Shown piece by piece: positions 1 through 64,000 of a DNA stretch of 64,000 nucleotides. The notes under the pieces were generated by a model. The model saw only the letters and a program-made list of their open reading frames with translations. It did not search any database and had not been told where the DNA came from. The position numbers and the translations under genes are program-made. Within the stretch, counting starts at the first letter, position 1; each line of letters begins with the position of its first letter. Source of the DNA: Bacteroidales bacterium. GTDB taxonomy: Bacteria; Bacteroidota; Bacteroidia; Bacteroidales; Bacteroidaceae. The DNA lies in assembly GCA_015060905.1 (NCBI GenBank), contig SUXQ01000015.1:1-64000 (forward strand), in the 5' to 3' direction.

Positions 1-92
1 GGGTATATGAACTGTTATATGGCCGCATAAGACCTTTATATGGCTTTAGTAGAAGTTCTTTGCTGAAAAGGGACGGAAAACAGAAAAATAAA

Positions 93-134
93 GCCGGGGC
101 AAAAAAAATACTTTTGACCCGGCCTCACTTTTTT
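93..134 (+). terminator. Terminator of a gene left of the window
   Basis: GCCGGG at 93-98 pairs with CCCGGC at 118-123, with an inner A-run/T-run that can also pair, followed by eight T at 127-134. The gene it ends lies outside the window. Bases 1-92 hold no recognisable coding sequence. Confidence 0.6.
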
Positions 135-217
135 TTCGACTATTATAAAATTCAATTGTTTTTACATAATACGACAAGATTTTGCGGGACCACCATACAG
201 TTATCTGTTAAAAGTTA

Positions 218-225
218 TATATTTG
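218..225 (+). promoter_or_regulatory. -7 box TATATTTG of the nucleoside hydrolase operon
   Basis: The box fits the Bacteroidota consensus TAnnTTTG and lies 30 bases before the chosen ATG at 256. No clear -33 TTTG is seen at the usual distance. Its position argues for the ATG at 256 over the upstream in-frame codon at 223, which would lie inside the promoter. Confidence 0.5.
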
Positions 226-255
226 TATCATATTTATATCAAAAGCATTGTATTC

Positions 256-1260
256 ATGAAAAAAAGAATCTTTTCGGCCATAATGATGTTATTCATGAGC
301 CTGATTGCTGTCTCGGCGCAACGTATGAATGTAATTTTCGAAACAGACATGGGGAACGACGTGGACGACGCATTGGCGATAGACATGTTGTATAAATACC
401 ATCGTTCAAAAAAAATAAACCTTATGGCGATAATGCTGAACAAGGAGGGAGAGTATCCGCCCCGCTTCATCGACCTGCTGAACAGATGGTACGGTTGCAA
501 ACGCATTCCCATAGGCGTAACTTCGCGTAAAAACAATAGCACACCGTCGCACGCTAAGAATTTTACCGAAGTTGTTTCCAACATGAAGGACAAAAAGGGT
601 CGGCCGCTATACAAGCAACTTCCGCAGGAATACAACGACTGGAAAGATGCGGTAATACTTCACCGCGAACTTCTGTCCAAGGCTGATGACAAGAGCGTAA
701 CGATTATTTCTGTGGGATTCAGCAACAATCTTGCAGCCCTATTAGAGTCTTCCGGTGATGAATTTTCACCGTTGAATGGCCCCGAGCTTGTGGCAAAGAA
801 AGTGAATCGCCTTGTGATGATGGCCGGTCATATGGAGAATCCCAACTACAGGGAATTTAACGTGGTAAACGATGTTCCTTCGTGCCGAAAAGTATACAAT
901 GAATGGCCCACCCCCATCTATACGTCCCCTTTCGAATTGGGCGAACGTATCCTTTATCCCGCGCGCAGCATTAAGGAGGATTTTTCGTGGACAAAGCATC
1001 ACCCCATTGTGGATGCATACAAGTGCTATCTGCCTAATATGGAAGACCGTCCAACTTGGGACCTCACAGCCGTTCTTTACGCCATCGACCCCGGACAGAT
1101 GTTCAACATTTCCCCCGCAGGCCGCATACAAGTGAAAGAGAAGGGCGAAACAATTTTCACCCCAGACCCCAATGACTCACATTACTATATTTATACAACT
1201 GCCGAGCAAAGGAAGCAGATTCTGGACTATTTTGTCAATCTGATAACAGAGAAGCCCTAA
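256..1260 (+). CDS. Secreted inosine-uridine preferring nucleoside hydrolase family protein
   Basis: 334 residues. Residues 1-22 are a signal peptide ending VSAQ. The mature protein starts with the family metal-binding motif DMGNDVDD (residues 31-38), which in nucleoside hydrolases binds Ca2+ and activates the water that cleaves the N-glycosidic bond of ribonucleosides. The start was set at 256 because it begins the signal peptide and follows a -7 box. The GH92 gene begins 26 bases downstream on the same strand, so the two probably form an operon. The export signal suggests periplasmic salvage of nucleosides or a related N-glycoside; the true substrate cannot be read from sequence. Confidence 0.85.
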   Translation: MKKRIFSAIMMLFMSLIAVSAQRMNVIFETDMGNDVDDALAIDMLYKYHRSKKINLMAIMLNKEGEYPPRFIDLLNRWYGCKRIPIGVTSRKNNSTPSHAKNFTEVVSNMKDKKGRPLYKQLPQEYNDWKDAVILHRELLSKADDKSVTIISVGFSNNLAALLESSGDEFSPLNGPELVAKKVNRLVMMAGHMENPNYREFNVVNDVPSCRKVYNEWPTPIYTSPFELGERILYPARSIKEDFSWTKHHPIVDAYKCYLPNMEDRPTWDLTAVLYAIDPGQMFNISPAGRIQVKEKGETIFTPDPNDSHYYIYTTAEQRKQILDYFVNLITEKP

Positions 1261-1286
1261 AAAAGAGATAAATAAAAGCAAGAATA

Positions 1287-3284
1287 ATGAAAAGAAAATT
1301 TATTGGTTTATTATTGGCACTATGCGCCGTAGTTGCATCTGCACAGAATGCCAAATACGTGAACATGTTTATGGGAAGCTCGGGAGACAACGGACAGCTT
1401 GCCCCCGGAGCAACAGTACCCTTTGGAGTAATATGCGTGTGTCCCGATAGCGACCCTCGCACACATGCAGGCTACAACTACGAGACAACAAAAGTGACGG
1501 GAATCTCCATCAACCGCCTCTCGGGAGTAGGTTGCAGCGGTGGCGGAGGCAACATCCGCATACGCCCATTGCACCCTTCCGAGGAACTACACATTGACAA
1601 GCAGACAGAAAAGGCCGTACCCGGATATTATGCTACGGCATTTACCAACGGCATACAGACTGAACTTACAGCCACCAACCTTATGGCAGTAGAAAAGTAT
1701 GTGTACCCTAAGAATATTCCTGCAGCATTATGGATAGACTTTTCATCCTGCTTCGAGGGAAGAGCCACTTATGACTACCGGCAAGTGTCGCCCACCAGCA
1801 TAGAAGGCTTCATCCATGCAAAGACTGTGTGCGGCTGGGGTATGTACAAACTATACTTCTCGCTGAACACCGACCAGCCGTTCCAACTAAAGGAGAAGGA
1901 TGGCGAGCAACCTTGTCTCGATTTTGGCCGCAAGGTGCGCAAAGTCGAAGTGCGCATTGGTGTATCGGCATTGGATTCCGACGTTGCCCGCAAAGAGTGT
2001 GCCCGATGGGAGAAACAATCTTTCAACCGTCTGAAAAACAGGTCATATAAAGAGTGGAAAGAACTGCTGGCAGCAATAGACGTTGAAGGTGGAACCGATG
2101 ATGACAAGGCTATTTTCTATACTTCTCTTTTCCGCGCCTGCTTGAGTCCGGTAGACGTAACCTCGGCCGATGGCTACTATTTAGGTACAGATAACCAAAT
2201 GTACCACGCTGATGGATTCCGTTACTATAGCAATTGGTCATTGTGGGACACTTTTCGCACAAAATTCCCGTTGTTAGTATTGTTAAAGCCGGGTCAGATG
2301 CAGGATATTGCAACCTCGCTGTTGCATCTGTACCGCACAGGAAAGAAAGATTGGGCCACACTTAACGAATCTACCCCAACAGTGCGCACCGAACATGCAG
2401 TCATTCTATTGCTCGATGCCTACCGCAAAGGCGTTACCAACATCGATTTTCGCATAGGCTACGCAGGAATGAAGGAGGAAATGGAGAGACTGCTGATGCG
2501 TTCGCCCGACCAGAAGATGGAGACAGCCTGCGACTTGTGGGCAATGGCACAAATTTCGGATATTGTGGGCGAAAAGGAAGATGCCCGCCTTTACAAAGAA
2601 CGTGCGGAAAGATTATTTGAAGAGACGTGGAAGAAAGAGTTTATGAATGTGGATGCTTCATACGAAATAATGAAAGGCAACGGCCTTTATCAAGGAACAC
2701 GCTGGCAATATCGCTGGGCCGCTCCGCAATTCCTTGACAAAATGATAGAGTGGGTGAGCAAAGATACCTTGTGTGCCCAGCTCACTTATTTCTTCGACCA
2801 TCATCTATACAATCAAGGCAACGAGCCGGACATTCATGTACCCTACATATTCAATAGATTGGGAGCACCCGAAAAGACCCAGCAGTTGGTGCGCAATCTG
2901 ATGACCGAGCCGATGATACATAAATACGGTGGCAACGCCGAATTTAAGACTCCCTATTTCGGCAAGGCATTCAAGAACGACCCGGTAGGCTACAGCCCGG
3001 AAATGGACGAAGATGATGGTACCATGAGCGCATGGTACGTGTTTGGAGCTTTAGGATTCTACCCGATGTTAGTGGGCGATGAACACTACGAGCTTACATC
3101 ACCGCTTTTCGACAAAATTACATTGCGTCTGGAGAATGGCAACAAATTGACAGTACAGACAGTGGGCAGAGTGCAGAAAAATATGCCTATACGTTCCGTT
3201 ACGTTCAATGGCAGCGAAGTGCATGATTTTCGTATTTCGCACAACGAGCTTATCAAGGGCGGCAAGCTTGTATTCAGCTATTGA
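1287..3284 (+). CDS. GH92 family exo-alpha-mannosidase, secreted
   Basis: 665 residues with a signal peptide (1-20, ending VASAQ). The N-terminal beta-sandwich opens with the family pattern VNMFMGSSGDNGQLAPGATV, and the (alpha/alpha)6 domain has EPDIHVPY near residue 513 and a DEDDGTMSAWYVFGALGFYP block near 575-592. GH92 enzymes are Ca2+-dependent exo-mannosidases that trim alpha-linked mannose from N-glycans or yeast mannan. It is about 80 residues shorter than its neighbour at 3386, mainly in the N-terminal sandwich. The last block reads DEDDGTMSAW where many relatives have GNEDCGQMSAW, so substrate preference may differ. It follows the nucleoside hydrolase in the same transcription unit. 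Confidence 0.9.
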   Translation: MKRKFIGLLLALCAVVASAQNAKYVNMFMGSSGDNGQLAPGATVPFGVICVCPDSDPRTHAGYNYETTKVTGISINRLSGVGCSGGGGNIRIRPLHPSEELHIDKQTEKAVPGYYATAFTNGIQTELTATNLMAVEKYVYPKNIPAALWIDFSSCFEGRATYDYRQVSPTSIEGFIHAKTVCGWGMYKLYFSLNTDQPFQLKEKDGEQPCLDFGRKVRKVEVRIGVSALDSDVARKECARWEKQSFNRLKNRSYKEWKELLAAIDVEGGTDDDKAIFYTSLFRACLSPVDVTSADGYYLGTDNQMYHADGFRYYSNWSLWDTFRTKFPLLVLLKPGQMQDIATSLLHLYRTGKKDWATLNESTPTVRTEHAVILLLDAYRKGVTNIDFRIGYAGMKEEMERLLMRSPDQKMETACDLWAMAQISDIVGEKEDARLYKERAERLFEETWKKEFMNVDASYEIMKGNGLYQGTRWQYRWAAPQFLDKMIEWVSKDTLCAQLTYFFDHHLYNQGNEPDIHVPYIFNRLGAPEKTQQLVRNLMTEPMIHKYGGNAEFKTPYFGKAFKNDPVGYSPEMDEDDGTMSAWYVFGALGFYPMLVGDEHYELTSPLFDKITLRLENGNKLTVQTVGRVQKNMPIRSVTFNGSEVHDFRISHNELIKGGKLVFSY

Positions 3285-3329
3285 CAACATTAATTGTGTA
3301 CGATATTTATAATGTAGACAACATTAATT

Positions 3330-3369
3330 ATACGAAAAGCGGCGGGAGAAATTCCGCCGCTTTTCGTAT
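3330..3369. terminator. Bidirectional terminator between convergent GH92 genes
   Basis: A perfect 16-bp stem (3330-3345 with 3354-3369) and an 8-base loop. The outer stem is A/T-rich on both sides, so it can end transcription from both strands. Confidence 0.85.
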
Positions 3370-3385
3370 ATATCTTTTAGATGAA

Positions 3386-5632
3386 TCAGTCGATTGATGG
3401 AGGCACTGCATCATCTGCGCTACCCCACTCTTTGTTAGGCTTGTCACCCATGACCAAAATAAGTTTGGCACCATTCTTAATATCATCGTGACTGAACCAA
3501 GGCTTGTTCCACTCCTTGCCGTTGAGAGTCGCAGACTGTATGTACTTATTGTCCTCTGATGCATTGACAGCCTCAATTTCGAAAATCTTTCCGCTGCTGA
3601 GGGTAATCTTAGCATTTGTAAATAGAGGGCTGCCAATGTTGTAAGAAGCAGAGCCGGGAGTTACAGGGTAGAATCCCAATGAAGAGAATACCACAAATGA
3701 GGTCATTCCGCCACCATCTTCGTCACCGGGCATACCCATAAGGTCGTTGCGGAACCATGTTTTTAGCATCTGACGGATGCGTTTCTGTGTCTTCCAGGGT
3801 GCGCCTGCGTAATTATATAGATAAGGAACGTGTAGCGAAGGCTCGTTTGCCATAGAGAACTGACCCACGTTTCCTGTGTGGTCGGGCAGTTGTGAGTAGA
3901 AGTAGTACTTGCTCATTCCCAAAGGCTCGGTAAATGTCTGGTCCAAATTGGCTACAAATTTCTCTTTTCCTCCCATCAGTGCCACAAGGTCGGCTACATT
4001 GTGAGGAACGTCCCAACGATACACCCAACCGTTATTCTCGCCATAAAAATCGCGTGCTCCCACGCCTCCAGAGAAACGGTAGTCAAAAGGCTCTATCCAA
4101 TTGCCGTCCTTGTCTTTTGGGTGGAAGAATCCTGTATCTGCCTTAAATACGTTGCGATAGTTGCGTGCACATTGCAGATAATGCGCAGCCTCGTCGTTTT
4201 TACCTAAAGCCTTAGCCAACAGGTGAAGGCACCATTGGTCGTATGCTGTTCCCAGAGTAACGGCAATAGGCTGGCGTTTTTCCCACGGAGTTACATTGGG
4301 GTCAGTCTCTTTTTCCCCCGCCTGCAGAGCTGGGATGTATCCTTTCGCGCAATAGAAACTGTCTATCCATCCGGCCGGTGCTGACGACCAAGGAGCAAGA
4401 GTTTTCTCTTCAATGCCCTTTCGGCAAGCCTCGTATGCTTTTTCGACGTCTACTTTCAGTCCTTTTGCAAGAGCGTCGGCAACGGTTACTACTGCATGGT
4501 TGGAGTTCATTCGACGTGTGTCGCCGGTTACTTCGGGGAAGGTAGGCATCCACATATTACCCATTTGCTCGGCCATGCGCAGGTAGGAGTCTATGATATA
4601 TTCTTCTTTCTGCTGGTCTATGAGTAGGCGGAGCGGGTGTGCGGCACGGTAGGTGTCCCAAATCCAGTCGTCGGTGAAGAAGGGAACGCCGTTGTCCTCG
4701 TGTACTTTTCCGTCGAATGCACTGAAGTAACGACCATCTTCGCTCATACAGATAGGGCGCTCGAAGGTGCGGTAGTAGGATGTGTAAAGAACGGTTTTTT
4801 CGTCCTCGGTTCCGCCCTTGACTGCAATGCGTGAAAGAGCCTGATTCCAAATGTCGCGTCCGGCCTGTGCGAGTGCTGCTACGTCAAAGTCTGTCTGTTC
4901 GCGTTGCAGATTTTTCTTGGCCTGCTCGATGCTGATAAAGGAAATTCCGTAGCGCAGGTTCACTTGAGTGGTTCCGTCGGGGAAACGCCACACTGCACAG
5001 GCGTTGCGTCCCTCGCTGTCGTTCTTACCCTCGGCCAACTTTCCATCCTCGAGTATTCCTGCTTGCATGGGAGTCTGTTCGGGCTCAATGTATAGGTAGA
5101 TGTTAGTGTTGCCACTCAAGCGTTGATGACCACTGATGGCCTTAGCATCGGCGTGCATGGCTCCGTTGCGGGTGTTCACCGCTACATAGACGGGCTTGTC
5201 TGTCTGACGGAATTCGATGTTGTAGATAGCCGACTGGTGAGAGAGGGCGTATTTTACACCCATATTATTGTCGTCCAATTCTATTTCAAAGGAATAGGGT
5301 GTCAGTTTCTCTTTGTCGTATGTGTATGAACGGACAGGCTTAAGTTCATCGCCCTGATACGGGGTGAGATTAAAAGCCGAACGTTCGCGGTGGTTGGTCA
5401 CCACAATGGGGAGTCCGTTTACACGCTCGGTTGTATAATCCGAACGTTCGGGATACACACGGAGCATACTGTTGGGTAACTGAACAGTGGGGAAAGTGGG
5501 TACCAGCAGATGGCTGATGTTGCCGATGTATGGGTTCACATAGTCCACATACTCTTTTTGCTTATCGCCGGCACAAGCCCCCAATAAGGATGCTGTAACC
5601 AATGAAACAAGTAAAAACTTAAATTTATTCAT
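3386..5632 (-). CDS. GH92 family exo-alpha-mannosidase, lipoprotein
   Basis: 748 residues, full GH92 length. The N terminus has a lipobox (SLLGAC, Cys 20), so the protein is probably lipid-anchored. The family start VDYVNPYIGNISH, the NEPSLHVPYLYNYAG block near residue 593 and the late GDEDGGGMTSFVVFSSLGFYP block mark the Ca2+-dependent mannosidase fold. It is convergent with another GH92 gene and has its own promoter, so the two are regulated apart even though they may act on the same mannose-rich glycan. The GDEDGGGM block differs from that of the neighbour, which suggests distinct linkage specificity. Confidence 0.92.
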   Translation of the reverse strand: MNKFKFLLVSLVTASLLGACAGDKQKEYVDYVNPYIGNISHLLVPTFPTVQLPNSMLRVYPERSDYTTERVNGLPIVVTNHRERSAFNLTPYQGDELKPVRSYTYDKEKLTPYSFEIELDDNNMGVKYALSHQSAIYNIEFRQTDKPVYVAVNTRNGAMHADAKAISGHQRLSGNTNIYLYIEPEQTPMQAGILEDGKLAEGKNDSEGRNACAVWRFPDGTTQVNLRYGISFISIEQAKKNLQREQTDFDVAALAQAGRDIWNQALSRIAVKGGTEDEKTVLYTSYYRTFERPICMSEDGRYFSAFDGKVHEDNGVPFFTDDWIWDTYRAAHPLRLLIDQQKEEYIIDSYLRMAEQMGNMWMPTFPEVTGDTRRMNSNHAVVTVADALAKGLKVDVEKAYEACRKGIEEKTLAPWSSAPAGWIDSFYCAKGYIPALQAGEKETDPNVTPWEKRQPIAVTLGTAYDQWCLHLLAKALGKNDEAAHYLQCARNYRNVFKADTGFFHPKDKDGNWIEPFDYRFSGGVGARDFYGENNGWVYRWDVPHNVADLVALMGGKEKFVANLDQTFTEPLGMSKYYFYSQLPDHTGNVGQFSMANEPSLHVPYLYNYAGAPWKTQKRIRQMLKTWFRNDLMGMPGDEDGGGMTSFVVFSSLGFYPVTPGSASYNIGSPLFTNAKITLSSGKIFEIEAVNASEDNKYIQSATLNGKEWNKPWFSHDDIKNGAKLILVMGDKPNKEWGSADDAVPPSID

Positions 5633-5670
5633 AAATATGTGTGTTTAAATTATACGTTTGTTATCCAAGA

Positions 5671-5678
5671 CAAAGATA
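5671..5678 (-). promoter_or_regulatory. -7 box TATCTTTG of the GH92 lipoprotein gene
   Basis: CAAAGATA on the plus strand, 39 bases upstream of the ATG at 5632, matching the Bacteroidota TAnnTTTG box. Confidence 0.6.
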
Positions 5679-5914
5679 ATGAATAATCTTAATTTCAAAA
5701 AAGCGAGAAGCGTATTAAAAATTTCAGTCTTTTTAAATGGTAGCATTTTGCCATGAACTGTGCTATTCGCGCCACTAAAGAGCACTCGGGACTTATACCC
5801 GTCAACTAATGCTTACGTTAAGTATACTATAAAAAGGACTTTTTCGCTACTATAAATCCAATAAAAAAACAATAATTAATACTGACACCCTGCTATAACT
5901 TCGAGTAAATATAT

Positions 5915-5922
5915 TATCTTTG
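5915..5922 (+). promoter_or_regulatory. -7 box TATCTTTG of the LytTR-purN unit
   Basis: It lies 35 bases before the ATG at 5958. The upstream in-frame TTG at 5934 would leave almost no leader, so the ATG is preferred. Confidence 0.6.
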
Positions 5923-5957
5923 CAACGAATATATTGCGAAAAATTAGCATAATAAAA

Positions 5958-6836
5958 ATGGCAGAATACACATCCACACTATTCCGTAAACTACCGAAAT
6001 ATCTGCTCACAAAGCAAAATCAGACGACAATGGTTTTATTTGTGTCGATATTCGCTATCATATTTATAAACATTTTCAAACCTTTCGGCTCGGAAGAGTG
6101 GATGACAAAAGGTAAATTCACAGCCACACAATATCTTCTGTGGTCCACTATACTCGTAACAATGGGCATGAGCATTGTTGCCATAAGTCGCGTAATAATG
6201 TATCACTACTCTAAAAAGCCCACGCAGAATATCACAATTTTCTCATACGCATTATGGGTGGTTGTGGAATTGGCACTACTATCGGGAGCATTCACCATAC
6301 TCGCCTTAATTACAAGTTACGGAGGAGCCGAGCGCGACCCATTTGAAATATACAAGAATGCATTGAGTAACACATTCTTCATTCTGTTTATTCCCTACAT
6401 TATATATATAATGTATCTCTCTTATCAGGATAAAAATGCAAAATTGCGCACAATCATGGAAGAGAATATCGGCAACAAGGCAACCTCCTTTATCTCTTTT
6501 CACGACGACCGAGGCATACTGCAACTAACAGTGGCAAAAGAGAATCTGCTGTACATCGAGTCGGCCGATAATTACATTTCAATATGGTACCTTAAAAACG
6601 GACAGCTAAAGAAGCAGCTTGTTCGTACAACACTGAAGGAGACAAGCAACCAGCTTGCCGACACAAGCGTTGTACGCACACACCGCTCGTTCATGATAAA
6701 TATAGATAAAATAAAAGTTCTGCGCCGCGAGAAAGAGAATCTGTTCATAGAATTGGACTACCCGGGACTGAAAGACATTCCCGTGTCAAAGACATACGGC
6801 GAAGAACTACTCAAACGCCTTGTACCCGTAAAATAA
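5958..6836 (+). CDS. Membrane-bound LytTR family transcriptional regulator
   Basis: 292 residues. The N-terminal half has four hydrophobic segments (about residues 25-43, 60-83, 99-120 and 136-155), then a LytTR DNA-binding domain from about 178 to the end with VRTHRSFMINIDKI and an ENLLYIESADNY block. LytTR domains bind direct repeats in promoters. There is no response-regulator receiver domain, so the signal probably arrives through the membrane part. purN starts six bases after the stop, so both are likely on one mRNA. The target genes are not visible here. Confidence 0.85.
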   Translation: MAEYTSTLFRKLPKYLLTKQNQTTMVLFVSIFAIIFINIFKPFGSEEWMTKGKFTATQYLLWSTILVTMGMSIVAISRVIMYHYSKKPTQNITIFSYALWVVVELALLSGAFTILALITSYGGAERDPFEIYKNALSNTFFILFIPYIIYIMYLSYQDKNAKLRTIMEENIGNKATSFISFHDDRGILQLTVAKENLLYIESADNYISIWYLKNGQLKKQLVRTTLKETSNQLADTSVVRTHRSFMINIDKIKVLRREKENLFIELDYPGLKDIPVSKTYGEELLKRLVPVK

Positions 6837-6842
6837 AATACA

Positions 6843-7415
6843 ATGAAACGCATCGCAATATTCGCATCGGGCTCGGGAAGCAACGCCGAGAATATAGCCA
6901 ACTATTTTAAAGGCTCGCAGGAGGTGGAAATTCCCCTTATTCTTGCCAATAACCCCGAGGCTTACGTGCTTGAGAGAGCAAAAAAATTAGGCATCGACTC
7001 GGTTGTTGTAACAAACAAAGAGTTCCGCGAGGCAGACAAAGTGCTTGCCATCATGCAAGAGTATAAAATAGACTTTATAGTACTTGCAGGATTTCTGTTG
7101 CTTGTTCCCGCCAAACTAATTGACGCCTACCCCGGACGCATAGTAAACATACACCCGGCCCTGCTGCCCAAGCACGGTGGCAAAGGCATGTACGGCGACC
7201 GCGTACACGAAGCGGTTGTTGCATGCGGCGACACAGAAAGCGGAATAACCATTCACCTTATTGACGAGCGTTACGACTGCGGAACAACATTCTTTCAGGC
7301 AACATGCCCCGTGCAGTCCGACGACACACCCCACGACGTTGCCGAAAAGGTACACGCATTGGAGTACAAACACTTTCCGCACGTAATTGAAGAGATTATA
7401 AAGACATTGGATTAA
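6843..7415 (+). CDS. purN: Phosphoribosylglycinamide formyltransferase
   Basis: 190 residues, normal length. It transfers the formyl group of 10-formyl-THF to GAR in step 3 of purine synthesis in the cytoplasm. The nucleotide-binding start IAIFASGSGSN, the folate-site block VNIHPALLPKHGG and the catalytic trio Asn102, His104 and Asp141 are all present (compare Asn106, His108, Asp144 of the E. coli enzyme). It is placed directly behind the LytTR gene and ends at a strong terminator, away from any other purine gene except guaA 15 kb downstream. Confidence 0.95.
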   Translation: MKRIAIFASGSGSNAENIANYFKGSQEVEIPLILANNPEAYVLERAKKLGIDSVVVTNKEFREADKVLAIMQEYKIDFIVLAGFLLLVPAKLIDAYPGRIVNIHPALLPKHGGKGMYGDRVHEAVVACGDTESGITIHLIDERYDCGTTFFQATCPVQSDDTPHDVAEKVHALEYKHFPHVIEEIIKTLD

Positions 7416-7436
7416 TATTCAATGTCACAAACATAA

Positions 7437-7466
7437 AAAGGCGCAGCTTTTACTCGTTGCGCCTTT
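7437..7466. terminator. Bidirectional terminator after purN
   Basis: AAAGGCGCA (7437-7445) pairs with TGCGCCTTT (7458-7466), between the convergent purN and GH16 genes. Confidence 0.8.
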
Positions 7467-7506
7467 AATCTTATAATATCATTTCTGCATAAAAATGGCA
7501 GAAAGA

Positions 7507-8277
7507 TTACTTTTTAAGTTCGTAAAATTTCACCCAATCCACAATCATCTTAGCAGGCAGTTCCTCGGGACGCGCCTTTCCCACCCAGCGACCCTCTATC
7601 TGCATATCTATGAGCAGATAAAAGGGAGTGCCGAAAGGAAACTGCCCTTTATGAGGAGTCTCTATTCGCGGATAAGTGAAAGTGTGTCGCCCGTTTATTG
7701 AAAAAACAAGGCTGTCGGGAAGAATTTCCACTGCATAGACATTATATTTATCTGGCTTTATAGGAGCCGTCGCCGAACTTTCAGGCTCTTTTATATTAAG
7801 AGTGTAAGTGTAGTGCGAATGCACAGTCTGATAAGCCTTTGTCTCGTGGCTGAGACGTTCCATAATATCAATCTCTCCGCCATCGGGCCAAGGGGCATTT
7901 TCGGGCAGCATCCAAATGGCCGGCCACGCACCCTGCGCACCCTCGAGACGCGCCTTAACCTCGACCTTACCATGAGTAATTGAAAATTTTCCTTTTGTAT
8001 ATATACCACCCGTAAGATAGGGGGCAGTATCCTGCGGCAGATAGTCGTTCACAATGCCTATCAGAGTCATTTTACCGTCCGAATAGTCGTAACATCTGTC
8101 GTCAGACGTCATAAAATTGTTCCAATCGGACTGTCCGCGAGGAATTTTACTCCAGCGGTCGCTGCGCAGCTCCTTGCCGCTAAAATTCTCTTTCCACAAA
8201 AGTCTGTACTTTGGTTTTTGCGCATTTACAGCCAATGTCACAAGCACAACAGCCGCAAATATTACTATTCTTCTCAT
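7507..8277 (-). CDS. GH16 family secreted glycosidase
   Basis: 256 residues with a signal peptide (1-19, ending VNAQ). The active-site motif GGEIDIMERL gives nucleophile Glu135, assisting Asp137 and acid/base Glu140, the standard retaining GH16 E-x-D-x-x-E pattern. GH16 enzymes cut beta-1,3 or mixed-linkage glucans, laminarin, galactans and related polymers; the fold alone does not tell which. The GAWPAIWMLPENAPWPDGGE stretch resembles laminarinase and lichenase-like members. It stands alone, without a SusC/D pair or carbohydrate-binding module. Confidence 0.88.
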   Translation of the reverse strand: MRRIVIFAAVVLVTLAVNAQKPKYRLLWKENFSGKELRSDRWSKIPRGQSDWNNFMTSDDRCYDYSDGKMTLIGIVNDYLPQDTAPYLTGGIYTKGKFSITHGKVEVKARLEGAQGAWPAIWMLPENAPWPDGGEIDIMERLSHETKAYQTVHSHYTYTLNIKEPESSATAPIKPDKYNVYAVEILPDSLVFSINGRHTFTYPRIETPHKGQFPFGTPFYLLIDMQIEGRWVGKARPEELPAKMIVDWVKFYELKK

Positions 8278-8356
8278 AAATTCAAAATAGTCTATTAATA
8301 ACTAAAAATGGGGCACGCAACAATTACGCACCCCACTCTATTTCTTGAAAAATTGA

Positions 8357-8557
8357 TTACTTAAGAGCAAAAATCTCTTCGTCCTCAACAATGCATGAGA
8401 AAATTTTATCCTCACGAAGAAGCCATCCGAGACCTAAGTAAAGTTCTTTCTCTTTCAATTTTGCAGTTGTTTTAATTTCTTTAAGGGTCAAACCCTCTGA
8501 GCCGTTCAGTGCATTCCAAATGCGGCCTGCGATTTCTCCAGCTTTCTCTGTCATCAT
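8357..8557 (-). CDS. Winged helix-turn-helix protein (DUF2582 type)
   Basis: 66 residues. The whole chain fits the small winged-helix family common in Bacteroidota: TEKAGEIAGRIWNAL, then LTLKEIKTTAKLKEKELYLG as the helix-turn-helix, then a wing ending IFALK. The family is assumed to bind nucleic acid but has no assigned target. Either Met1 or Met2 may start it. It is monocistronic with its own promoter. Confidence 0.8.
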   Translation of the reverse strand: MMTEKAGEIAGRIWNALNGSEGLTLKEIKTTAKLKEKELYLGLGWLLREDKIFSCIVEDEEIFALK

Positions 8558-8594
8558 AATTTCTTAGTATTATTAAATTTTTATTTTTCGGGCG

Positions 8595-8602
8595 CAAAGA
8601 TA
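8595..8602 (-). promoter_or_regulatory. -7 box TATCTTTG of the winged-helix gene
   Basis: CAAAGATA on the plus strand, 38 bases upstream of the start. A GTTTG motif about 18-19 bases further upstream can serve as the -33 element. Confidence 0.6.
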
Positions 8603-8736
8603 CTACAAAAATCTGAAAATCAAACAAATTAAATAAATTTAATGCATTTTTTCGTATAATAAAAGAGAAAAAAACGTTTTTTTGCGCTTTATAAATATAT
8701 AAAAGTACCACTCAACCAATTATAAACAATAAAAAG

Positions 8737-9201
8737 TTACTCATCGAATCTCTTTCCTGCACGATACTCCTCCCAAATGCGCGCAGCCTCCTCGACCATC
8801 TTCACGCATGGACGCTTTTTAAAATATTCGGCTGTACGTTCCTCGGGTGTAGGCGGAGTGGGAGCACTTTTGGCAAGCCCCAACAATTCGGCACATATAA
8901 TAGAACCGTTACGCTTTTTAAACTCCTCGGCAAGCATTTGTACAACTTTGTAATTTTCCTCTTTACCCTCGCGATTCTTCCCATCGGTGCACCCCGTTTC
9001 GAGGCCGGCAAGCATAAAAAGTCCGCACGCAGCCCCACACGTCTGACGCATGCGACCAATGCCGCCACCGAACGACGCAGCCATTTTCAATGCCTGTTCA
9101 CGTGTAAAGCCATACTCCCCGGCATACGCGGCAACCACCGCTTGGGAACAGTTGAACCCCTCCTTAAAAAGTTCCACTGCTTTTTCTATCTTACTTTCCA
9201 T
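8737..9201 (-). CDS. C_GCAxxG_C_C family protein
   Basis: 154 residues, normal family length. The defining cysteines are in FNCSQAV, TCGAACGLFML, ETGC, SIICAELLG and a late RPCVKMV. Such proteins are thought to bind a metal or redox cofactor, and often sit with redox enzymes, but their biochemical role is not settled. The gene is 12 bases downstream of the M3 peptidase gene on the same strand, so the two may be co-transcribed. Confidence 0.85.
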   Translation of the reverse strand: MESKIEKAVELFKEGFNCSQAVVAAYAGEYGFTREQALKMAASFGGGIGRMRQTCGAACGLFMLAGLETGCTDGKNREGKEENYKVVQMLAEEFKKRNGSIICAELLGLAKSAPTPPTPEERTAEYFKKRPCVKMVEEAARIWEEYRAGKRFDE

Positions 9202-9213
9202 AGTCTTTAAATT

Positions 9214-11325
9214 TTAGTCAATTAAACCTCTGCGTCGCAAAAGAGCCTGAGGGTTGGGGTCGGCCCCGCGAAATTTGCGATACTGTTCCATAGGCTCCTC
9301 GCTGCCGCCCATTTCCAGCAGATGGCGGAAGGCCTTTGCCGTTGCTGCGTCAAAAATTCCACGCTCCTTGAAAAGTTCAAAAGCATCAGCGTCGAGTACC
9401 TCGGCCCAAAGGTAAGCATAATAACCTACTGCGTAACCGCTGTTAAAAATATGCGAGAAATTTGTGGTGCGGTAGCGATACTCAATTTCGGGAATAAGGC
9501 CAATTTCTGCACGCAATTCATTCTCAAATTCGTCACAATCAAAATCATCGTAGTTTGTCAGGCGGTGCATGCGCATGTCCAGAAGGGCAGCCGCCACAAG
9601 TTCGGTTGTCTCGAAGCCCGAATTAAAGTGCGACGCTCTTTTTATCTTTTCTATAAGTTCGTCGGGAATAGCCTCGCCTGTCTTGTAGTGTCTGGCGTAA
9701 CTTTTAAGAACCTCAGGCTCCATTGCCCAATGTTCGTTTATCTGCGAAAAAAGCTCCACAAAGTCATGCTTGACGTTTGTTCCGCTAACCGACGGATAGT
9801 GTACCTGTGTCATAAGGCCGTGAAGCGCGTGGCCAAATTCGTGGAACAGCGTCAGCGTCTCGTCAATGTTGAGCAAAGAGGGAGTATCGCCAGAAGCGGG
9901 GGTAAAGTTGCACACGTTTACAATCATGGGGCGTATGTTGTACCCGCCCAAATTCACCTGATTGACAAAGTTTGTCATCCACGCACCCGAACGCTTCGAC
10001 TGACGAGGGAAATAGTCACCGTAGAAAATTCCCAGATGTTTTTTATCGGCGTCGAGCACCTGCCACACTTTTACACTATCATGGTAGATGGGAACGTCGT
10101 TGCGCTTCACAAAGCCGAGGCCGAACAATTTTGTTGCACAATCAAAAGCTCCGTCACAAACATTCTCCAATTTAAAATAGGGCTTAATCTCATTTTCGTC
10201 GAGCGAATATTTTGACTTGCGCAGTTTCTCGGTGTAATACATCCAGTCCCACCCTGCAAGTTTAAAGCCACCTTTCTCACTGTCGATAAGAGCCTGAAGC
10301 TCTTTTGCCTCGTCGCTTGCACGCTTGATGGCCGCTGTCCAGATGCTGTTCATAAGGTCGGTTGCCGCATCGGGAGTTTTTGCCATCTTAACATCCATCT
10401 TATAATCTGCGTATGTGTCGAAGCCCAACAGACGCGCCTTCTGCAAGCGCAGTTCGAGAATGTTGCGAATAATCTTTTTATTGTTGTATTTATTGTCATT
10501 ATCGCCACGATTGTAGTAAGCCTTGTAGATTTTCTCGCGCAGTTCGCGGTTGTCGGCATACTGCAGGAAGGGGATGCAGCTGGGCTTATCGAGAGTAAAG
10601 AGCCAACCATCGACATTTGCCTCTTTGGCAGCCTCGCGAGCAGCATTGCGCACAGCCTCGGGCAGTCCGCTAAGCTCTTTTTCATCGGTTATTATCAGCT
10701 GAAAGGCTTTTGAGTCGGCGAGCAGGTTACTGCCAAACTCAATGGCCGCAAGGCCCAATTTTGTGTCAATATCAAGAAGTTCTTTTTTCTTTTCTGCGTC
10801 CAGAAGCGCACCGCCACGCACAAATTCCTTGTAATAATTTTCGAGGACAATCATCTGCTCTTCGCTAAGCTCCAGGGTAGCGCGGTTGTCGTACAATGTA
10901 CGTATGCGTCCGAAGAGTGCATCGTTCATAAAAATGTAACCGCTAAGTTCTGTAAGCTTGGGAGTTACGCTATTCTCTATCTGCAACATTTCATCGTTCG
11001 CGTCACTCTCGTTAAGTGTGAAGAATATGCTGCTCACCTTGTCGAGCAAACGTCCGCTAAGCTCGAGTGCATCGATGGTATTTGCATATGTGGGAGCCTC
11101 GCTATTGTCTATTATTTTCTGAATATCAGCTTTTTTCTGAGCAATTCCCTGCTCGAATGCCGGCAAAAAATCAGCAGTATTATATAAACTGAATTCCGGT
11201 GCACCGAACGGTGCTGAACTTTCGCCACACAAAGGGTTTGTGCTTTTTTCGGCACTGCTGTTACATGATGAATGTGTAAGCATGAGTGAAAAAACAATTA
11301 AAGAAAAATAAAATACTTTTTTCAT
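9214..11325 (-). CDS. M3 family zinc peptidase (peptidyl-dipeptidase Dcp-like), lipoprotein
   Basis: 703 residues from the chosen ATG at 11325. The signal peptide ends in a Cys (THSSCNSS), compatible with a lipoprotein although the lipobox is not ideal. The zinc motif HEFGHALHG lies near residue 494, with a downstream Glu ligand region. M3 enzymes clip dipeptides or short oligopeptides; the length and the ending fit the Dcp branch. An upstream in-frame codon at 11391 lies above the -7 box at 11360, so it was rejected. Confidence 0.92.
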   Translation of the reverse strand: MKKVFYFSLIVFSLMLTHSSCNSSAEKSTNPLCGESSAPFGAPEFSLYNTADFLPAFEQGIAQKKADIQKIIDNSEAPTYANTIDALELSGRLLDKVSSIFFTLNESDANDEMLQIENSVTPKLTELSGYIFMNDALFGRIRTLYDNRATLELSEEQMIVLENYYKEFVRGGALLDAEKKKELLDIDTKLGLAAIEFGSNLLADSKAFQLIITDEKELSGLPEAVRNAAREAAKEANVDGWLFTLDKPSCIPFLQYADNRELREKIYKAYYNRGDNDNKYNNKKIIRNILELRLQKARLLGFDTYADYKMDVKMAKTPDAATDLMNSIWTAAIKRASDEAKELQALIDSEKGGFKLAGWDWMYYTEKLRKSKYSLDENEIKPYFKLENVCDGAFDCATKLFGLGFVKRNDVPIYHDSVKVWQVLDADKKHLGIFYGDYFPRQSKRSGAWMTNFVNQVNLGGYNIRPMIVNVCNFTPASGDTPSLLNIDETLTLFHEFGHALHGLMTQVHYPSVSGTNVKHDFVELFSQINEHWAMEPEVLKSYARHYKTGEAIPDELIEKIKRASHFNSGFETTELVAAALLDMRMHRLTNYDDFDCDEFENELRAEIGLIPEIEYRYRTTNFSHIFNSGYAVGYYAYLWAEVLDADAFELFKERGIFDAATAKAFRHLLEMGGSEEPMEQYRKFRGADPNPQALLRRRGLID

Positions 11326-11359
11326 TTTAAATGTGTATAAAAAACAGTTTCTATATTTG

Positions 11360-11367
11360 CAAAGATA
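11360..11367 (-). promoter_or_regulatory. -7 box TATCTTTG of the M3 peptidase gene
   Basis: CAAAGATA on the plus strand, 35 bases upstream of ATG 11325. It decides the start codon. Confidence 0.6.
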
Positions 11368-11458
11368 GATATTTATTTTCACAAATAGCATCTTATTCTC
11401 TTAAATAGGTATATTAAGAAAAAAAAATCGTATATTTGTCGTAAACGACGAATATAGA

Positions 11459-11523
11459 CTGCACTCGCTGTGATAAATATTCAAATAAACTTGATATTTA
11501 TCGCTCGTTTGTGTGTATATTTG
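11459..11523 (-). repeat. Dispersed repeat, type A copy 1
   Basis: Same element as 44411-44484 and 55064-55136, in reverse orientation. Shared parts are CGCTCGTTTGT, an A/T-rich palindrome built on AAACTTGATATTTAT, and CTGCACTCGCTGTGATAAAT. The gene-facing end carries TATATTTG at 11516-11523. Confidence 0.75.
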
Positions 11524-11538
11524 AGATAAATCTCGAAC

Positions 11539-11609
11539 ATAGGATGCGGCTCGGAATAAAAAAATCAAGTAAACTTATTTTTTTCTTCACTCGCCTTTGT
11601 GTATATTTG
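11539..11609 (-). repeat. Dispersed repeat, type B copy 1
   Basis: Reverse-oriented relative of 44334-44403. Shared parts are ATAGGATGCGGCTCGG, the core AGTAAACTTATTTTTTTCTT and CACTCGCCTTTGTG. It ends in TATATTTG (11602-11609), the likely -7 box of the DUF4091 gene. Confidence 0.75.
11602..11609 (+). promoter_or_regulatory. -7 box TATATTTG of the DUF4091 gene, at the end of a repeat
   Basis: Nearest of three identical boxes to the ATG at 11659, giving a leader of about 42 bases. No TTG is found at the standard -33 distance. Confidence 0.5.
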
Positions 11610-11658
11610 TAAGTATTAACCCAGTCTGACAAAATACTGACAAAAATTTAAGAATATC

Positions 11659-13395
11659 ATGAAAATCATTAAAAAACTTTTACCCCTGATGCTGGTCGCA
11701 GTTGCCGTAGGATGCAGCGTAGAGCAACTTCCTAAAGTTGAAACCTTTACCGAGGCAGACGACCCCGTTGCCCTCACCAACGAGCAGCAAGCCGCATGGG
11801 AGCACGTGGGCAAGCGTTTGAATGGCGCTTGGGCCTGTGCCGACTCGCACTATTCGCGCAGCATCGTTCCCGAGGTAAGCAAGGTAGAGGTTATGCCCAT
11901 CGTAGCATGGAAGGGCGAGCGTGCCTCGGCACAACTTCTGCTATGGACAGCCGAAGGTGCCGACGGCGTACGTTGCGAGGTTAAGGAGTTCCGCTCGGAG
12001 AATGCCACCCTGCCCGCCTCAATCGCACAGACCCATTTCGTGCGTTACACCATTGCCGACGAGCGTTTCAAGACCCACAAAGGCACAACCCTACAGCCCG
12101 ACATGCTCGATTCGCTCACACATTTCGACATTTCCGCACGCACAGTACGCCCCGTATGGCTGTTAATCACCGTTCCGCAGGATGCCACCGAGGGAATCTA
12201 CAAGTCGGAGCTCGTAATTTCGCATAATGGCGGCGGCAAAATAAAGTTGCCTTTGACGCTTGAGGTACAGAAACATACGTTGGCCACTCCCGACAAGTGG
12301 TCGTACCACCTTGACCTCTGGCAGCACCCCACATCTGTTGCACGCGCCTACGGCCTGGAGTTGTGGAGCGATGCTCACTTCGAGGCTTTGATTCCCATAA
12401 TGACCCGCCTTGCGAATGCCGGTCAAAAGGTTATCACCACCACCCTTAACAAGGATCCGTGGAACCATCAATGCTACGACGCTTACGAAGATATGATTAA
12501 GTGGACGCTCAAAAAGGATGGCTCGTGGACATACGACTACACCATATTCGACCGCGTGGTTGAGACAATGATGAGCGTGGGCATCAACAAAATGATCAAC
12601 TGCTACTCTATGGTACCCTGGAACTGCGAGTTACACTACATGGATGAAGCAAAGGGCGAAATGATTACAGTCAAGGCCGAACCCGGTACACCAATCTTCC
12701 CCGAGATGTGGAAACCCTTCTTGCTCGACTTCAGCAAGCACTTGGCCGCAAAGGGATGGTTGAGCATTACCAACATCGCAATGGACGAGCGTGGTCCCGA
12801 GGCTATGGATGCTGCTGTTAAGGTTTTGGAGGAATGCGCACCCGAAATGGGCTTCGCCATCGCCGATATGCACAAGTCGTATCGTCGTTACCTCAATATA
12901 CGCGACGTGTGTGTATTGCAGACACAGCCCGCCGACCTTGGCGACATAAAGATGCGTCGTGAGCAGGGCTTCAACACCACCTTCTACGTATGTTGCGCTC
13001 CCTCTTATCCTAACACCTTCACCCATTCGCACCCCTATGAGGCAGAGCTGCTGGGTTGGTACGGTCTGTCATGCGACTACGACGGCATGTTGCGTTGGGC
13101 CTACAATTCATGGGCTGCCGACCCGCAGATTGACTCACGCTTCGGCAACTGGACTTCGGGCGACACATATATGGTATATCCACACAACCGTTCATCAATC
13201 CGCTTCGAGCGTATGATCGACGGTATCGAGGTTGCCGAGAAAGTACGCGCACTGCGCAAAGCCGGCGTAGATATCAGCGAGGTGGAAAAGGTTTTGGAGA
13301 AGATTCGCGCTACCAACGTGAACGACCACAAACAGCCGTGGCAGCAAATAACTGCCGAGGCTCGGGAGGCACTCAACGCTGTATCGCGCAAGTAA
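11659..13395 (+). CDS. DUF4091 domain lipoprotein, putative glycoside hydrolase
   Basis: 578 residues. The signal peptide ends in a lipobox-like VAVGC (Cys 19). An N-terminal beta-sandwich domain (about 45-200) with PVWLLITVPQDATEGIYK precedes a TIM-barrel-like region (WSYHLDLWQHPTSVAR, TNIAMDERGPEAM) and a C-terminal DUF4091 block with SGDTYMVYPHNRSSIRFERM. DUF4091 proteins of gut Bacteroidota resemble glycoside hydrolases and often lie in polysaccharide loci, but the substrate here is unknown. The gene is monocistronic, with a terminator at 13421. The acidic MDERGPEAM stretch is a candidate catalytic site by position only. Confidence 0.82.
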   Translation: MKIIKKLLPLMLVAVAVGCSVEQLPKVETFTEADDPVALTNEQQAAWEHVGKRLNGAWACADSHYSRSIVPEVSKVEVMPIVAWKGERASAQLLLWTAEGADGVRCEVKEFRSENATLPASIAQTHFVRYTIADERFKTHKGTTLQPDMLDSLTHFDISARTVRPVWLLITVPQDATEGIYKSELVISHNGGGKIKLPLTLEVQKHTLATPDKWSYHLDLWQHPTSVARAYGLELWSDAHFEALIPIMTRLANAGQKVITTTLNKDPWNHQCYDAYEDMIKWTLKKDGSWTYDYTIFDRVVETMMSVGINKMINCYSMVPWNCELHYMDEAKGEMITVKAEPGTPIFPEMWKPFLLDFSKHLAAKGWLSITNIAMDERGPEAMDAAVKVLEECAPEMGFAIADMHKSYRRYLNIRDVCVLQTQPADLGDIKMRREQGFNTTFYVCCAPSYPNTFTHSHPYEAELLGWYGLSCDYDGMLRWAYNSWAADPQIDSRFGNWTSGDTYMVYPHNRSSIRFERMIDGIEVAEKVRALRKAGVDISEVEKVLEKIRATNVNDHKQPWQQITAEAREALNAVSRK

Positions 13396-13420
13396 TCCTA
13401 TTTTTTAATAAATACAGAAG

Positions 13421-13462
13421 CCCGTCATTGACAAATTTTACATCAATGGCGGGTTTCTTTTT
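13421..13462 (+). terminator. Terminator of the DUF4091 gene
   Basis: CCCGTCATTGA (13421-13431) pairs with TCAATGGCGGG (13443-13453), with one G-T pair, followed by TTTCTTTTT. Confidence 0.85.
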
Positions 13463-13521
13463 GACAGGTAAGAGCCTGCCAATTATTTTGCCCCAAATTT
13501 CTCAATTCAACGAATTATATG

Positions 13522-13529
13522 TAACTTTG
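13522..13529 (+). promoter_or_regulatory. -7 box TAACTTTG of ettA
   Basis: 49 bases before the ATG at 13579, matching TAnnTTTG. Confidence 0.55.
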
Positions 13530-13578
13530 CAGTATAAATATTGCGAATACTTTTAAACAATCAGTTTAACCAAAAAAT

Positions 13579-15276
13579 ATGGCTAATCCGGACGATAAAA
13601 AAATTATCTTTTCGATGGTCGGACTAAACAAGACCATCCGTCAGAATAACAAACAGGTGCTGAAAGATATTTACTTGTCTTTCTTCTATGGTGCAAAAAT
13701 CGGTATTATAGGTCTCAACGGCTCGGGAAAATCTACCCTTATGAAAATTATTGCCGGACTTGACAATGATTATCAGGGCGAGGTTGTATGGTCGCCGGGC
13801 TATTCGGTGGGCTATCTGCCGCAGGAGCCTCAGCTTCAGGATGGAAAAACCGTCAAGGAGTGTGTGATGGAGGGTGTGCAGTCGGTAGTCGATGCTCTTG
13901 CCGAGTATGAGGAGATTAACAACAAATTCGGACTTCCCGAGTATTACGAGGATGAGGATAAGATGAACGGACTTTTCGCACGTCAGGCCGAGCTTCAGGA
14001 TATTCTCGACGCCTCGGACGCATGGAACCTCGACAGCAAGCTCGAGCGAGCGATGGACGCACTGCGCTGCCCCCCCGCCGACCAGCTTGTAGACCACCTT
14101 TCGGGTGGTGAGCGTCGCCGCGTGGCTCTGTGCCGTCTGTTGCTGCAGAAGCCCGACGTATTGTTGCTCGACGAGCCTACCAACCACCTTGACGCAGAGA
14201 GCATCGACTGGCTCGAGCAGCACCTTAACCAATATGAGGGTACGGTAATTGCCGTTACCCACGACCGCTACTTCCTTGACGACGTTGCAGGATGGATTCT
14301 GGAGCTTGATCGTGGCGAGGGAATTCCCTGGAAAGGCAACTATTCATCGTGGCTCGACCAAAAGACCAAGCGTATGGAGCAAGAGGAAAAGGTGGCAAGC
14401 AAACGCCGCAAGACCCTTGAACGTGAGCTTGAGTGGGTGAGAATGTCGCCCAAGGCGCGTCAGGCAAAAGGAAAGGCGCGTCTGAATTCTTACGAACGAC
14501 TGCTGAACGAGGACCAGAAAGAGCACGAAGAAAAACTCGAGATTTTTATCCCCAACGGTCCCCGTCTGGGTAACAAGGTCATCATCGCCAACAACGTTGC
14601 AAAGGCTTACGGCGAAAAAAAACTCTTCGGCGACCTTAACTTCAACCTGCCCCCCAACGGCATTGTTGGAGTCATCGGCCCCAACGGTGCGGGAAAGACC
14701 ACGCTCTTCCGCCTAATCATGGGCCTTGAGACTGCCGACGGCGGTACATTTGAGGTGGGCGAGACTGTAAAAATTGCATACGTGGACCAGAGCCACAAAG
14801 ATATTCTCCCCGAAAAATCGGTGTACGAAGTGATGAGCCAGGGCAACGAGACTATGCGTCTCGCAGGCCGCGAAATTAACTTCCGCGCCTACCTGTCACG
14901 CTTCAACTTCTCGGGTGCCGACCAAGAGAAAAAATGCGGTGTACTCTCGGGTGGTGAAAGGAACCGCCTGCACCTTGCAATGGCACTGAAAGAGGGCGGC
15001 AACGTGCTGCTGCTTGACGAGCCTACCAACGACATTGACGTAAACACCTTGCGTGCGCTCGAGGAGGGTCTCGAGAATTTCGCAGGCTGTGCAGTGGTAA
15101 TCAGCCACGACCGTTGGTTCCTCGACCGTATTTGTACACACATCCTTGCATTCGAGGGCAACGGAGAGGTATTCTTCTTCGAGGGCTCTTATTCGGACTA
15201 CGAAGAGAATAAGATGCGTCGTCTGGGCGTGGAAGAGCCTCGTCGCATCCGCTACCGTAAACTAACAGATGATTAA
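13579..15276 (+). CDS. ettA: Energy-dependent translational throttle protein, ABC-F ATPase
   Basis: 565 residues with two ABC domains. Walker A motifs are GLNGSGKST (45-53) and GPNGAGKTT (about 366-374), signature motifs LSGGERRR and LSGGERNR, and Walker B boxes LLLDEPTNHLD and LLLDEPTNDID. No membrane segment is present. The linker between the domains is the charged P-site interaction motif of ABC-F proteins. In E. coli, EttA binds the ribosomal E site and gates the first peptide bond according to ADP/ATP ratio. Length and order fit EttA rather than Uup or a resistance ABC-F. The aminotransferase follows 19 bases later. Confidence 0.95.
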   Translation: MANPDDKKIIFSMVGLNKTIRQNNKQVLKDIYLSFFYGAKIGIIGLNGSGKSTLMKIIAGLDNDYQGEVVWSPGYSVGYLPQEPQLQDGKTVKECVMEGVQSVVDALAEYEEINNKFGLPEYYEDEDKMNGLFARQAELQDILDASDAWNLDSKLERAMDALRCPPADQLVDHLSGGERRRVALCRLLLQKPDVLLLDEPTNHLDAESIDWLEQHLNQYEGTVIAVTHDRYFLDDVAGWILELDRGEGIPWKGNYSSWLDQKTKRMEQEEKVASKRRKTLERELEWVRMSPKARQAKGKARLNSYERLLNEDQKEHEEKLEIFIPNGPRLGNKVIIANNVAKAYGEKKLFGDLNFNLPPNGIVGVIGPNGAGKTTLFRLIMGLETADGGTFEVGETVKIAYVDQSHKDILPEKSVYEVMSQGNETMRLAGREINFRAYLSRFNFSGADQEKKCGVLSGGERNRLHLAMALKEGGNVLLLDEPTNDIDVNTLRALEEGLENFAGCAVVISHDRWFLDRICTHILAFEGNGEVFFFEGSYSDYEENKMRRLGVEEPRRIRYRKLTDD

Positions 15277-15295
15277 CAGATAAATTTTTATACTG

Positions 15296-16600
15296 ATGAA
15301 TACAGTTATAGAGCCGTCGGTAATTGACGGCATTATGCAGGAATTGGAAATTGCCGACATTAAAAAAGCCTCTATCCGTCAGGTGGGCGCAATCGTGCGC
15401 GAGGCCGAGAAACGTACGGGCACAGAGTATATACATTTTGAAATGGGCGTTCCCGGACTCCCCCCCTCGGCAGTAGGCGTAAAGGCCGAGTGTGAGGCCT
15501 TGCAACGTGGAGTAGCGTCAGTCTACCCTATCATCGACGGTATTCCCGAGGTTAAGGAGCAGGCTGCTCGTTTCCTGAAAGCCTTTGTGAATGTGGACAT
15601 TGCCCCCTCGGGCTGTATACCCACAGTAGGCTCAATGCAGGGTACTTTTGCGTCACTGATGCTCGCGTCGCAGCTTGACCCTAAAAAAGACACTGTTCTT
15701 TACATCGACCCGGGCTTTTCGGTGCAGAAGATGCAGGCCGATGTTATTGGCGTAAAGATTGCGTCATTCGACCTTAGCGACTATCGTTGCGAAAAGCTCG
15801 AGGCGAAACTCGAGAGCTACTTCTCGCAGGGTAACATTTGCGCCGTAATCTATTCGAGCCCCAATAACCCCACATGGATGTGCCTGAACGAGCAGGAGCT
15901 TGAGATTATAGGCCGCTTGGCTACAAAATACGACGTAATTGTAATTGAGGACATGGCGTACATGACTATGGACTTCCGCCGTGACATGAGCAAGCCTTTC
16001 GAGCCGCCCTATCAGCTTACAGTGTCAAAATACACCGACAACTATGTGATTATGATGAGTGCGTCGAAAATATTCAGTTACGCCGGTCAGCGTATAGCAA
16101 TGGCCTGTATTTCGGACAAACTGTACGAGCGTCACTATGAGAGTCTGAAGAACAGATACGGCATTGCGCGTTTCGGTGCTGCTTATGCTTACATCTTCCT
16201 TTATACATTCTCGTCGGGAGTTTCCCACTCGGCGCAGTATGCAATGGCAGCAATGCTGAAGGCTGCGTGCGACGGAGAGTATAACTTTGTGGCGGATGTT
16301 AAGGAATATGCCGACCGCACAGCAAAGATTAAAGATATTTTGCAGCGTACAGGCTTCCACATTGTTTACGACAAGGATAATGACGAGCCTGTGAGCGACG
16401 GCTTTTTCTTTACCATCGGTTACAAGGAGATGGACGGCGCCGAACTTTTGCAGGAGCTTCTTTACTATGGCGTGAGCGGAATTGACCTTTCGACCACCGG
16501 AAGCACCCGCAAGGGTATCCGTGCATGCTCGTCGAACATCAAGCCTCATCACTATGCGCTTCTCGAAGAGCGTCTGAAACTTTTCAACGAGAATCATTAA
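15296..16600 (+). CDS. PLP-dependent aminotransferase, class I/II
   Basis: 434 residues. The fold type I signature is clear: YSSPNNPTWMCLNEQEL for the Asn contact, VIEDMAYM for the Asp that holds the pyridine ring, and MSASKIFSYAGQR with Lys258 as the Schiff-base lysine. SSNIKPH near the end takes the place of the usual carboxylate-binding Arg region. The substrate is not evident; relatives in Bacteroidota are simply called pyridoxal phosphate-dependent aminotransferases. It lies 19 bases after ettA and ends at a perfect hairpin, so the two probably share a transcript. Confidence 0.88.
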   Translation: MNTVIEPSVIDGIMQELEIADIKKASIRQVGAIVREAEKRTGTEYIHFEMGVPGLPPSAVGVKAECEALQRGVASVYPIIDGIPEVKEQAARFLKAFVNVDIAPSGCIPTVGSMQGTFASLMLASQLDPKKDTVLYIDPGFSVQKMQADVIGVKIASFDLSDYRCEKLEAKLESYFSQGNICAVIYSSPNNPTWMCLNEQELEIIGRLATKYDVIVIEDMAYMTMDFRRDMSKPFEPPYQLTVSKYTDNYVIMMSASKIFSYAGQRIAMACISDKLYERHYESLKNRYGIARFGAAYAYIFLYTFSSGVSHSAQYAMAAMLKAACDGEYNFVADVKEYADRTAKIKDILQRTGFHIVYDKDNDEPVSDGFFFTIGYKEMDGAELLQELLYYGVSGIDLSTTGSTRKGIRACSSNIKPHHYALLEERLKLFNENH

Positions 16601-16610
16601 TCTTAAATAA

Positions 16611-16655
16611 ATGATTGTGCCTCCCTATTATTGGGAGGCACAATCATATAAGTTT
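16611..16655. terminator. Terminator after the aminotransferase gene
   Basis: A perfect 15-bp stem (16611-16625 with 16633-16647) and a 7-base loop, followed by TATAAGTTTTT. The next gene begins at 16671, so it may be partly read through. Confidence 0.8.
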
Positions 16656-16670
16656 TTAATTACAAGCAGA

Positions 16671-17471
16671 ATGCCGATAATAGAAATATCCTCTCTTTCC
16701 CATCCGGGCGTCGAGATTTTCTCGTCGCTCACCGAGGCGCAGTTGCGCAGTGTCGTTGCGCCCGAGAAAGGGATTTTTATCGCCGAAAGCCCGAAGGTCA
16801 TACGCGTGGCGCTGAACGCAGGCTACGAGCCTGTCGCCATTTTGTGCGAGCGCAAGCATATTGTCGGCGACGCTGCGGAGATTATCGGGCAGTGTGGCGA
16901 TATTCCCGTATACACAGGCGAGCGTGAGATTCTTGCTGCCTTGACGGGCTACACTCTGACACGCGGAGTATTGTGCGCCATGCGCCGCCCGCCCCAAAAG
17001 AGTGTCGGCGATATTTGTCGCAACGCGCGCCGCATAGTAGTCATCGACTCAGTAGTAGACACCACAAACATCGGTGCCATATTCCGTTCGGCGGCAGCAT
17101 TGGGCATCGACGCGGTGCTGCTGACGCCAACGTCGTGCGACCCGCTTAACAGACGCTCGGTGCGAGTATCCATGGGGTCGGTATTCTTAGTCCCCTGGAC
17201 GTGGATGGAAACTCCAATATCCTCTTTGGGCGATTATGGATTCCGCACAGCGGCAATGGCACTCACCGACGACTCTATTTCCATAGACTCGCCGCTACTT
17301 TCGGCCGAAGAGAAGCTGGCAATAATCATGGGTACCGAGGGCGACGGTCTTTCACACGAGACGATTGCCGCAGCCGATTATGTCGTGCGCATCCCCATGC
17401 ACCACAATGTCGATTCGCTTAATGTGGCAGCGGCGGCAACAGTGGCATTCTGGGAGCTGAGAAAAAGATAA
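16671..17471 (+). CDS. SpoU/TrmH family RNA 2'-O-methyltransferase
   Basis: 266 residues. The N-terminal 100 residues look like the substrate-binding domain of RNA methyltransferases, and the C-terminal half is a trefoil-knot SPOUT domain with motif 1 DTTNIGAIFRSAAALGIDAV, motif 2 IIMGTEGDGLS and motif 3 VDSLNVAAAATVAFWEL, which bind S-adenosylmethionine. Family members methylate tRNA or 23S rRNA riboses; which one cannot be told. The start at 16671 was chosen because the upstream in-frame codons fall inside the hairpin. Confidence 0.9.
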   Translation: MPIIEISSLSHPGVEIFSSLTEAQLRSVVAPEKGIFIAESPKVIRVALNAGYEPVAILCERKHIVGDAAEIIGQCGDIPVYTGEREILAALTGYTLTRGVLCAMRRPPQKSVGDICRNARRIVVIDSVVDTTNIGAIFRSAAALGIDAVLLTPTSCDPLNRRSVRVSMGSVFLVPWTWMETPISSLGDYGFRTAAMALTDDSISIDSPLLSAEEKLAIIMGTEGDGLSHETIAAADYVVRIPMHHNVDSLNVAAAATVAFWELRKR

Positions 17472-17499
17472 TAGTTTTTATTAAAGAAAAATAAAGATT

Positions 17500-17877
17500 G
17501 TGGGAAGAAAGAAATTTTCAGAGAATGAGGTAAAAGTCATACGCAAACTTTTGGGCAACAAGATGCGCGGCAACCGCTCGCAACAGAAAATGTCCCGACA
17601 CATTTTGCGTACGGTATTCGGCTTTAACATTTCCGACTTTAACGTACAGGGCAAGGCATTCGGCCCCGAGGATTTTGACGAGTGCATACGTCGCGGACGC
17701 ATACAGGTGCTGGACGATGCAACCATCGAGGCAATGAAACTGCGTTACGCCGAGAAGAAAATGCACGACGAGGCTGTTCGTCAGGCCGAGGCTATCGCCG
17801 ACGGCGAGGTTGTCGACTGGCAGGCAGCACTCAAGGAGTGGAACGAGTATTACTCCCGGCACCCCGAGGAGAATTAA
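17500..17877 (+). CDS. Conserved protein of unknown function
   Basis: 125 residues from a GTG start; no better start gives the conserved-looking GRKKFSENEVKVIRKLL beginning. It is highly charged, with a basic N-terminal half (KMRGNRSQQKMSRHILRTVF) and an acidic C-terminal half, and mostly helical in character. There is no signal peptide or membrane segment. It lies 28 bases after the methyltransferase gene on the same strand and ends at a 21-bp terminator. The basic half could contact nucleic acid, but I do not recognise the family. Confidence 0.75.
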   Translation: MGRKKFSENEVKVIRKLLGNKMRGNRSQQKMSRHILRTVFGFNISDFNVQGKAFGPEDFDECIRRGRIQVLDDATIEAMKLRYAEKKMHDEAVRQAEAIADGEVVDWQAALKEWNEYYSRHPEEN

Positions 17878-17895
17878 GGAATTATCTCAAAGCAA

Positions 17896-17940
17896 AATAA
17901 GTTTAGAGGCTCGACTATCAGTCGAGCCTCTAAACTTATT
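17896..17940. terminator. Bidirectional terminator, 21-bp perfect stem
   Basis: 17896-17916 pairs without mismatch with 17920-17940 around the loop ATC, between convergent genes. It is one of the longest perfect hairpins in the window. Confidence 0.9.
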
Positions 17941-17943
17941 TAT

Positions 17944-18912
17944 TTACCGTATAATAAACAACAACGAACCAACGCTTATCACCACCCACAGCAACACACC
18001 CTGCAACAAAGGCTTTAAGCCTACCTGCCTTATAACAGCAGGCGATAGCGAAGCACCAATCAAGAACATAGTGACTATAAGGCATTTACGAGCAACGCTA
18101 TTTATTGTTGCCCCCACCGAGGGAACAGCATCAAGCAAATAAGTGTTCAGCAACATTGCCACCACAAACCACAAAATAAACCAGGGAACAGTTATTTTAT
18201 TTCCTTTGGAACGAAACAGCACCGCCGTCACAAGAGTCACAGGAATTATCCACAATGCACGTGTAAGCTTTATTGTTGTTGCAACTTCAAGAGCAGCCTC
18301 GCTGTATGCAGCACCGGCACCCACAACCGAACTTGTATCGTGAATAGCAATGGCAGCCCAAGTGCCAAACTGCACATCATCGAGCCCCAACATACGCCCT
18401 ATCGGCGGAAATATAAAAAGCGCAACAGCATTAAGTATAAACACCGTACCAAGCGCAACAGACATCTCACTCTCGTCAGCCTTTATCACAGGACCAACCG
18501 CAGCAATGGCGCTACCGCCACAGATAGCAGTTCCGCTACTCACAAGATAAGAAATATTGCGATTGTTCTTCAACAACTTACGACCAATGAGCCAACCGAG
18601 GGCAATAGTGCCGAACACAGAAACGACAGTAGCAATCATTCCCTCCCTACCCGACTGAAGCGAAGCCTCAATGTTCATTCCGAAGCCCAAGCCCACCACA
18701 GAGTATTGCAGCAACAGCTTAGAAAATCGCTTATTAAAGCGCGGATAAGCCTCCCCACAAAAAACAGCGAATGCAAGCCCCAAGAACAGTGCCACCGGCG
18801 GAGTAACAAAAGCCCCCACAGACTCAAGACCGGGTATATACATTGCAAACAATGCCAGAGAGAGTGCCGCAAGCAACACTACATATATTTCCTTAGAGTA
18901 ACGCTTCATCAT
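17944..18912 (-). CDS. YeiH/UPF0324 family putative sulfate exporter
   Basis: 322 residues with about ten hydrophobic segments across the inner membrane. The family marks are VTPPVALFLGLAFAVFCG, the central SSGTAICGGSAIAAVGPVI and the FGTWAAIAIHDTSSVVGAG block. Family members are described as putative sulfate or taurine-related exporters, with little experimental proof. The gene starts two bases after the stop of the GH78-like gene on the same strand, so both are co-transcribed. This raises the possibility that the transported ion is linked to a sulfated or otherwise acidic glycan, though that is only an inference. Confidence 0.85.
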   Translation of the reverse strand: MMKRYSKEIYVVLLAALSLALFAMYIPGLESVGAFVTPPVALFLGLAFAVFCGEAYPRFNKRFSKLLLQYSVVGLGFGMNIEASLQSGREGMIATVVSVFGTIALGWLIGRKLLKNNRNISYLVSSGTAICGGSAIAAVGPVIKADESEMSVALGTVFILNAVALFIFPPIGRMLGLDDVQFGTWAAIAIHDTSSVVGAGAAYSEAALEVATTIKLTRALWIIPVTLVTAVLFRSKGNKITVPWFILWFVVAMLLNTYLLDAVPSVGATINSVARKCLIVTMFLIGASLSPAVIRQVGLKPLLQGVLLWVVISVGSLLFIIR

Positions 18913-18914
18913 TT

Positions 18915-21146
18915 TTATTTTAAATCCACACGCACCTTGCTACCCGACGGCACCACCTTGTAGCTGTACCCGGCAGGCATTGAAAGTGCAACAACAAACT
19001 GCCCGGCCTCTTTTTTCCACTCAACATCGACAGACTCGTCGCCAACAGGAATCGACCCTTTGCAATTTTCAAGCCCACTGTCAATCATGCGCAGGGTAAC
19101 AACCTTCTCGACAGGCGAAATATTATATACGCCTAATACGTCACGATAAAGAACATGTGCAATGTGCGATGCAAAGCCATGATTGCAGCTTGCGACAGTG
19201 GTCATATTCTCCCACAATGTACCCGTAAGTTCAACCATCGGCAGATAGAAGTCCACCGACTCGTCAAGAATTTGGGCACACAAGCCCTCGCGCGAGAGCA
19301 ATTCGTTGCGTATATAGTTTCCTATAAAAGCATTTGCAAAAGGAACATCCGAATGAGCTTTTGTCTCCTTGCGGATGGGGCCAAACTCGTCGCGCAGACG
19401 CTTCCACAAATTAGGATGCGACTCGGGAGTGGCAACGCCTGTAAAAAAGGCATAATATTGGCAAACCTCAGTATGCTCGCCCGACAGTTGCAACTGTCCA
19501 TCGTCGGCGCGCACAGCATTGTCTATGAAATATTCACCGTCGAACGATTGCTTGCGTATAGTCTCGCGCATAGCCTCGGCCTGCAGATGCAGAGAATTAT
19601 CACCATAAAGTCTGCCGGCAGCATCCAGCATCTGCGCATAGAGCATATTTGACGGATAGCTTACATCCTGCACCAGACTGTTGGCGCGTGACCACTCGAC
19701 AAACACCCAGCGTGTGAGTTTTTCCAATAATCCATCCTCGTTGATGAAGGGCTTGAAATACTCTATCAAGGCATAAACCCTATCTTTGGCAGCATCTATC
19801 ATTTCGCGGTCGCCACTGCGTTGCAGATACTCCTCCAACTGTATTACGAACCACATTGCCCAGTTTGGAATGTGATTCTTGTTGGGGTGTTCCGATGGGT
19901 AGCACATTGGCAACATTCCCTCGTCAATATGTTTGAACTTTTCGGGCAACAGAAAATTCTGTATGAAGTTGCGCTCAATCTGCGTGTCGCCCGAAAGGTC
20001 AAATGCCACTCGCGATGTAAAATAGCTGTCGCACAGCCATCCGGCACGTTCGCGCGAGGGACAATCCATGAAAATATCCAGTGCATTTTGGCGGAAAGTC
20101 TCGCGGGCAGCCTCGAACAAGCGGTTAAGGTCGTTGTTGTCTGATACAAAGGCCGCACGATTAACGTCCGAATTGCAATAATCGCGCATATAAACACGTT
20201 CGACAGTGCATTTTCCACTATTTATGAGTGTCTGCGCATATTTCATTGTATAAGGCTCGAAACTTTCAATGGTGTACTCACCCGGCTGAAGTTCGTAATT
20301 AATAAAGGCGTTGCACTGCAATCGGGCACCATTAACATTTCCATCCTGTCCAATAACCTCGTCGAAGCGCACCTGAAGGTGGGCAGGCTCTTCCACGCGC
20401 ACTTTTATGCCCAAAAATCCGGTGCTGTTGCACTCGAATGCATAAATATTGTTGTCCGGCAAAGGTTGCGCATCGTGCAGTCTGTAATCGGGATACTCGA
20501 CGTGACGCGAGAGTATTTTTTTCGTTGGCTGCAACGCCTGCTTTACAGGCTCGGCACCCTGCCAATCGGCATTGGTTAGCCACTGCTCAAAATCATCTGA
20601 TAAAATATAATACTCGGTGTGTGGACGTTGGAAACTGAATTCGGGAACATCTTGTTTGCGTTGTTTAAGGTCGTACGCCTCGAAGCTGCTGCCTGTGGCT
20701 GCTACCACCTTACCGTTTATCTCAACCTCGGCCTGCAGGAATGAGGGCTGATTAAGCAAATAGTAGTTGTCGTCGTTGTAACCTGCAACCTCTATTGCCA
20801 CTATATTCTTGCCGGCTTTTAAAAATTGTTTAATGTCGATGCAATCCATGCGGTAATAGTCGTGGGCGGCGACGCAGGGGCCATGCGACACAAATTCGCC
20901 GTTAATACGCATTCTATAATCGCACGAGGCTGTCAAACGAATATATGCCTCGCTTACTCTTCGCGCCTCGATTATTTCGCGGAACGCGAGTGTGAGGTTA
21001 CGCTCAGTCTCACGACCCTCGGCCCATACGGGCTTTGCGGCAACAAATGTGTTACACTCTTTTAGGTTAATTTCATTCTTTGTGCTACACGCCGCAAGGA
21101 TTGATATTACTACAATCCAAAAACTGAAATTGAAAATATTTTTCAT
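18915..21146 (-). CDS. GH78-like alpha-L-rhamnosidase, lipoprotein
   Basis: 743 residues. The lipobox ILAAC (Cys 20) marks a lipid-anchored protein. Two N-terminal beta-sandwich regions (SEAYIRLTASCDYRMRINGE; IKQFLKAGKNIVAIEVAGYND) precede an (alpha/alpha)6 barrel with the GH78 block FMDCPSRERAGWLCDSYF, which holds the general-acid region. Family enzymes cleave terminal alpha-L-rhamnose by inversion. Typical GH78 enzymes run 900-1,100 residues, so this is a short member, and a related linkage is possible. It forms a two-gene unit with the YeiH-type transporter. Confidence 0.82.
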   Translation of the reverse strand: MKNIFNFSFWIVVISILAACSTKNEINLKECNTFVAAKPVWAEGRETERNLTLAFREIIEARRVSEAYIRLTASCDYRMRINGEFVSHGPCVAAHDYYRMDCIDIKQFLKAGKNIVAIEVAGYNDDNYYLLNQPSFLQAEVEINGKVVAATGSSFEAYDLKQRKQDVPEFSFQRPHTEYYILSDDFEQWLTNADWQGAEPVKQALQPTKKILSRHVEYPDYRLHDAQPLPDNNIYAFECNSTGFLGIKVRVEEPAHLQVRFDEVIGQDGNVNGARLQCNAFINYELQPGEYTIESFEPYTMKYAQTLINSGKCTVERVYMRDYCNSDVNRAAFVSDNNDLNRLFEAARETFRQNALDIFMDCPSRERAGWLCDSYFTSRVAFDLSGDTQIERNFIQNFLLPEKFKHIDEGMLPMCYPSEHPNKNHIPNWAMWFVIQLEEYLQRSGDREMIDAAKDRVYALIEYFKPFINEDGLLEKLTRWVFVEWSRANSLVQDVSYPSNMLYAQMLDAAGRLYGDNSLHLQAEAMRETIRKQSFDGEYFIDNAVRADDGQLQLSGEHTEVCQYYAFFTGVATPESHPNLWKRLRDEFGPIRKETKAHSDVPFANAFIGNYIRNELLSREGLCAQILDESVDFYLPMVELTGTLWENMTTVASCNHGFASHIAHVLYRDVLGVYNISPVEKVVTLRMIDSGLENCKGSIPVGDESVDVEWKKEAGQFVVALSMPAGYSYKVVPSGSKVRVDLK

Positions 21147-21187
21147 GGCAATTTGTTATATAAAGAGTTCTTTTCTTTGAGGATTAA

Positions 21188-21195
21188 CAAATTTA
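21188..21195 (-). promoter_or_regulatory. -7 box TAAATTTG of the GH78-like gene
   Basis: CAAATTTA on the plus strand, 42 bases upstream of the ATG at 21146. Confidence 0.5.
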
Positions 21196-21252
21196 GTTGT
21201 TTTTTTTAATTGTAGCAAATTATATATAAATTTGATGGTATTTTAATAAAAG

Positions 21253-21285
21253 CACCCGCCTCGACAAAAAATATTGAGGCGGGTG
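21253..21285 (-). terminator. Terminator of the 21358 gene
   Basis: CACCCGCCTC (21253-21262) pairs with GAGGCGGGTG (21276-21285); on the minus strand it is followed by CTTTTATT. It lies downstream of the unknown exported protein. Confidence 0.75.
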
Positions 21286-21357
21286 TAAGCTGTTGATTAT
21301 TCTGGCTTTAGCCTTTAGAATAGGTTGCTGGTGGCAAGGAATAGCGTTGAACTTCAC

Positions 21358-21852
21358 TTAGTTGATTTTGACTTCTGTATTTGCAGCTACAACTGCTTGT
21401 ACTTCAAAACCCGCTGGCATTACGGCCTTAGTTCCTGGAATGAAGATGCAAGGCCATACAAATAAAGCGGTAACAACTGCTAATGGTGTTCTATTTTTAC
21501 CATACAATCTTGCCGCTGTATTTGAGAAATAGATTTGCTCTCCTGATGGAAGAATCAAATTGCTGATGTTAATAACCAAACGCCCCTTAGTACCAGCAAT
21601 TGAACTTTTCTTTGCTTCATTAACTACTCCTTTTACTAATGTTCCTTTTGATATTGCAATACTATTATCTACAACAATATCACTAATAACTCGAAAATCA
21701 ATAGTTTCCCCTTCGTTAACATCAGCAGCTTTTACTCGTTTCACTGCTTGCAATGGCACTATGGTACCGGCTTTAATCGTTACACTCTTTTGAGCAATAG
21801 CAAATGAAATAGACATTGCCATACATATTAAAAAAGAAATTGTTTTTTTCAT
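21358..21852 (-). CDS. Exported protein of unknown function
   Basis: 164 residues from the ATG at 21852, which starts a clear signal peptide (MKKTISFLICMAMSISFAIA). The mature part is beta-rich: SVTIKAGTIVPLQAVKRVKA, then SIAISKGTLVKGVV and PSGEQIYFSNTAARLYGKN, with one hydrophobic stretch (TALFVWPCIFIPG). The repeated (V)KGT pattern resembles small beta-barrel proteins that handle envelope or conjugative roles, but I do not recognise a family. The gene is alone between two terminators, and a structured RNA candidate lies directly upstream. Confidence 0.75.
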   Translation of the reverse strand: MKKTISFLICMAMSISFAIAQKSVTIKAGTIVPLQAVKRVKAADVNEGETIDFRVISDIVVDNSIAISKGTLVKGVVNEAKKSSIAGTKGRLVINISNLILPSGEQIYFSNTAARLYGKNRTPLAVVTALFVWPCIFIPGTKAVMPAGFEVQAVVAANTEVKIN

Positions 21853-21915
21853 AATAATTTGAAATTTATAGTTAAACATTAAATAAATTACTTATCAAAG
21901 TCTTTTGCTTAACTA

Positions 21916-22104
21916 TAAAAAAAGAAAAGCGCAGACTCTCGTCATACGCAGTCTTGGCTCACCACAAGCCATAGTTCTATATGTGAAAGTCTGCACTGAA
22001 AGTGCTAACTCTCAATAGAACTATTATTTTGCTCGTTGTGTTCCGAGGTGGTGATTCAGACTGCCTTGAGCAAAAATCAAATGTCTTGCAATCGGTTGCC
22101 CGAT
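21916..22104 (-). ncRNA. Candidate structured RNA of about 190 nt, 6S-like
   Basis: Three nested stems stack into a rod: 21948-21954 with 22058-22064, 21959-21965 with 22048-22054, and 21971-21980 with 22015-22024 (7, 7 and 10 bp), capped by GCACT GAA AGTGC at 21993-22005. At the minus-strand 5' end, AATCGG GCAA CCGATT forms a tetraloop hairpin. A -7 box TATATTTG (22112-22119) sits just upstream, and the 3' end runs into GCGCTTTTCTTTTTTT. Size, rod shape with internal loops, and own promoter and terminator resemble 6S RNA, which mimics an open promoter to bind RNA polymerase. It could instead be the leader of the gene at 21852. Confidence 0.5.
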
Positions 22105-22111
22105 TACTTTG

Positions 22112-22119
22112 CAAATATA
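22112..22119 (-). promoter_or_regulatory. -7 box TATATTTG of the structured RNA candidate
   Basis: CAAATATA on the plus strand. Transcription would start near 22105, at the base of the first hairpin. Confidence 0.5.
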
Positions 22120-22230
22120 GGTGTTTTTTTCATTTTATAATATTTAGCTATAAGAATATTTTAGACATATTAAACATGCAAAATATTAGTTGAATACATA
22201 TTTTATTTAATACAAATAAATTATGTATCC

Positions 22231-22326
22231 GCAACGTGCGACCGAAATTATTCTTCCGCAACGCATGACCAACGGCTCTGCAATGTGCTCTATGGGAATA
22301 AAAAAAGGCGCCGAGAGGCTCCATTA
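22231..22326 (+). repeat. Tandem structured unit 1, 5'-truncated
   Basis: Carries the 3' half of the unit: CGCAACGCATGACC, then GGCTCTGCAATGTGCTCTAT and GGGAATAAAAAAA. It ends in a decayed terminator-like hairpin (GGCGCC GAGA GGCTCC, 22307-22322). The 5' block CCCATTGACC is missing. Confidence 0.65.
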
Positions 22327-22350
22327 AAATATTGTATATATTATTTATCG

Positions 22351-22452
22351 CCCATTGACCAACCTTTTGTAGCCTTTGGCAATCGCATCCCACGTGGCAC
22401 TAACTTCGTCAGTGCTACACGTGACCTAATGCTCAAAAGCTTGCTCTATAGT
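22351..22452 (+). repeat. Tandem structured unit 2
   Basis: Begins with the 36-base block CCCATTGACCAACC... (22351-22386), shared with unit 3 at one mismatch. It then forms the stem CACGTG-GCACT (22391-22401) with AGTGC-TA-CACGTG (22411-22423) and the 9-base loop AACTTCGTC. Its 3' part (GTGACCTAATGCTCAAAAGC) has diverged from the consensus. Confidence 0.7.
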
Positions 22453-22459
22453 CGTCCTT

Positions 22460-22595
22460 CCCATTGACCAACCTTTTGTTGCCTTTGGCAATCGCCACCC
22501 ACGCAGCTGCGAACTTTATCCGCAGCGCGTGACCTATGGCTCTGCAATGTGCTCTATGGGAGTAAAAAAATGGAGCCTTGCGGCTCCATTTTTTT
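22460..22595 (+). repeat. Tandem structured unit 3 with intact terminator
   Basis: The shared block (22460-22495) includes the hairpin TTGCC TTT GGCAA. The stem CACGC-A-GCTGCG (22500-22511) pairs with CGCAGCGCGTG (22521-22531) around the loop AACTTTATC. CCCAT at the start can close with ATGGG at 22556-22560. The terminator 22564-22595 follows directly. Stem bases differ from unit 2 on both sides but pairing is kept. Confidence 0.7.
22564..22595. terminator. Bidirectional terminator at the guaA 3' end
   Basis: AAAAAAATGGAGCC (22564-22577) pairs with GGCTCCATTTTTTT (22582-22595) around TTGC. It touches the guaA stop codon and also ends plus-strand unit 3. Confidence 0.88.
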
Positions 22596-23901
22596 ACTCC
22601 CATTCAATTGTGGAATTGGGTTTGGGTGACATATCGTAGCATACGCGGTTAACATTCTTAACCTCTTTAAGTATGCGGTCGGTAATTTTCATAAGGATGG
22701 GCCACTCGATAGGCTCTATGGTTGCTGTCATTGCGTCGATGGTGTTTACGGCGCGGATGATTACGGGCCAATCGTATGAGCGGGCATTGTCGCGTACACC
22801 TACTGACTTAAAGTCGGGCACTACTGTGAAGTACTGCCATACTTTTTTGTCGAGGCCTGCGAGGGCAAACTCTTCGCGGAGGATTGCGTCCGACTCGCGT
22901 ACAGCCTCCAGACGGTCGCGGGTGATTGCGCCGAGACAACGTACTCCAAGACCGGGGCCGGGGAACGGCTGACGATACACCATTTCGTAGGGGAGGCCAA
23001 GCTCGAGACCGCAAGCGCGTACCTCGTCCTTGAAAAGCTGACGAATAGGCTCTACAAGTTCAAACTGCATATCCTCGGGAAGACCGCCTACATTGTGGTG
23101 CGATTTTACCATTTTTGCAGTTTTTGTACCGCTCTCTACAATGTCGGGGTAGATTGTTCCCTGACCGAGGAAGTCAATGCCATCGAGTTTGCGTGCCTCC
23201 TCCTCGAATACGCGGATAAACTCGCCACCGATTATTTTACGTTTCTCCTCGGGGTCGGCAACATTTTCTAGCTTGCCGAGGAAACGGTCGGTAGCGTCTA
23301 CATATACAAGGTTGGCGCTAAGCTGGTTGCGGAACACCTCGACAACAGCCTCTGACTCGCCTTTGCGCATAAGTCCGTGATTAACGTGTACGCACACAAG
23401 ATTGTTGCCAATGGCTTTCAGTAAGAGGGCTGCAACAACAGAACTGTCCACACCTCCCGAGAGGGCGAGCAACACTTTTCTGTCACCCACCTGACGACGG
23501 ATAAGCTCTATCTGGTCGTTCACGAAATTTTTCATATTCCAGTTAGCCTCGGCCTTGCAAGTGTCGAATACGAATGATTTTACAGCCTCTTTTATAGCCT
23601 CTTCGTCGTCGGTAAACTGCGCAAGTTTCACCTCGCACTGTGCCTTATCGTGTCCGGCTGCCATTATGGGGAATCCCGCATTGTAAATTTCGGGGGCAAC
23701 ATCAATTTCAACACCATCAATGAAATTGTTAGGACCTCCGTTAATGATGATACCTTTTACATTAGGGAGAGCCTTAAGCTCTTCGGCGGTTATATCGTGG
23801 GGGTAAATTTCGCTATACACACCCAACGCACGAATGGCTCTGGCAAGTACGGTATTCTCGTGACTTCCCAAGTCCAAAATAACAATCATGTCCTGTTTCA
23901 T
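22594..23901 (-). CDS. guaA: GMP synthase with a degenerate glutaminase domain
   Basis: 435 residues, against about 510-525 for usual GuaA. The ATP pyrophosphatase part is intact: PP-loop LSGGVDSS (147-154), MVKSHHNVGGLPEDM, FPGPGLGVRCLG and the C-terminal dimer domain ending NSTIEWE. It aminates XMP to GMP in the cytoplasm. The N-terminal glutamine amidotransferase domain keeps its first strand-helix part (VILDLGSHENTVLARAIRAL) and its end (FVFDTCKAEANW), but at the nucleophile elbow FPIMAAGHDKAQ replaces the usual PVFGVCYGMQ, and about 75 residues with the His-Glu pair are gone. It therefore probably uses free ammonia or a partner glutaminase. Confidence 0.93.
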   Translation of the reverse strand: MKQDMIVILDLGSHENTVLARAIRALGVYSEIYPHDITAEELKALPNVKGIIINGGPNNFIDGVEIDVAPEIYNAGFPIMAAGHDKAQCEVKLAQFTDDEEAIKEAVKSFVFDTCKAEANWNMKNFVNDQIELIRRQVGDRKVLLALSGGVDSSVVAALLLKAIGNNLVCVHVNHGLMRKGESEAVVEVFRNQLSANLVYVDATDRFLGKLENVADPEEKRKIIGGEFIRVFEEEARKLDGIDFLGQGTIYPDIVESGTKTAKMVKSHHNVGGLPEDMQFELVEPIRQLFKDEVRACGLELGLPYEMVYRQPFPGPGLGVRCLGAITRDRLEAVRESDAILREEFALAGLDKKVWQYFTVVPDFKSVGVRDNARSYDWPVIIRAVNTIDAMTATIEPIEWPILMKITDRILKEVKNVNRVCYDMSPKPNSTIEWE

Positions 23902-23977
23902 ACTTCTAATATATGTATTTTATATTTTAATATTCTTTTTTTACTTTCCCTTATTTATTATAGATATTACAACGTAA

Positions 23978-24097
23978 CTATGGAAAAGGGTCGGGATACA
24001 GAATCTCACAAGATTTTACAGGCTCATGGATCGTTTGCGCCATGAGTCTTACTGTTACAATGTCCATGTTGAAATTCTTTTGCTGCATACCTTGCAT
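23978..24097 (-). CDS. Possible small upstream ORF in the guaA leader
   Basis: 39 codons, MQGMQQKNFN at the start and YPDPFP at the end, wholly inside the predicted leader between the -7 box and guaA. A 7-bp hairpin (CTCATGG/CCATGAG) lies within it. A regulatory leader peptide is possible, but chance is not excluded. Confidence 0.2.
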   Translation of the reverse strand: MQGMQQKNFNMDIVTVRLMAQTIHEPVKSCEILYPDPFP

Positions 24098-24154
24098 TAT
24101 AATTATTTTGCAATGTGTATGGCCTTGCCTTTTGTGGCATTTGCTTTCACGTTG

Positions 24155-24162
24155 CAAAGATA
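24155..24162 (-). promoter_or_regulatory. -7 box TATCTTTG upstream of guaA
   Basis: CAAAGATA on the plus strand. Transcription would begin near 24148, about 247 bases before the guaA ATG. Confidence 0.5.
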
Positions 24163-24257
24163 GTGAAAGTAAAGCGCAATACAAAAAAAGCTATCTTTTT
24201 TGTTATCCAAATGTAGTCTATATTTACTATCTTACTTCACTTTCTTTATAAAAAAAT

Positions 24258-24296
24258 AAAGACGCAATACAAGTTTATTGTTGTTTTTGCGTCTTT
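24258..24296 (-). terminator. Terminator of mscL
   Basis: AAAGACGCAA (24258-24267) pairs with TTGCGTCTTT (24287-24296); on the minus strand a run of T follows. Confidence 0.85.
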
Positions 24297-24321
24297 ACCT
24301 ATTATTCATTGCTGTGTGAAA

Positions 24322-24774
24322 TTATTTATTTTCTTTCAAAAGGTCGCGAATCTCTGTAAGCAATTTCTCCTCGGCCGAAGGCTCGGGTGCAGGAGCGGGA
24401 GCGGGAGCAGGAGCAGGTGCCTCCTCCTCTTTCTTGCGTGAAAGTTTGCCAATCACGCGTATAATTATAAAGATAGAGAATGCGATAATCAGAAAATCAA
24501 TAGTCTGCTGCAAAAAGTTTCCATAATTCAATGTTACAGCAGCAGTCTCAACAGCACCATCGGCACCAAGAACTTCGGGCTTCATCACATACTTCAAATC
24601 CTTAAAGTTCATTCCGCCAACCAACATACCGATGGGAGGCATAATAATGTCATTTACTATTGAGGTCACAATTTTTCCAAATGCACCACCGATGATGACA
24701 CCGACAGCCATGTCAATAACGTTGCCTTTCATGGCAAACTTCTTAAAATCCGATAGAAAATTACTTTTAATCAC
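24322..24774 (-). CDS. mscL: Large-conductance mechanosensitive channel
   Basis: 150 residues. TM1 is [22 protein letters not shown] and TM2 is the segment around [16 protein letters not shown], joined by a periplasmic loop, with the amphipathic N-terminal helix FKKFAMKGN. The C-terminal part has an unusual Pro/Ala run ([14 protein letters not shown]) before the usual bundle-forming helix [12 protein letters not shown]. MscL is a homopentameric inner-membrane pore that opens under osmotic downshock. Its promoter is divergent from that of the micro-lipoprotein upstream. Confidence 0.95.
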
Positions 24775-24805
24775 CTTTTTTGTTATTTAAGATTAATATT
24801 TGTCG

Positions 24806-24813
24806 CAAATATA
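24806..24813 (-). promoter_or_regulatory. -7 box TATATTTG of mscL
   Basis: CAAATATA on the plus strand, 32 bases upstream of the start. It interleaves with the plus-strand promoter at 24826. Confidence 0.55.
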
Positions 24814-24825
24814 AAAACATTTTTG

Positions 24826-24833
24826 TAAATTTG
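24826..24833 (+). promoter_or_regulatory. -7 box TAAATTTG of the micro-lipoprotein and gapA
   Basis: 23 bases before the ATG at 24857. A TTTG at 24799-24802 is a possible -33 box, though the spacing (23) is slightly long. Confidence 0.5.
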
Positions 24834-24856
24834 CATCGCAATTTTATGAGTAAAGT

Positions 24857-24946
24857 ATGAAATCGTTGAAAATATTTGTATTTATCCTTATGATAATGAT
24901 TACAGCGGTGGCATGCAGCAGTGCTCACTATTGTAATTGCGGATGA
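24857..24946 (+). CDS. Micro-lipoprotein of 29 residues
   Basis: Reads MKSLKIFVFILMIMITAVAC then SSAHYCNCG and TGA. It has a basic start, a hydrophobic core and a lipobox-like TAVAC, so the mature lipopeptide would be only about ten residues with two further Cys. It lies between a proper -7 box and gapA, 49 bases upstream of gapA. It may be real, a leader for gapA, or a chance frame; I know no family. The perfect promoter spacing and signal peptide favour a real gene. Confidence 0.5.
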   Translation: MKSLKIFVFILMIMITAVACSSAHYCNCG

Positions 24947-24956
24947 CTTTTTTTGA

Positions 24957-26006
<1,050 letters not shown>

Positions 26007-26029
26007 TCGTTTAAGTAGAGAATAGTTTT

Positions 26030-26068
26030 GAACATCCTGCGAGAGATTCTCGCGGGATGTTCTTTTTT
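26030..26068 (+). terminator. Terminator of gapA
   Basis: A 15-bp stem (26030-26044 with 26048-26062, one G-T pair) followed by TTTTTTG. Confidence 0.88.
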
Positions 26069-26293
26069 GTATAAGCTTATATATATAAGGAAAAATACTT
26101 TTTAATTGGCAAAGGGGTGGTTTATAAGTGTAACGGAACTACTTTTAATGTATGCAGGAATATACTGACTGTAACAAAAAGAGTATAGGGGCTATCGAAA
26201 ATATTGCATACGCCTAACGTCCAAAAGTTTTTCGTCAAACATTTTTGGTTGCAGAGGGCCGTATTTATAGCCTCTTTTACCTTATAAATAAAA

Positions 26294-26339
26294 AAAGATT
26301 GAGCCTTGCGCGTATGTATATGTGCAAGGCTCAATCTTT
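26294..26339 (-). terminator. Terminator of the GH2 gene
   Basis: A perfect 16-bp stem (26294-26309 with 26324-26339), followed on the minus strand by TTTTTT. Confidence 0.85.
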
Positions 26340-26353
26340 ATATTATCAATTAA

Positions 26354-29300
26354 TTAGAATATAACTTTGCAAGTATATTTTTTATCGCCATCGGCGAAAC
26401 GAAGAACATAAATTCCGTCCGCGAGTGATGATAGAGCGACTTTTTCATTACCTGCAACCACGCTTTTTACTACGCCTCCGGCAGTATTGATTACGTCGAG
26501 ACGTGTATTCTCGCCAAAGCCGCCACCAACGATGGCAACCGTTTTATTTGCTTTATCAACAGCTACGGTAGGGGTACCATCGGCTGCAACGCCTGTAACA
26601 GAGGTTGTAAGTCCGCCTTGTGACAGCAAATAAATACCAACGTCAATAAACTGACCACCGTATGTCTGATGACAATGTACGGCGATTGTATTGTCAGCAT
26701 CATAAACAAGAGCGTCTTTTACCTCTTTTGTAAATTCAACAAACGAATAGTTATTGTCGTGACCTGTATAAGATGCCATCAATTTATCATTTATATAAAT
26801 CTCGCAATCCTCGTCGTGTGTCATCAACATTACAAGGCTGTCGGCCATCTGACGTGTCATTCCATCGAGGCGGAAGGTCTTACGAATCCAAATGTCGCTG
26901 GTGTTCCATGTTGTACCGATTACCGCATTGGGAGTACCCGATGTTCCGAATCCCGACTTTCTCTCTTTCCAAGAACTATCGTCAAAGGCTGCTTTGTACC
27001 AATCGTCGGCAGGCTTTGTGGTAGTCATCTTCCATTTTTCGCCACCCTCCAACGCTGTTGCGATGATAGTATCTTTCTTCAGAAGAGATTTTGTCACACG
27101 ATTATTTATCTTGGCCATTTTATCAACATCTACCTTAACAATGGCTCTGTCGTATGTGATAAGACCGTTAATCTCAATCTCTACGTCAGTTGTCTGTGTG
27201 TAGACAGCACCGCCAAGGCCGAAGCAATCGCGGAATTTAACAAGGTCATACACATACTGCTCGTAAGTGTCCATAAGCTCTTTTCGGCTGTTCATGGTTG
27301 CATAGCCCCAATCGCCTGCGCCCCAAATGTGGCCTTCCTCTTTATATTTAAGACCACCATACTCGCCACAAACATTTGCAATACTCTTATTAGGACAGCT
27401 GACAAAAGCGGGATTAGGATAGTGGTGAACATCCCAAACGTCGCCTATATATGTAGAGTGAGTACCATATTGGCTGTCGAGGTTCACAAGGCGTGAAGCA
27501 TCAAGTCCTCTTACATGTTTCACAAGTTCATCAACATTGTGACGTCCCTGACTCTCGTTAAATATAATCCACATTATAATAGAGGGTGCGTTGTAAAGGT
27601 TCTCTATCATCGCTGTCAATTCCTTCTTGAACTGAGGTTCGTCGATGCCCACTCCACCGTAAGAGGCACCCGAGGGCATATCCTGCCATACGAGCATACC
27701 CAATCTGTCGCAATGGTAGTACCAACGACGAGGCTCAATCTTAATGTGCTTACGAATCATATTAAAGCCCATCTGCTTGGTTACCTGAATATCGTAGAGC
27801 ATTGCAGCATCGGTGGGAGCGGTGTAAATACCATCGGGCCAGAAACCTTGATCGAGGGGACCTATGTGGAAGAGAGGCTCGTTGTTGAGGAACATTCTTG
27901 TGTAACCACCATCCTTGCCAAGAGAGATTTTTCTCATTCCGAAGTATCCTTCAACAGCGTCCACTGTCTCGCCACCATCGACAAGCGCAATCTCAAGATT
28001 GTAAAGGAAAGGCGAATCGGGCGACCACAATTTTGCATCGGGAACAGATATTGTCACCTTCTCATTGGCATTTGCCTCGGCTGTAGCAACAACATTGTCA
28101 CCATCTTTTACTTTTATAACAGCCTTACCTGCCTGACCACCGGCAGTAATCACATTAACTGCTACAGTGGAATTGTCAATATTGGGAACGACTGTATATT
28201 TCTCTATGTAATTATTCTTTACAGGCTCCATCCATACACTCTGCCAGATACCCGATGTACTTGTGTACATAATACCTCCGGGGCTGAGTGTCTGCTTTCC
28301 ACGAGGCTGACCGCCCAAATCTGTGGGGTCGTAAACTTTAACAACAAGCTCTTGCTCCTCGCCATCTGTAAGATATTTTGTAACATCGAACGCAAAAGGT
28401 TCGTAACCACCCTTATGAGAGCCTACGCTCTGACCGTTCACAAATACCTCGCACTCCCAATCAACTGCTTCAAAGTGCAAAAGCAGGTTGCGCTCTTTCC
28501 ACTCTTTGGGAACGGTGAATGTGCGTCTGTATGCAAAGCGGCTGTAATGTTTCATTATACCCGAAATGGGCGACTCAATGGGGAAAGGAACAAGAATCTC
28601 CATGCTATATGAATTTTCGGGCATTCCCTCTTTTTCGGCAAACATAGGCTGAAGTTCCCATACACCGTTAAGGCTCTGCCACTCTTTACGCACCATCTGA
28701 GGACGAGGATATTCGCCCCATACGTTATTTACGTCAATATCTTTTGCAAATATACTTTCAAGAGAGCCTTTCTTCATTTCCCATTTTATGGGAGTATATT
28801 TACCGTCCATGTAACATGTAAGCGAAGCATCTACAATTTTCTGTGAAGATTTGCGGTAACAGTGAACAGCAATAGTAAGTTCTCCGTTAAGAGCAATTGC
28901 CTCAGCAACCTCGTCGGTAATTGTAGCTGTCTCTTTTTTAACACCTGTACCTGCCACAGAAAGCACTTGAATACCGTTAAAGTATACCTGACCTTCGCCG
29001 TCACAAATAAAGTAAAAATCAAGATTTTTTATATCAGCCTTTGAAAAGTCTTTTAAGTCAACTTTCTTTCTTAACCATATATCGTTTGTTGCCCATGTGG
29101 TATTAACGCCGTATGCACTTCTGTTCTTTCCGAAGCTCGAAAGTCCCTCGCCCCATGCTGCATCGTCGAATGTGGGATTCATCCACTCTTCCGAAGCGGG
29201 CGCATCGGTAACATATTTCCAAGTGGTAGGCTCAACATCGGCTGTGCTGAAGAATGTTACCATAGTGCCGATAGAGTATTTATATACACCAACGTCAATG

Positions 29301-29848
29301 CCACCGGCACCGCCACCATTGTAACAATGCACTGCAAGGATGTTCTTTTCGCCAACAACGATGCTTGCCTTTGCTTCATCGGAAATTGACACATAATAGT
29401 AATCTTTATATCCGTCAAGGTCTGAGGCCAATATTCCGTTTATGTAAATTTCACAATCCTCGTCGTGCGATACATAAAGAACAAGACTGTCTATCTGTTG
29501 TTGCGTGCATCCTTCCAAAGTAAACTCTTTACGCAACCAAATATCTGTTGTTGTCCATGATGTATTATCCTCGCTTCGAGTACCAAACGCGCCATAGCCG
29601 GACTTCCACGATGAATCGTCAAACTCTTTGGCGTTCCATCCACTACCTGGATTGGCTTTTATATACTTCCACTGCTCTTTTCCATCTTTTGATGTGGGAA
29701 TTACGGGGTTTATGGTCAGCCCGGTATTTTCCATCTTGTAACTTTTTCCGTCGCGCTGAGCTGAATTTCCGCCCGAACAGGAGATTGAACTTGCCATGCA
29801 TACAACTGTAAGCAACAGTGCTGCACATGAAACGATAAACTTTTTCAT
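26354..29848 (-). CDS. GH2 family beta-glycosidase with three repeated accessory domains
   Basis: 1,164 residues with a signal peptide. GH2 parts run from about 375 to 930: sugar-binding LNGVWELQPMF, the jelly roll with FVNGQSVGSHKGGYEPFAFD, then the TIM barrel with acid/base Glu in MWIIFNESQG and nucleophile Glu in VCGEYGGLKY. One beta-sandwich domain type occurs three times: about 57-195, 205-350 and 945-1085, each with FDDSSW or FDDAAW, DIWLRK or DIWIRK, and an INGI/IND-type ligand loop. The last 80 residues resemble a type IX secretion sorting tail. The substrate (galactose, glucuronide or mannose) is not fixed. The nitroreductase gene lies 14 bases upstream. Confidence 0.88.
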   Translation of the reverse strand: MKKFIVSCAALLLTVVCMASSISCSGGNSAQRDGKSYKMENTGLTINPVIPTSKDGKEQWKYIKANPGSGWNAKEFDDSSWKSGYGAFGTRSEDNTSWTTTDIWLRKEFTLEGCTQQQIDSLVLYVSHDEDCEIYINGILASDLDGYKDYYYVSISDEAKASIVVGEKNILAVHCYNGGGAGGIDVGVYKYSIGTMVTFFSTADVEPTTWKYVTDAPASEEWMNPTFDDAAWGEGLSSFGKNRSAYGVNTTWATNDIWLRKKVDLKDFSKADIKNLDFYFICDGEGQVYFNGIQVLSVAGTGVKKETATITDEVAEAIALNGELTIAVHCYRKSSQKIVDASLTCYMDGKYTPIKWEMKKGSLESIFAKDIDVNNVWGEYPRPQMVRKEWQSLNGVWELQPMFAEKEGMPENSYSMEILVPFPIESPISGIMKHYSRFAYRRTFTVPKEWKERNLLLHFEAVDWECEVFVNGQSVGSHKGGYEPFAFDVTKYLTDGEEQELVVKVYDPTDLGGQPRGKQTLSPGGIMYTSTSGIWQSVWMEPVKNNYIEKYTVVPNIDNSTVAVNVITAGGQAGKAVIKVKDGDNVVATAEANANEKVTISVPDAKLWSPDSPFLYNLEIALVDGGETVDAVEGYFGMRKISLGKDGGYTRMFLNNEPLFHIGPLDQGFWPDGIYTAPTDAAMLYDIQVTKQMGFNMIRKHIKIEPRRWYYHCDRLGMLVWQDMPSGASYGGVGIDEPQFKKELTAMIENLYNAPSIIMWIIFNESQGRHNVDELVKHVRGLDASRLVNLDSQYGTHSTYIGDVWDVHHYPNPAFVSCPNKSIANVCGEYGGLKYKEEGHIWGAGDWGYATMNSRKELMDTYEQYVYDLVKFRDCFGLGGAVYTQTTDVEIEINGLITYDRAIVKVDVDKMAKINNRVTKSLLKKDTIIATALEGGEKWKMTTTKPADDWYKAAFDDSSWKERKSGFGTSGTPNAVIGTTWNTSDIWIRKTFRLDGMTRQMADSLVMLMTHDEDCEIYINDKLMASYTGHDNNYSFVEFTKEVKDALVYDADNTIAVHCHQTYGGQFIDVGIYLLSQGGLTTSVTGVAADGTPTVAVDKANKTVAIVGGGFGENTRLDVINTAGGVVKSVVAGNEKVALSSLADGIYVLRFADGDKKYTCKVIF

Positions 29849-29862
29849 ATAATCAATATTTA

Positions 29863-30405
29863 TTATTTATATTTTTCGAAAGATATTACTTTATCCCACT
29901 CTTTTCTCACTTTCTTGCGTTTCTCTTTTGTTGCGTAGCCTAATGTTACGATGAGCATCAGTCGCTTGTTTTTTGGTATTCCCACAAGCTCTTTTATCTT
30001 TTTTTCGTCGAACCATCCGAGGATACACGAGCCTATTCCCTCGGCCTCGGCTGCCAACGTCATATAGGCCGATGCTATTCCCAGGTCCATCATGGGAAAA
30101 TCCTTGTCTTTTATTCCGCAACCGAGTTTCGAGGTTATATTGGTCGATTCGTGGGTTATAAGCACAAGTGCCGATGCGTCTTTTGCAAATTTGTTCATGC
30201 CTAAGCCGGCCGTCGCTGCCGCAACTTTTGCAAGCAACCCCTCTTCGGTGACAACTGTAAAGTGCCACGGCTGACCGTTGCAGGCCGAGGGTGCCATGCG
30301 CGAGGCTTCGAGGATGCGTTCGAGTTTCTCGCGCTCTATCTTGCGACCCGGCTCGTATGCGCGGTCGCTCTGACGCGCCATTACTAATTTTAGAAAATCG
30401 CTCAT
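29863..30405 (-). CDS. Nitroreductase family flavoprotein
   Basis: 180 residues. The FMN-binding family marks are ARQSDRAYEPGRKIEREKL at the N terminus, APSACNGQPWHFTVV, and GIASAYMTLAAEAEGIGSCILG. Enzymes of this fold are FMN dimers that reduce nitroaromatics, quinones or flavins with NAD(P)H; the natural substrate is unknown. It starts three bases after riboflavin synthase, so an FMN-using enzyme is co-transcribed with a flavin-making one. Confidence 0.9.
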   Translation of the reverse strand: MSDFLKLVMARQSDRAYEPGRKIEREKLERILEASRMAPSACNGQPWHFTVVTEEGLLAKVAAATAGLGMNKFAKDASALVLITHESTNITSKLGCGIKDKDFPMMDLGIASAYMTLAAEAEGIGSCILGWFDEKKIKELVGIPKNKRLMLIVTLGYATKEKRKKVRKEWDKVISFEKYK

Positions 30406-30408
30406 ATA

Positions 30409-31008
30409 TTATTGTTTAAGCATGCGGGCAATATATTTGCCTATTATGTCAAACTCGATGTTTACTACCGAGCCAACCTCGAGGGTGTGGAAATTAGTAT
30501 GTTCGTATGTATAGGGGATAATTGCAACGGTAAATGTGTCGTCTGTGGGGCTGCACACTGTCAGGCTGACACCGTTCACGCAGACAGAGCCTTTGTCTAC
30601 TGTCATATATCCTTTGGCTGCCATTGCCTCGTCTTTTTTGTAGCGGAAGGTGTAGTACCAACTGCCGTCTGCGTCGCGCACTTCGATGCACTCGGCTGTT
30701 TCGTCCACGTGTCCCTGAACAATGTGTCCGTCGAGACGACCGTTCATCATCATGCTGCGCTCTACATTTACCTTGTCGCCAACCTTCAGCAGGCCCAAAT
30801 TGGAGCGTTCGAGTGTCTCTTTCATGGCTGTCACCGTATAAGTTTTTTCTGTCAGCTTGACTACCGTAAGACATACGCCGTTGTGCGAAATACTTTGGTC
30901 TATTTTAAGTTCGCCGACAAAAGAGCATGTTAGCGTAAGATGCAAATTCTCTTGCTCTTTTACAAGTTCGGTAACTGTTGCAAACTCTTCTACTATTCCT
31001 GAAAACAT
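30409..31008 (-). CDS. ribE: Riboflavin synthase, alpha subunit
   Basis: 199 residues made of two similar lumazine-binding barrels: MFSGIVEEFATVTEL with SISHNGVCLTVVKL, and GHIVQGHVDETAECIEV with SVCVNGVSLTVCSP. It dismutates two 6,7-dimethyl-8-ribityllumazines into riboflavin. The RSMMMNGRLDGHIVQGHVD linker is typical. No FMN riboswitch is visible upstream. It heads a minus-strand group with the nitroreductase and the GH2 gene. Confidence 0.95.
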   Translation of the reverse strand: MFSGIVEEFATVTELVKEQENLHLTLTCSFVGELKIDQSISHNGVCLTVVKLTEKTYTVTAMKETLERSNLGLLKVGDKVNVERSMMMNGRLDGHIVQGHVDETAECIEVRDADGSWYYTFRYKKDEAMAAKGYMTVDKGSVCVNGVSLTVCSPTDDTFTVAIIPYTYEHTNFHTLEVGSVVNIEFDIIGKYIARMLKQ

Positions 31009-31045
31009 TTTTATCCTAATTTATATTTATTCGCGAAGATAGTCA

Positions 31046-31061
31046 TTTATTTGCAAATAAA
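31046..31061. promoter_or_regulatory. 16-bp palindrome upstream of ribE
   Basis: TTTATTTG-CAAATAAA, a perfect palindrome 38 bases before the ribE start, overlapping where the -33 TTTG would fall for a degenerate -7 box TATCTTCG (31034-31041). It may bind a dimeric regulator, or simply be A/T-rich chance. Confidence 0.35.
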
Positions 31062-31103
31062 AAAGAGACCGGCAATTTTCATTGACAATCTCTTGATTTT
31101 TAT

Positions 31104-31805
31104 CTAATTTTCGAGGTAATATACTACTGTCGTCACTACCCTAACGTGCTTTATGTAAGGGGTGTTTGCATCGCTGTCGGTTATTGTAAATGTGCCTTGA
31201 TTTGCGTTGCGTATTTTCCCGAGGCGACTATCGGAGTCTTTCGCAAATTTTTCGGCTGTGTTGCGGGCGTTTTTTGTTGCTTCCTCTATCATTGATGGCT
31301 TAATATCATTCAGTGCCGTAAATTCGTAAGAAACGCGATATTGATATTCATCGCCAACAATGGCAATACCCTGTTTCATTAGTTCTGCCTGTTGTTGCAT
31401 CATTGCTCGCACTGCATCAACTTGTTTAGAGGTAACGGTAATTACGCTTGTAGCCTTGTAACGATAGATGCTTCTATCGTCGTTGTAACGATCGGCCTGT
31501 TTGTCATATACCGACGGGGGCGACACACTTATTTCGGATTCGGTTATTCCGTTTGCTTTTAAGAAATTTACTATAATTGCATTCTTACGGGTTATTGTTT
31601 CGTACATTTCGGCCGGGTCGTTGCCTGCCTCTTTATAGACAAGCGGCCACACGACAAGGTCGGCCGGAACATCTGTTTCGGCTAATCCTTTAACGCTTAC
31701 CACACGCTCTTTTTCTATAAAATCGTCTATCGCGCTTTTTACAATAAAGCCGAAAAGCACAATGCCCACTGATATAATAAATGCTTCTGTTCTGAAATTT
31801 TTCAT
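31104..31805 (-). CDS. SIMPL (DUF541) domain protein, membrane-anchored
   Basis: 233 residues. A signal-anchor (IISVGIVLFGFIVKSAI) precedes the SIMPL domain: VSVKGLAETDVPADLVVWPL, the periplasmic YKATSVITVTSKQVDAV block and the end TYIKHVRVVTTVVYYLEN. Family members form periplasmic rings and are linked to stress tolerance, with no agreed activity. It is separated by 74 bases from the next lipoprotein gene on the same strand. Confidence 0.85.
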   Translation of the reverse strand: MKNFRTEAFIISVGIVLFGFIVKSAIDDFIEKERVVSVKGLAETDVPADLVVWPLVYKEAGNDPAEMYETITRKNAIIVNFLKANGITESEISVSPPSVYDKQADRYNDDRSIYRYKATSVITVTSKQVDAVRAMMQQQAELMKQGIAIVGDEYQYRVSYEFTALNDIKPSMIEEATKNARNTAEKFAKDSDSRLGKIRNANQGTFTITDSDANTPYIKHVRVVTTVVYYLEN

Positions 31806-31879
31806 TTTTCATTATTTTTCTGCAATATTCATTAATAACATCTTAAAAAGCAAATTTTTGAAATTAATTTTTGTTATAA

Positions 31880-32521
31880 TTACAAACATTGTACAGGAGA
31901 AAAGGTCCTTTTCGACAATATGTAACAGACGCAGACTATAGAAAATGGCACACTTTCGTCACTTTTATAGAGTATTTTTTCGCAAAGGTTACGCCCTGTA
32001 CTAAACGTTGTTACATCCATTGAGCGCAAAGGCAGACGCTGCATAGCCTTTACAATGCCGCTGCCGCTACCATTGTCGAAGCAATAGGAGTAATTGACCT
32101 CCAATATTATATTTTCAATTTCGACAGTTGCCGGCGCTACCACCCGCAGACGCCAACAGGGTGGATGTTCGGCAAAAAAGCCTTGCTTGTCGGAGTACAT
32201 TGCCACCGAGGCATCTATAATTCCATCCGGGTAAAATGGTGAAAAGCTGTTCGTCAAAGAGCCGAATGGGGGCAACAGCAGCGAACAGATATATTCTTCG
32301 GCTGTTCCGAGGATGCGAAAAGGGCCTATCATAATGCGTTTCTTTACATCCGAGCGAGCATCGCAAAAAGAAAATTCCAGCACCCGACAGTTTATCTGCT
32401 GCGACGAAACGACTGCCTTGCGATTCCGCACAGCACAGCCCGACGCCTCGCCCGCATCGGGCGAGACACATGCGGCAAGAAACAAAATCGACGGCAATAA
32501 AAATACAAAAATTCGCATCAT
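31880..32521 (-). CDS. Lipoprotein of unknown function
   Basis: 213 residues. The lipobox FLAAC gives Cys18. The mature part is Cys-rich for its size (ACV, GCAV, NCRV, FCDARS, ICSLLL, PPCWRL, YCFDN, LCEKI, VCVCYI), which is rare in Bacteroidota lipoproteins. A beta-rich pattern (VVSSQQINCRVLEFSF, ATVEIENIILEVNYSY) may form a compact domain. I do not recognise the family. It lies between the SIMPL and queA genes, facing the same way. Confidence 0.7.
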   Translation of the reverse strand: MMRIFVFLLPSILFLAACVSPDAGEASGCAVRNRKAVVSSQQINCRVLEFSFCDARSDVKKRIMIGPFRILGTAEEYICSLLLPPFGSLTNSFSPFYPDGIIDASVAMYSDKQGFFAEHPPCWRLRVVAPATVEIENIILEVNYSYCFDNGSGSGIVKAMQRLPLRSMDVTTFSTGRNLCEKILYKSDESVPFSIVCVCYILSKRTFSPVQCL

Positions 32522-32607
32522 AAACTGTTACAGATAAACACATAACAGTAAACAATGCGAATTATAAAAATGTTCTATAAAATTTTAAAAAATCGGAAAA
32601 TCATCCA

Positions 32608-33825
32608 TCAAGGAATCAGCAACGAACTGTCGCCGTAGCTGAGGAAACGAAAATCGTTGGCAAGAGCATAGTCGTAGATTTTCTTCCAATCGCCGCTGAC
32701 AAAAGCCGACACCAACAGCAGCAAAGTACTCTTCGGCTGATGGAAATTTGTCACAATAGCCTTTACTATGCGATATTTGTAGCCGGGAGCAATCATTATT
32801 CTTGTGTGAGCATGAATCTTTTCGAGGCCGCGAGCCTGCATATAATCATTCAATGCCCGCAGAGCATCCACCGCCGGCAGAGTATGCTCTTTTTCGTATG
32901 CCGTCCACTGATTCACCGACAGACTGTCAGGCTCTATGGAGCTATCCGCCGCAACCGCCGCGCCAATATAGTAAAGGCTCTCGATGGTGCGTACAGAGGT
33001 TGTCCCCACCGCAACAACCGAAGCATCGCCGGCAATCATGCGGGCAATAAGTTCGCGCGATACTTCTATATACTCCTCGTGCATTTCGTGGTCGGCGATA
33101 AGTTCGCTCTTCACAGGCTTGAAAGTACCCGCGCCCACATGCAGCGTAACCTCCCTGCAATCGACTCCGCGAGTGCGCATCGCATCGAACACCGCCGGAG
33201 TAAAATGCAACCCTGCAGTAGGGGCAGCCACAGAGCCTTTAATCTTGGAGTATACAGTCTGATAGGTATTTAGGTCGCTCTCTTCGGTTTTTCTGTTAAG
33301 ATAGGGAGGAATGGGAAGCTCGCCCACACTCTCGAGAAGTTCGGCAAAAGTAACGCCACCGTCCCACGAAAAACGCACCGAATTTACCGAGCCGGGGGCA
33401 CTCACGCGCTCAACAGAGAGGGTAACCTCGCGCCCGCCGACAACAACACTCTGCGACAGAAGGCCACCCTTCCAGCGGTTGGAATTTCCAACGAGACACT
33501 GCCACACACAGCACTCAGTCTGCTGAAAGACAAGCGCATAGTCGCTCGGCTGCTCGGGCTCTAAGCAGAATACCTCTATCTGTGCGCCCGAGGGCTTACG
33601 GAAACGCAACCTTGCCTGTATAACCTTTGTATTATTAAAAACCATCAGACTACCTGCGGGAATATACTCGGGCAGATTGCGAAAAACATCCTCGCCGACT
33701 ACGCCCTTGTTGTAAATGAGCAATTTAGAACTATCGCGCTCTTTCAACGGATATTTTGCTATACGCTCGTCGGGAAGCGGATAATCATACTCCGCAATTT
33801 CTATATTTTTTACACTTTCAATCAT
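32608..33825 (-). CDS. queA: S-adenosylmethionine:tRNA ribosyltransferase-isomerase family
   Basis: 405 residues from the ATG at 33825. It carries the QueA marks YPLPDERIAKYPLKERDSSKLL, FNNTKVIQARL, VAAPTAGLHFT, HVGAGTFKPV and TNFHQPKSTLLLLVSAF. QueA moves the ribosyl part of SAM onto preQ1-modified tRNA to build epoxyqueuosine. It is about 50 residues longer than usual QueA (about 350); I believe some Bacteroidota carry this longer form beside a standard one, so this may be the paralogue. A -7 box at 33844 rules out the upstream ATG at 33846. Confidence 0.85.
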   Translation of the reverse strand: MIESVKNIEIAEYDYPLPDERIAKYPLKERDSSKLLIYNKGVVGEDVFRNLPEYIPAGSLMVFNNTKVIQARLRFRKPSGAQIEVFCLEPEQPSDYALVFQQTECCVWQCLVGNSNRWKGGLLSQSVVVGGREVTLSVERVSAPGSVNSVRFSWDGGVTFAELLESVGELPIPPYLNRKTEESDLNTYQTVYSKIKGSVAAPTAGLHFTPAVFDAMRTRGVDCREVTLHVGAGTFKPVKSELIADHEMHEEYIEVSRELIARMIAGDASVVAVGTTSVRTIESLYYIGAAVAADSSIEPDSLSVNQWTAYEKEHTLPAVDALRALNDYMQARGLEKIHAHTRIMIAPGYKYRIVKAIVTNFHQPKSTLLLLVSAFVSGDWKKIYDYALANDFRFLSYGDSSLLIP

Positions 33826-33843
33826 TTTCCACAAATTTGACGC

Positions 33844-33851
33844 CAAAATTA
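33844..33851 (-). promoter_or_regulatory. -7 box TAATTTTG of the queA-family gene
   Basis: CAAAATTA on the plus strand, 18 bases upstream of ATG 33825. It decides the start. Confidence 0.45.
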
Positions 33852-33960
33852 TTAAATTTACAGGTAATAAGCATCATCGGAGGGAGAAAAAATATTTTTG
33901 GGGCGGGAATGGTTGGGAAAAGAAACGAAAATAGACATTAAAGCACAAACAACAAAGAAG

Positions 33961-33994
33961 AGGGCACCGAGTGCTTCACAGCAATCAGTGCCCT
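33961..33994 (-). terminator. Terminator of the groESL operon
   Basis: GAGGGCAC...GTGCCCTC stem (33962-33967 with 33988-33993 at its core), followed on the minus strand by TCTTCTTTGTTGTTTG. A second, weaker hairpin CAGGCCG/CGGCCTG (34003-34009 with 34029-34035) precedes it. Confidence 0.7.
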
Positions 33995-34072
33995 CGAACC
34001 GACAGGCCGCCTAAGGGTTGGGGAATTACGGCCTGCGGATTTTATCTATTTATATAAATTTGCGTGACAAAA

Positions 34073-35722
<1,650 letters not shown>

Positions 35723-35729
35723 TTATATA

Positions 35730-36002
35730 TTATCCAAGAATTGCCAATACGTCACTTTGACGCATAATCAAATATTTAACACCATCAAGGTCGAGCTCTG
35801 TACCTGCATATTTGCCATAAAGAACAGTGTCGCCCACTTTTATAACCATTTCTTCGTCTTTTGTGCCGTTACCTATTGCAACAACCTCGCCCTGAAGGGG
35901 TTTTTCTTTTGCTGTGTCGGGGATAATGATACCGCTGACGGTCTTTTCCTCTGCTGCCTGAGGCAGGATAAGAACTCTGTCTGCTAAAGGTTTGATATTC
36001 AT
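35730..36002 (-). CDS. groES: Co-chaperonin GroES
   Basis: 90 residues: [20 protein letters not shown], the mobile loop region [20 protein letters not shown] and [18 protein letters not shown]. It caps the GroEL ring. It is the first gene of the groESL unit. Its upstream region has TTTTGGCACGCTTTTGG (36100-36116, minus), similar to but not a full match for a sigma-54 site. Confidence 0.97.
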
Positions 36003-36197
36003 AATTTTAAAAAATTTAAATTTATTATTTTACTTTTTTTTCTGAATTATTTTTATGCGTGACGCTTTTTTGCAGCCATGCACATTAATTATTATAACCA
36101 AAAGCGTGCCAAAATGTTTTTTTTATTTCCTCGGACTTAAAATAGGACAAAATTTCAAACCCGTATGACATATTGTGACAATTTGGCACATTTGTTT

Positions 36198-38039
36198 TTA
36201 AAATCTGTATTTAACATCATCAGCCTCGTCGAAGCCTCCTTGAAAGTCATTATTTTCAATGACAACATTCTTCACTTTATCGAAAAGGAAACGGTGGCGG
36301 TTCCAATGGAAAGGTTCAAAGTCGTTGTTTGTCACTATTTTATTATTGCAGAATTTTAATCCGTCGAGCGACTTTGCATAAACGAGAGGAGCGTCGAATG
36401 TTTCAAACATATTATTCTCGATAACCACTCCCTTGCCGTCGCCGCCATGAAAATATTTTGTCTGCTCCTTTAAATTGGGAATTACGGGGTATATGGAGAT
36501 AATTCCATCGGTAAATTGGAACATATTGGTCAAAGAATTCACGAAACGGTTGTTGGTGATAATAACGTCGCGACAGGCTCCCGTCTCGAACCATCCGTTA
36601 CAGTCGCCGCAAAGAAGGATTGCCGCGCCCGACGTGTGGTCGAAAAGGTTATTATCGACTACCGTACGTTTGGGAGTGCTGAAAAGTGTTCCGCGCGCGC
36701 GATTGTTGCGTATAGTGTTACCTGCAAAATAGACCTCGGGAGTCCACTCGAGATTTTCAATTCCGTACTTACCATTGTCCGCATCGGCAGGGACAGGTTT
36801 TTCAAAGACAATCTTAAACTCCTTGCAACCGGAGAATTGCTCCTTGTCGTAAGGCTCTATTGAGACTACTTTATTATCACCGACAATTTCCATCACATCC
36901 GACCTTACAAATTGCACAGCATCGCCGCTGCCGCCCCAATAGTAGCCATAAGCCTGAGGGTGCATATAGCGACCTATCAGAGTATTATCGTCGAGTTTTT
37001 TAATCACTCGCAAATATGTGCCGTGCACGTTTATCGCATCGTCCATCATTCCCTCGTAAAGTCCGTTCACAGAGCGTATTACACCCTTACAACCGGAAAA
37101 ATGGGTAGCATCGGCCTGTGTGGTAAAATAACGACTGTCATTCTCGCCGCGCAAAGCTACCTGAAAGCCATCGAGAGTGATATTTTCACTACCTTGAGCC
37201 AGCAAGCCCATTCCCTCGGCATAATAGACTACCGAAGATAAGATTGTGGTGTTTTTACACTCGGAGACAAGGATGCCCGGAGTGGGACGTACATACGGAC
37301 GCATGGCAACAACCGTTCCCGGAACGAGACGTGCATCTTTCCACGGAGCGCGTATCACGCGAGGCTCAATCTCCTCGACATTTTGTGTGCCCACGCCAAT
37401 ATCACTTGTCCTGTAAACAAGATGGCGTGTCTTTCCATCAAAGGCAATTCCCCAACGGGGAGTAAATTCCCAATTAGAGCCGTAAACAACCAAATTACCG
37501 TCGGCAATCTTGTAGTTTACATAGGGAGCTATGCGATAGGTAATAAAGCCATTTTCTGCATCATTCTCGAGAACCTCGACCTGCGTAATCTGGGGTACGC
37601 GGGTGTCTATTCCTATAAAATCGAGTGTGCAATTCTCGCAACCGACCATTGCAACAGGCAGCATACGACCATTCATCAAAAACTCGGCACGACGCAAGCT
37701 CTCGCCTTTGCTTATACCTTTGAGCTTGAGATTCTTTACACCCTCGAGCACCACAGCCACAAGTTTGGGATTATCCTGGTCGTGATTGGAGATATAATAT
37801 TCACGCACATTGGCACTGTCGGGATAAAAATCATATTCACCACCCTCGAAAAGCAATGTAGCAGGCCTTCCGCCACACTCTTCTTTGATTGTCTCTATCG
37901 CACGGGCAACAGCCTTCGTCATATCCTTGCCTGTGTCGGGCACAATTCCAAAATCGGAAGCATGATAAACCTTCTCGGCACACGAGGAGACAACAAATGC
38001 GAGAGTTACAATAATCAGAATAGAAAAGAGTTTTTTCAT
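36198..38039 (-). CDS. GH110 family alpha-1,3-galactosidase, lipoprotein
   Basis: 613 residues from the ATG at 38039. The lipobox VVSSC gives the anchored Cys (19). The right-handed beta-helix carries the GH110 hallmark DATHFSGCKG followed by MMDDAINVHGTYLRV, which holds the catalytic Asp pair. GH110 enzymes, first described from Bacteroides fragilis, remove terminal alpha-1,3-galactose, including blood group B antigen, by inversion. Repeated N-N-x-F rungs (NNLFDHTSG, NNRFVNSL, NNMFETFD, NNDFQGGF) are clear. It stands alone, without SusC/D. Its specificity for branched or linear galactose cannot be read here. Confidence 0.92.
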   Translation of the reverse strand: MKKLFSILIIVTLAFVVSSCAEKVYHASDFGIVPDTGKDMTKAVARAIETIKEECGGRPATLLFEGGEYDFYPDSANVREYYISNHDQDNPKLVAVVLEGVKNLKLKGISKGESLRRAEFLMNGRMLPVAMVGCENCTLDFIGIDTRVPQITQVEVLENDAENGFITYRIAPYVNYKIADGNLVVYGSNWEFTPRWGIAFDGKTRHLVYRTSDIGVGTQNVEEIEPRVIRAPWKDARLVPGTVVAMRPYVRPTPGILVSECKNTTILSSVVYYAEGMGLLAQGSENITLDGFQVALRGENDSRYFTTQADATHFSGCKGVIRSVNGLYEGMMDDAINVHGTYLRVIKKLDDNTLIGRYMHPQAYGYYWGGSGDAVQFVRSDVMEIVGDNKVVSIEPYDKEQFSGCKEFKIVFEKPVPADADNGKYGIENLEWTPEVYFAGNTIRNNRARGTLFSTPKRTVVDNNLFDHTSGAAILLCGDCNGWFETGACRDVIITNNRFVNSLTNMFQFTDGIISIYPVIPNLKEQTKYFHGGDGKGVVIENNMFETFDAPLVYAKSLDGLKFCNNKIVTNNDFEPFHWNRHRFLFDKVKNVVIENNDFQGGFDEADDVKYRF

Positions 38040-38069
38040 AGTAAAAACAGTAATTTTATTTAATTGGCA

Positions 38070-38077
38070 CAAAAATA
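38070..38077 (-). promoter_or_regulatory. -7 box TATTTTTG of the GH110 gene
   Basis: CAAAAATA on the plus strand, 30 bases upstream of the ATG at 38039. It fits that start rather than the one at 38072. Confidence 0.5.
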
Positions 38078-38134
38078 GTAAATATTACAGAAGTAAACAG
38101 CCCGAAACTGCCAAAATTACATTCTTTGTTATTA

Positions 38135-38151
38135 TTGGCACACTTTTTGCT
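38135..38151 (+). promoter_or_regulatory. Sigma-54-like promoter TTGGCACACTTTTTGCT
   Basis: The pair GG (38137-38138) and GC (38149-38150) is exactly ten bases apart, and TGGCACA-N4-TTGCT matches the TGGCACR-N4-TTGCW consensus. It points toward secA, 137 bases downstream. A housekeeping -7 box also lies between. No activator site or sigma-54 activator gene is seen nearby. Confidence 0.4.
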
Positions 38152-38215
38152 ACATATAATGATGGAAAATATATTTTTTCGCCACAGATTAGATAAAAGA
38201 TTATCAATTTATGAT

Positions 38216-38223
38216 TATCTTTG
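38216..38223 (+). promoter_or_regulatory. -7 box TATCTTTG of secA
   Basis: 64 bases before the ATG at 38288. It is the likely main promoter of secA. Confidence 0.55.
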
Positions 38224-38287
38224 CCCCTATTGTAGCGTTTCCACACAAGAGACACACATTAAAAAGAAAGAAAAAAACAAATAATAT

Positions 38288-41200
38288 ATGGGATTTATTG
38301 AATTTATAAGCAAAATGTTCGGAAACAAGGCGAGTCGCGACATGCGCGAAATACAGCCTTGGGTTCAAAAAATAAAAGATGCGTACCCCGCCATCGCCGA
38401 ACTTAGCAATGATGAGTTACGTGCACGTACAGTTGCACTTAAAGAAAAGATTAAAGCCGCAACAGCCGAAGAACGCAAGAAAATAGAGGAACTTAAAGCC
38501 TCTATCGAGCAGACAGAGCTTGAGAAACGCGAGTCAATCTTCAACCAGATAGACAAATTAGAGAAAGAGGTACTCGACAAAAATGAAATTATACTCGACG
38601 AAATTCTGCCCGAGGCATTTGCCATCGTAAAAGATACCGCACGCCGCTTCGCAGAGAACGAAACGGTAGAGGTTACAGCAACGGATTTTGACCGTAGCCT
38701 TGCAGCTACCAAAGATTTTGTCACCATCGAGGGCGACAAGGCAATTTACAAAAACCATTGGACCGCCGGCGGCAACGACACAGTGTGGAACATGATACAC
38801 TACGATGTGCAATTGTTCGGTGGTGTTGTACTGCACAAAGGAAAAATTGCGGAAATGGCAACCGGAGAGGGAAAAACCCTTGTTGCTACACTCCCTGTGT
38901 TCCTTAACGCCCTTACAGGCAACGGAGTGCACGTGGTTACAGTGAACGACTATCTTGCCAAGCGCGACTCGGAGTGGATGGGCCCGCTTTACATGTTCCA
39001 CGGCCTCAGCGTAGACTGCATCGACAAGCACCAGCCAAACTCGGATGCACGTCGCAATGCCTATCTTGCCGACATTACCTTCGGAACAAACAACGAATTC
39101 GGATTCGACTATCTGCGTGACAATATGGCCAGCCAACCGAGCGAGCTTGTGCAGCGCATGCACAATTACGCCATTGTCGATGAGGTAGACTCGGTGCTTA
39201 TCGACGACGCTCGTACCCCGCTCATTATTTCGGGACCCGTAGCACGTCAGGCCGACCAGATGTTCGAAGAGTACCGTCCATTAGTGGAGCGTCTGATGGA
39301 AGCACAGAAAAAACTTACCACACAACTGCTTGCCGAGGCACGTCAGCTAATATATTCGGACAATAAAGAAGAGGTAAACAAAGGCTACCTTTCACTTTTC
39401 CGCAGCTATAAGGCACTACCCAAAAACAAGCCCCTGATTAAACTCCTCAGCGAGCCGGGTGTAAAGACAGGCATGCTGAAGACCGAGGAGATTTACATGG
39501 AGCAGAATAACAAACGTATGCCCGAAGCTATCGAGCCACTTTACTTTGTCATTGACGAGAAAAACAACAGCGTAGACCTCACCGACAAAGGTATTGAGCT
39601 TATAACAGGAAATTCGCAGGATACCACACTTTTTGTATTACCGGACATTGCAACCGAACTTTCTCTGTTAGAGAATGACAAGAGCCTCACCGACGAGGAA
39701 AAGGTTGCAAAAAAAGAGGAAATGCTCACCAACTACTCTATAAAATCGGAGCGCGTACACACCATCAACCAACTGTTGAAGGCTTACGCAATGTTCGACC
39801 GCGACGTAGAATATGTTGTAACCGAGGATGGTCAGGTAAAAATCGTGGACGAGCAGACGGGACGTATCATGGAGGGTCGTCGTTACTCGGACGGATTGCA
39901 TCAGGCAATCGAGGCTAAAGAGCGCGTAAAGGTAGAGGCTGCCTCGCAGACATTTGCAACTATCACATTGCAGAACTACTTCCGCATGTACCACAAGCTG
40001 TCGGGAATGACAGGTACAGCCGAGACTGAGGCAGGCGAATTCTGGGACATCTACAAGCTGGATGTAGTGGTAATTCCCACCAACCGCCCCATCGCCCGCA
40101 AGGACATGAACGACCGCATATACAAGACCAACCGCGAAAAATACAAGGCTGTAATAGAAGAAATTGAAATGCTCGTGGGACAGGGACGCCCCGTTCTTGT
40201 GGGTACAACATCCGTTGATATTTCGGAGCTGCTCAGCCGTATGCTCACAATAAAAAAGATACCTCACAATGTGCTTAATGCAAAATTGCACCAGAAAGAG
40301 GCTGACATTGTGGCAAAAGCCGGCCTTGCAGGAACAGTAACCATCGCCACCAATATGGCCGGTCGTGGTACCGACATTAAGCTGAGCCCCGAGGTGCGCG
40401 AAGCAGGAGGTCTTGCAATCATCGGTACCGAAAGACACGAATCGCGTCGTGTGGACCGTCAGTTGCGTGGACGTTCGGGACGTCAGGGCGACCCCGGTTC
40501 ATCGGTATTCTTCGTTTCACTCGAGGACAAGCTGATGCGTCTTTTCGGCTCGGAGCGTATCGCAAAAATCATGGACAGCAAATTCATGGATTTCAAAGAG
40601 GGAGACATGATTGAACACTCCATGATTTCAAAAGCCATTGAGAATGCACAGAAAAAAGTAGAGGAAAATAACTTCGGCATTCGTAAGCGTCTGCTCGAAT
40701 ATGACGACGTGATGAACAAACAACGTACGGTAATTTACACCAAACGTCGTCACGCACTTATGGGTGAACGCATAGGCATGGACATTGTGAACATGATATG
40801 GGACAGATGCTACACTATCCTCGATAATTGCACATTCGAAGATGCCAAACTTGAATTCCTGAAGATTCTTGCCACAGAGCTACCTTTTAAAGACAAAGAA
40901 GAGTATGACAAGCTCGATGGCGAGGAGAGAGCAAACATTGCCTTCGACGCTGCTCTTGAAAGTTTCAAACGCAAGAACGAAAAGATGGCCGAAATTGCAT
41001 ATCCTTATATAGAATATATATATAAGAACAACGAGGCAATGACGCATCAGTTTATATATGTGCCCATCACCGACGGCCGACACATTTATCAAATACCCGT
41101 AAACATTAAGCTCGCGTACGAGACAAAGGGTAAAGAGATTATAAAATGCTTCGAAAAGGCCATTTTGTTGCACACAATAGACAACGCTTGGAAAGAGAAC

Positions 41201-41605
41201 TTGCGCGACCTTGACGAACTTAAACACTCTGTGCAGAATGCAAGCTACGAACAGAAAGACCCGCTGTTGATATTCAAACTGGAGTCGGTAACACTGTTCG
41301 ACAATATGGTAAACAAGATAAACGACCGCACAATCTCAATATTGATGCGCGGACAAATACCGGTGCAAGACCCCTCGCAGGTGAACACCGCACCCGACCC
41401 CGAAAAGGCCAAAAAGTCCAAACAACAATACAGAGAGACAAAAGTAGACCTTAACGACAGCAACCAACAAGCTGCCGCATCACGCGACACCCGCGAGCAA
41501 CCACGCCGCGAGCCTATCCGCGTAGAAAAAACCGTTGGTCGCAACGACCCCTGCCCCTGCGGTAGCGGTAAAAAGTTCAAAAACTGTCACGGTAAAAACA
41601 TCTAA
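38288..41605 (+). CDS. secA: Preprotein translocase ATPase SecA
   Basis: 1,105 residues, the long Bacteroidota form. Walker [14 protein letters not shown]-type [14 protein letters not shown], the preprotein crosslinking part, [16 protein letters not shown] of the second motor domain, and the zinc tail [16 protein letters not shown] (Cys-x-Cys-x8-Cys-His) are present. It drives secretory proteins through SecYEG with ATP. It is about 200 residues longer than E. coli SecA, mostly by insertions near the N terminus and in the region 340-480. The small gene at 41618 follows by 12 bases. Confidence 0.98.
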
Positions 41606-41617
41606 AAACAAGAAAAT

Positions 41618-42058
41618 ATGTCAATCAGCAAACAATCCCGCGAAGCATTGCTCGATGCAATATTATCTATCACCAACACCCTCGGGCGTGCAGAAAATGC
41701 AACCGTTACGGACCTGTATTTTCAATTGGATAGAACAACCGGAGTTATTACCATCTTCGACGATGATGACAGCGAACTTGCGCAAGCAACAATCGCCGAA
41801 TGGGCCGAGAGTGCGCAGGAGCAACCAGCCTCGATAGAAAAGACCCTGCGCACCGAACTTGCACAGATGCAAAAAGTGGGACTGTTTGATAAAATAAACA
41901 TATTAAAGCCCTACTCTTGCACACTCGTCGATGAAAATAAGGAAGCAATAGTAGACCTTATATATATCGACGACGACACACTCGTCCTCGACAGCGAACT
42001 GTTGCAAGGGCTCGACGAAGAGATGAATGATTTCTTGAAACATCTGCTCGAAGAGTAA
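41618..42058 (+). CDS. Conserved protein of unknown function, secA operon
   Basis: 146 residues, acidic (IFDDDDSELAQATIAEW and LDEEMNDFLKHLLEE), without a signal peptide or membrane segment. A central DKINILKPYSCTLVDENKEA and YIDDDTLVLDSELLQGLDEE suggest an alpha/beta fold. I do not recognise the family, but its place 12 bases after secA, before a 17-bp terminator, suggests co-expression with the export motor. Confidence 0.8.
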   Translation: MSISKQSREALLDAILSITNTLGRAENATVTDLYFQLDRTTGVITIFDDDDSELAQATIAEWAESAQEQPASIEKTLRTELAQMQKVGLFDKINILKPYSCTLVDENKEAIVDLIYIDDDTLVLDSELLQGLDEEMNDFLKHLLEE

Positions 42059-42072
42059 AGAGTTTTTTTATA

Positions 42073-42117
42073 AAACAAATAAGAGAGGCAGTCAAAAAAA
42101 GCCTCTCTTATTTGTTT
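42073..42117 (+). terminator. Terminator of the secA unit
   Basis: A 17-bp stem (42073-42089 with 42101-42117), then TTG, with A-runs that also suit the reverse direction. Confidence 0.85.
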
Positions 42118-42169
42118 TTGTAAAAGGGCAGCATGAAAATAGAGAATCAACTTATGCTATAAAATATTT

Positions 42170-42196
42170 GTGGGCGACCAAATTTTAGTCGCCCAC
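42170..42196 (-). terminator. Terminator of the DPP III gene
   Basis: GTGGGCGAC (42170-42178) pairs with GTCGCCCAC (42188-42196). Confidence 0.75.
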
Positions 42197-42218
42197 TTGC
42201 TTAGTAAAGAGCCTCACC

Positions 42219-44273
42219 CTATTTGTTTACCGACGGCAACGATGAGTATTCTTTGGAGTAACGCATCATCTGCTCTGCGTAACCCTCAGTATAGTCGAGT
42301 TTAACATCGGTAATTTTACCATTTTCGTCTGTCGTAACCACATATTTGGGATTTACAAAGCCCTTGTAGGGAGCAATATTCAGAGGCATGAAACGATCAA
42401 GAATCTCTTTGTGCAACTGCGCATCGACCTTTACTCCGTAATTCTCGACCAGCTGCTTTGCTGCCTCGTAATCGCCTGTCGATTTTATACGCTGAACTTC
42501 GGTGAGCAATCGTCCGAATGTTTCTCTTAGCTTGTCGTAGTCGTGAATAACAACATAGGTTTTTCCGTTTTTCTTTGTTAATTCCACGCAATCCTTTCCA
42601 CCATTCTCCAATGCCCAACGAGCGATAAGCTGGCGGTTGCGCATGTGAGCCTCCTCGACGTTGTTACCAAGCTCCACGCGAGTAAGTTGTGTCATAAGGC
42701 CGTTCATCATATATTTATAATATTCAGCCTTATAAGCATCTTTGTTGGGGAGCAGATTAAGTTCGACCATCTTTTTGTCGGCAAGATAGTAGAGGGCAAA
42801 AAGATCGGCACGAGCCTCTTCCACCGTCGAGCCATAAGAGCGCAATGCGTCGGGGTCGACGCCGGGAAGCAGCTTGCCCGAGCCGTGCCCCAGACATTCG
42901 TGCAGGTCGGTATGTAGATTATCGGTAATAAAACCATAATCCTTCAACATATTAACCTCAACGTCGCTCCATGCAAATTCTTTAGTCTGTCCGCTGCCGG
43001 CACTTGCGCGGTCGTATGCCTCGGTTATATTCTCTATGGTTACCGATTTTGAACCGTGAGCCGCCCTAATCCAGTTTGAGTTAGGCAGATTGATGCCTAT
43101 GGGAGTAGCCGGATAACAATCACCGCCCAACATTGCAACGGTAATCACCTTGGCCGAAACGCCCTTTACTGTCTCTTTTTTGAACTCTTTGGCAACGGGG
43201 GAGTTATCTTCGAACCACCGTGCATTGTTGCTGATAATTTCGGTACGTCGGGTTGCTTCGAGGTTTTTGAAGTTTACCACACTTTCCCAGCTTGCCTTCA
43301 TTCCCAATGGGTCGCCATAGGATTCTGTAAAGCCATTGACAAAGTCGATGTGCGAATTAAGGTCGCTGACCCACAATATCGCATAGTCATCGAACTTTTT
43401 AAGGTCGCCGGTGCGATAATATTCGATCAATTTTTCAATCACAGCCTTTTGAGCATCATTCTCGGCAACCGTTGCAGCCTTTTCCAGCCATCCGACGATA
43501 CGTTCGAGAGCTTCAGTGTATAGTCCGCCGACCTTCCACACTTTTTCTTTTACAACCCCATCCTCTTTCACCAGACGACTGTTGAGTCCGTACATTACAG
43601 GCTTTTCGTCATTAGGGTCTTTCATCGCAGCATAAAAAGCCTCAACCTCGGCTTGCGTTACACCATCGTAATAGTTATTGGCCGAAGCAAGAATAAGGTC
43701 GTCGTTACCGCTCTGCACGGTGCGTTTGGCCATAATAGTAGAATCCTGAATAACGGGTGTAAGTTCGTCTATCAACTGCTGCACAGTTTGCCCCTCTTTC
43801 AACGGCAATTTTTCTGGGCTTAAAGCACTGACACATTCACTGAAAAACTCGGCAGAAAAACCGGGTTTGAATTTATCCTCGGCATAATGATGGTGAATGC
43901 CGTTGCTGAACCACACGCGCTTGAGATAAAGTTCGAGAGCCTTGAACTGTTCATCATTGCGGTCGCCCTTGTAATTTTCGTAAACAGCCTCGAGAGTGCG
44001 TCTTATCTGTAAATTATATTTACAATTCTGGTCGAAGAGAATGTCGCGACCTTCCAAAGCCGCCTGTGACAGATAATAGAGCAAAGTACGCTGCTGCAAC
44101 GAAAGTTCATCGAACCCCGGCACCTGATAGCGCAAAATTTCTAAGTCGGCAAACTTTTCTACATGATAATTAAAATCATCGGAAACATTTTCCTCTTGCT
44201 GCTTTTGCACATTTCCGCTACACGCCGATAAAAGCGCAGCGGCAGTTGATAAAGTAATCATTAATTTACGCAT
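42219..44273 (-). CDS. Dipeptidyl peptidase III (M49), lipoprotein
   Basis: 684 residues. The lipobox LLSAC (Cys 18) follows a short signal peptide. The zinc motif HECLGH (about residue 457), which is the M49-type HExxGH, is followed by STVEEARADLFALYYL with the third ligand Glu. These enzymes cut dipeptides from the N termini of short peptides; in Bacteroidota they are known to be active. Its envelope anchoring suggests a role in periplasmic peptide digestion beside the other metallopeptidases in this window. Confidence 0.93.
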   Translation of the reverse strand: MRKLMITLSTAAALLSACSGNVQKQQEENVSDDFNYHVEKFADLEILRYQVPGFDELSLQQRTLLYYLSQAALEGRDILFDQNCKYNLQIRRTLEAVYENYKGDRNDEQFKALELYLKRVWFSNGIHHHYAEDKFKPGFSAEFFSECVSALSPEKLPLKEGQTVQQLIDELTPVIQDSTIMAKRTVQSGNDDLILASANNYYDGVTQAEVEAFYAAMKDPNDEKPVMYGLNSRLVKEDGVVKEKVWKVGGLYTEALERIVGWLEKAATVAENDAQKAVIEKLIEYYRTGDLKKFDDYAILWVSDLNSHIDFVNGFTESYGDPLGMKASWESVVNFKNLEATRRTEIISNNARWFEDNSPVAKEFKKETVKGVSAKVITVAMLGGDCYPATPIGINLPNSNWIRAAHGSKSVTIENITEAYDRASAGSGQTKEFAWSDVEVNMLKDYGFITDNLHTDLHECLGHGSGKLLPGVDPDALRSYGSTVEEARADLFALYYLADKKMVELNLLPNKDAYKAEYYKYMMNGLMTQLTRVELGNNVEEAHMRNRQLIARWALENGGKDCVELTKKNGKTYVVIHDYDKLRETFGRLLTEVQRIKSTGDYEAAKQLVENYGVKVDAQLHKEILDRFMPLNIAPYKGFVNPKYVVTTDENGKITDVKLDYTEGYAEQMMRYSKEYSSLPSVNK

Positions 44274-44333
44274 ATAATATTTATATTAGTTTACTAAAAA
44301 GCCCTTTGTGAGTCATAAAAAGCCTTGTAATTA

Positions 44334-44341
44334 CAAAGATA
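44334..44341 (-). promoter_or_regulatory. -7 box TATCTTTG of the DPP III gene, at the end of repeat B
   Basis: CAAAGATA on the plus strand, 61 bases upstream of the start. Confidence 0.55.
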
Positions 44342-44403
44342 GTTACAAACGAGTGGAGAAAAAATAAGTTTACTTAATTTTTTTCTCCCGAGCCGAATCC
44401 TAT
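44334..44403 (+). repeat. Dispersed repeat, type B copy 2
   Basis: CAAAGATAGTTACAAACGAG, the core AAGTTTACTTAATTTTTTTC, then CCGAGCCGAATCCTAT. It matches 11539-11609 reversed. Confidence 0.75.
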
Positions 44404-44410
44404 CTTATCT

Positions 44411-44484
44411 AAAGATAGTTACAAACGAGCGAGAAATATGAAGTTTACTTCAATATTTTTCAAAGCGAGTGCAGTATATCTTAT
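44411..44484 (+). repeat. Dispersed repeat, type A copy 2
   Basis: GATAGTTACAAACGAGCGAG, core ATATGAAGTTTACTTCAATA, then AAAGCGAGTGCAGTATATCT. It is nearly identical to 55064-55136 over its first 45 bases. Confidence 0.8.
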
Positions 44485-44632
44485 CTAAAGATAACGTCAG
44501 TTCGATATAAAATTCGTATTTTATTATTGTGATTGAGGAAAAAGTTACCTTATTCGTTGCTAACTTTTGTATTCTACGGTAGTTTTTACCCTTAATCTTT
44601 TGTTGTTAATTTATAGGTAGTCGTTTCTGTCT

Positions 44633-44821
44633 CACCCTTTTGGCGCCCAAAAGGGTGCAAAAGGCACAGCGCAGACAAAATCAGTTGCTCGCTCCTCGGC
44701 TCACGAATTTTCGCTGGGCGAAAATATCCCTCGTTCGTCGTTCGCTTGCCGGCAACTTTCCCTTGATAGTCGCGGGATGTGCAAGTTTGGCCACGCTTAC
44801 AGCGCGTCAGAAAACTTGCAC
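44633..44821 (+). other. Hairpin-rich island of about 190 bases
   Basis: Perfect 11-bp stem 44633-44643 with 44647-44657 (CACCCTTTTGG and its complement, loop CGC); 7-bp stem 44707-44713 with 44719-44725; 10-bp stem GTGCAAGTTT/AAACTTGCAC at 44779-44788 with 44812-44821. AGTTGC (44683-44688) may also pair with GCAACT (44752-44757). It is richer in G and C than its surroundings. It may be a structured RNA or a mobile repeat remnant. Confidence 0.5.
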
Positions 44822-44983
44822 CTCTTTTCCGCGCCTATCTGCGGCCGTTGCCTGTGATTTTGACAACGCTGTATTTTTTTGAAGTAACCGTTTGCAATTA
44901 TTGATTGGAGCATTGCTTGGTTGGTGCGCATTAAGCTTTTAGACAAACGGCGTCAATGATTTTTGGAAAAGCGTGAAAGTTTG

Positions 44984-45070
44984 TGCCAGCGAGTGAGTGG
45001 AAGTTTACTTACACTTGCAACGAGCGCATCCGAAGTTCGCCGAAGGCAATTGCAAATCCTATCCTATCCA
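44984..45070 (+). repeat. Dispersed repeat, type B-like, degenerate copy 3
   Basis: Keeps GAGTGGAAGTTTACTT, CGCATCCGAAG and CAAATCCTATCCTATC, but has no -7 box at its end. It is a diverged relative of the copy at 44334. Confidence 0.5.
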
Positions 45071-45162
45071 AAATGCCCTTTTTACATTAAACGCCCCATT
45101 CAAAAACCCCGAAATTTTCCATTATCACAACCACCATGTTCATCACTATTTAAAAAAAATTA

Positions 45163-45186
45163 AATTACGGAATTTTTTCCGTAATT
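45163..45186. promoter_or_regulatory. Palindromic operator candidate of the TetR regulator
   Basis: AATTACGGAA (45163-45172) and TTCCGTAATT (45177-45186) form a perfect 10+10 palindrome around TTTT, 14 bases upstream of the -33 box of the efflux operon promoter. TetR family regulators bind such palindromes, often upstream of their own gene. Confidence 0.55.
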
Positions 45187-45199
45187 AAGCAAGAAACTT

Positions 45200-45231
45200 T
45201 TTGCAAGTAAAAAGTTTTCGCCGTACCTTTG
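45200..45231 (+). promoter_or_regulatory. Promoter of the TetR-efflux operon
   Basis: -33 TTTG (45200-45203) and -7 TACCTTTG (45224-45231), spaced by exactly 20 bases, fit the Bacteroidota consensus. It is the best promoter in the window. Confidence 0.75.
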
Positions 45232-45258
45232 CACACGATTAAGCATATAAAAGAAAAA

Positions 45259-45870
45259 ATGAGTGAGAAAAACGAGCTTCGCGAAAGAATTATAAAAACC
45301 GCTAACACCCAATTCCAGACTCATGGAATAAAAGACGTTAGAATGGATGACATTGCGACCATGCTCGGAATATCCAAACGTACACTTTATCAACTGTTCA
45401 AGAACAAAGAGGAACTTCTGTACGAGGGTATAAAATATGGGCATAAACTTTCGGTGGAAAAGGCCAAGCAACTTATACGAAATGCAAACGGCACAATGGA
45501 TGTAATCCTCTCGCTCTACATTTTATATCTCAATCAGATAAAAGAGGTAAACAAAAATTTCTTCAGAGAGCTGAAAAAATACCCGAAAGTTGTCGAAGAA
45601 AGAGAGAAAAAATCACGACAAAATGAACATAAGGTAAAAGCATGGATCGAGCGCGGTATTAAAGAAGGAATTTTCAGGGAGGATACAAATTTTGAAGTAT
45701 TGCTATACATCCTCAAAGAAAATATGGAATTTATAATAACAACAACCATGTTCGACAATTACACCATCGAACAAATGAGTAACTCCTTTATCCTTGCTTA
45801 TCTGCGCGGAGTTTCCACCCCTAAAGGACAAGAAATTATAGAAGAATATATAAAAAAACAAACTAAATAA
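45259..45870 (+). CDS. TetR family transcriptional regulator
   Basis: 203 residues from the ATG at 45259, below the promoter. The HTH block TQFQTHGIKDVRMDDIATML then GISKRTLYQLFKNKEELL is typical; the ligand-binding helices follow. It heads the operon with TolC, adaptor and pump genes (nine bases to the next gene), so it most likely represses the pump and its own synthesis through the palindrome at 45163-45186. The inducer is unknown. Confidence 0.92.
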   Translation: MSEKNELRERIIKTANTQFQTHGIKDVRMDDIATMLGISKRTLYQLFKNKEELLYEGIKYGHKLSVEKAKQLIRNANGTMDVILSLYILYLNQIKEVNKNFFRELKKYPKVVEEREKKSRQNEHKVKAWIERGIKEGIFREDTNFEVLLYILKENMEFIITTTMFDNYTIEQMSNSFILAYLRGVSTPKGQEIIEEYIKKQTK

Positions 45871-45879
45871 AAATTATTT

Positions 45880-47202
45880 ATGAATTGTAAAATGCGTTTT
45901 TCAGTAATGCTGACAATGTTGGCAATCTTTACGCTGACACAAGCACAAGAGGCATTACCTGTATTGAATTTAACGCTCGACAAAGCCATTGAGTATGCAC
46001 TCAATGACAACCCCACGATGAAGGTAGCCGAGCAAGAGATTAAACTTAAAGAGGTATCAAAAAAAGAGGCATGGCAGAGTCTGCTACCCTCAGTGTCATT
46101 GGATGGAACAATTACATACGACATTAAAGTGGCGGAAATAAAGACAAGCATGGGTAGCTTCAAAATGGGTATGGACGATGCAAACACATGGAACGGAGGC
46201 ATCAATGTTTCACTACCCTTGTACGCCCCTGCAATATATAACACCATCAAAATGAGCAAAAAAGATATTGAACTTGCAGTGGAAAAAGGTCGCGGTTCAA
46301 AGATGGACCTTATCAACCAAGTGAAAAAAGCATATTACCAACTGATGCTCGCGCAAGATTCATACGACGTGCTCATGGAGAGCTATAAACTGTCAGAGCG
46401 CAACTACAATGTCGTAAAAGCAAAGTACGAGCAAGGCAAAGTTAGCGAATATGACAAAATCAGCGCCGAGGTACAACACCGCAGTGTATGGCCCAACGTT
46501 GTAAGCAGCAAGAATGCCGTAAACCTTGCAAAACTGCAGTTAAAAGTGCTTATGGGAATTACAGCAGACGTAGACCTTCGCATCAACGACAAACTCGCCA
46601 ACTACGAAAATAACATGCAGATAGATGCAACATCAGCATCGCAAATGTCACTCGATGGCAACAGCGCCCTCAGACAAATTGACCTTAACGGCGAACTTCT
46701 GAACCAGCAACGCAAGATGCTATACAGCAACTTCCACCCCACCCTCGCACTTGTAGGCAGCTACTCGTACCTTTCAAGGTCAAACACAAACTGGGAAGTA
46801 TTTGACTACAAATGGAGTAACTCTTCGGCAATTAACCTGTCGTTGAGCATCCCCTTGTTCAAAGCAAGCAATTTCACAAAATTAAAATCCAACAAAATAC
46901 AACAGACACAACTTGCCGAGACACGCATAAACACCGAGCGTCAGTTGCGCATGCAAGCACAAGGCCAGATAGACAAAATGGTTGCAAGTGCCGAACAACT
47001 TGAAACAAACAAAAAATCAGTAGAGCTTGCAAAAAAAGAGGTATCTATCAGCGAAAAACGCTACGAAGTGGGCAAAGGCACAATACTCGAGCTTAACAGT
47101 TCACAAGTATCACTCACAAACATGCAACTTACCTACAATAACTCTATATACGACTATCTTGTAGCAAAATCAGAGTACGAAACAATCATAGGAAAAGAAT
47201 AA
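45880..47202 (+). CDS. TolC family outer-membrane efflux channel
   Basis: 440 residues with a signal peptide (ending TQAQ). Two OEP repeats of coiled-coil helices are visible, with LNLTLDKAIEYALNDNPTMK at the start, the repeated YNVVKAKYEQGKVSEYDKIS and SISEKRYEVGKGTILELNSS stretches, and a middle beta strand segment. It gives the outer-membrane exit duct of the tripartite pump encoded next to it, nine bases after the regulator. Confidence 0.92.
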   Translation: MNCKMRFSVMLTMLAIFTLTQAQEALPVLNLTLDKAIEYALNDNPTMKVAEQEIKLKEVSKKEAWQSLLPSVSLDGTITYDIKVAEIKTSMGSFKMGMDDANTWNGGINVSLPLYAPAIYNTIKMSKKDIELAVEKGRGSKMDLINQVKKAYYQLMLAQDSYDVLMESYKLSERNYNVVKAKYEQGKVSEYDKISAEVQHRSVWPNVVSSKNAVNLAKLQLKVLMGITADVDLRINDKLANYENNMQIDATSASQMSLDGNSALRQIDLNGELLNQQRKMLYSNFHPTLALVGSYSYLSRSNTNWEVFDYKWSNSSAINLSLSIPLFKASNFTKLKSNKIQQTQLAETRINTERQLRMQAQGQIDKMVASAEQLETNKKSVELAKKEVSISEKRYEVGKGTILELNSSQVSLTNMQLTYNNSIYDYLVAKSEYETIIGKE

Positions 47203-47221
47203 CAAAAGAAACATAAGCAAT

Positions 47222-48238
47222 ATGAAAAAACATCTGACAATCATCACAATGGCTGCCATTGCACTTTTCACAGCATGCAGCAGCAAGGACAACAACGCCA
47301 CAGCAACAGTCGTACAGGATGAAAAACCGAAAGTTAAAATAGCAGCATCCACAGTAGAAGAGGTTGAGCAATTGGCAGAATTTACAACAACAGTAGAAGC
47401 AGAGGTTAAGAACAATATAGCACCAAACTCACCTCTGCGTATAGAAAAAATCCTTGTAGAAGTAGGTGACAATGTTTCAAAAGGCCAAAAACTTGTTCAG
47501 CTCGACGCAAGCAGCCTTGAGCAGATGGCTCTTCAGATTGAGAATCAGAAGATTGAGTTCAACCGCATAAGCGAGCTTTACAAAGTCGGCGGCGCATCGA
47601 AAGCCGAGTTTGACAATGCAAAGACAGCACTCGACGTAAACATCAAGGCATACAACAACAGACTCGAGAACACAGTGATGCGCAGCCCCATCAATGGCGT
47701 TGTAACAGCACGCAACTACGACAACGGCGACATGAGTGGCGCAGCCCCCATCCTCGTTGTCGAGCAGATAGCTCCCGTTAAGATGAACATCAACGTCAGC
47801 GAGCCTTACTATGCAAAAGTATCAAAAAAGACAGAGGTGTCAGTTAAATTCGACGCATACGGCGAAGAGGAATTTGCAGCATCGGTAAACATCGTTTACC
47901 CCACAATAGACGCAGCCACACACACATTCCCCGTTGAGCTTAACATAGCAAACAAGGACCGTCGCGTACGTCCCGGAATGTTCGGTCGTGCTACTGTAAA
48001 CTTCGGAACACAAAGCCACGTGGTTGTTCCCGACCAAGCAGTTATCAAACAGTTGGGCAGTGGCGACTACTATGTATACGTATACAACAATGGCAAGGTA
48101 TCCTACAATAAAGTAACATTGGGACGCCGCATGGGAGATAAATACGAAATTATCGAAGGTGTAGAACCCGGCGCACAAGTAGTAATTGCAGGACAGAACA
48201 AACTTGCAAACGACATTGAGGTTGAGGTTATAAAATAA
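47222..48238 (+). CDS. RND efflux periplasmic adaptor (membrane fusion protein)
   Basis: 338 residues. The lipobox FTAC (Cys 19) anchors it. Biotinyl-lipoyl-like part NSPLRIEKILVEVGDNVSKG, short alpha hairpin, second lipoyl half with RSPINGVVTARNYDNGD, and beta-barrel region YYAKVSKKTEVSVKFDAYGE fit the HlyD/AcrA family. It links the TolC channel and the RND pump. The 58-base gap to the pump gene still fits one operon. Confidence 0.93.
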   Translation: MKKHLTIITMAAIALFTACSSKDNNATATVVQDEKPKVKIAASTVEEVEQLAEFTTTVEAEVKNNIAPNSPLRIEKILVEVGDNVSKGQKLVQLDASSLEQMALQIENQKIEFNRISELYKVGGASKAEFDNAKTALDVNIKAYNNRLENTVMRSPINGVVTARNYDNGDMSGAAPILVVEQIAPVKMNINVSEPYYAKVSKKTEVSVKFDAYGEEEFAASVNIVYPTIDAATHTFPVELNIANKDRRVRPGMFGRATVNFGTQSHVVVPDQAVIKQLGSGDYYVYVYNNGKVSYNKVTLGRRMGDKYEIIEGVEPGAQVVIAGQNKLANDIEVEVIK

Positions 48239-48296
48239 TCCGCCAACCTCTATACGTTAATATTCAATTATTAAAACACACTAAAAAACAAACAAT

Positions 48297-51200
48297 ATGA
48301 GTTTATACGAAGGAGCAGTAAGAAGACCTATCATGACCGCACTCTGCTTTGTGGCAATTGTAATCCTCGGTCTCTTCTCATTAACGAAACTTCCCGTAGA
48401 CCTGATGCCGGATATTGAGACAAACACTATCATGGTAATTACCAGCTACAGCGGTGCAAGTGCTTCGGATATAGAGAACAACGTAACGCGTCCGCTCGAA
48501 AACACGCTGAACTCGGTGGAGCACCTTAAACATATAACCTCAAAGTCAAGCGAAAATATTTCGGTAATCACACTCGAATTTGAGTTCGGATACGATATTG
48601 ACGTATTGACAAACGACGTTCGCGACAAGCTGGACATGGTAAGTTCGTCACTTCCCGACGATGCAAATACCCCCATTATCTTCAAGTTCTCTACGGACAT
48701 GATTCCCATCATGATGCTTTCGGTTACGGCCGAGGAGAGCCAGAATGCTCTATATAAGATACTTGACGATAATGTTGTAAACCCTCTTGCACGTATCGAC
48801 GGAGTGGGTACCGTATCTATCGCCGGCGCTCCCAAACGCGAGATAAACGTCTATATGGACCCCGCGAAGATGGAAGCATACAATATTCCGGTAGAGACAA
48901 TCAGCGCCATAATTGCAGCCGAGAACAGAAACATCCCCGGTGGTAATATGGATATTGGTAGCAACACCTACTCGTTGCGCGTCGAGGGTGAATTTAATAA
49001 TCCACAAGAGATGCTTAACCTTGTTGTTGGCTCATACAACGGCGCAAACGTATACCTGCGCGACGTCGCTCGTATCGTAGATAGTCGTCAGGAGCGTGCC
49101 CAGCAAGCCTTCACCAATGGAAAAGAGGGTGCGATGATTATTGTACAGAAACAGAGTGGAGCAAACTCGGTGGCAATATCTAATAAGGTAGCCGAGGCAT
49201 TACCTAAATTACAAAAGAGCCTTCCCTCAGATGTTAAGCTGGGTATAATCGTAAATACATCGGACAACATCATGCAGACAGTAAATTCGCTCAGCGAAAC
49301 AATTATGTATGCGTTGATATTCGTTGTGATCGTTGTATTTGCATTCCTCGGACGTTGGAGAGCAACCGTAATTATTGCAATTACAATCCCCTTCTCCCTT
49401 ATTGCATCGTTCATATACCTGTTTGCTACGGACGGTTCACTTAATATCATCTCACTATCGTGTCTAAGTATAGCCATCGGTAGCGTTGTGGACGACTCTA
49501 TTGTGGTGCTTGAGAACGTCACCACACACATTGAGCGTGGTGCAAGTCCCAAACATGCCGCTATTCACGGTACAAACGAGGTGGCAATTTCGGTTATTGC
49601 CTCTACACTTACAATGCTTGCCGTGTTCTTCCCATTGACAATGGTTACAGGTATGTCGGGTGTGCTCTTCAAGCAGCTTGGCTGGATGATGTGTATCATC
49701 ATGACCGTATCAACAATAGGTGCATTGACAATTATCCCCATGCTGTGCTCGCAGATGCTTCGTTTGCAGAAGAAACAGAGTAAACTTTTCATTAAGTTCT
49801 ATACCCCCATACAGCGTTGGTTGGATGCCCTTGACGTGTGGTATGCCAAACGCATCGATTGGGCAGTGCGCCATCGTAAAACGGTGATTATTACTTGTTT
49901 TGCATTCTTCGGTGCAAGTTTGTTCTGTTTCCCCTTTATAAAGAGCGAATTCTTCCCTGCCAACGATAATGGCCGCGTGGGAATAACCATAGAAATGCCC
50001 ATCGGTACGCGCGTAGAAATATCGAGAGATTTGGCTATGGGGCTTGCTAATAAATGGATGGAACGTTACGGCGACGATGTTAATGCTTGTAACTTCCGTG
50101 TAGGTCAGGCTGACGAGGATAATGCATTTGCCTCTATTCAGACGAATGGTACGCACATTATCAGCTTTAATATTTCACTTGTTCCCTCGGACCAACGCGA
50201 AAGAAAGCTTGATGCCATCTGTGACGAGATGCGTATGGACTTGAAACAGATTCCCGAAATTGCTAAATATATTGTTAGCATGGGTGGTGGTTCAAGCTCA
50301 ATGGGTGGACAAAGCATGGCGTCATTCGAAATTTATGGTTACGACATGAATGCAACCGATAAACTCTCTAACGCCCTTGCCGATTCGTTGCGTGCCTGGA
50401 GCAATATTACTGAGGTAAACATTAGTCGCAGTGATTATCAGCCCGAATATCAGGTGGAGTTTGACCGCGAGAAACTTGCTATGCACGGCATTAACCTCAG
50501 CACAGCAGCGACATATTTGCGTAACCGTTACAATGGTGCGCTTGCTACATACTTCCGCGAGGATGGCGATGAGTATGATGTTAAGGTGCGCTACGAGCCC
50601 ACCAGCCGTACTTCGATAGAGGATATTGAAAATATTGTTCTATATACAAGCAACGGCAAAGGTGTTCGTGTTAAAGATTTAGGAAAAGTCGTTGTACGCG
50701 AGACACCGCCTACCATCGAGCGTAAGGACCGCGAGCGTATTGTAACCGTTGATGCTGTTCTTAAGGCCGGCGTTGCCTTGAGCGATGGTGTCGAGTATGG
50801 AAATCAGATTATTGAGAAACTTGATATTCCGGCAGGTATCAGCGTGCAGATTGCCGGTTCGTACGAGGACCAGCAGGAATCGAACGAGGACCTCGGAACA
50901 CTTGCGATTCTTATTCTTATCCTTGTGTTCATAGTGATGGCTGCGCAGTTCGAGTCAATGACCTATCCCTTCATCATTATGTTCAGTGTACCTTTTGGAT
51001 TGAGTGGTATTCTTATTGCCCTTGCATTGACAGGAACAACTATGAACGTGATGTCAATCCTTGGTGGTGTGATGCTTATCGGTATTGTAGTGAAGAACGG
51101 TATTGTGCTCATCGACTATATTATGTTGTTGCGCGAGCGTGGCCTTGGACTTATTCAAGCATCTATACGTGCTGGAAAGAGTCGTTTGCGCCCTGTGCTT

Positions 51201-51470
51201 ATGACAACATTTACAACTATTTTGGGTATGGTGCCTATGGCTGTCAGCCAAGGCGTGGGTGCCGAAATGTGGCGTCCCCTTGGTGTGTCGGTTATCGGTG
51301 GTCTTACAATCTCTACCATCATGACACTTATATATGTACCTGTGATGTACTGTATCTTCGGCGGTAACGGCGTTGTACGCAAACGTAAGATTATACGTGA
51401 GCAACGCGAGCTTAATGCCTATTGGAAAGAGAACAAGGAGATTGAGATGCTTAAAGGACAAAAGCGTTAA
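48297..51470 (+). CDS. RND family efflux transporter, inner-membrane pump
   Basis: 1,057 residues, normal length. Twelve membrane segments, with the TM1 start VRRPIMTALCFVAIVILGLF, TM4 carrying the proton-relay stretch ISLSCLSIAIGSVVDDSIVVLENV, and the C-terminal VMSILGGVMLIGIVVKNGIV. It is a proton antiporter that exports drugs, bile salts or other lipophiles with the adaptor and TolC partner. Hydrophobe/amphiphile-type motifs fit better than metal-type, although the last gene of the operon is a PII-like protein. The substrate is not evident. Confidence 0.95.
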   Translation: MSLYEGAVRRPIMTALCFVAIVILGLFSLTKLPVDLMPDIETNTIMVITSYSGASASDIENNVTRPLENTLNSVEHLKHITSKSSENISVITLEFEFGYDIDVLTNDVRDKLDMVSSSLPDDANTPIIFKFSTDMIPIMMLSVTAEESQNALYKILDDNVVNPLARIDGVGTVSIAGAPKREINVYMDPAKMEAYNIPVETISAIIAAENRNIPGGNMDIGSNTYSLRVEGEFNNPQEMLNLVVGSYNGANVYLRDVARIVDSRQERAQQAFTNGKEGAMIIVQKQSGANSVAISNKVAEALPKLQKSLPSDVKLGIIVNTSDNIMQTVNSLSETIMYALIFVVIVVFAFLGRWRATVIIAITIPFSLIASFIYLFATDGSLNIISLSCLSIAIGSVVDDSIVVLENVTTHIERGASPKHAAIHGTNEVAISVIASTLTMLAVFFPLTMVTGMSGVLFKQLGWMMCIIMTVSTIGALTIIPMLCSQMLRLQKKQSKLFIKFYTPIQRWLDALDVWYAKRIDWAVRHRKTVIITCFAFFGASLFCFPFIKSEFFPANDNGRVGITIEMPIGTRVEISRDLAMGLANKWMERYGDDVNACNFRVGQADEDNAFASIQTNGTHIISFNISLVPSDQRERKLDAICDEMRMDLKQIPEIAKYIVSMGGGSSSMGGQSMASFEIYGYDMNATDKLSNALADSLRAWSNITEVNISRSDYQPEYQVEFDREKLAMHGINLSTAATYLRNRYNGALATYFREDGDEYDVKVRYEPTSRTSIEDIENIVLYTSNGKGVRVKDLGKVVVRETPPTIERKDRERIVTVDAVLKAGVALSDGVEYGNQIIEKLDIPAGISVQIAGSYEDQQESNEDLGTLAILILILVFIVMAAQFESMTYPFIIMFSVPFGLSGILIALALTGTTMNVMSILGGVMLIGIVVKNGIVLIDYIMLLRERGLGLIQASIRAGKSRLRPVLMTTFTTILGMVPMAVSQGVGAEMWRPLGVSVIGGLTISTIMTLIYVPVMYCIFGGNGVVRKRKIIREQRELNAYWKENKEIEMLKGQKR

Positions 51471-51489
51471 TTTTTAAAGAAGAAAGAAA

Positions 51490-51783
51490 ATGAAAGGAAT
51501 ATTTATAGCATTTGACCAAGCACACAAAGATGCAGTAATTTCTTTGTTGGAGCACAACAACTGTCGCGGATTCTCGTACGTCGAGCAGATGCAGGGACGT
51601 GGCAGTAAGACCGGTGACCCTCACTATGGTTCACACGCATGGCCTTCGATGTGTTCGGGTATAATTACTATGGTGGATGACAAACGTGTGGATGCAATAC
51701 TAAAGGAGCTGAAAGCCCTTGACGAGGACTTTGAGTTATTAGGTTTGCGTGCGTTTGTTTGGAACATCGAGCAGAGTATCTGA
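51490..51783 (+). CDS. PII-like protein at the end of the RND operon
   Basis: 97 residues with the alternating beta-alpha-beta pattern of the PII/CutA fold: KGIFIAFDQAHKDAVISLLE, SGIITMVDDKRVDAILKELK and LLGLRAFVWNIEQSI. Its own Cys-rich loop (CRGFSY, SMCSGI) replaces the T-loop. Such small PII-like proteins are known beside RND and metal export systems, where they may sense a ligand. It follows the pump by 20 bases and ends at a strong terminator. Exact family is uncertain. Confidence 0.72.
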   Translation: MKGIFIAFDQAHKDAVISLLEHNNCRGFSYVEQMQGRGSKTGDPHYGSHAWPSMCSGIITMVDDKRVDAILKELKALDEDFELLGLRAFVWNIEQSI

Positions 51784-51804
51784 TAGATAGATAGTGCTAA
51801 CATT

Positions 51805-51850
51805 ATAAACGAGACAGCTTAAAAATTAAAGCTGTCTCGTTTATTTTTTG
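51805..51850. terminator. Bidirectional terminator of the efflux operon
   Basis: A 16-bp perfect stem (51805-51820 with 51829-51844), then TTTTTTG, between the PII-like and DUF308 genes. Confidence 0.88.
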
Positions 51851-51882
51851 GAGAATTTAGAACTTTGTCTGTCAGATAATTA

Positions 51883-52461
51883 TTAATCCTCGTCCACAAT
51901 CTCAATTTTTTCACTCACAACCTCTACCCTATCGTTCCTGCTGGTAAATTTCAGGAAAAGAGTATTTATCATGTCCGAGAGGGCTGTCACTATAGCTCCG
52001 ACTCCCAGAATCATAAACGGCACAGAGGCTGCCTCGAAGGGATTGAACAACACTATCGCCCCTGTAAGCAATATAAGCAACGGGAGGATAAAGAGAAACA
52101 GCGAGACTTTCACACGTCGTTTGGCCATAAGCAGACTCACAAGCTGTGTGCCTCCCATAATAACCATCACTGCGCCAAGCACCCACATTATTATTGTTAC
52201 AAAAAAGGCCGGATTAATAAACATCCACAAGCCTAACAGCATACTTCCGATTGCCATTATTGGGACAATCACTGCCGAAGAGCCTGTGCCATTGTTGCGG
52301 CGCAATTTGGGTATTAAAAACAAGGCAAGAGTAAAAACTCCCGGAAGCATGAAAAGCACTCCTAAACACATTACTATAAAAGGCATAGCCTGCTCGCGCA
52401 GAGCCAATAATAAGATTCCTATTGCAGCCGTCGTCAGGCTGCGCACACACAGTTGTAGCAT
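51883..52461 (-). CDS. DUF308/HdeD family membrane protein
   Basis: 192 residues with six hydrophobic segments arranged as three repeats (AAIGILLLALREQAMPF; IMAIGSMLLGLWMFINPAFF; LLILLTGAIVLFNPFEAASV), each with the NP-x-F turn common in this family. HdeD of E. coli is linked to acid resistance; the role here is unknown. The acidic tail (EVVSEKIEIVDED) faces the cytoplasm. It is monocistronic. Confidence 0.85.
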   Translation of the reverse strand: MLQLCVRSLTTAAIGILLLALREQAMPFIVMCLGVLFMLPGVFTLALFLIPKLRRNNGTGSSAVIVPIMAIGSMLLGLWMFINPAFFVTIIMWVLGAVMVIMGGTQLVSLLMAKRRVKVSLFLFILPLLILLTGAIVLFNPFEAASVPFMILGVGAIVTALSDMINTLFLKFTSRNDRVEVVSEKIEIVDED

Positions 52462-52582
52462 TATTTTTGTATTTTATATTAATCCTATTCGCAAATTTAA
52501 ATATTCTCTAAATATTTATCCAAATATCAGAATAAATTTTATTAATGAGTATGATTATAAAAAAACTTTATGCCATACATAG

Positions 52583-52615
52583 AAAAAACAGCGAAACGTT
52601 TTTTTTGTTTCACTG
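52583..52615 (-). terminator. Terminator of the ssb-gldE-transferase unit
   Basis: CAGCGAAAC (52589-52597) pairs with GTTTCACTG (52607-52615), one mismatch-like G-T; on the minus strand TTTTTT follows. It overlaps the stop region of the transferase gene. Confidence 0.7.
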
Positions 52616-53260
52616 TTCATTGTCCACACAGAGCGTAAATACATAATCACTCTCGACAATATAATTTACGGTAGCTCTTTTTATTAGAAGGCCATTGTCT
52701 GTATAAGAAATTGGGAAATTACCCGAAGAATTAACCACGAACGGAGAAACTGTGAAATTTTTTGCGAAACTGCCACCCCTGTTACCCACTATTTTGTAGA
52801 AACTCTCCTTTGCCGACCAATGGAGCAACATTGCCACAAGTTCGTTATTTTTATCGAGAGAATTAACCTCGAGCGAACTAAGAAAATGATGATACAATCT
52901 TTGAACCTTCGTCCCAACAGCCTCTACATCCACGCCCACATTATATTCCCGATGCAAAGCTACCGCCACATAGCCATCAGTATGTGAAATACTTATATGA
53001 CGCGAATCGTCGCGCAACAAAGGCTTGCCATCGGGCGAATAGCAGACCTCGGCGCAAGAGCCCGCAAGCCTCTTTATCAGGATACGCGCAGCCAACCACT
53101 CGCAACGTCGCTTTTCGCTACCGAAATTTTCAAGTGCATAGGCAACCAACGAATCATCGTTGCACAATGCAGAAAGCTCGAAGAAAGATTCGTCGATGCT
53201 GCATACAGCCCATTCGAGAGAGTCATCCTTATGATGATGGCACAATCGCATATTACGCAA
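52610..53260 (-). CDS. 4'-phosphopantetheinyl transferase (Sfp type)
   Basis: 216 residues. WLAARILIKRL, then ISISHTDGYVAVALHREYNVGVDVE with the Mg-binding Asp-x-Glu, and the HWSAKESFYKI helix are the family marks. It moves the phosphopantetheine arm of CoA to acyl or peptidyl carrier proteins. It starts five bases after gldE, a pairing I would not predict from function. No carrier-protein megasynthase lies in the window. Confidence 0.9.
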   Translation of the reverse strand: MRNMRLCHHHKDDSLEWAVCSIDESFFELSALCNDDSLVAYALENFGSEKRRCEWLAARILIKRLAGSCAEVCYSPDGKPLLRDDSRHISISHTDGYVAVALHREYNVGVDVEAVGTKVQRLYHHFLSSLEVNSLDKNNELVAMLLHWSAKESFYKIVGNRGGSFAKNFTVSPFVVNSSGNFPISYTDNGLLIKRATVNYIVESDYVFTLCVDNEQ

Positions 53261-53265
53261 ATATA

Positions 53266-54621
53266 TTATTTCTTTTCAGCAGACTCTTCCTCGGCAGACG
53301 GAGCAATAACCTTTATCTTCACAATACGATGCTGGTTGCGCTGCATCACTTCGAAAGTTAATCCGTTACAATGGAGTTTCTCGTGCAGTTGCGGAAACTC
53401 ACCCTTAATTTCGAGCAACATTCCTGCAAGCGAATCAGCCTCGCCGGCAACCTCGTCAAAGTCGTCCGAATCGAGATTCATTATCTTGTAAAAATCGGCA
53501 AGCAGCACCTTTCCATCAAAAATAAAAGTATGCTCGTCGATACGCTCGTATGGCAATTCCGTTTCGTCAAATTCATCGTTAATCTCGCCCACAATCTCCT
53601 CGACAATATCCTCGAGCGTGACAAGACCCGAAACACCACCATACTCATCGACAACTATCGCCATATGCACACGCACCGCCTGAAAATCGCAAAGCAGGTC
53701 ATCAATCTTCTTTGTCTGCGGAACAAAATAGGGCTGACGGATAAGAGTCTGCCACTTGAACGACTCGCCACGATTAAGGTAAGGCAGAAGATCTTTTATA
53801 TACAACACTCCGCGAATATCATCCTGCTTGCGCGAGTATACAGGAATGCGCGAATAGGCATTTTCGGCTGCACAGCGCAACACCTCGTCGTAAGGCGCAT
53901 GAATATCGAGCATCACCATGTCCATGCGCGAGGTCATAATATCCTTCACCGTCTCGTCACCGAAACGTATGATACTCTGCAACATATTCTGTTGGTCACC
54001 AATCTCTTTCTTGTCTGTAAGCTCCAACGCCTGCTCAAGTTCATCCACCGAAAGAGAGTAGTTCTTTTTAGACACCAAACGGTCCGAGAAAGCCGTGCAA
54101 CGCACCAACAATTTCGAGAAAGGCGCCAATACTTTATACAAGAAAAACAGCCCGTGCGAAACGAAACGCGCAAAGCTGCGGACATTATTCTTGGAGTATA
54201 TTTTGGGCATCACCTCGCCAAAAAGCAACAAAAGGAACGAAAGAACAACGGTAAGCAGCAGAAACTCCACCCATTCGGGAGCAGCCGAAAAGTCGAACAC
54301 CTTCAAGAAAAAGAAGTTCAACAACATTACTATTGCCACATTGACAAAATCATTCGTAATAAGTATAGTTGCCAAAAGACGGTCGGGCTGAGAAAGCATA
54401 GTCATAATCTTTCTGTCCGAGAGATTTTTATCCTCGTCCATAGTGCTCATATCTGCCGAGGAAAGCGAGAATAGAGCAATCTCGGAGCCGGAAACAAATG
54501 CCGACATCATCAACAACAAGCACGCAAGCATCAACGCAACTACCGCCCCGGGAGTAGGACGACAGACAGTAATATCTAAAAAGGAGGTTAAAAAAGGCTG
54601 CACAGCAGCAAGTATATCCAT
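53266..54621 (-). CDS. gldE: GldE-like CNNM/CBS membrane protein
   Basis: 451 residues. Membrane segments near 20-45, 80-105, 115-135 and 140-165 form the DUF21/CNNM part (MLACLLLMMSAFVSGSEIAL), followed by two CBS domains (DIMTSRMDMVMLDIHAPYDE; IRQPYFVPQTKKIDDLLCDF) and a CorC-type C-terminal domain (DEHTFIFDGKVLLADFYKIM). GldE is tied to gliding motility and T9SS in Flavobacteria, though the family also includes Mg2+/Co2+ and haemolysin-like transporters. Placement right after ssb is the conserved Bacteroidota order and supports the name. Confidence 0.85.
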   Translation of the reverse strand: MDILAAVQPFLTSFLDITVCRPTPGAVVALMLACLLLMMSAFVSGSEIALFSLSSADMSTMDEDKNLSDRKIMTMLSQPDRLLATILITNDFVNVAIVMLLNFFFLKVFDFSAAPEWVEFLLLTVVLSFLLLLFGEVMPKIYSKNNVRSFARFVSHGLFFLYKVLAPFSKLLVRCTAFSDRLVSKKNYSLSVDELEQALELTDKKEIGDQQNMLQSIIRFGDETVKDIMTSRMDMVMLDIHAPYDEVLRCAAENAYSRIPVYSRKQDDIRGVLYIKDLLPYLNRGESFKWQTLIRQPYFVPQTKKIDDLLCDFQAVRVHMAIVVDEYGGVSGLVTLEDIVEEIVGEINDEFDETELPYERIDEHTFIFDGKVLLADFYKIMNLDSDDFDEVAGEADSLAGMLLEIKGEFPQLHEKLHCNGLTFEVMQRNQHRIVKIKVIAPSAEEESAEKK

Positions 54622-54673
54622 TCGAAATAAAAAATTATATTAAAAAATAAACCGATCGGGAATATCGCAAGAA

Positions 54674-55042
54674 CTATTTTGCATCAGCACCCTGAGTACT
54701 TCCGGCTGCACGATAAGAAAGCATCTCCATATTCTCGGCAAGAATTTCCGTACGATAGCGGCGTATACCCGTCTGATCCTCGTAAGTAGTAGTTCTTATC
54801 TTACCTTCAATATATAATTTATCACCCTTACGAACATACTTCTCGGCAACATCGGCAAGACCGCCCCACAGCACCACATTGTGCCACTCGGTACGCTCGG
54901 GCACCTGAGTACCATTCTGAAGAGTATAACCACGCTCGGTTGTTGCAAGAGCAATATTGGCTACAGCCATATTTCTGTCAAGATGACGAACTTCGGGGTC
55001 TTTACCCACATTTCCAATAAGAATAACTTTATTTACAGACAT
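54674..55042 (-). CDS. ssb: Single-stranded DNA-binding protein without acidic tip
   Basis: 122 residues with the OB fold: MSVNKVILIGNVGKDPEVRH, RTEWHNVVLWGGLADVAEKYV and GDKLYIEGKIRTTTYEDQTG. SSB coats single-stranded DNA in replication and repair. Its end is RAAGSTQGADAK: the usual linker and acidic DDLPF-type tip, which recruits partner proteins, are absent, and no frameshifted copy of the tip follows the stop. It leads the unit with gldE and the phosphopantetheinyl transferase. Confidence 0.92.
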   Translation of the reverse strand: MSVNKVILIGNVGKDPEVRHLDRNMAVANIALATTERGYTLQNGTQVPERTEWHNVVLWGGLADVAEKYVRKGDKLYIEGKIRTTTYEDQTGIRRYRTEILAENMEMLSYRAAGSTQGADAK

Positions 55043-55063
55043 TATATAAATACTAATTTGCTA

Positions 55064-55071
55064 CAAAGATA
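55064..55071 (-). promoter_or_regulatory. -7 box TATCTTTG of ssb, at the end of repeat A
   Basis: CAAAGATA on the plus strand, 22 bases upstream of the ssb ATG. Confidence 0.6.
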
Positions 55072-55136
55072 CAACAAACGAGCGAGAAATATGAAGTTTA
55101 CTTCAATATTTATTACAGCGAGTGAAGTATATCTTC
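55064..55136 (+). repeat. Dispersed repeat, type A copy 3
   Basis: ACAAACGAGCGAGAAATATG, AAGTTTACTTCAATATTTAT, then CAGCGAGTGAAGTATATCTT. It matches the copy at 44411 and, reversed, the copy at 11459. Confidence 0.8.
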
Positions 55137-55362
55137 GCCATTTAGAGTAAAAATACAAGAAAAACAGTAGCAACAGAACATAATAACTAATAAAATCTCC
55201 ATTATTTCATAAATAGCACACACGACAGAAAAAAACACATTCCACAAGCAACATACGTTAATATTAATGAGGTAAACCCCTCAAAAAAACTTTTTTCATA
55301 AATATAACACCTTTTTTAGCAAAAAAAACATTACGAAATTTCTACAAGAACAAAAAAAGCAA

Positions 55363-55370
55363 TATATTTG
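55363..55370 (+). promoter_or_regulatory. -7 box TATATTTG of the HU operon
   Basis: 54 bases before the ATG at 55424. Confidence 0.55.
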
Positions 55371-55423
55371 CAATCCGAAAAACGGAACATTTAATTAAAT
55401 AGAACTAAAAAATAGATAAAACA

Positions 55424-55702
55424 ATGACAAAAGCAGAGGTTGTAAATGAAATAGCAAAGAAGACCGGCATCGAAAAAGCCGTTGTTCTTTCTACTGTTGA
55501 AACATTCATGGAGGTTGTAAAAGAGTCTTTGGTTAATCAGGAGCCTGTTTATCTTCGCGGCTTCGGCAGCTTTATAATCAAAGAGAGAGCAGAGAAGACA
55601 GCACGTGACATCCACAAGGAGACAACACTTATCATCCCCGCTCACAACATACCCGCCTTCAAGCCTGCAAAAACATTCATTCAGGAAGTAAAAAATAAGT
55701 AA
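55424..55702 (+). CDS. HU-family histone-like DNA-binding protein
   Basis: 92 residues. MTKAEVVNEIAKKTGIEKAV and the beta-arm region LRGFGSFIIKERAEKTARDI with the tail IPAFKPAKTFIQEVKNK fit HU/IHF. It forms dimers that bend DNA. The C-terminal KPAKTF is the usual arm anchor. It is followed after 30 bases by the 30-residue basic gene and a terminator, so these two share a transcript. Confidence 0.95.
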   Translation: MTKAEVVNEIAKKTGIEKAVVLSTVETFMEVVKESLVNQEPVYLRGFGSFIIKERAEKTARDIHKETTLIIPAHNIPAFKPAKTFIQEVKNK

Positions 55703-55732
55703 CATAAGTATTCATAAAACAATTTATTAACT

Positions 55733-55825
55733 ATGCCCAGCGGAAAAAAGAAAAAAAGACATAAGATGTCTACGCACAAGCGTAAAAAAAGATTGAGAAA
55801 GAATAGGCACAAGAGCAAAAAGTAA
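55733..55825 (+). CDS. Tiny Lys/Arg-rich protein of 30 residues, ribosome-associated candidate
   Basis: Reads MPSGKKKKRHKMSTHKRKKR followed by LRKNRHKSKK: 21 of 30 residues are Lys, Arg or His. Bacteroidota have such small basic proteins, and a novel large-subunit protein, bL38, has been reported from a Flavobacterium ribosome; this is a candidate relative, but I cannot check the sequence. It lies 30 bases after the HU gene and ends before a terminator at 55847, so it is co-transcribed with HU. Confidence 0.78.
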   Translation: MPSGKKKKRHKMSTHKRKKRLRKNRHKSKK

Positions 55826-55846
55826 TTAATGCCTAAAGAAAGAACT

Positions 55847-55905
55847 AAGAACAAACTTGCAAGAGAAAACTATATTAATAGACTTTTCAAGTTTGTTCTT
55901 TGTTT
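55847..55905 (+). terminator. Terminator of the HU-small protein unit
   Basis: AAGAACAAACTTG (55847-55859) pairs with CAAGTTTGTTCTT (55888-55900), followed by TGTTTT. The loop is 28 bases. Confidence 0.8.
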
Positions 55906-55987
55906 TAAAAGTGATTTTATCTAAGATAAGGAAAAAGTCGCGCCTTAAAATAAAAACGACTACAAACAACCTAAAAAACAAAAAATA

Positions 55988-57568
55988 GTGACAAGCGAAC
56001 TTTTCATCAACGTTCAGCCTCAAGAGGTCTCCATTGCCATCACAGAAGATAACCTGCTGATGGAATTCCACAAAGAGGAACAGGACGTATCGTTTACAGT
56101 TGGCAACATATACCTTGGGCGAGTCAAAAAGATTATGCCCGGGCTTAATGCCTGCTTTGTAGATGTAGGTTCGGGCAAAGAAGCATTTCTACACTATCTC
56201 GACTTAGGTTCACAATTTTACTCTGTTCAGAAGTATCTGAAACAAATAACAAACGACAGAAAAAAGAATTTTCCTATTTCCAAAGCATCAATAATGCCCG
56301 AAAAAGGAAAAGAAGGCAACATCTCTGAAGCATTGGAGACGGGACAAGAGATTCTTGTCCAAATAACAAAAGAGCCGATAAGTACAAAAGGGCCACGTCT
56401 GACAGGCGAACTATCCTTTGCCGGACGTTTCTTGATACTTATACCCTTCGAGGATAAAGTATCAGTATCTTCAAAAATAAAATCGCCCGAAGAGCGTACA
56501 AGGCTGAAACAATTACTCCAAAGCATAAAACCCAAGAACTTCGGAATAATCGTACGTACGGTTGCCGAAGGCAAACGCGTGGCCGAACTTGACAACGAAC
56601 TGCGCACACTTGTGGCAGCATGGGAAACAATGGTACACAAGACGCAAAGAGCAACAAAGCCCCCCACCCTCGTTCACGCAGAGTCGAACCGCACAACAGC
56701 ATTGCTGCGCGACCTTTTCAACCCGTCCTATGAGAATATATACGTAAACGACGAGGATACATACAACCAAATACTCGACTACGTATCACTCATTGCACCC
56801 GAACGCAAAAACATCGTAAAGCTATACAAAGGCGAACTGCCGATATTTGACAATTTCGGCATAACCAAGCAGATAAAATCGTCGTTTGGAAAAATTGTCT
56901 CGTACAAAGGAGGAGCATACCTTGTAATTGAACACACCGAAGCGCTGCATGTGGTGGACGTAAACAGCGGCAACCGTTCGCGCAACAATGCAAGCACACA
57001 AGAGGAAAATGCTCTCGAGGTAAACTTAGGAGCAGCCAACGAGCTTGCACGACAGTTGCGTCTGCGTGACATGGGCGGCATCATCGTCGTAGACTTCATA
57101 GACATGGACAAGTCCGAAAATCGTCAGGCTCTATACGAGCGCATGGTACAAAACATGGAGAACGACCGCGCCAAGCACAACATTCTGCCATTGAGCAAAT
57201 TCGGGCTTATGCAGATTACACGACAAAGAGTGCGTCCGGCAATAGACATGCCTGTGGAAGAGGTGTGCCCAACGTGTTTCGGAAAGGGCAAGGTACGTTC
57301 ATCGATTCTCTTCACAGAGACTCTTGAAAGTAAAATTGACACATTGGTAAATACCATCGGGATAAAGAAATTCAAGCTGCACATACATCCGTATGTGGCT
57401 GCATACATCAAGGATAAGGGAGTAATCTCTATATACAGAAAATGGCAATTGAAGTATGGCTTCGGTCTGAGAATAATCCCCGACCAGAGCCTTGCATTCC
57501 TCGAATATCGCTTTTTTGATGCCGAGGGCAAGGAGCTGGACATGAAAGAGGAGACGGAAATGAAATAA
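55988..57568 (+). CDS. rng: Ribonuclease G/E family endoribonuclease
   Basis: 526 residues from a GTG start. The S1-like part GNIYLGRVKKIMPGLNACFV, the catalytic VDFIDMDK (about residue 355) and the zinc link CPTCFGKGKV are present. It cuts 5'-monophosphate RNA and matures 16S rRNA or mRNA. It lacks the long disordered C terminus of RNase E, so RNase G is the closer name. It follows HU and the 30-residue protein, but is separated by a terminator. Confidence 0.94.
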   Translation: MTSELFINVQPQEVSIAITEDNLLMEFHKEEQDVSFTVGNIYLGRVKKIMPGLNACFVDVGSGKEAFLHYLDLGSQFYSVQKYLKQITNDRKKNFPISKASIMPEKGKEGNISEALETGQEILVQITKEPISTKGPRLTGELSFAGRFLILIPFEDKVSVSSKIKSPEERTRLKQLLQSIKPKNFGIIVRTVAEGKRVAELDNELRTLVAAWETMVHKTQRATKPPTLVHAESNRTTALLRDLFNPSYENIYVNDEDTYNQILDYVSLIAPERKNIVKLYKGELPIFDNFGITKQIKSSFGKIVSYKGGAYLVIEHTEALHVVDVNSGNRSRNNASTQEENALEVNLGAANELARQLRLRDMGGIIVVDFIDMDKSENRQALYERMVQNMENDRAKHNILPLSKFGLMQITRQRVRPAIDMPVEEVCPTCFGKGKVRSSILFTETLESKIDTLVNTIGIKKFKLHIHPYVAAYIKDKGVISIYRKWQLKYGFGLRIIPDQSLAFLEYRFFDAEGKELDMKEETEMK

Positions 57569-57602
57569 CAATCCGAACAACATCTTATCCGCCGACAGAC
57601 GG

Positions 57603-57652
57603 ACACAAAATAGAGGAGCATCCCTAAAACAGGATGCTCCTCTATTTTGTGT
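57603..57652. terminator. Bidirectional terminator between rng and the mutase gene
   Basis: A 21-bp perfect stem (57603-57623 with 57632-57652) around an 8-base loop. Confidence 0.9.
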
Positions 57653-57666
57653 ATCATCTATATTTT

Positions 57667-59406
57667 TTAGATACCCATAGCCTCTTTCATAGCCGCAATT
57701 ACTTTGTCGGCAGTAGCTGTTGCTGCAATGATATCCTCGCGGCTGTTCATTGTAGCCTTAGCCTCCATATAGAATTTAATCTTAGGCTCTGTTCCCGAGG
57801 GGCGTACGGATACCTTGTGGCCCGATGCTGTAAAGTACTGAAGTACGTTAGAGGGCTCGGGCATATCAATGTCAGTTACGTTGCCATTCTCGTCAATCTG
57901 CTTCAATGCCTTGAAGTCTTTGTAAGCAACAACGGGCTCACCTGCCATCGTCTTCAAGGGGTTAGCACGGAAGTCCTCCATCATCTGACGAATCTCGTCG
58001 GCACCGCTCTTTCCGGGCTTAACAACATTCACTGTAATCTCCTTAGAGAAGCCATACTCTACATAAATATCAAGCAAAAGCTCATAGAGAGTCTTTCCGT
58101 TATCTTTTGCCCAAGCGGCAACCTCGGCGATGAGGCTACATGCCGAAACTGCATCCTTGTCGCGGCAGAAGTCCTCGGCGAGGAAACCGAAGCTCTCTTC
58201 ACCACCACCGATATATTTTGCAATACCCTCGTTGTCGCGGATAACCTTGGCAATCCACTTGAAACCTGTGTAGCAGTCGTACATCTTAATGTTGTTCTTC
58301 TCGGCGATATTCTTGATAACCTCGGTGGTTACTATTGTCTTTACAACAAACTCCTTGCCTGTCATCTTACCGAGCTTGGTGTACTGTGTAATGATGTAGT
58401 AGAGGAACATCATACAGGTCTGGTTACCGTTGATAATCATCCACTCGCCATTGCTGTTCTTGCAAGAGATAGCCAAACGGTCGGCATCGGGGTCCGAAGC
58501 CATCACAAGGTCGGCGTCAATTTCCTTTGCGAGGTTGATAGCCATTGTCATTGCCTCGGGGTTCTCGGGGTTGGGAGAAACCACTGTGGGGAAGTTACCA
58601 TCCTTAACCATCTGCTCCTCTACACAGAATATATTCTCGAAGCCCCAACGCTTCAAAGAGTTAGGGATAAGTGTGCGGCCGCAACCGTGAATGGGAGTGT
58701 AAACAATCTTAAGGTCCTTGTGGCGTGCAATAACCTCGGGATCGATGATAAGAGTCTTTATCTCATCGAGGAACGCATTATCTACATCCTCGCCGATAAC
58801 CTCGATGAGTGCAGGGTTACCCTGAAACTTAATATCCTCGACCTTTACGCTCTCGACGTGCTTTATGGTATTTACATCGTGGGGAGCAAGCATCTGTGCG
58901 CCATCGTCCCAGTAAGCTTTGTAACCGTTGTACTCTTTTGGGTTGTGGCTGGCAGTGATGTTCACACCGCTCTGGCAACCAAGATGGCGGATGGCAAAAG
59001 AAATTTCGGGTGTGGGGCGAAGGTCCTCGAAGAGATACACCTTAATGCCGTTTGCCGAGAAGATGTTTGCCGAAATTTCGGCGAACAGACGGCTGTTGTT
59101 GCGGCAGTCATGGCCTACAACCACCGAAATTTGCTCTTTATCTTTGAAGCAGATGTTAAGATAGTTGGCAAGGCCCTGTGTAGCTTTACCCACTGTATAG
59201 ATGTTCATACGGTTGCTACCGGCACCCATAATGCCACGCAAGCCACCTGTTCCAAATTCCAATTCTTTGTAAAAAGCATCGACAAGAGCATTTTTATCCT
59301 CGCTGTCAAGCATTGCCTGAACCTCTTTGCGTGTCTCTTCGTCGTATGCAGGTGAAAGCCACTCGTTGGCCTTTTCTGTCACCATTTTAATCAATTCGTT
59401 ATCCAT
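57667..59406 (-). CDS. Phosphoglucomutase/phosphomannomutase family phosphohexomutase
   Basis: 579 residues, the long form (E. coli Pgm-like or human PGM2-like). The catalytic-serine loop TASHNPKEYNGYKAYW and the metal loop DPDADRLA, plus the substrate-binding GGGEESFGFL and the phosphate-binding RPSGTEPKIKFYM, are all there. It moves phosphate between C1 and C6 of hexoses, feeding glycogen or nucleotide-sugar paths. The hexose specificity cannot be told. It is monocistronic. Confidence 0.93.
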   Translation of the reverse strand: MDNELIKMVTEKANEWLSPAYDEETRKEVQAMLDSEDKNALVDAFYKELEFGTGGLRGIMGAGSNRMNIYTVGKATQGLANYLNICFKDKEQISVVVGHDCRNNSRLFAEISANIFSANGIKVYLFEDLRPTPEISFAIRHLGCQSGVNITASHNPKEYNGYKAYWDDGAQMLAPHDVNTIKHVESVKVEDIKFQGNPALIEVIGEDVDNAFLDEIKTLIIDPEVIARHKDLKIVYTPIHGCGRTLIPNSLKRWGFENIFCVEEQMVKDGNFPTVVSPNPENPEAMTMAINLAKEIDADLVMASDPDADRLAISCKNSNGEWMIINGNQTCMMFLYYIITQYTKLGKMTGKEFVVKTIVTTEVIKNIAEKNNIKMYDCYTGFKWIAKVIRDNEGIAKYIGGGEESFGFLAEDFCRDKDAVSACSLIAEVAAWAKDNGKTLYELLLDIYVEYGFSKEITVNVVKPGKSGADEIRQMMEDFRANPLKTMAGEPVVAYKDFKALKQIDENGNVTDIDMPEPSNVLQYFTASGHKVSVRPSGTEPKIKFYMEAKATMNSREDIIAATATADKVIAAMKEAMGI

Positions 59407-59432
59407 AAATTTCTATAATTTGAATTTCTGTA

Positions 59433-59440
59433 CAAATGTA
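59433..59440 (-). promoter_or_regulatory. -7 box TACATTTG of the mutase gene
   Basis: CAAATGTA on the plus strand, 27 bases upstream of the start. Confidence 0.55.
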
Positions 59441-59451
59441 CAAAATATTTT

Positions 59452-61098
59452 CTACTTATTAGAAGGAATAACATATTTATCGCCCGTCTGTTTAACATAT
59501 TCTTTTAAATATGCCTTAGGATAACCTGGACGTTTAACAGTAGCACCCACGCCCGAAGGTGTACGCTGGAACTTACCGTTCTTCTCGGGTTTAACAACAA
59601 AGTCGTTGTATTTCACAATCATATACTCGGCAAACTTTTTCCACTCGGCAAGGGCATCCTCGGCTACACGACAGGTGTAGTCGGTGAGCTGCTTTTTAGC
59701 ATAAGCGGGAGAGCCTTTGAGGTTGCGGACAGCCTCGGCCTCGATAGCTTTAACCTCTTCGATGGTGCGGTTCTCGAAGCCTCGTTGCACGCGGCGAAGG
59801 TCGTCGATGACAAGCGAGTATTTTGGGTACACCATGTTTGCCACCCAATTGAACACCCAATATGAGGATTTCCACGAGAATGTTACAGGGTCGGCATACT
59901 CTTGTGCATAGCAGTCGGGCACGCGGTCGGTGCAGCAGTAGACGGGGGTGTATATCATCATGTCTGCATCGTCACAACCGAACCACAGCACTCCACCGAC
60001 GGGATTGGGCAGCGAGCGACGCATCTGAGCCACAAAGACAAAGGCCGATTGAAAGGTGGAAATGGGACGCTCGTTGAAATATTTCACGCCATCGACCTCG
60101 AAGCTGAGGGGCGAGAGACGATAGGGCATGTCGAACATTCCGCCTGCAATTTCGCCTGAAAGGTCAAAGGGAGTGCCTTCGTAGTGGTCGCGCATGCCAT
60201 TCTGAACATCTTGCAATGTGAGGGGCTTTTTGGGTTTCATATATAGGGGGATGGCGGTGGCTGTTGCGTCGCCCTTTGCCCAATCGAGGTATTTGTTCAT
60301 GTCCTCCTCGCCGAACATATTGAAGAAGCTCCATACGCGGGCGTCGCAGTAGCGAAGGCCGCTAAAGTCGAAGGGGCAGTAGGCTGCTGCAAAGTTAAAA
60401 TCTTCATCCTTGCCCGAGAAGTAACCCTGTTTGCGGGCAAAGGAGATTACATCCTTGGCGTACATCACATTCTCTTTGTCCTTCATGTTGAACTTGTGTA
60501 TGCGCGACTGGTTGGCGTGAGCCGAGATGCAGTCGTCGGGGATGCGCACTGCTACCCACACGATGCCTTTCTCTACACTACCCTTGCCGATAACCTCGAG
60601 TATCCAAGCCTCGTCGGGGTCGGCAATGGAGAAGCTCTCGCCGCTGCTGCAATAGCCATACTCGTTGCAGAGGGTGGTGATAATTTCTATTGCCTCGCGT
60701 GCTGTCTTTGAACGCTGAAGGGCGACGTGCATAAGGCTGCCATAGTCCATGATACCGGTAGTATCTATAAGCTCTTCGCGGCCGCCGAAGGTTGTCTCGG
60801 CAATGGCTACCTGAAATTCGTTGATATTACCTATTACATTGTAGGTCTGACGGGCTTCGGGGATAGAGCCAAGATAGCGTTGCTCTTCCCAATCGTAGAG
60901 GTCGCGCATGGCACCCTCGGGGTGAATGGCTGCGGGGAAATGGTAGAGAAAGCCGTTCATTCCGTAGCTGTCGCAACTGTAGGTTATAAACACCGAACCG
61001 TCGGCCGACGCTTTTTTGCCGACCAAAAAATTTGTACAAGCCTCTGATGCTGTAGTAAACAGCATGATGCTCAACATTGTCAAAAAGATTTTTTTCAT
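59452..61098 (-). CDS. C69 family dipeptidase, exported
   Basis: 548 residues. The signal peptide ends exactly at Cys21 (SEA-CTNFLVG), and this N-terminal Cys is the nucleophile after cleavage, typical of the Ntn-type C69 dipeptidases. Further marks are DGSVFITYSCDSYG, CSSGESFSIADPDEAWILEV and FNWVANMVYPKYS. It trims dipeptides in the periplasm. It follows the M23 peptidase by ten bases, suggesting one transcript. Its enzyme kind adds to the peptidase set of this window. Confidence 0.9.
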   Translation of the reverse strand: MKKIFLTMLSIMLFTTASEACTNFLVGKKASADGSVFITYSCDSYGMNGFLYHFPAAIHPEGAMRDLYDWEEQRYLGSIPEARQTYNVIGNINEFQVAIAETTFGGREELIDTTGIMDYGSLMHVALQRSKTAREAIEIITTLCNEYGYCSSGESFSIADPDEAWILEVIGKGSVEKGIVWVAVRIPDDCISAHANQSRIHKFNMKDKENVMYAKDVISFARKQGYFSGKDEDFNFAAAYCPFDFSGLRYCDARVWSFFNMFGEEDMNKYLDWAKGDATATAIPLYMKPKKPLTLQDVQNGMRDHYEGTPFDLSGEIAGGMFDMPYRLSPLSFEVDGVKYFNERPISTFQSAFVFVAQMRRSLPNPVGGVLWFGCDDADMMIYTPVYCCTDRVPDCYAQEYADPVTFSWKSSYWVFNWVANMVYPKYSLVIDDLRRVQRGFENRTIEEVKAIEAEAVRNLKGSPAYAKKQLTDYTCRVAEDALAEWKKFAEYMIVKYNDFVVKPEKNGKFQRTPSGVGATVKRPGYPKAYLKEYVKQTGDKYVIPSNK

Positions 61099-61108
61099 AG
61101 CTGTATTA

Positions 61109-62788
61109 TTAATATTTAAACGTTTTTTCGATTATTGTTTCGTTGCCTGCCCTGTCGGTTACCACCAACCGCAATTGGTGGGTGCCGCGAGAGATACCCT
61201 CGGCACGCAGGTTGCAGGTGAGACGAACATTCTTGGAACTGAACTTAAAGAGCGTAAATTGTCCGTCTATGTATCCTTTGTAGCTTTTTATGCCCGTTTC
61301 GCTGTCACTCATATAAAAGGACAAAAACCCGTTGCGCCCCCACTGTTTCTCGTTGATGGGGCGTACGACAGGGGGCACTGTGTCCATTGCCGCCTCGTAA
61401 CAGCCTAATGAAGAGATGTTTGCAGTTATCCAACCATCTTTTATTGTGCCGCCGACGCCATAGCCGCCACTGCCGCGCACATATCTTATATAATACTTTT
61501 TATGGTCGTCCAACGGGGTGTTTTTTAACCTGATGCTTAGCTCGCAACCGCGCCACAGGGGGTGCGTGACACCATTGAGGTTATATCTGTCCGAGAGGGC
61601 GTGGGGTTTTTCGGTGCGTTCGACATGCAACGTTGCATCCTCGAAAAGCTCGCCTTTGGGAATTTTAAGGCGCATACCAAGCTCGCGCAGCTCGTTGTCG
61701 GTGTCCCAGCAGAAATATTGCCCCGCCCCTGAATTTACAGGCTGAACGTCGCAACGCTCGCCTTTTACAAAAAAGCGGTAACGACTGACGTTGCCATGAA
61801 GGTCGGCAAGCGTGTATTCGACACGATAAAGACGCTCTTCGTCCACACGCAGCCATCCGCGATTATCGTCTACCGATAGCAGCCTTAACGGGTTATTATC
61901 AAGCAGGTGGGAGCGCATGAACCACTCGCCACGCATATAATAAGCCTCGTAATCGACCCAAGCATTTATCAGGCGGTTCTCGGAGAATGCCACCCTGTCC
62001 ATCGTCGAGGAGTATAGCAAGGAGTCGTCCACCATAAGTTCCATACGATAAACGCCATAGTTGTTGGAGGTATTATCCATAAAATCGAGAGCTTTTACGC
62101 CGAATCCTACCTCGCCCCAAACAGCAATAGTATCGCGCAGCGATGTTCCGTCTATTTTACGGATGACGCGCCTGTTGCTACGTGCAACACTACCCTTTCC
62201 CGAACGGGGATAGAGAGCTACTGCATAGGCCTTGGGGGGCTTTGTGTCGCGCACCTGCTCTTTGTAAAAAAACAGAGGATTGACAAGCTCGTTGTTCTCT
62301 GTCTCCCTAACCTCAAAATGCAGATGAGGGCCGAAAGAATAGCCCGTGTTTCCGCTGAGCGAAATAACATCGCCACGCTTGACGGGAAACTCATCCTGCC
62401 CGAAAGAAATATCCACCGAGAATGTTTCGTCCCTATACTGACGTTCGCGCACAAGCGTCTCTATCGCCGGCATAAACTTCTCCAAATGGCCGTAAACAGT
62501 CGTATAGCCATTATAATGAGTAACGTACATTGCATTTCCATAGCCACCGGGAGCAACCGTCACACGCGACACATAACCATCGGCAACAGCATGCACAAGC
62601 TTTCCCGTTACCCCCTGAGTCTTAAAGTCCACACCCCCATGAAAATGATTGGAGCGAAGCTCGGCAAAATTCCCGCTGAATAGAACAGGAAAGTCAAAAG
62701 GAAGAGAAAAATCCTTATTGTCGGCCTTTAAGGGCATATTCAAGAACAGTACAAACAATAATAAAATTATTCTTATATATCTTATCAT
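61109..62788 (-). CDS. M23 family peptidase, secreted
   Basis: 559 residues with a signal peptide (ending PLKA). The N-terminal LytM domain has Zn ligands in NHFHGGVDFKTQG and HLHFEVRE, with GNTGYSFGPHL between. The long C-terminal part is beta-rich (repeated Ig-like segments such as DTVPPVVRPINEKQWGRNGF) with no assigned role. LytM enzymes cut peptidoglycan cross-bridges or serve as septal activators. It overlaps the glycosyltransferase gene by four bases (ATGA), so the two are translationally coupled. Confidence 0.92.
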   Translation of the reverse strand: MIRYIRIILLLFVLFLNMPLKADNKDFSLPFDFPVLFSGNFAELRSNHFHGGVDFKTQGVTGKLVHAVADGYVSRVTVAPGGYGNAMYVTHYNGYTTVYGHLEKFMPAIETLVRERQYRDETFSVDISFGQDEFPVKRGDVISLSGNTGYSFGPHLHFEVRETENNELVNPLFFYKEQVRDTKPPKAYAVALYPRSGKGSVARSNRRVIRKIDGTSLRDTIAVWGEVGFGVKALDFMDNTSNNYGVYRMELMVDDSLLYSSTMDRVAFSENRLINAWVDYEAYYMRGEWFMRSHLLDNNPLRLLSVDDNRGWLRVDEERLYRVEYTLADLHGNVSRYRFFVKGERCDVQPVNSGAGQYFCWDTDNELRELGMRLKIPKGELFEDATLHVERTEKPHALSDRYNLNGVTHPLWRGCELSIRLKNTPLDDHKKYYIRYVRGSGGYGVGGTIKDGWITANISSLGCYEAAMDTVPPVVRPINEKQWGRNGFLSFYMSDSETGIKSYKGYIDGQFTLFKFSSKNVRLTCNLRAEGISRGTHQLRLVVTDRAGNETIIEKTFKY

Positions 62789-63777
62789 ATCCCTTTTATT
62801 AATTTACGAAGATAGAAATATATGCGCACCTGCATCATAAATAGAATAAAACAGCCTTTAAACGGAATAAAGCCGAATTTTAATTTAAACGACCGAGACA
62901 ACCTGTGAAGTTCCACATTTGCATGATGCTTCTTTATACGATTAAGCAACGAATGTTGTTGTTCCTTTGTCATTGTATGCCTGTATCGCCAATAATAACC
63001 TCCGATTGCCACAATATTCTGCCACAGACGTTCCTCAATATGATTAATATAAGAATCGGGTTGCTGTTCATCGACAAGCATACATTTAAGACTAGCGGTG
63101 GCCTCCATTAAATCGGCATAATGCAACCCGGGAGTATGCATCATGCTACCTTTACGCTGAAAATAGTAATATATTCCATCGCAAAAACGCACTTTGCCCG
63201 AGTGAAGATAATGACGACGTGCAGTATTATCATCGCTGTATAAAAAGCTGGCCGTATCGAAAGGAAATTTCTCGTACAACCAACGATGGGACATATAAAG
63301 ACCGTGAATATCCCAATCGAGAGCCAGACGCATAGCATAGACGCCGTCAAGAGTATCACCCTCGCATTTATTTTCAAAATCGGTATTAACCCCCGTACGT
63401 TCATCGTGATACACCAAACGGAAAAGCACCGATGCTGTATCATCATATTTCTCAAGAACCTCGACTGCGCGTTCTATTGCATCTGCAGAAAACCAATCAT
63501 CGCTATCGAGCATTGTTACGTAATCACCGGTAGAAACACGAAAAGCTTCGTTGCGTGCTACAGCCGGACCACTATTAACAGTAAGAGTGACTTTTTTTAT
63601 AAAATCATATTTTTCGGCATATTCATCTATTATCATCGACGAATTGTCACTCGAAGCATCATCCACACAAACAACCTCGATATTTTTATAACTTTGAGCA
63701 CACAGAGAATCGAGGCAACGTGGCAACCATTCGGCGCAATTATATACAGCAACAAGGACCGATACTTTCTTTACCAT
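62785..63777 (-). CDS. Family 2 glycosyltransferase
   Basis: 330 residues. VSVLVAVYNCAEWLPRCLDS, VVCVDDASSDNS and the metal-binding TMLDSDDW (Asp-x-Asp-type) are GT-A hallmarks. The C-terminal part ends in a hydrophobic and basic helix, and may sit against the membrane. It transfers a sugar from a nucleotide sugar to an unknown acceptor, perhaps a surface glycan. It overlaps the M23 gene by four bases and the upstream partial gene by seven. Confidence 0.9.
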   Translation of the reverse strand: MVKKVSVLVAVYNCAEWLPRCLDSLCAQSYKNIEVVCVDDASSDNSSMIIDEYAEKYDFIKKVTLTVNSGPAVARNEAFRVSTGDYVTMLDSDDWFSADAIERAVEVLEKYDDTASVLFRLVYHDERTGVNTDFENKCEGDTLDGVYAMRLALDWDIHGLYMSHRWLYEKFPFDTASFLYSDDNTARRHYLHSGKVRFCDGIYYYFQRKGSMMHTPGLHYADLMEATASLKCMLVDEQQPDSYINHIEERLWQNIVAIGGYYWRYRHTMTKEQQHSLLNRIKKHHANVELHRLSRSFKLKFGFIPFKGCFILFMMQVRIYFYLRKLIKGI

Positions 63778-64000
63778 CGCATAACACGTTTAATTCTATT
63801 AAACAAACGTCCCACATAACTCATTCTTTTTGACAAAAGATACAATGAGAGCAGGAAAGACAATAACACACATAAAAATCCACCGCACCAGTATTCCCAT
63901 CCACTATCATAAATGCGTATGATTATAATCATTAATATAAATATCGTCGCCTGTAACAAAAAAGAGATATATACATCCGAGACGAAACGGAAAGAGTATT
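63771..64000 (-). CDS. C-terminal end of a membrane protein, cut by the window edge
   Basis: The frame is open to the window end. The visible 75 residues hold two hydrophobic segments (FLLQATIFILMIIIIRIYDS; GGFLCVLLSFLLSLYLLS) and a basic end (RMSYVGRLFNRIKRVMRW). Near a glycosyltransferase, this resembles the last helices of a polysaccharide flippase or an acyltransferase, but the family cannot be told from the tail. The short ORF beginning at 63959 is only an internal start of this frame. Confidence 0.6.
   Translation of the reverse strand, partial: YSFRFVSDVYISFLLQATIFILMIIIIRIYDSGWEYWCGGFLCVLLSFLLSLYLLSKRMSYVGRLFNRIKRVMRW

Follow-up and report, generated by a model that had tools for sequence, protein, structure and literature searches.

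Introduction

The REP, REPIN and BIME repeats that go with RAYT (TnpA_REP) transposases are short imperfect intergenic palindromes with bulged stems. They lie 3′ of genes, occur singly or in clusters, are specific to a lineage and vary in number. According to a TnpA_REP survey, the subclass 2.6 members of Bacteroidetes have "atypical secondary structures", non-GTAG palindromes with copies elsewhere in the genome (PMC6006769). The CGTC REPs are palindromic and apparently without a dedicated transposase (PMC3733652). The PINSR repeat of the Prevotella intermedia/nigrescens group, as its description reports, is 188 bp long, has 177–184 copies and no terminal inverted repeats, and its source is left open (PMC4755523).

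The 3′ end of guaA is a known target of another kind of mobile DNA. In one survey, IMEs and CIMEs accrete there in tandem, with or without an integrase, as a target of tyrosine recombinases, and the rows listed include guaA elements in Trueperella, Brucella and Pseudomonas (PMC5704250).

Here, we examined hairpin units beside guaA in a window of 64,000 nt, the whole stretch of Bacteroidales DNA that was analysed. Like the REP-type repeats, they are short imperfect intergenic palindromes with bulged stems, lie 3′ of genes in many copies, single or clustered, and are lineage-specific and variable in number. They differ in being longer and tiered, in having no transposase bracketed by units and in missing the GT[AG]G or CGTC tag; neither GTAG/GTGG nor CGTC was present at the hairpin foot in the units printed with flanks and inspected. 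They resemble the Bacteroidetes atypical structures in phylum, in being non-GTAG palindromes and in having copies elsewhere (PMC6006769). The CGTC REPs share the apparent lack of a dedicated transposase but differ in tag and architecture (PMC3733652). PINSR is likewise a lineage-specific intergenic repeat of a Bacteroidales clade, and the units are set apart from it by its length and copy number (PMC4755523). The guaA site differs from the IME/CIME sites listed in their survey by being an array of uncultured Bacteroidaceae that additionally has hairpin units and a leader RNA candidate (PMC5704250). A limited literature search, including PMC5771137, found no description of this unit repeat.

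Results

Hairpin units next to guaA

Two units lie in tandem at the 3′ end of a gene that we take from its sequence to be guaA, encoding GMP synthase (Table 1). The first 36 bases of units 2 and 3 differ at 1 position by direct reading and repeat search, and the search returned a 44-nt direct repeat of 93% identity between the units starting at 22351 and 22460. The main stem of unit 2 (22391–22423) pairs CACGTG-GCACT with AGTGC-(TA)-CACGTG around the loop AACTTCGTC. That of unit 3 pairs CACGC-(A)-GCTGCG with CGCAGC-GCGTG around AACTTTATC. These arms are as an earlier sequence-only reading gave them, and the truncated third unit and the decayed hairpin after it, both reported there, are also present.

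That reading overlooked two further stems. A short one is compensated: unit 2 has GCAT/ATGC, unit 3 has GCCA/TGGC. An outer stem almost pairs in unit 2 (AACCTTTTG/CAAAAGCTT) and is broken in unit 3, whose 3′ arm belongs to another unit type seen paired at locus L019. Folded as DNA on both strands, the two units give z values of −2.3 to −5.7.

Table 1. Features in and around the guaA 3′ end of the window
Feature	Position	Strand	Basis or remark
Unit 1, truncated (3′ half of a unit)	22231–22292	+	22255–22306 90% identical to 22519–22570; 5′ half missing by inspection
Decayed copy of guaA-end-like sequence plus hairpin (22300–22325)	22293–22325	.	22300–22325 81% identical to 22565–22590
Complete unit 2, with outer stem, a small hairpin, the GCAT/ATGC pairing and a main stem with 2-nt 3′ bulge (22391–22423)	22351–22450	+	69.5 bits against model R1 (unit included in R1's own alignment)
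Unit 3, with main stem 22500–22531 and the GCCA/TGGC pairing; outer stem broken, its arms coming from two unit types	22460–22560	+	48.2 bits against model R1 (unit included in R1's own alignment)
Perfect inverted repeat overlapping the guaA stop codon	22556–22603	.	Repeat search
guaA (GMP synthase, presumed), 435 aa	22594–23901	−	ORF list; 92% identical protein in G372
Structured leader RNA candidate, U-run at end	21908–22112; core 21926–22074	−	Fold, covariation, model R2
173-aa ORF downstream of the leader	21358–21879	−	Similar ORFs behind the leader in L324, L327, L340

The hairpin after unit 3 had been called a strong terminator that would end a plus-strand RNA of 110–140 nt. Its two 22-bp arms are perfectly inverted around a 4-nt loop, and it has A- and T-runs. 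A consensus terminator scan of the window does not list it, so the name terminator comes from reading. Since it overlaps the guaA stop codon, it is simplest and best read as guaA's own bidirectional terminator rather than the end of that RNA, and we also read it, by homology with the core GAGTGGGARTAA that recurs beside cargo in relatives, as a putative part of an att-like core of guaA-end insertions. The decayed segment before unit 2 is probably a remnant of a tandem insertion, because its order of core, hairpin and unit matches the tandem arrays of relatives. The window retains only remnants of a guaA-end tandem array; no integrase and no cargo-bearing pair of cores was seen within it.

A tiered hairpin with covarying stems

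One unit is a tiered hairpin of about 80–105 nt. From 5′ to 3′, it consists of a variable outer arm, GCNA, CC, a 6-bp arm, a 5-bp arm and a loop of about 9 nt, then a 5-bp arm, a T-N bulge, a 6-bp arm, ACYWW, TNGC and the other outer arm. The junction is asymmetric with CC on one side and ACYWW on the other, and the 2-nt bulge lies on the 3′ side and begins with T in 98% of 133 distinct rows. The guaA-type units often carry a small hairpin between the outer arm and GCNA. The outer stem varies between copies and is mostly self-complementary, with ATTGAC/GTCGAT and TCGCAACC/GACCTATTGCT as recurrent ends. Integron attC sites have conserved RYYYAAC/GTTRRRY ends and lie near an integron integrase; the outer arms vary between copies by inspection and, so far as these arms go, an attC reading of the units is unsupported. 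At L034:1547-1638 and in a G003 copy, other palindromes are nested in the terminal loop of a unit whose main stem is intact.

Covariation was measured initially on 32 rows (A1), hand-picked from regex matches allowing G-T and barring A-C pairs, which would favour G-T. In the main stem, 97.4% of 352 cells are paired and 8 of 11 pairs have two-sided changes. The covariation score was reached by 0 of 500 shuffles, and two cruder measures, reached by 49 and 196 of 500, show no clear excess. A covariance model of 51 positions (R1) was built from 32 hand-picked cores. The further alignments, of units gathered with this pairing-based model, took 150 of 171 (A2), 94 of 94 (A4) and 150 of 181 (A5) matches; of these 394 rows, 393 passed the length filter, and the outer-stem analysis took 189 of the 276 that were still distinct with flanks.

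The additional stems also pair beyond expectation. For GCNA/TNGC, core position 5 is Watson–Crick in 219 of 239 distinct cores and the best of 1000 shuffles gave 170, while position 6 is so in 188 of 239 and the shuffles gave at most 179. Over 189 units, the outer-stem duplex has a mean energy of −15.4 kcal/mol in its native form, and swapping the partners gives −8.6 kcal/mol. The two units of the window, with −6.3 and −7.4 kcal/mol, are no better than swapped pairs.

A family spread through one genus

Homologues occur at unrelated loci with their arms pairing, as BLAST and the covariance model showed across genomes of the genus; the sequence-only reading had proposed such a search. With the unit region as query, BLAST picked up relatives in 35 of the 44 genomes available for the genus, the window's own counted. 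R1 has matches at E ≤ 0.01 in 43 of the 44, with 0–92 in each and 1224 in total, at most 135 candidates having been scored in any one genome. Six units belong to the window's genome: besides the two in the window, three stand in tandem at C15:172366-172606 and a single one is at C15:82613. Units are single or in tandem, with neighbours often about 100–130 bp apart. With genus-wide homologues and covariation above shuffles, a chance origin is unlikely.

Beyond the genus, the matches are few. A family sample of 201 genomes has R1 matches in 13 genomes of this genus and 3 weak single ones outside it, all in genus g30 with E of about 2–3e-5; these three share the same flanks, and in L096 the match is 3′ of an ORF. 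An order sample of 295 genomes has a match in one genome besides the window's own. Up to 29 and 20 candidates per genome were scored in these two samples, under stricter filters than in the genus search. In a pattern scan of named genomes, 87 of 89 stretches came from Bacteroidaceae or Bacteroidales MAGs, mostly of ruminant-gut-labelled samples. The other two, from HR30 and Streptomyces, are taken as chance, with L182 and L189 empty in an R1 search at E ≤ 0.001 that took 80 of the 89 stretches (L147–L226 and not L227–L235). BLAST of the units against phage and plasmid collections gave no match, nor did the leader described below, and a phage or plasmid origin is unsupported for both.

Other repeats were seen in the same genomes. 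Many dispersed units of G018 and G012 sit within short simple repeats (e.g. TTTTCAG, AACTCTC) that differ between the two (L236–L255). A second dispersed repeat (GTCATCTCGACGATTGAAATGAGGAGAGATCTC...GAGATCCCTCG...GATGACAG) lies in L266 at query positions about 800–906 and has several copies in G041, G022, G006, G003, G036 and G027.

Position between genes

Of 169 clusters, we set aside 70 that lay too close to a locus end and 3 that lacked flanking ORFs. The remaining 96 comprise 50 between tandem genes, 42 between convergent and 4 between divergent ones. In the tandem contexts, the median distance from the upstream gene's 3′ end to the cluster start is 58.5 bp, the boundary being set 20 bp outside the core, and the first unit is on the strand opposite to the upstream gene in 39 of 50. 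guaA, recognised by a sequence tag, is touched by 14 of the 96 flanked clusters and not by the other 82.

Presence and absence were compared at one site in five genomes read among the 44 searched. Between two genes that we named thioesterase and rubrerythrin by eye, a unit is present in G041, G022 and G003; G018 and G040 have the gene pair without one. The site fits insertion or loss with undefined exact ends, and the empty sites are too diverged to read a target-site duplication. Neither such a duplication nor an exact insertion end of the units was shown in the genomes compared. Scattered and tandem copies that vary in number, can be missing from a site and mostly lie on the strand opposite to the preceding gene behave like a mobile DNA palindrome.

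DNA palindrome or structured RNA

The sequence-only reading took the changed but paired arms as selection on RNA structure. Selection on pairing is strongly supported, whereas structured RNA is not. The 239 distinct cores contain 2629 pair cells. Of these, 2556 are Watson–Crick, and G-T (24) is as rare as A-C (26; p 0.89), so the excess of G-U over A-C expected of RNA helices is absent. In outer stems counted on 154 of the 189 units, the numbers are 95 and 94. An RNA from either strand would favour its own wobble, so equal counts argue against RNA and for a palindrome kept at the DNA level; it is chiefly on this ground that we depart from the RNA reading.

The neighbouring leader differs in this respect, with G-U 85 and A-C 42 over 1453 cells of a model-fitted alignment (Fisher p 0.026 against the unit cores) and 78 and 22 over 807 cells of a sequence-only alignment. 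This contrast is a statistical argument, and a modest one on the model-fitted alignment. The best reading is that the units are kept as a palindrome at the DNA level and not as structured RNA, and they may have an RNA role on top of this.

Other data on RNA are as follows. The RNA folds of the units are stable (z −2.1 to −5.2), and the minus strand folds better than the plus in all 4 units folded. A sigma-70 scan has no plus-strand site between 21855 and 22626, and Bacteroidetes promoters fall outside its model. The statement that no described family matches holds for Rfam, which has no match in the window at gathering score; in 22000–22700 the matches are weak, the best with E 0.055. A known Rfam RNA is unsupported for the units and for the leader, with nothing at threshold.

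Candidate mobilising enzymes

Y1 transposase genes, of RAYT or IS200 type, are found in 9 of 44 genomes by Pfam PF01797 (6 over the cut-off) and in 8 of 44 by a four-sequence profile, in 11 together. Among the 33 genomes without one, 14 still hold at least 20 units. Of 12 distinct Y1 loci, 3 have a unit on one side and 0 have units on both, so no bracketed transposase was found. In the one-sided loci (G006, G034, G022), the unit is 192–835 bp downstream of the Y1 gene. Nor was a transposase recognised by eye between neighbouring units among the ORFs of 20 unit regions.

Two statistics associate units with Y1 genes. A unit is near 3 of the 7 profile-hit loci, and copy number predicts about 0.31 (p 0.002, in a crude uniform model). 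Two of the three unit-bearing Y1 loci lie beside the same MATE-like gene and are not independent, and units favour gene 3′ ends anyway, so this proximity is weakened. The profile-positive genomes have a median of 45.5 units against 17.5 (p 0.008, uncorrected for kinship).

Four Y1 loci read closely have palindromes of other kinds. By the signatures in PMC6006769, L116 and L117 fit subclass 2.6 and carry NHLH, WQ and YIHNNP, and L119–L121 are close to subclass 2.4 with YIIENP instead of YIxNNP. The hairpins flanking L116 and L117 are of another kind than the units, and R1 finds no unit there. A RAYT as dedicated mobiliser is not established, with no bracketing, few Y1 genes and other palindromes at the Y1 loci, but it may still be one, given the units near three profile-hit loci and the higher counts in profile-positive genomes.

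The Y1 loci have features of their own. Two kinds of RAYT-like Y1 genes (L119–L121; L116 and L117) come with their own palindromes, and L119 and L120 have GTAGGGG/CCCCTAC-type repeats inside the reading frame. In 5 of the 7 profile-hit loci (L122–L125, L128), from different genomes, the RAYT-like gene is near the same MATE-transporter-like ORF by eye, and this neighbourhood is a conserved residence of the RAYT-like transposase gene.

Tandem cassettes at the guaA end

In several relatives, the guaA 3′ end carries tandem blocks, each being the core GAGTGGGARTAA, a hairpin, one or more units, cargo genes and two GACACCAG repeats, followed by the core again. Such cassettes with a repeated core occur in L045:1-9570, L043, L046, L050 and L054, mostly with the paired GACACCAG. 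L045 (G029) has cores at 418, 7370 and 9364, and its first block after guaA encodes a tyrosine recombinase (PF00589, E 3.4e-9) and a resolvase (PF00239, E 1.1e-30). It therefore has a tyrosine integrase and direct-repeat cores around cargo, as an integrative element at guaA does. This block has a unit at its guaA end (471–521) and none found at the other, core 7370. In the other guaA-end blocks read, no integrase was recognised by eye, and they resemble cis-mobilisable remnants of a kind already described (PMC5704250).

Six low-copy genomes (G010, G019, G026, G035, G039, G042) have units at guaA or at its att-like copies, and some low-copy genomes carry units away from guaA. A probable transfer is seen in G372, of another family (f29). 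Its sole guaA found has a protein 92% identical to the window's and DNA 76% identical, and units follow it. One of these units is 97% identical over 115 bp to that of G026 and 91% over 105 bp to the window's. The contig (L306 / L314, G372:C52) has a GC content of 32–33%, and units and leader adjoin guaA. In two other genomes of the same genus, the loci are also AT-rich (34–35% GC), which makes a stray contig unlikely. Most simply, the unit probably moved between families with a guaA insertion.

A leader RNA candidate next door

About 120 bases from the units and on the opposite strand lies a leader candidate. Its fold has an MFE of −75 kcal/mol and a z of −7.4, matched by 0 of 200 shuffles. 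In a first alignment, two-sided changes occur in 24 of 61 pairs; the covariation score was reached by 0 of 500 shuffles and the number of further pair types by 40 of 500. A model (R2) was made from 14 regex-picked sequences and an alignment (A9) fitted to it. In 46 distinct model-aligned rows, 23 of 32 pairs have two-sided changes and each measure was reached by 0 of 500 shuffles. The window's leader scores 163.8 bits against R2, whose own alignment includes it.

R2 has matches in 20 of the 44 genomes from the genus. In the order sample, 15 of 393 genomes match, and together with the window's own genus they represent 10 genera. The homologues lie in guaA cassettes and elsewhere, upstream of different ORFs. 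By script, 40 of 47 leader loci have a same-strand ATG ORF of at least 60 aa at 103–227 nt after the motif ATCACCAC, and 34 of the 40 begin at 165–227 nt. The six at 103–115 nt lie within the leader core and are unlikely to be true starts. In the other 7 loci, an ORF comes only at 291–682 nt in 3, none in 1, and the motif is missing in 3. L323 and L337 contain one and the same leader.

The downstream ORFs look unrelated by eye. The window's, of 173 aa, has only a sub-threshold Pfam match (Transposon_TraM, E 0.007). Outside the genus, L346 and L360 have the leader with an ORF that reads by eye like a tyrosine recombinase, and no unit was found at leader loci there except in G372's.

Upstream of the leader, a conserved TAnnTTTGC presumably fits the Bacteroidetes promoter. 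A GCAGACU segment has two pairing options, either in the rod or with AGUCUGC ahead of the U-run. The alternative pairing together with the promoter fit suggests an attenuator. The element is likely a true structured RNA; it has no match in Rfam, and the phage and plasmid searches were empty too.

Discussion

We consider it probable that the units form a REP-like family of DNA palindromes, mobile but non-autonomous, at the level of the genus and partly borne by cassettes at guaA. Their conserved structure under changing sequence, strand-symmetric and near-wobble-free pairing, dispersed and tandem copies, variable copy number, presence or absence at an orthologous site and avoidance of divergent regions lead to this reading. 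Membership in RAYT-REP proper fails for the tag and the bracketed transposase, but the units still work like a REP. We would class them as orphan REP-like palindromes, a family whose architecture is its own.

How they move can be outlined conditionally. The unit hairpin would be recognised as single-stranded DNA by a hairpin-binding HUH/Y1-like nuclease or transposase, as we infer, and the bulged T is one that we take to resemble the extrahelical T of IS608 ends. The enzyme could act in trans, have since been lost or have gone unrecognised. The guaA copies would ride in tandem integrative cassettes inserting at the guaA 3′ end, and these cassettes would be the probable route of the unit into another bacterial family. 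An effect of the units on guaA expression is unproven.

Three other explanations were weighed. That the unit is a small RNA or a 3′-UTR element made from one strand would account for the strong compensatory changes and the stable folds, and the strand bias, like the location close behind gene 3′ ends, might point to it. Yet there is no wobble excess on either strand, as there is in the leader, the scan gave no plus-strand promoter in a consensus that does not cover Bacteroidetes promoters, and the range of copy number and the empty sites suit a repeat better, so we hold it to be very improbable. It is also improbable that the units are MITEs, deleted DDE-type transposons moved by an IS in trans with the outer stem as terminal inverted repeat. 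The copies are dispersed and the outer stems often end in ATTGAC...GTCGAT, like imperfect inverted ends. A DDE enzyme needs constant element ends, however, and here the outer stem varies between copies and the conserved part is the inside; no target-site duplication was seen, and none of the ORFs in the 20 unit regions was recognised by eye as a transposase.

Rather doubtful, in our view, is that the unit was originally a functional part of the attachment region of the guaA element and that the dispersed copies are escapees. It would explain why units follow the core and hairpin both at guaA and in tandem cassettes, and the six low-copy genomes and the probable transfer at guaA to another family agree with it. 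Against it stand the large majority of flanked clusters away from guaA, the copies elsewhere in some low-copy genomes, and the integrase block of L045, where no unit was found at the far core. The mobile REP-like palindrome remains our preferred reading.

More tentatively, guaA might be the dock of a gene-capture array, in which tyrosine-recombinase cassettes with the hairpin at the guaA-side end carry cargo behind a common, hitherto undescribed switching leader RNA; we regard this as possible though not the likelier case. If true, the leader would switch between a long rod and an intrinsic terminator, regulating any captured gene across many Bacteroidales families, and the hairpin repeats would spread as parasites or serve as recombination aids. 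The leader is in any case a candidate new regulatory RNA ahead of unrelated cargo genes.

In summary, compensated stems are usually taken as proof of RNA and here seem due to a mobile DNA palindrome. The balance of G-T and A-C separates this palindrome from a likely true RNA about 120 bases off. The units offer a tractable case of an orphan REP-like family, since 44 related genomes have 0–92 copies each, one site is known both filled and empty, and a unit has probably passed from one family to another.
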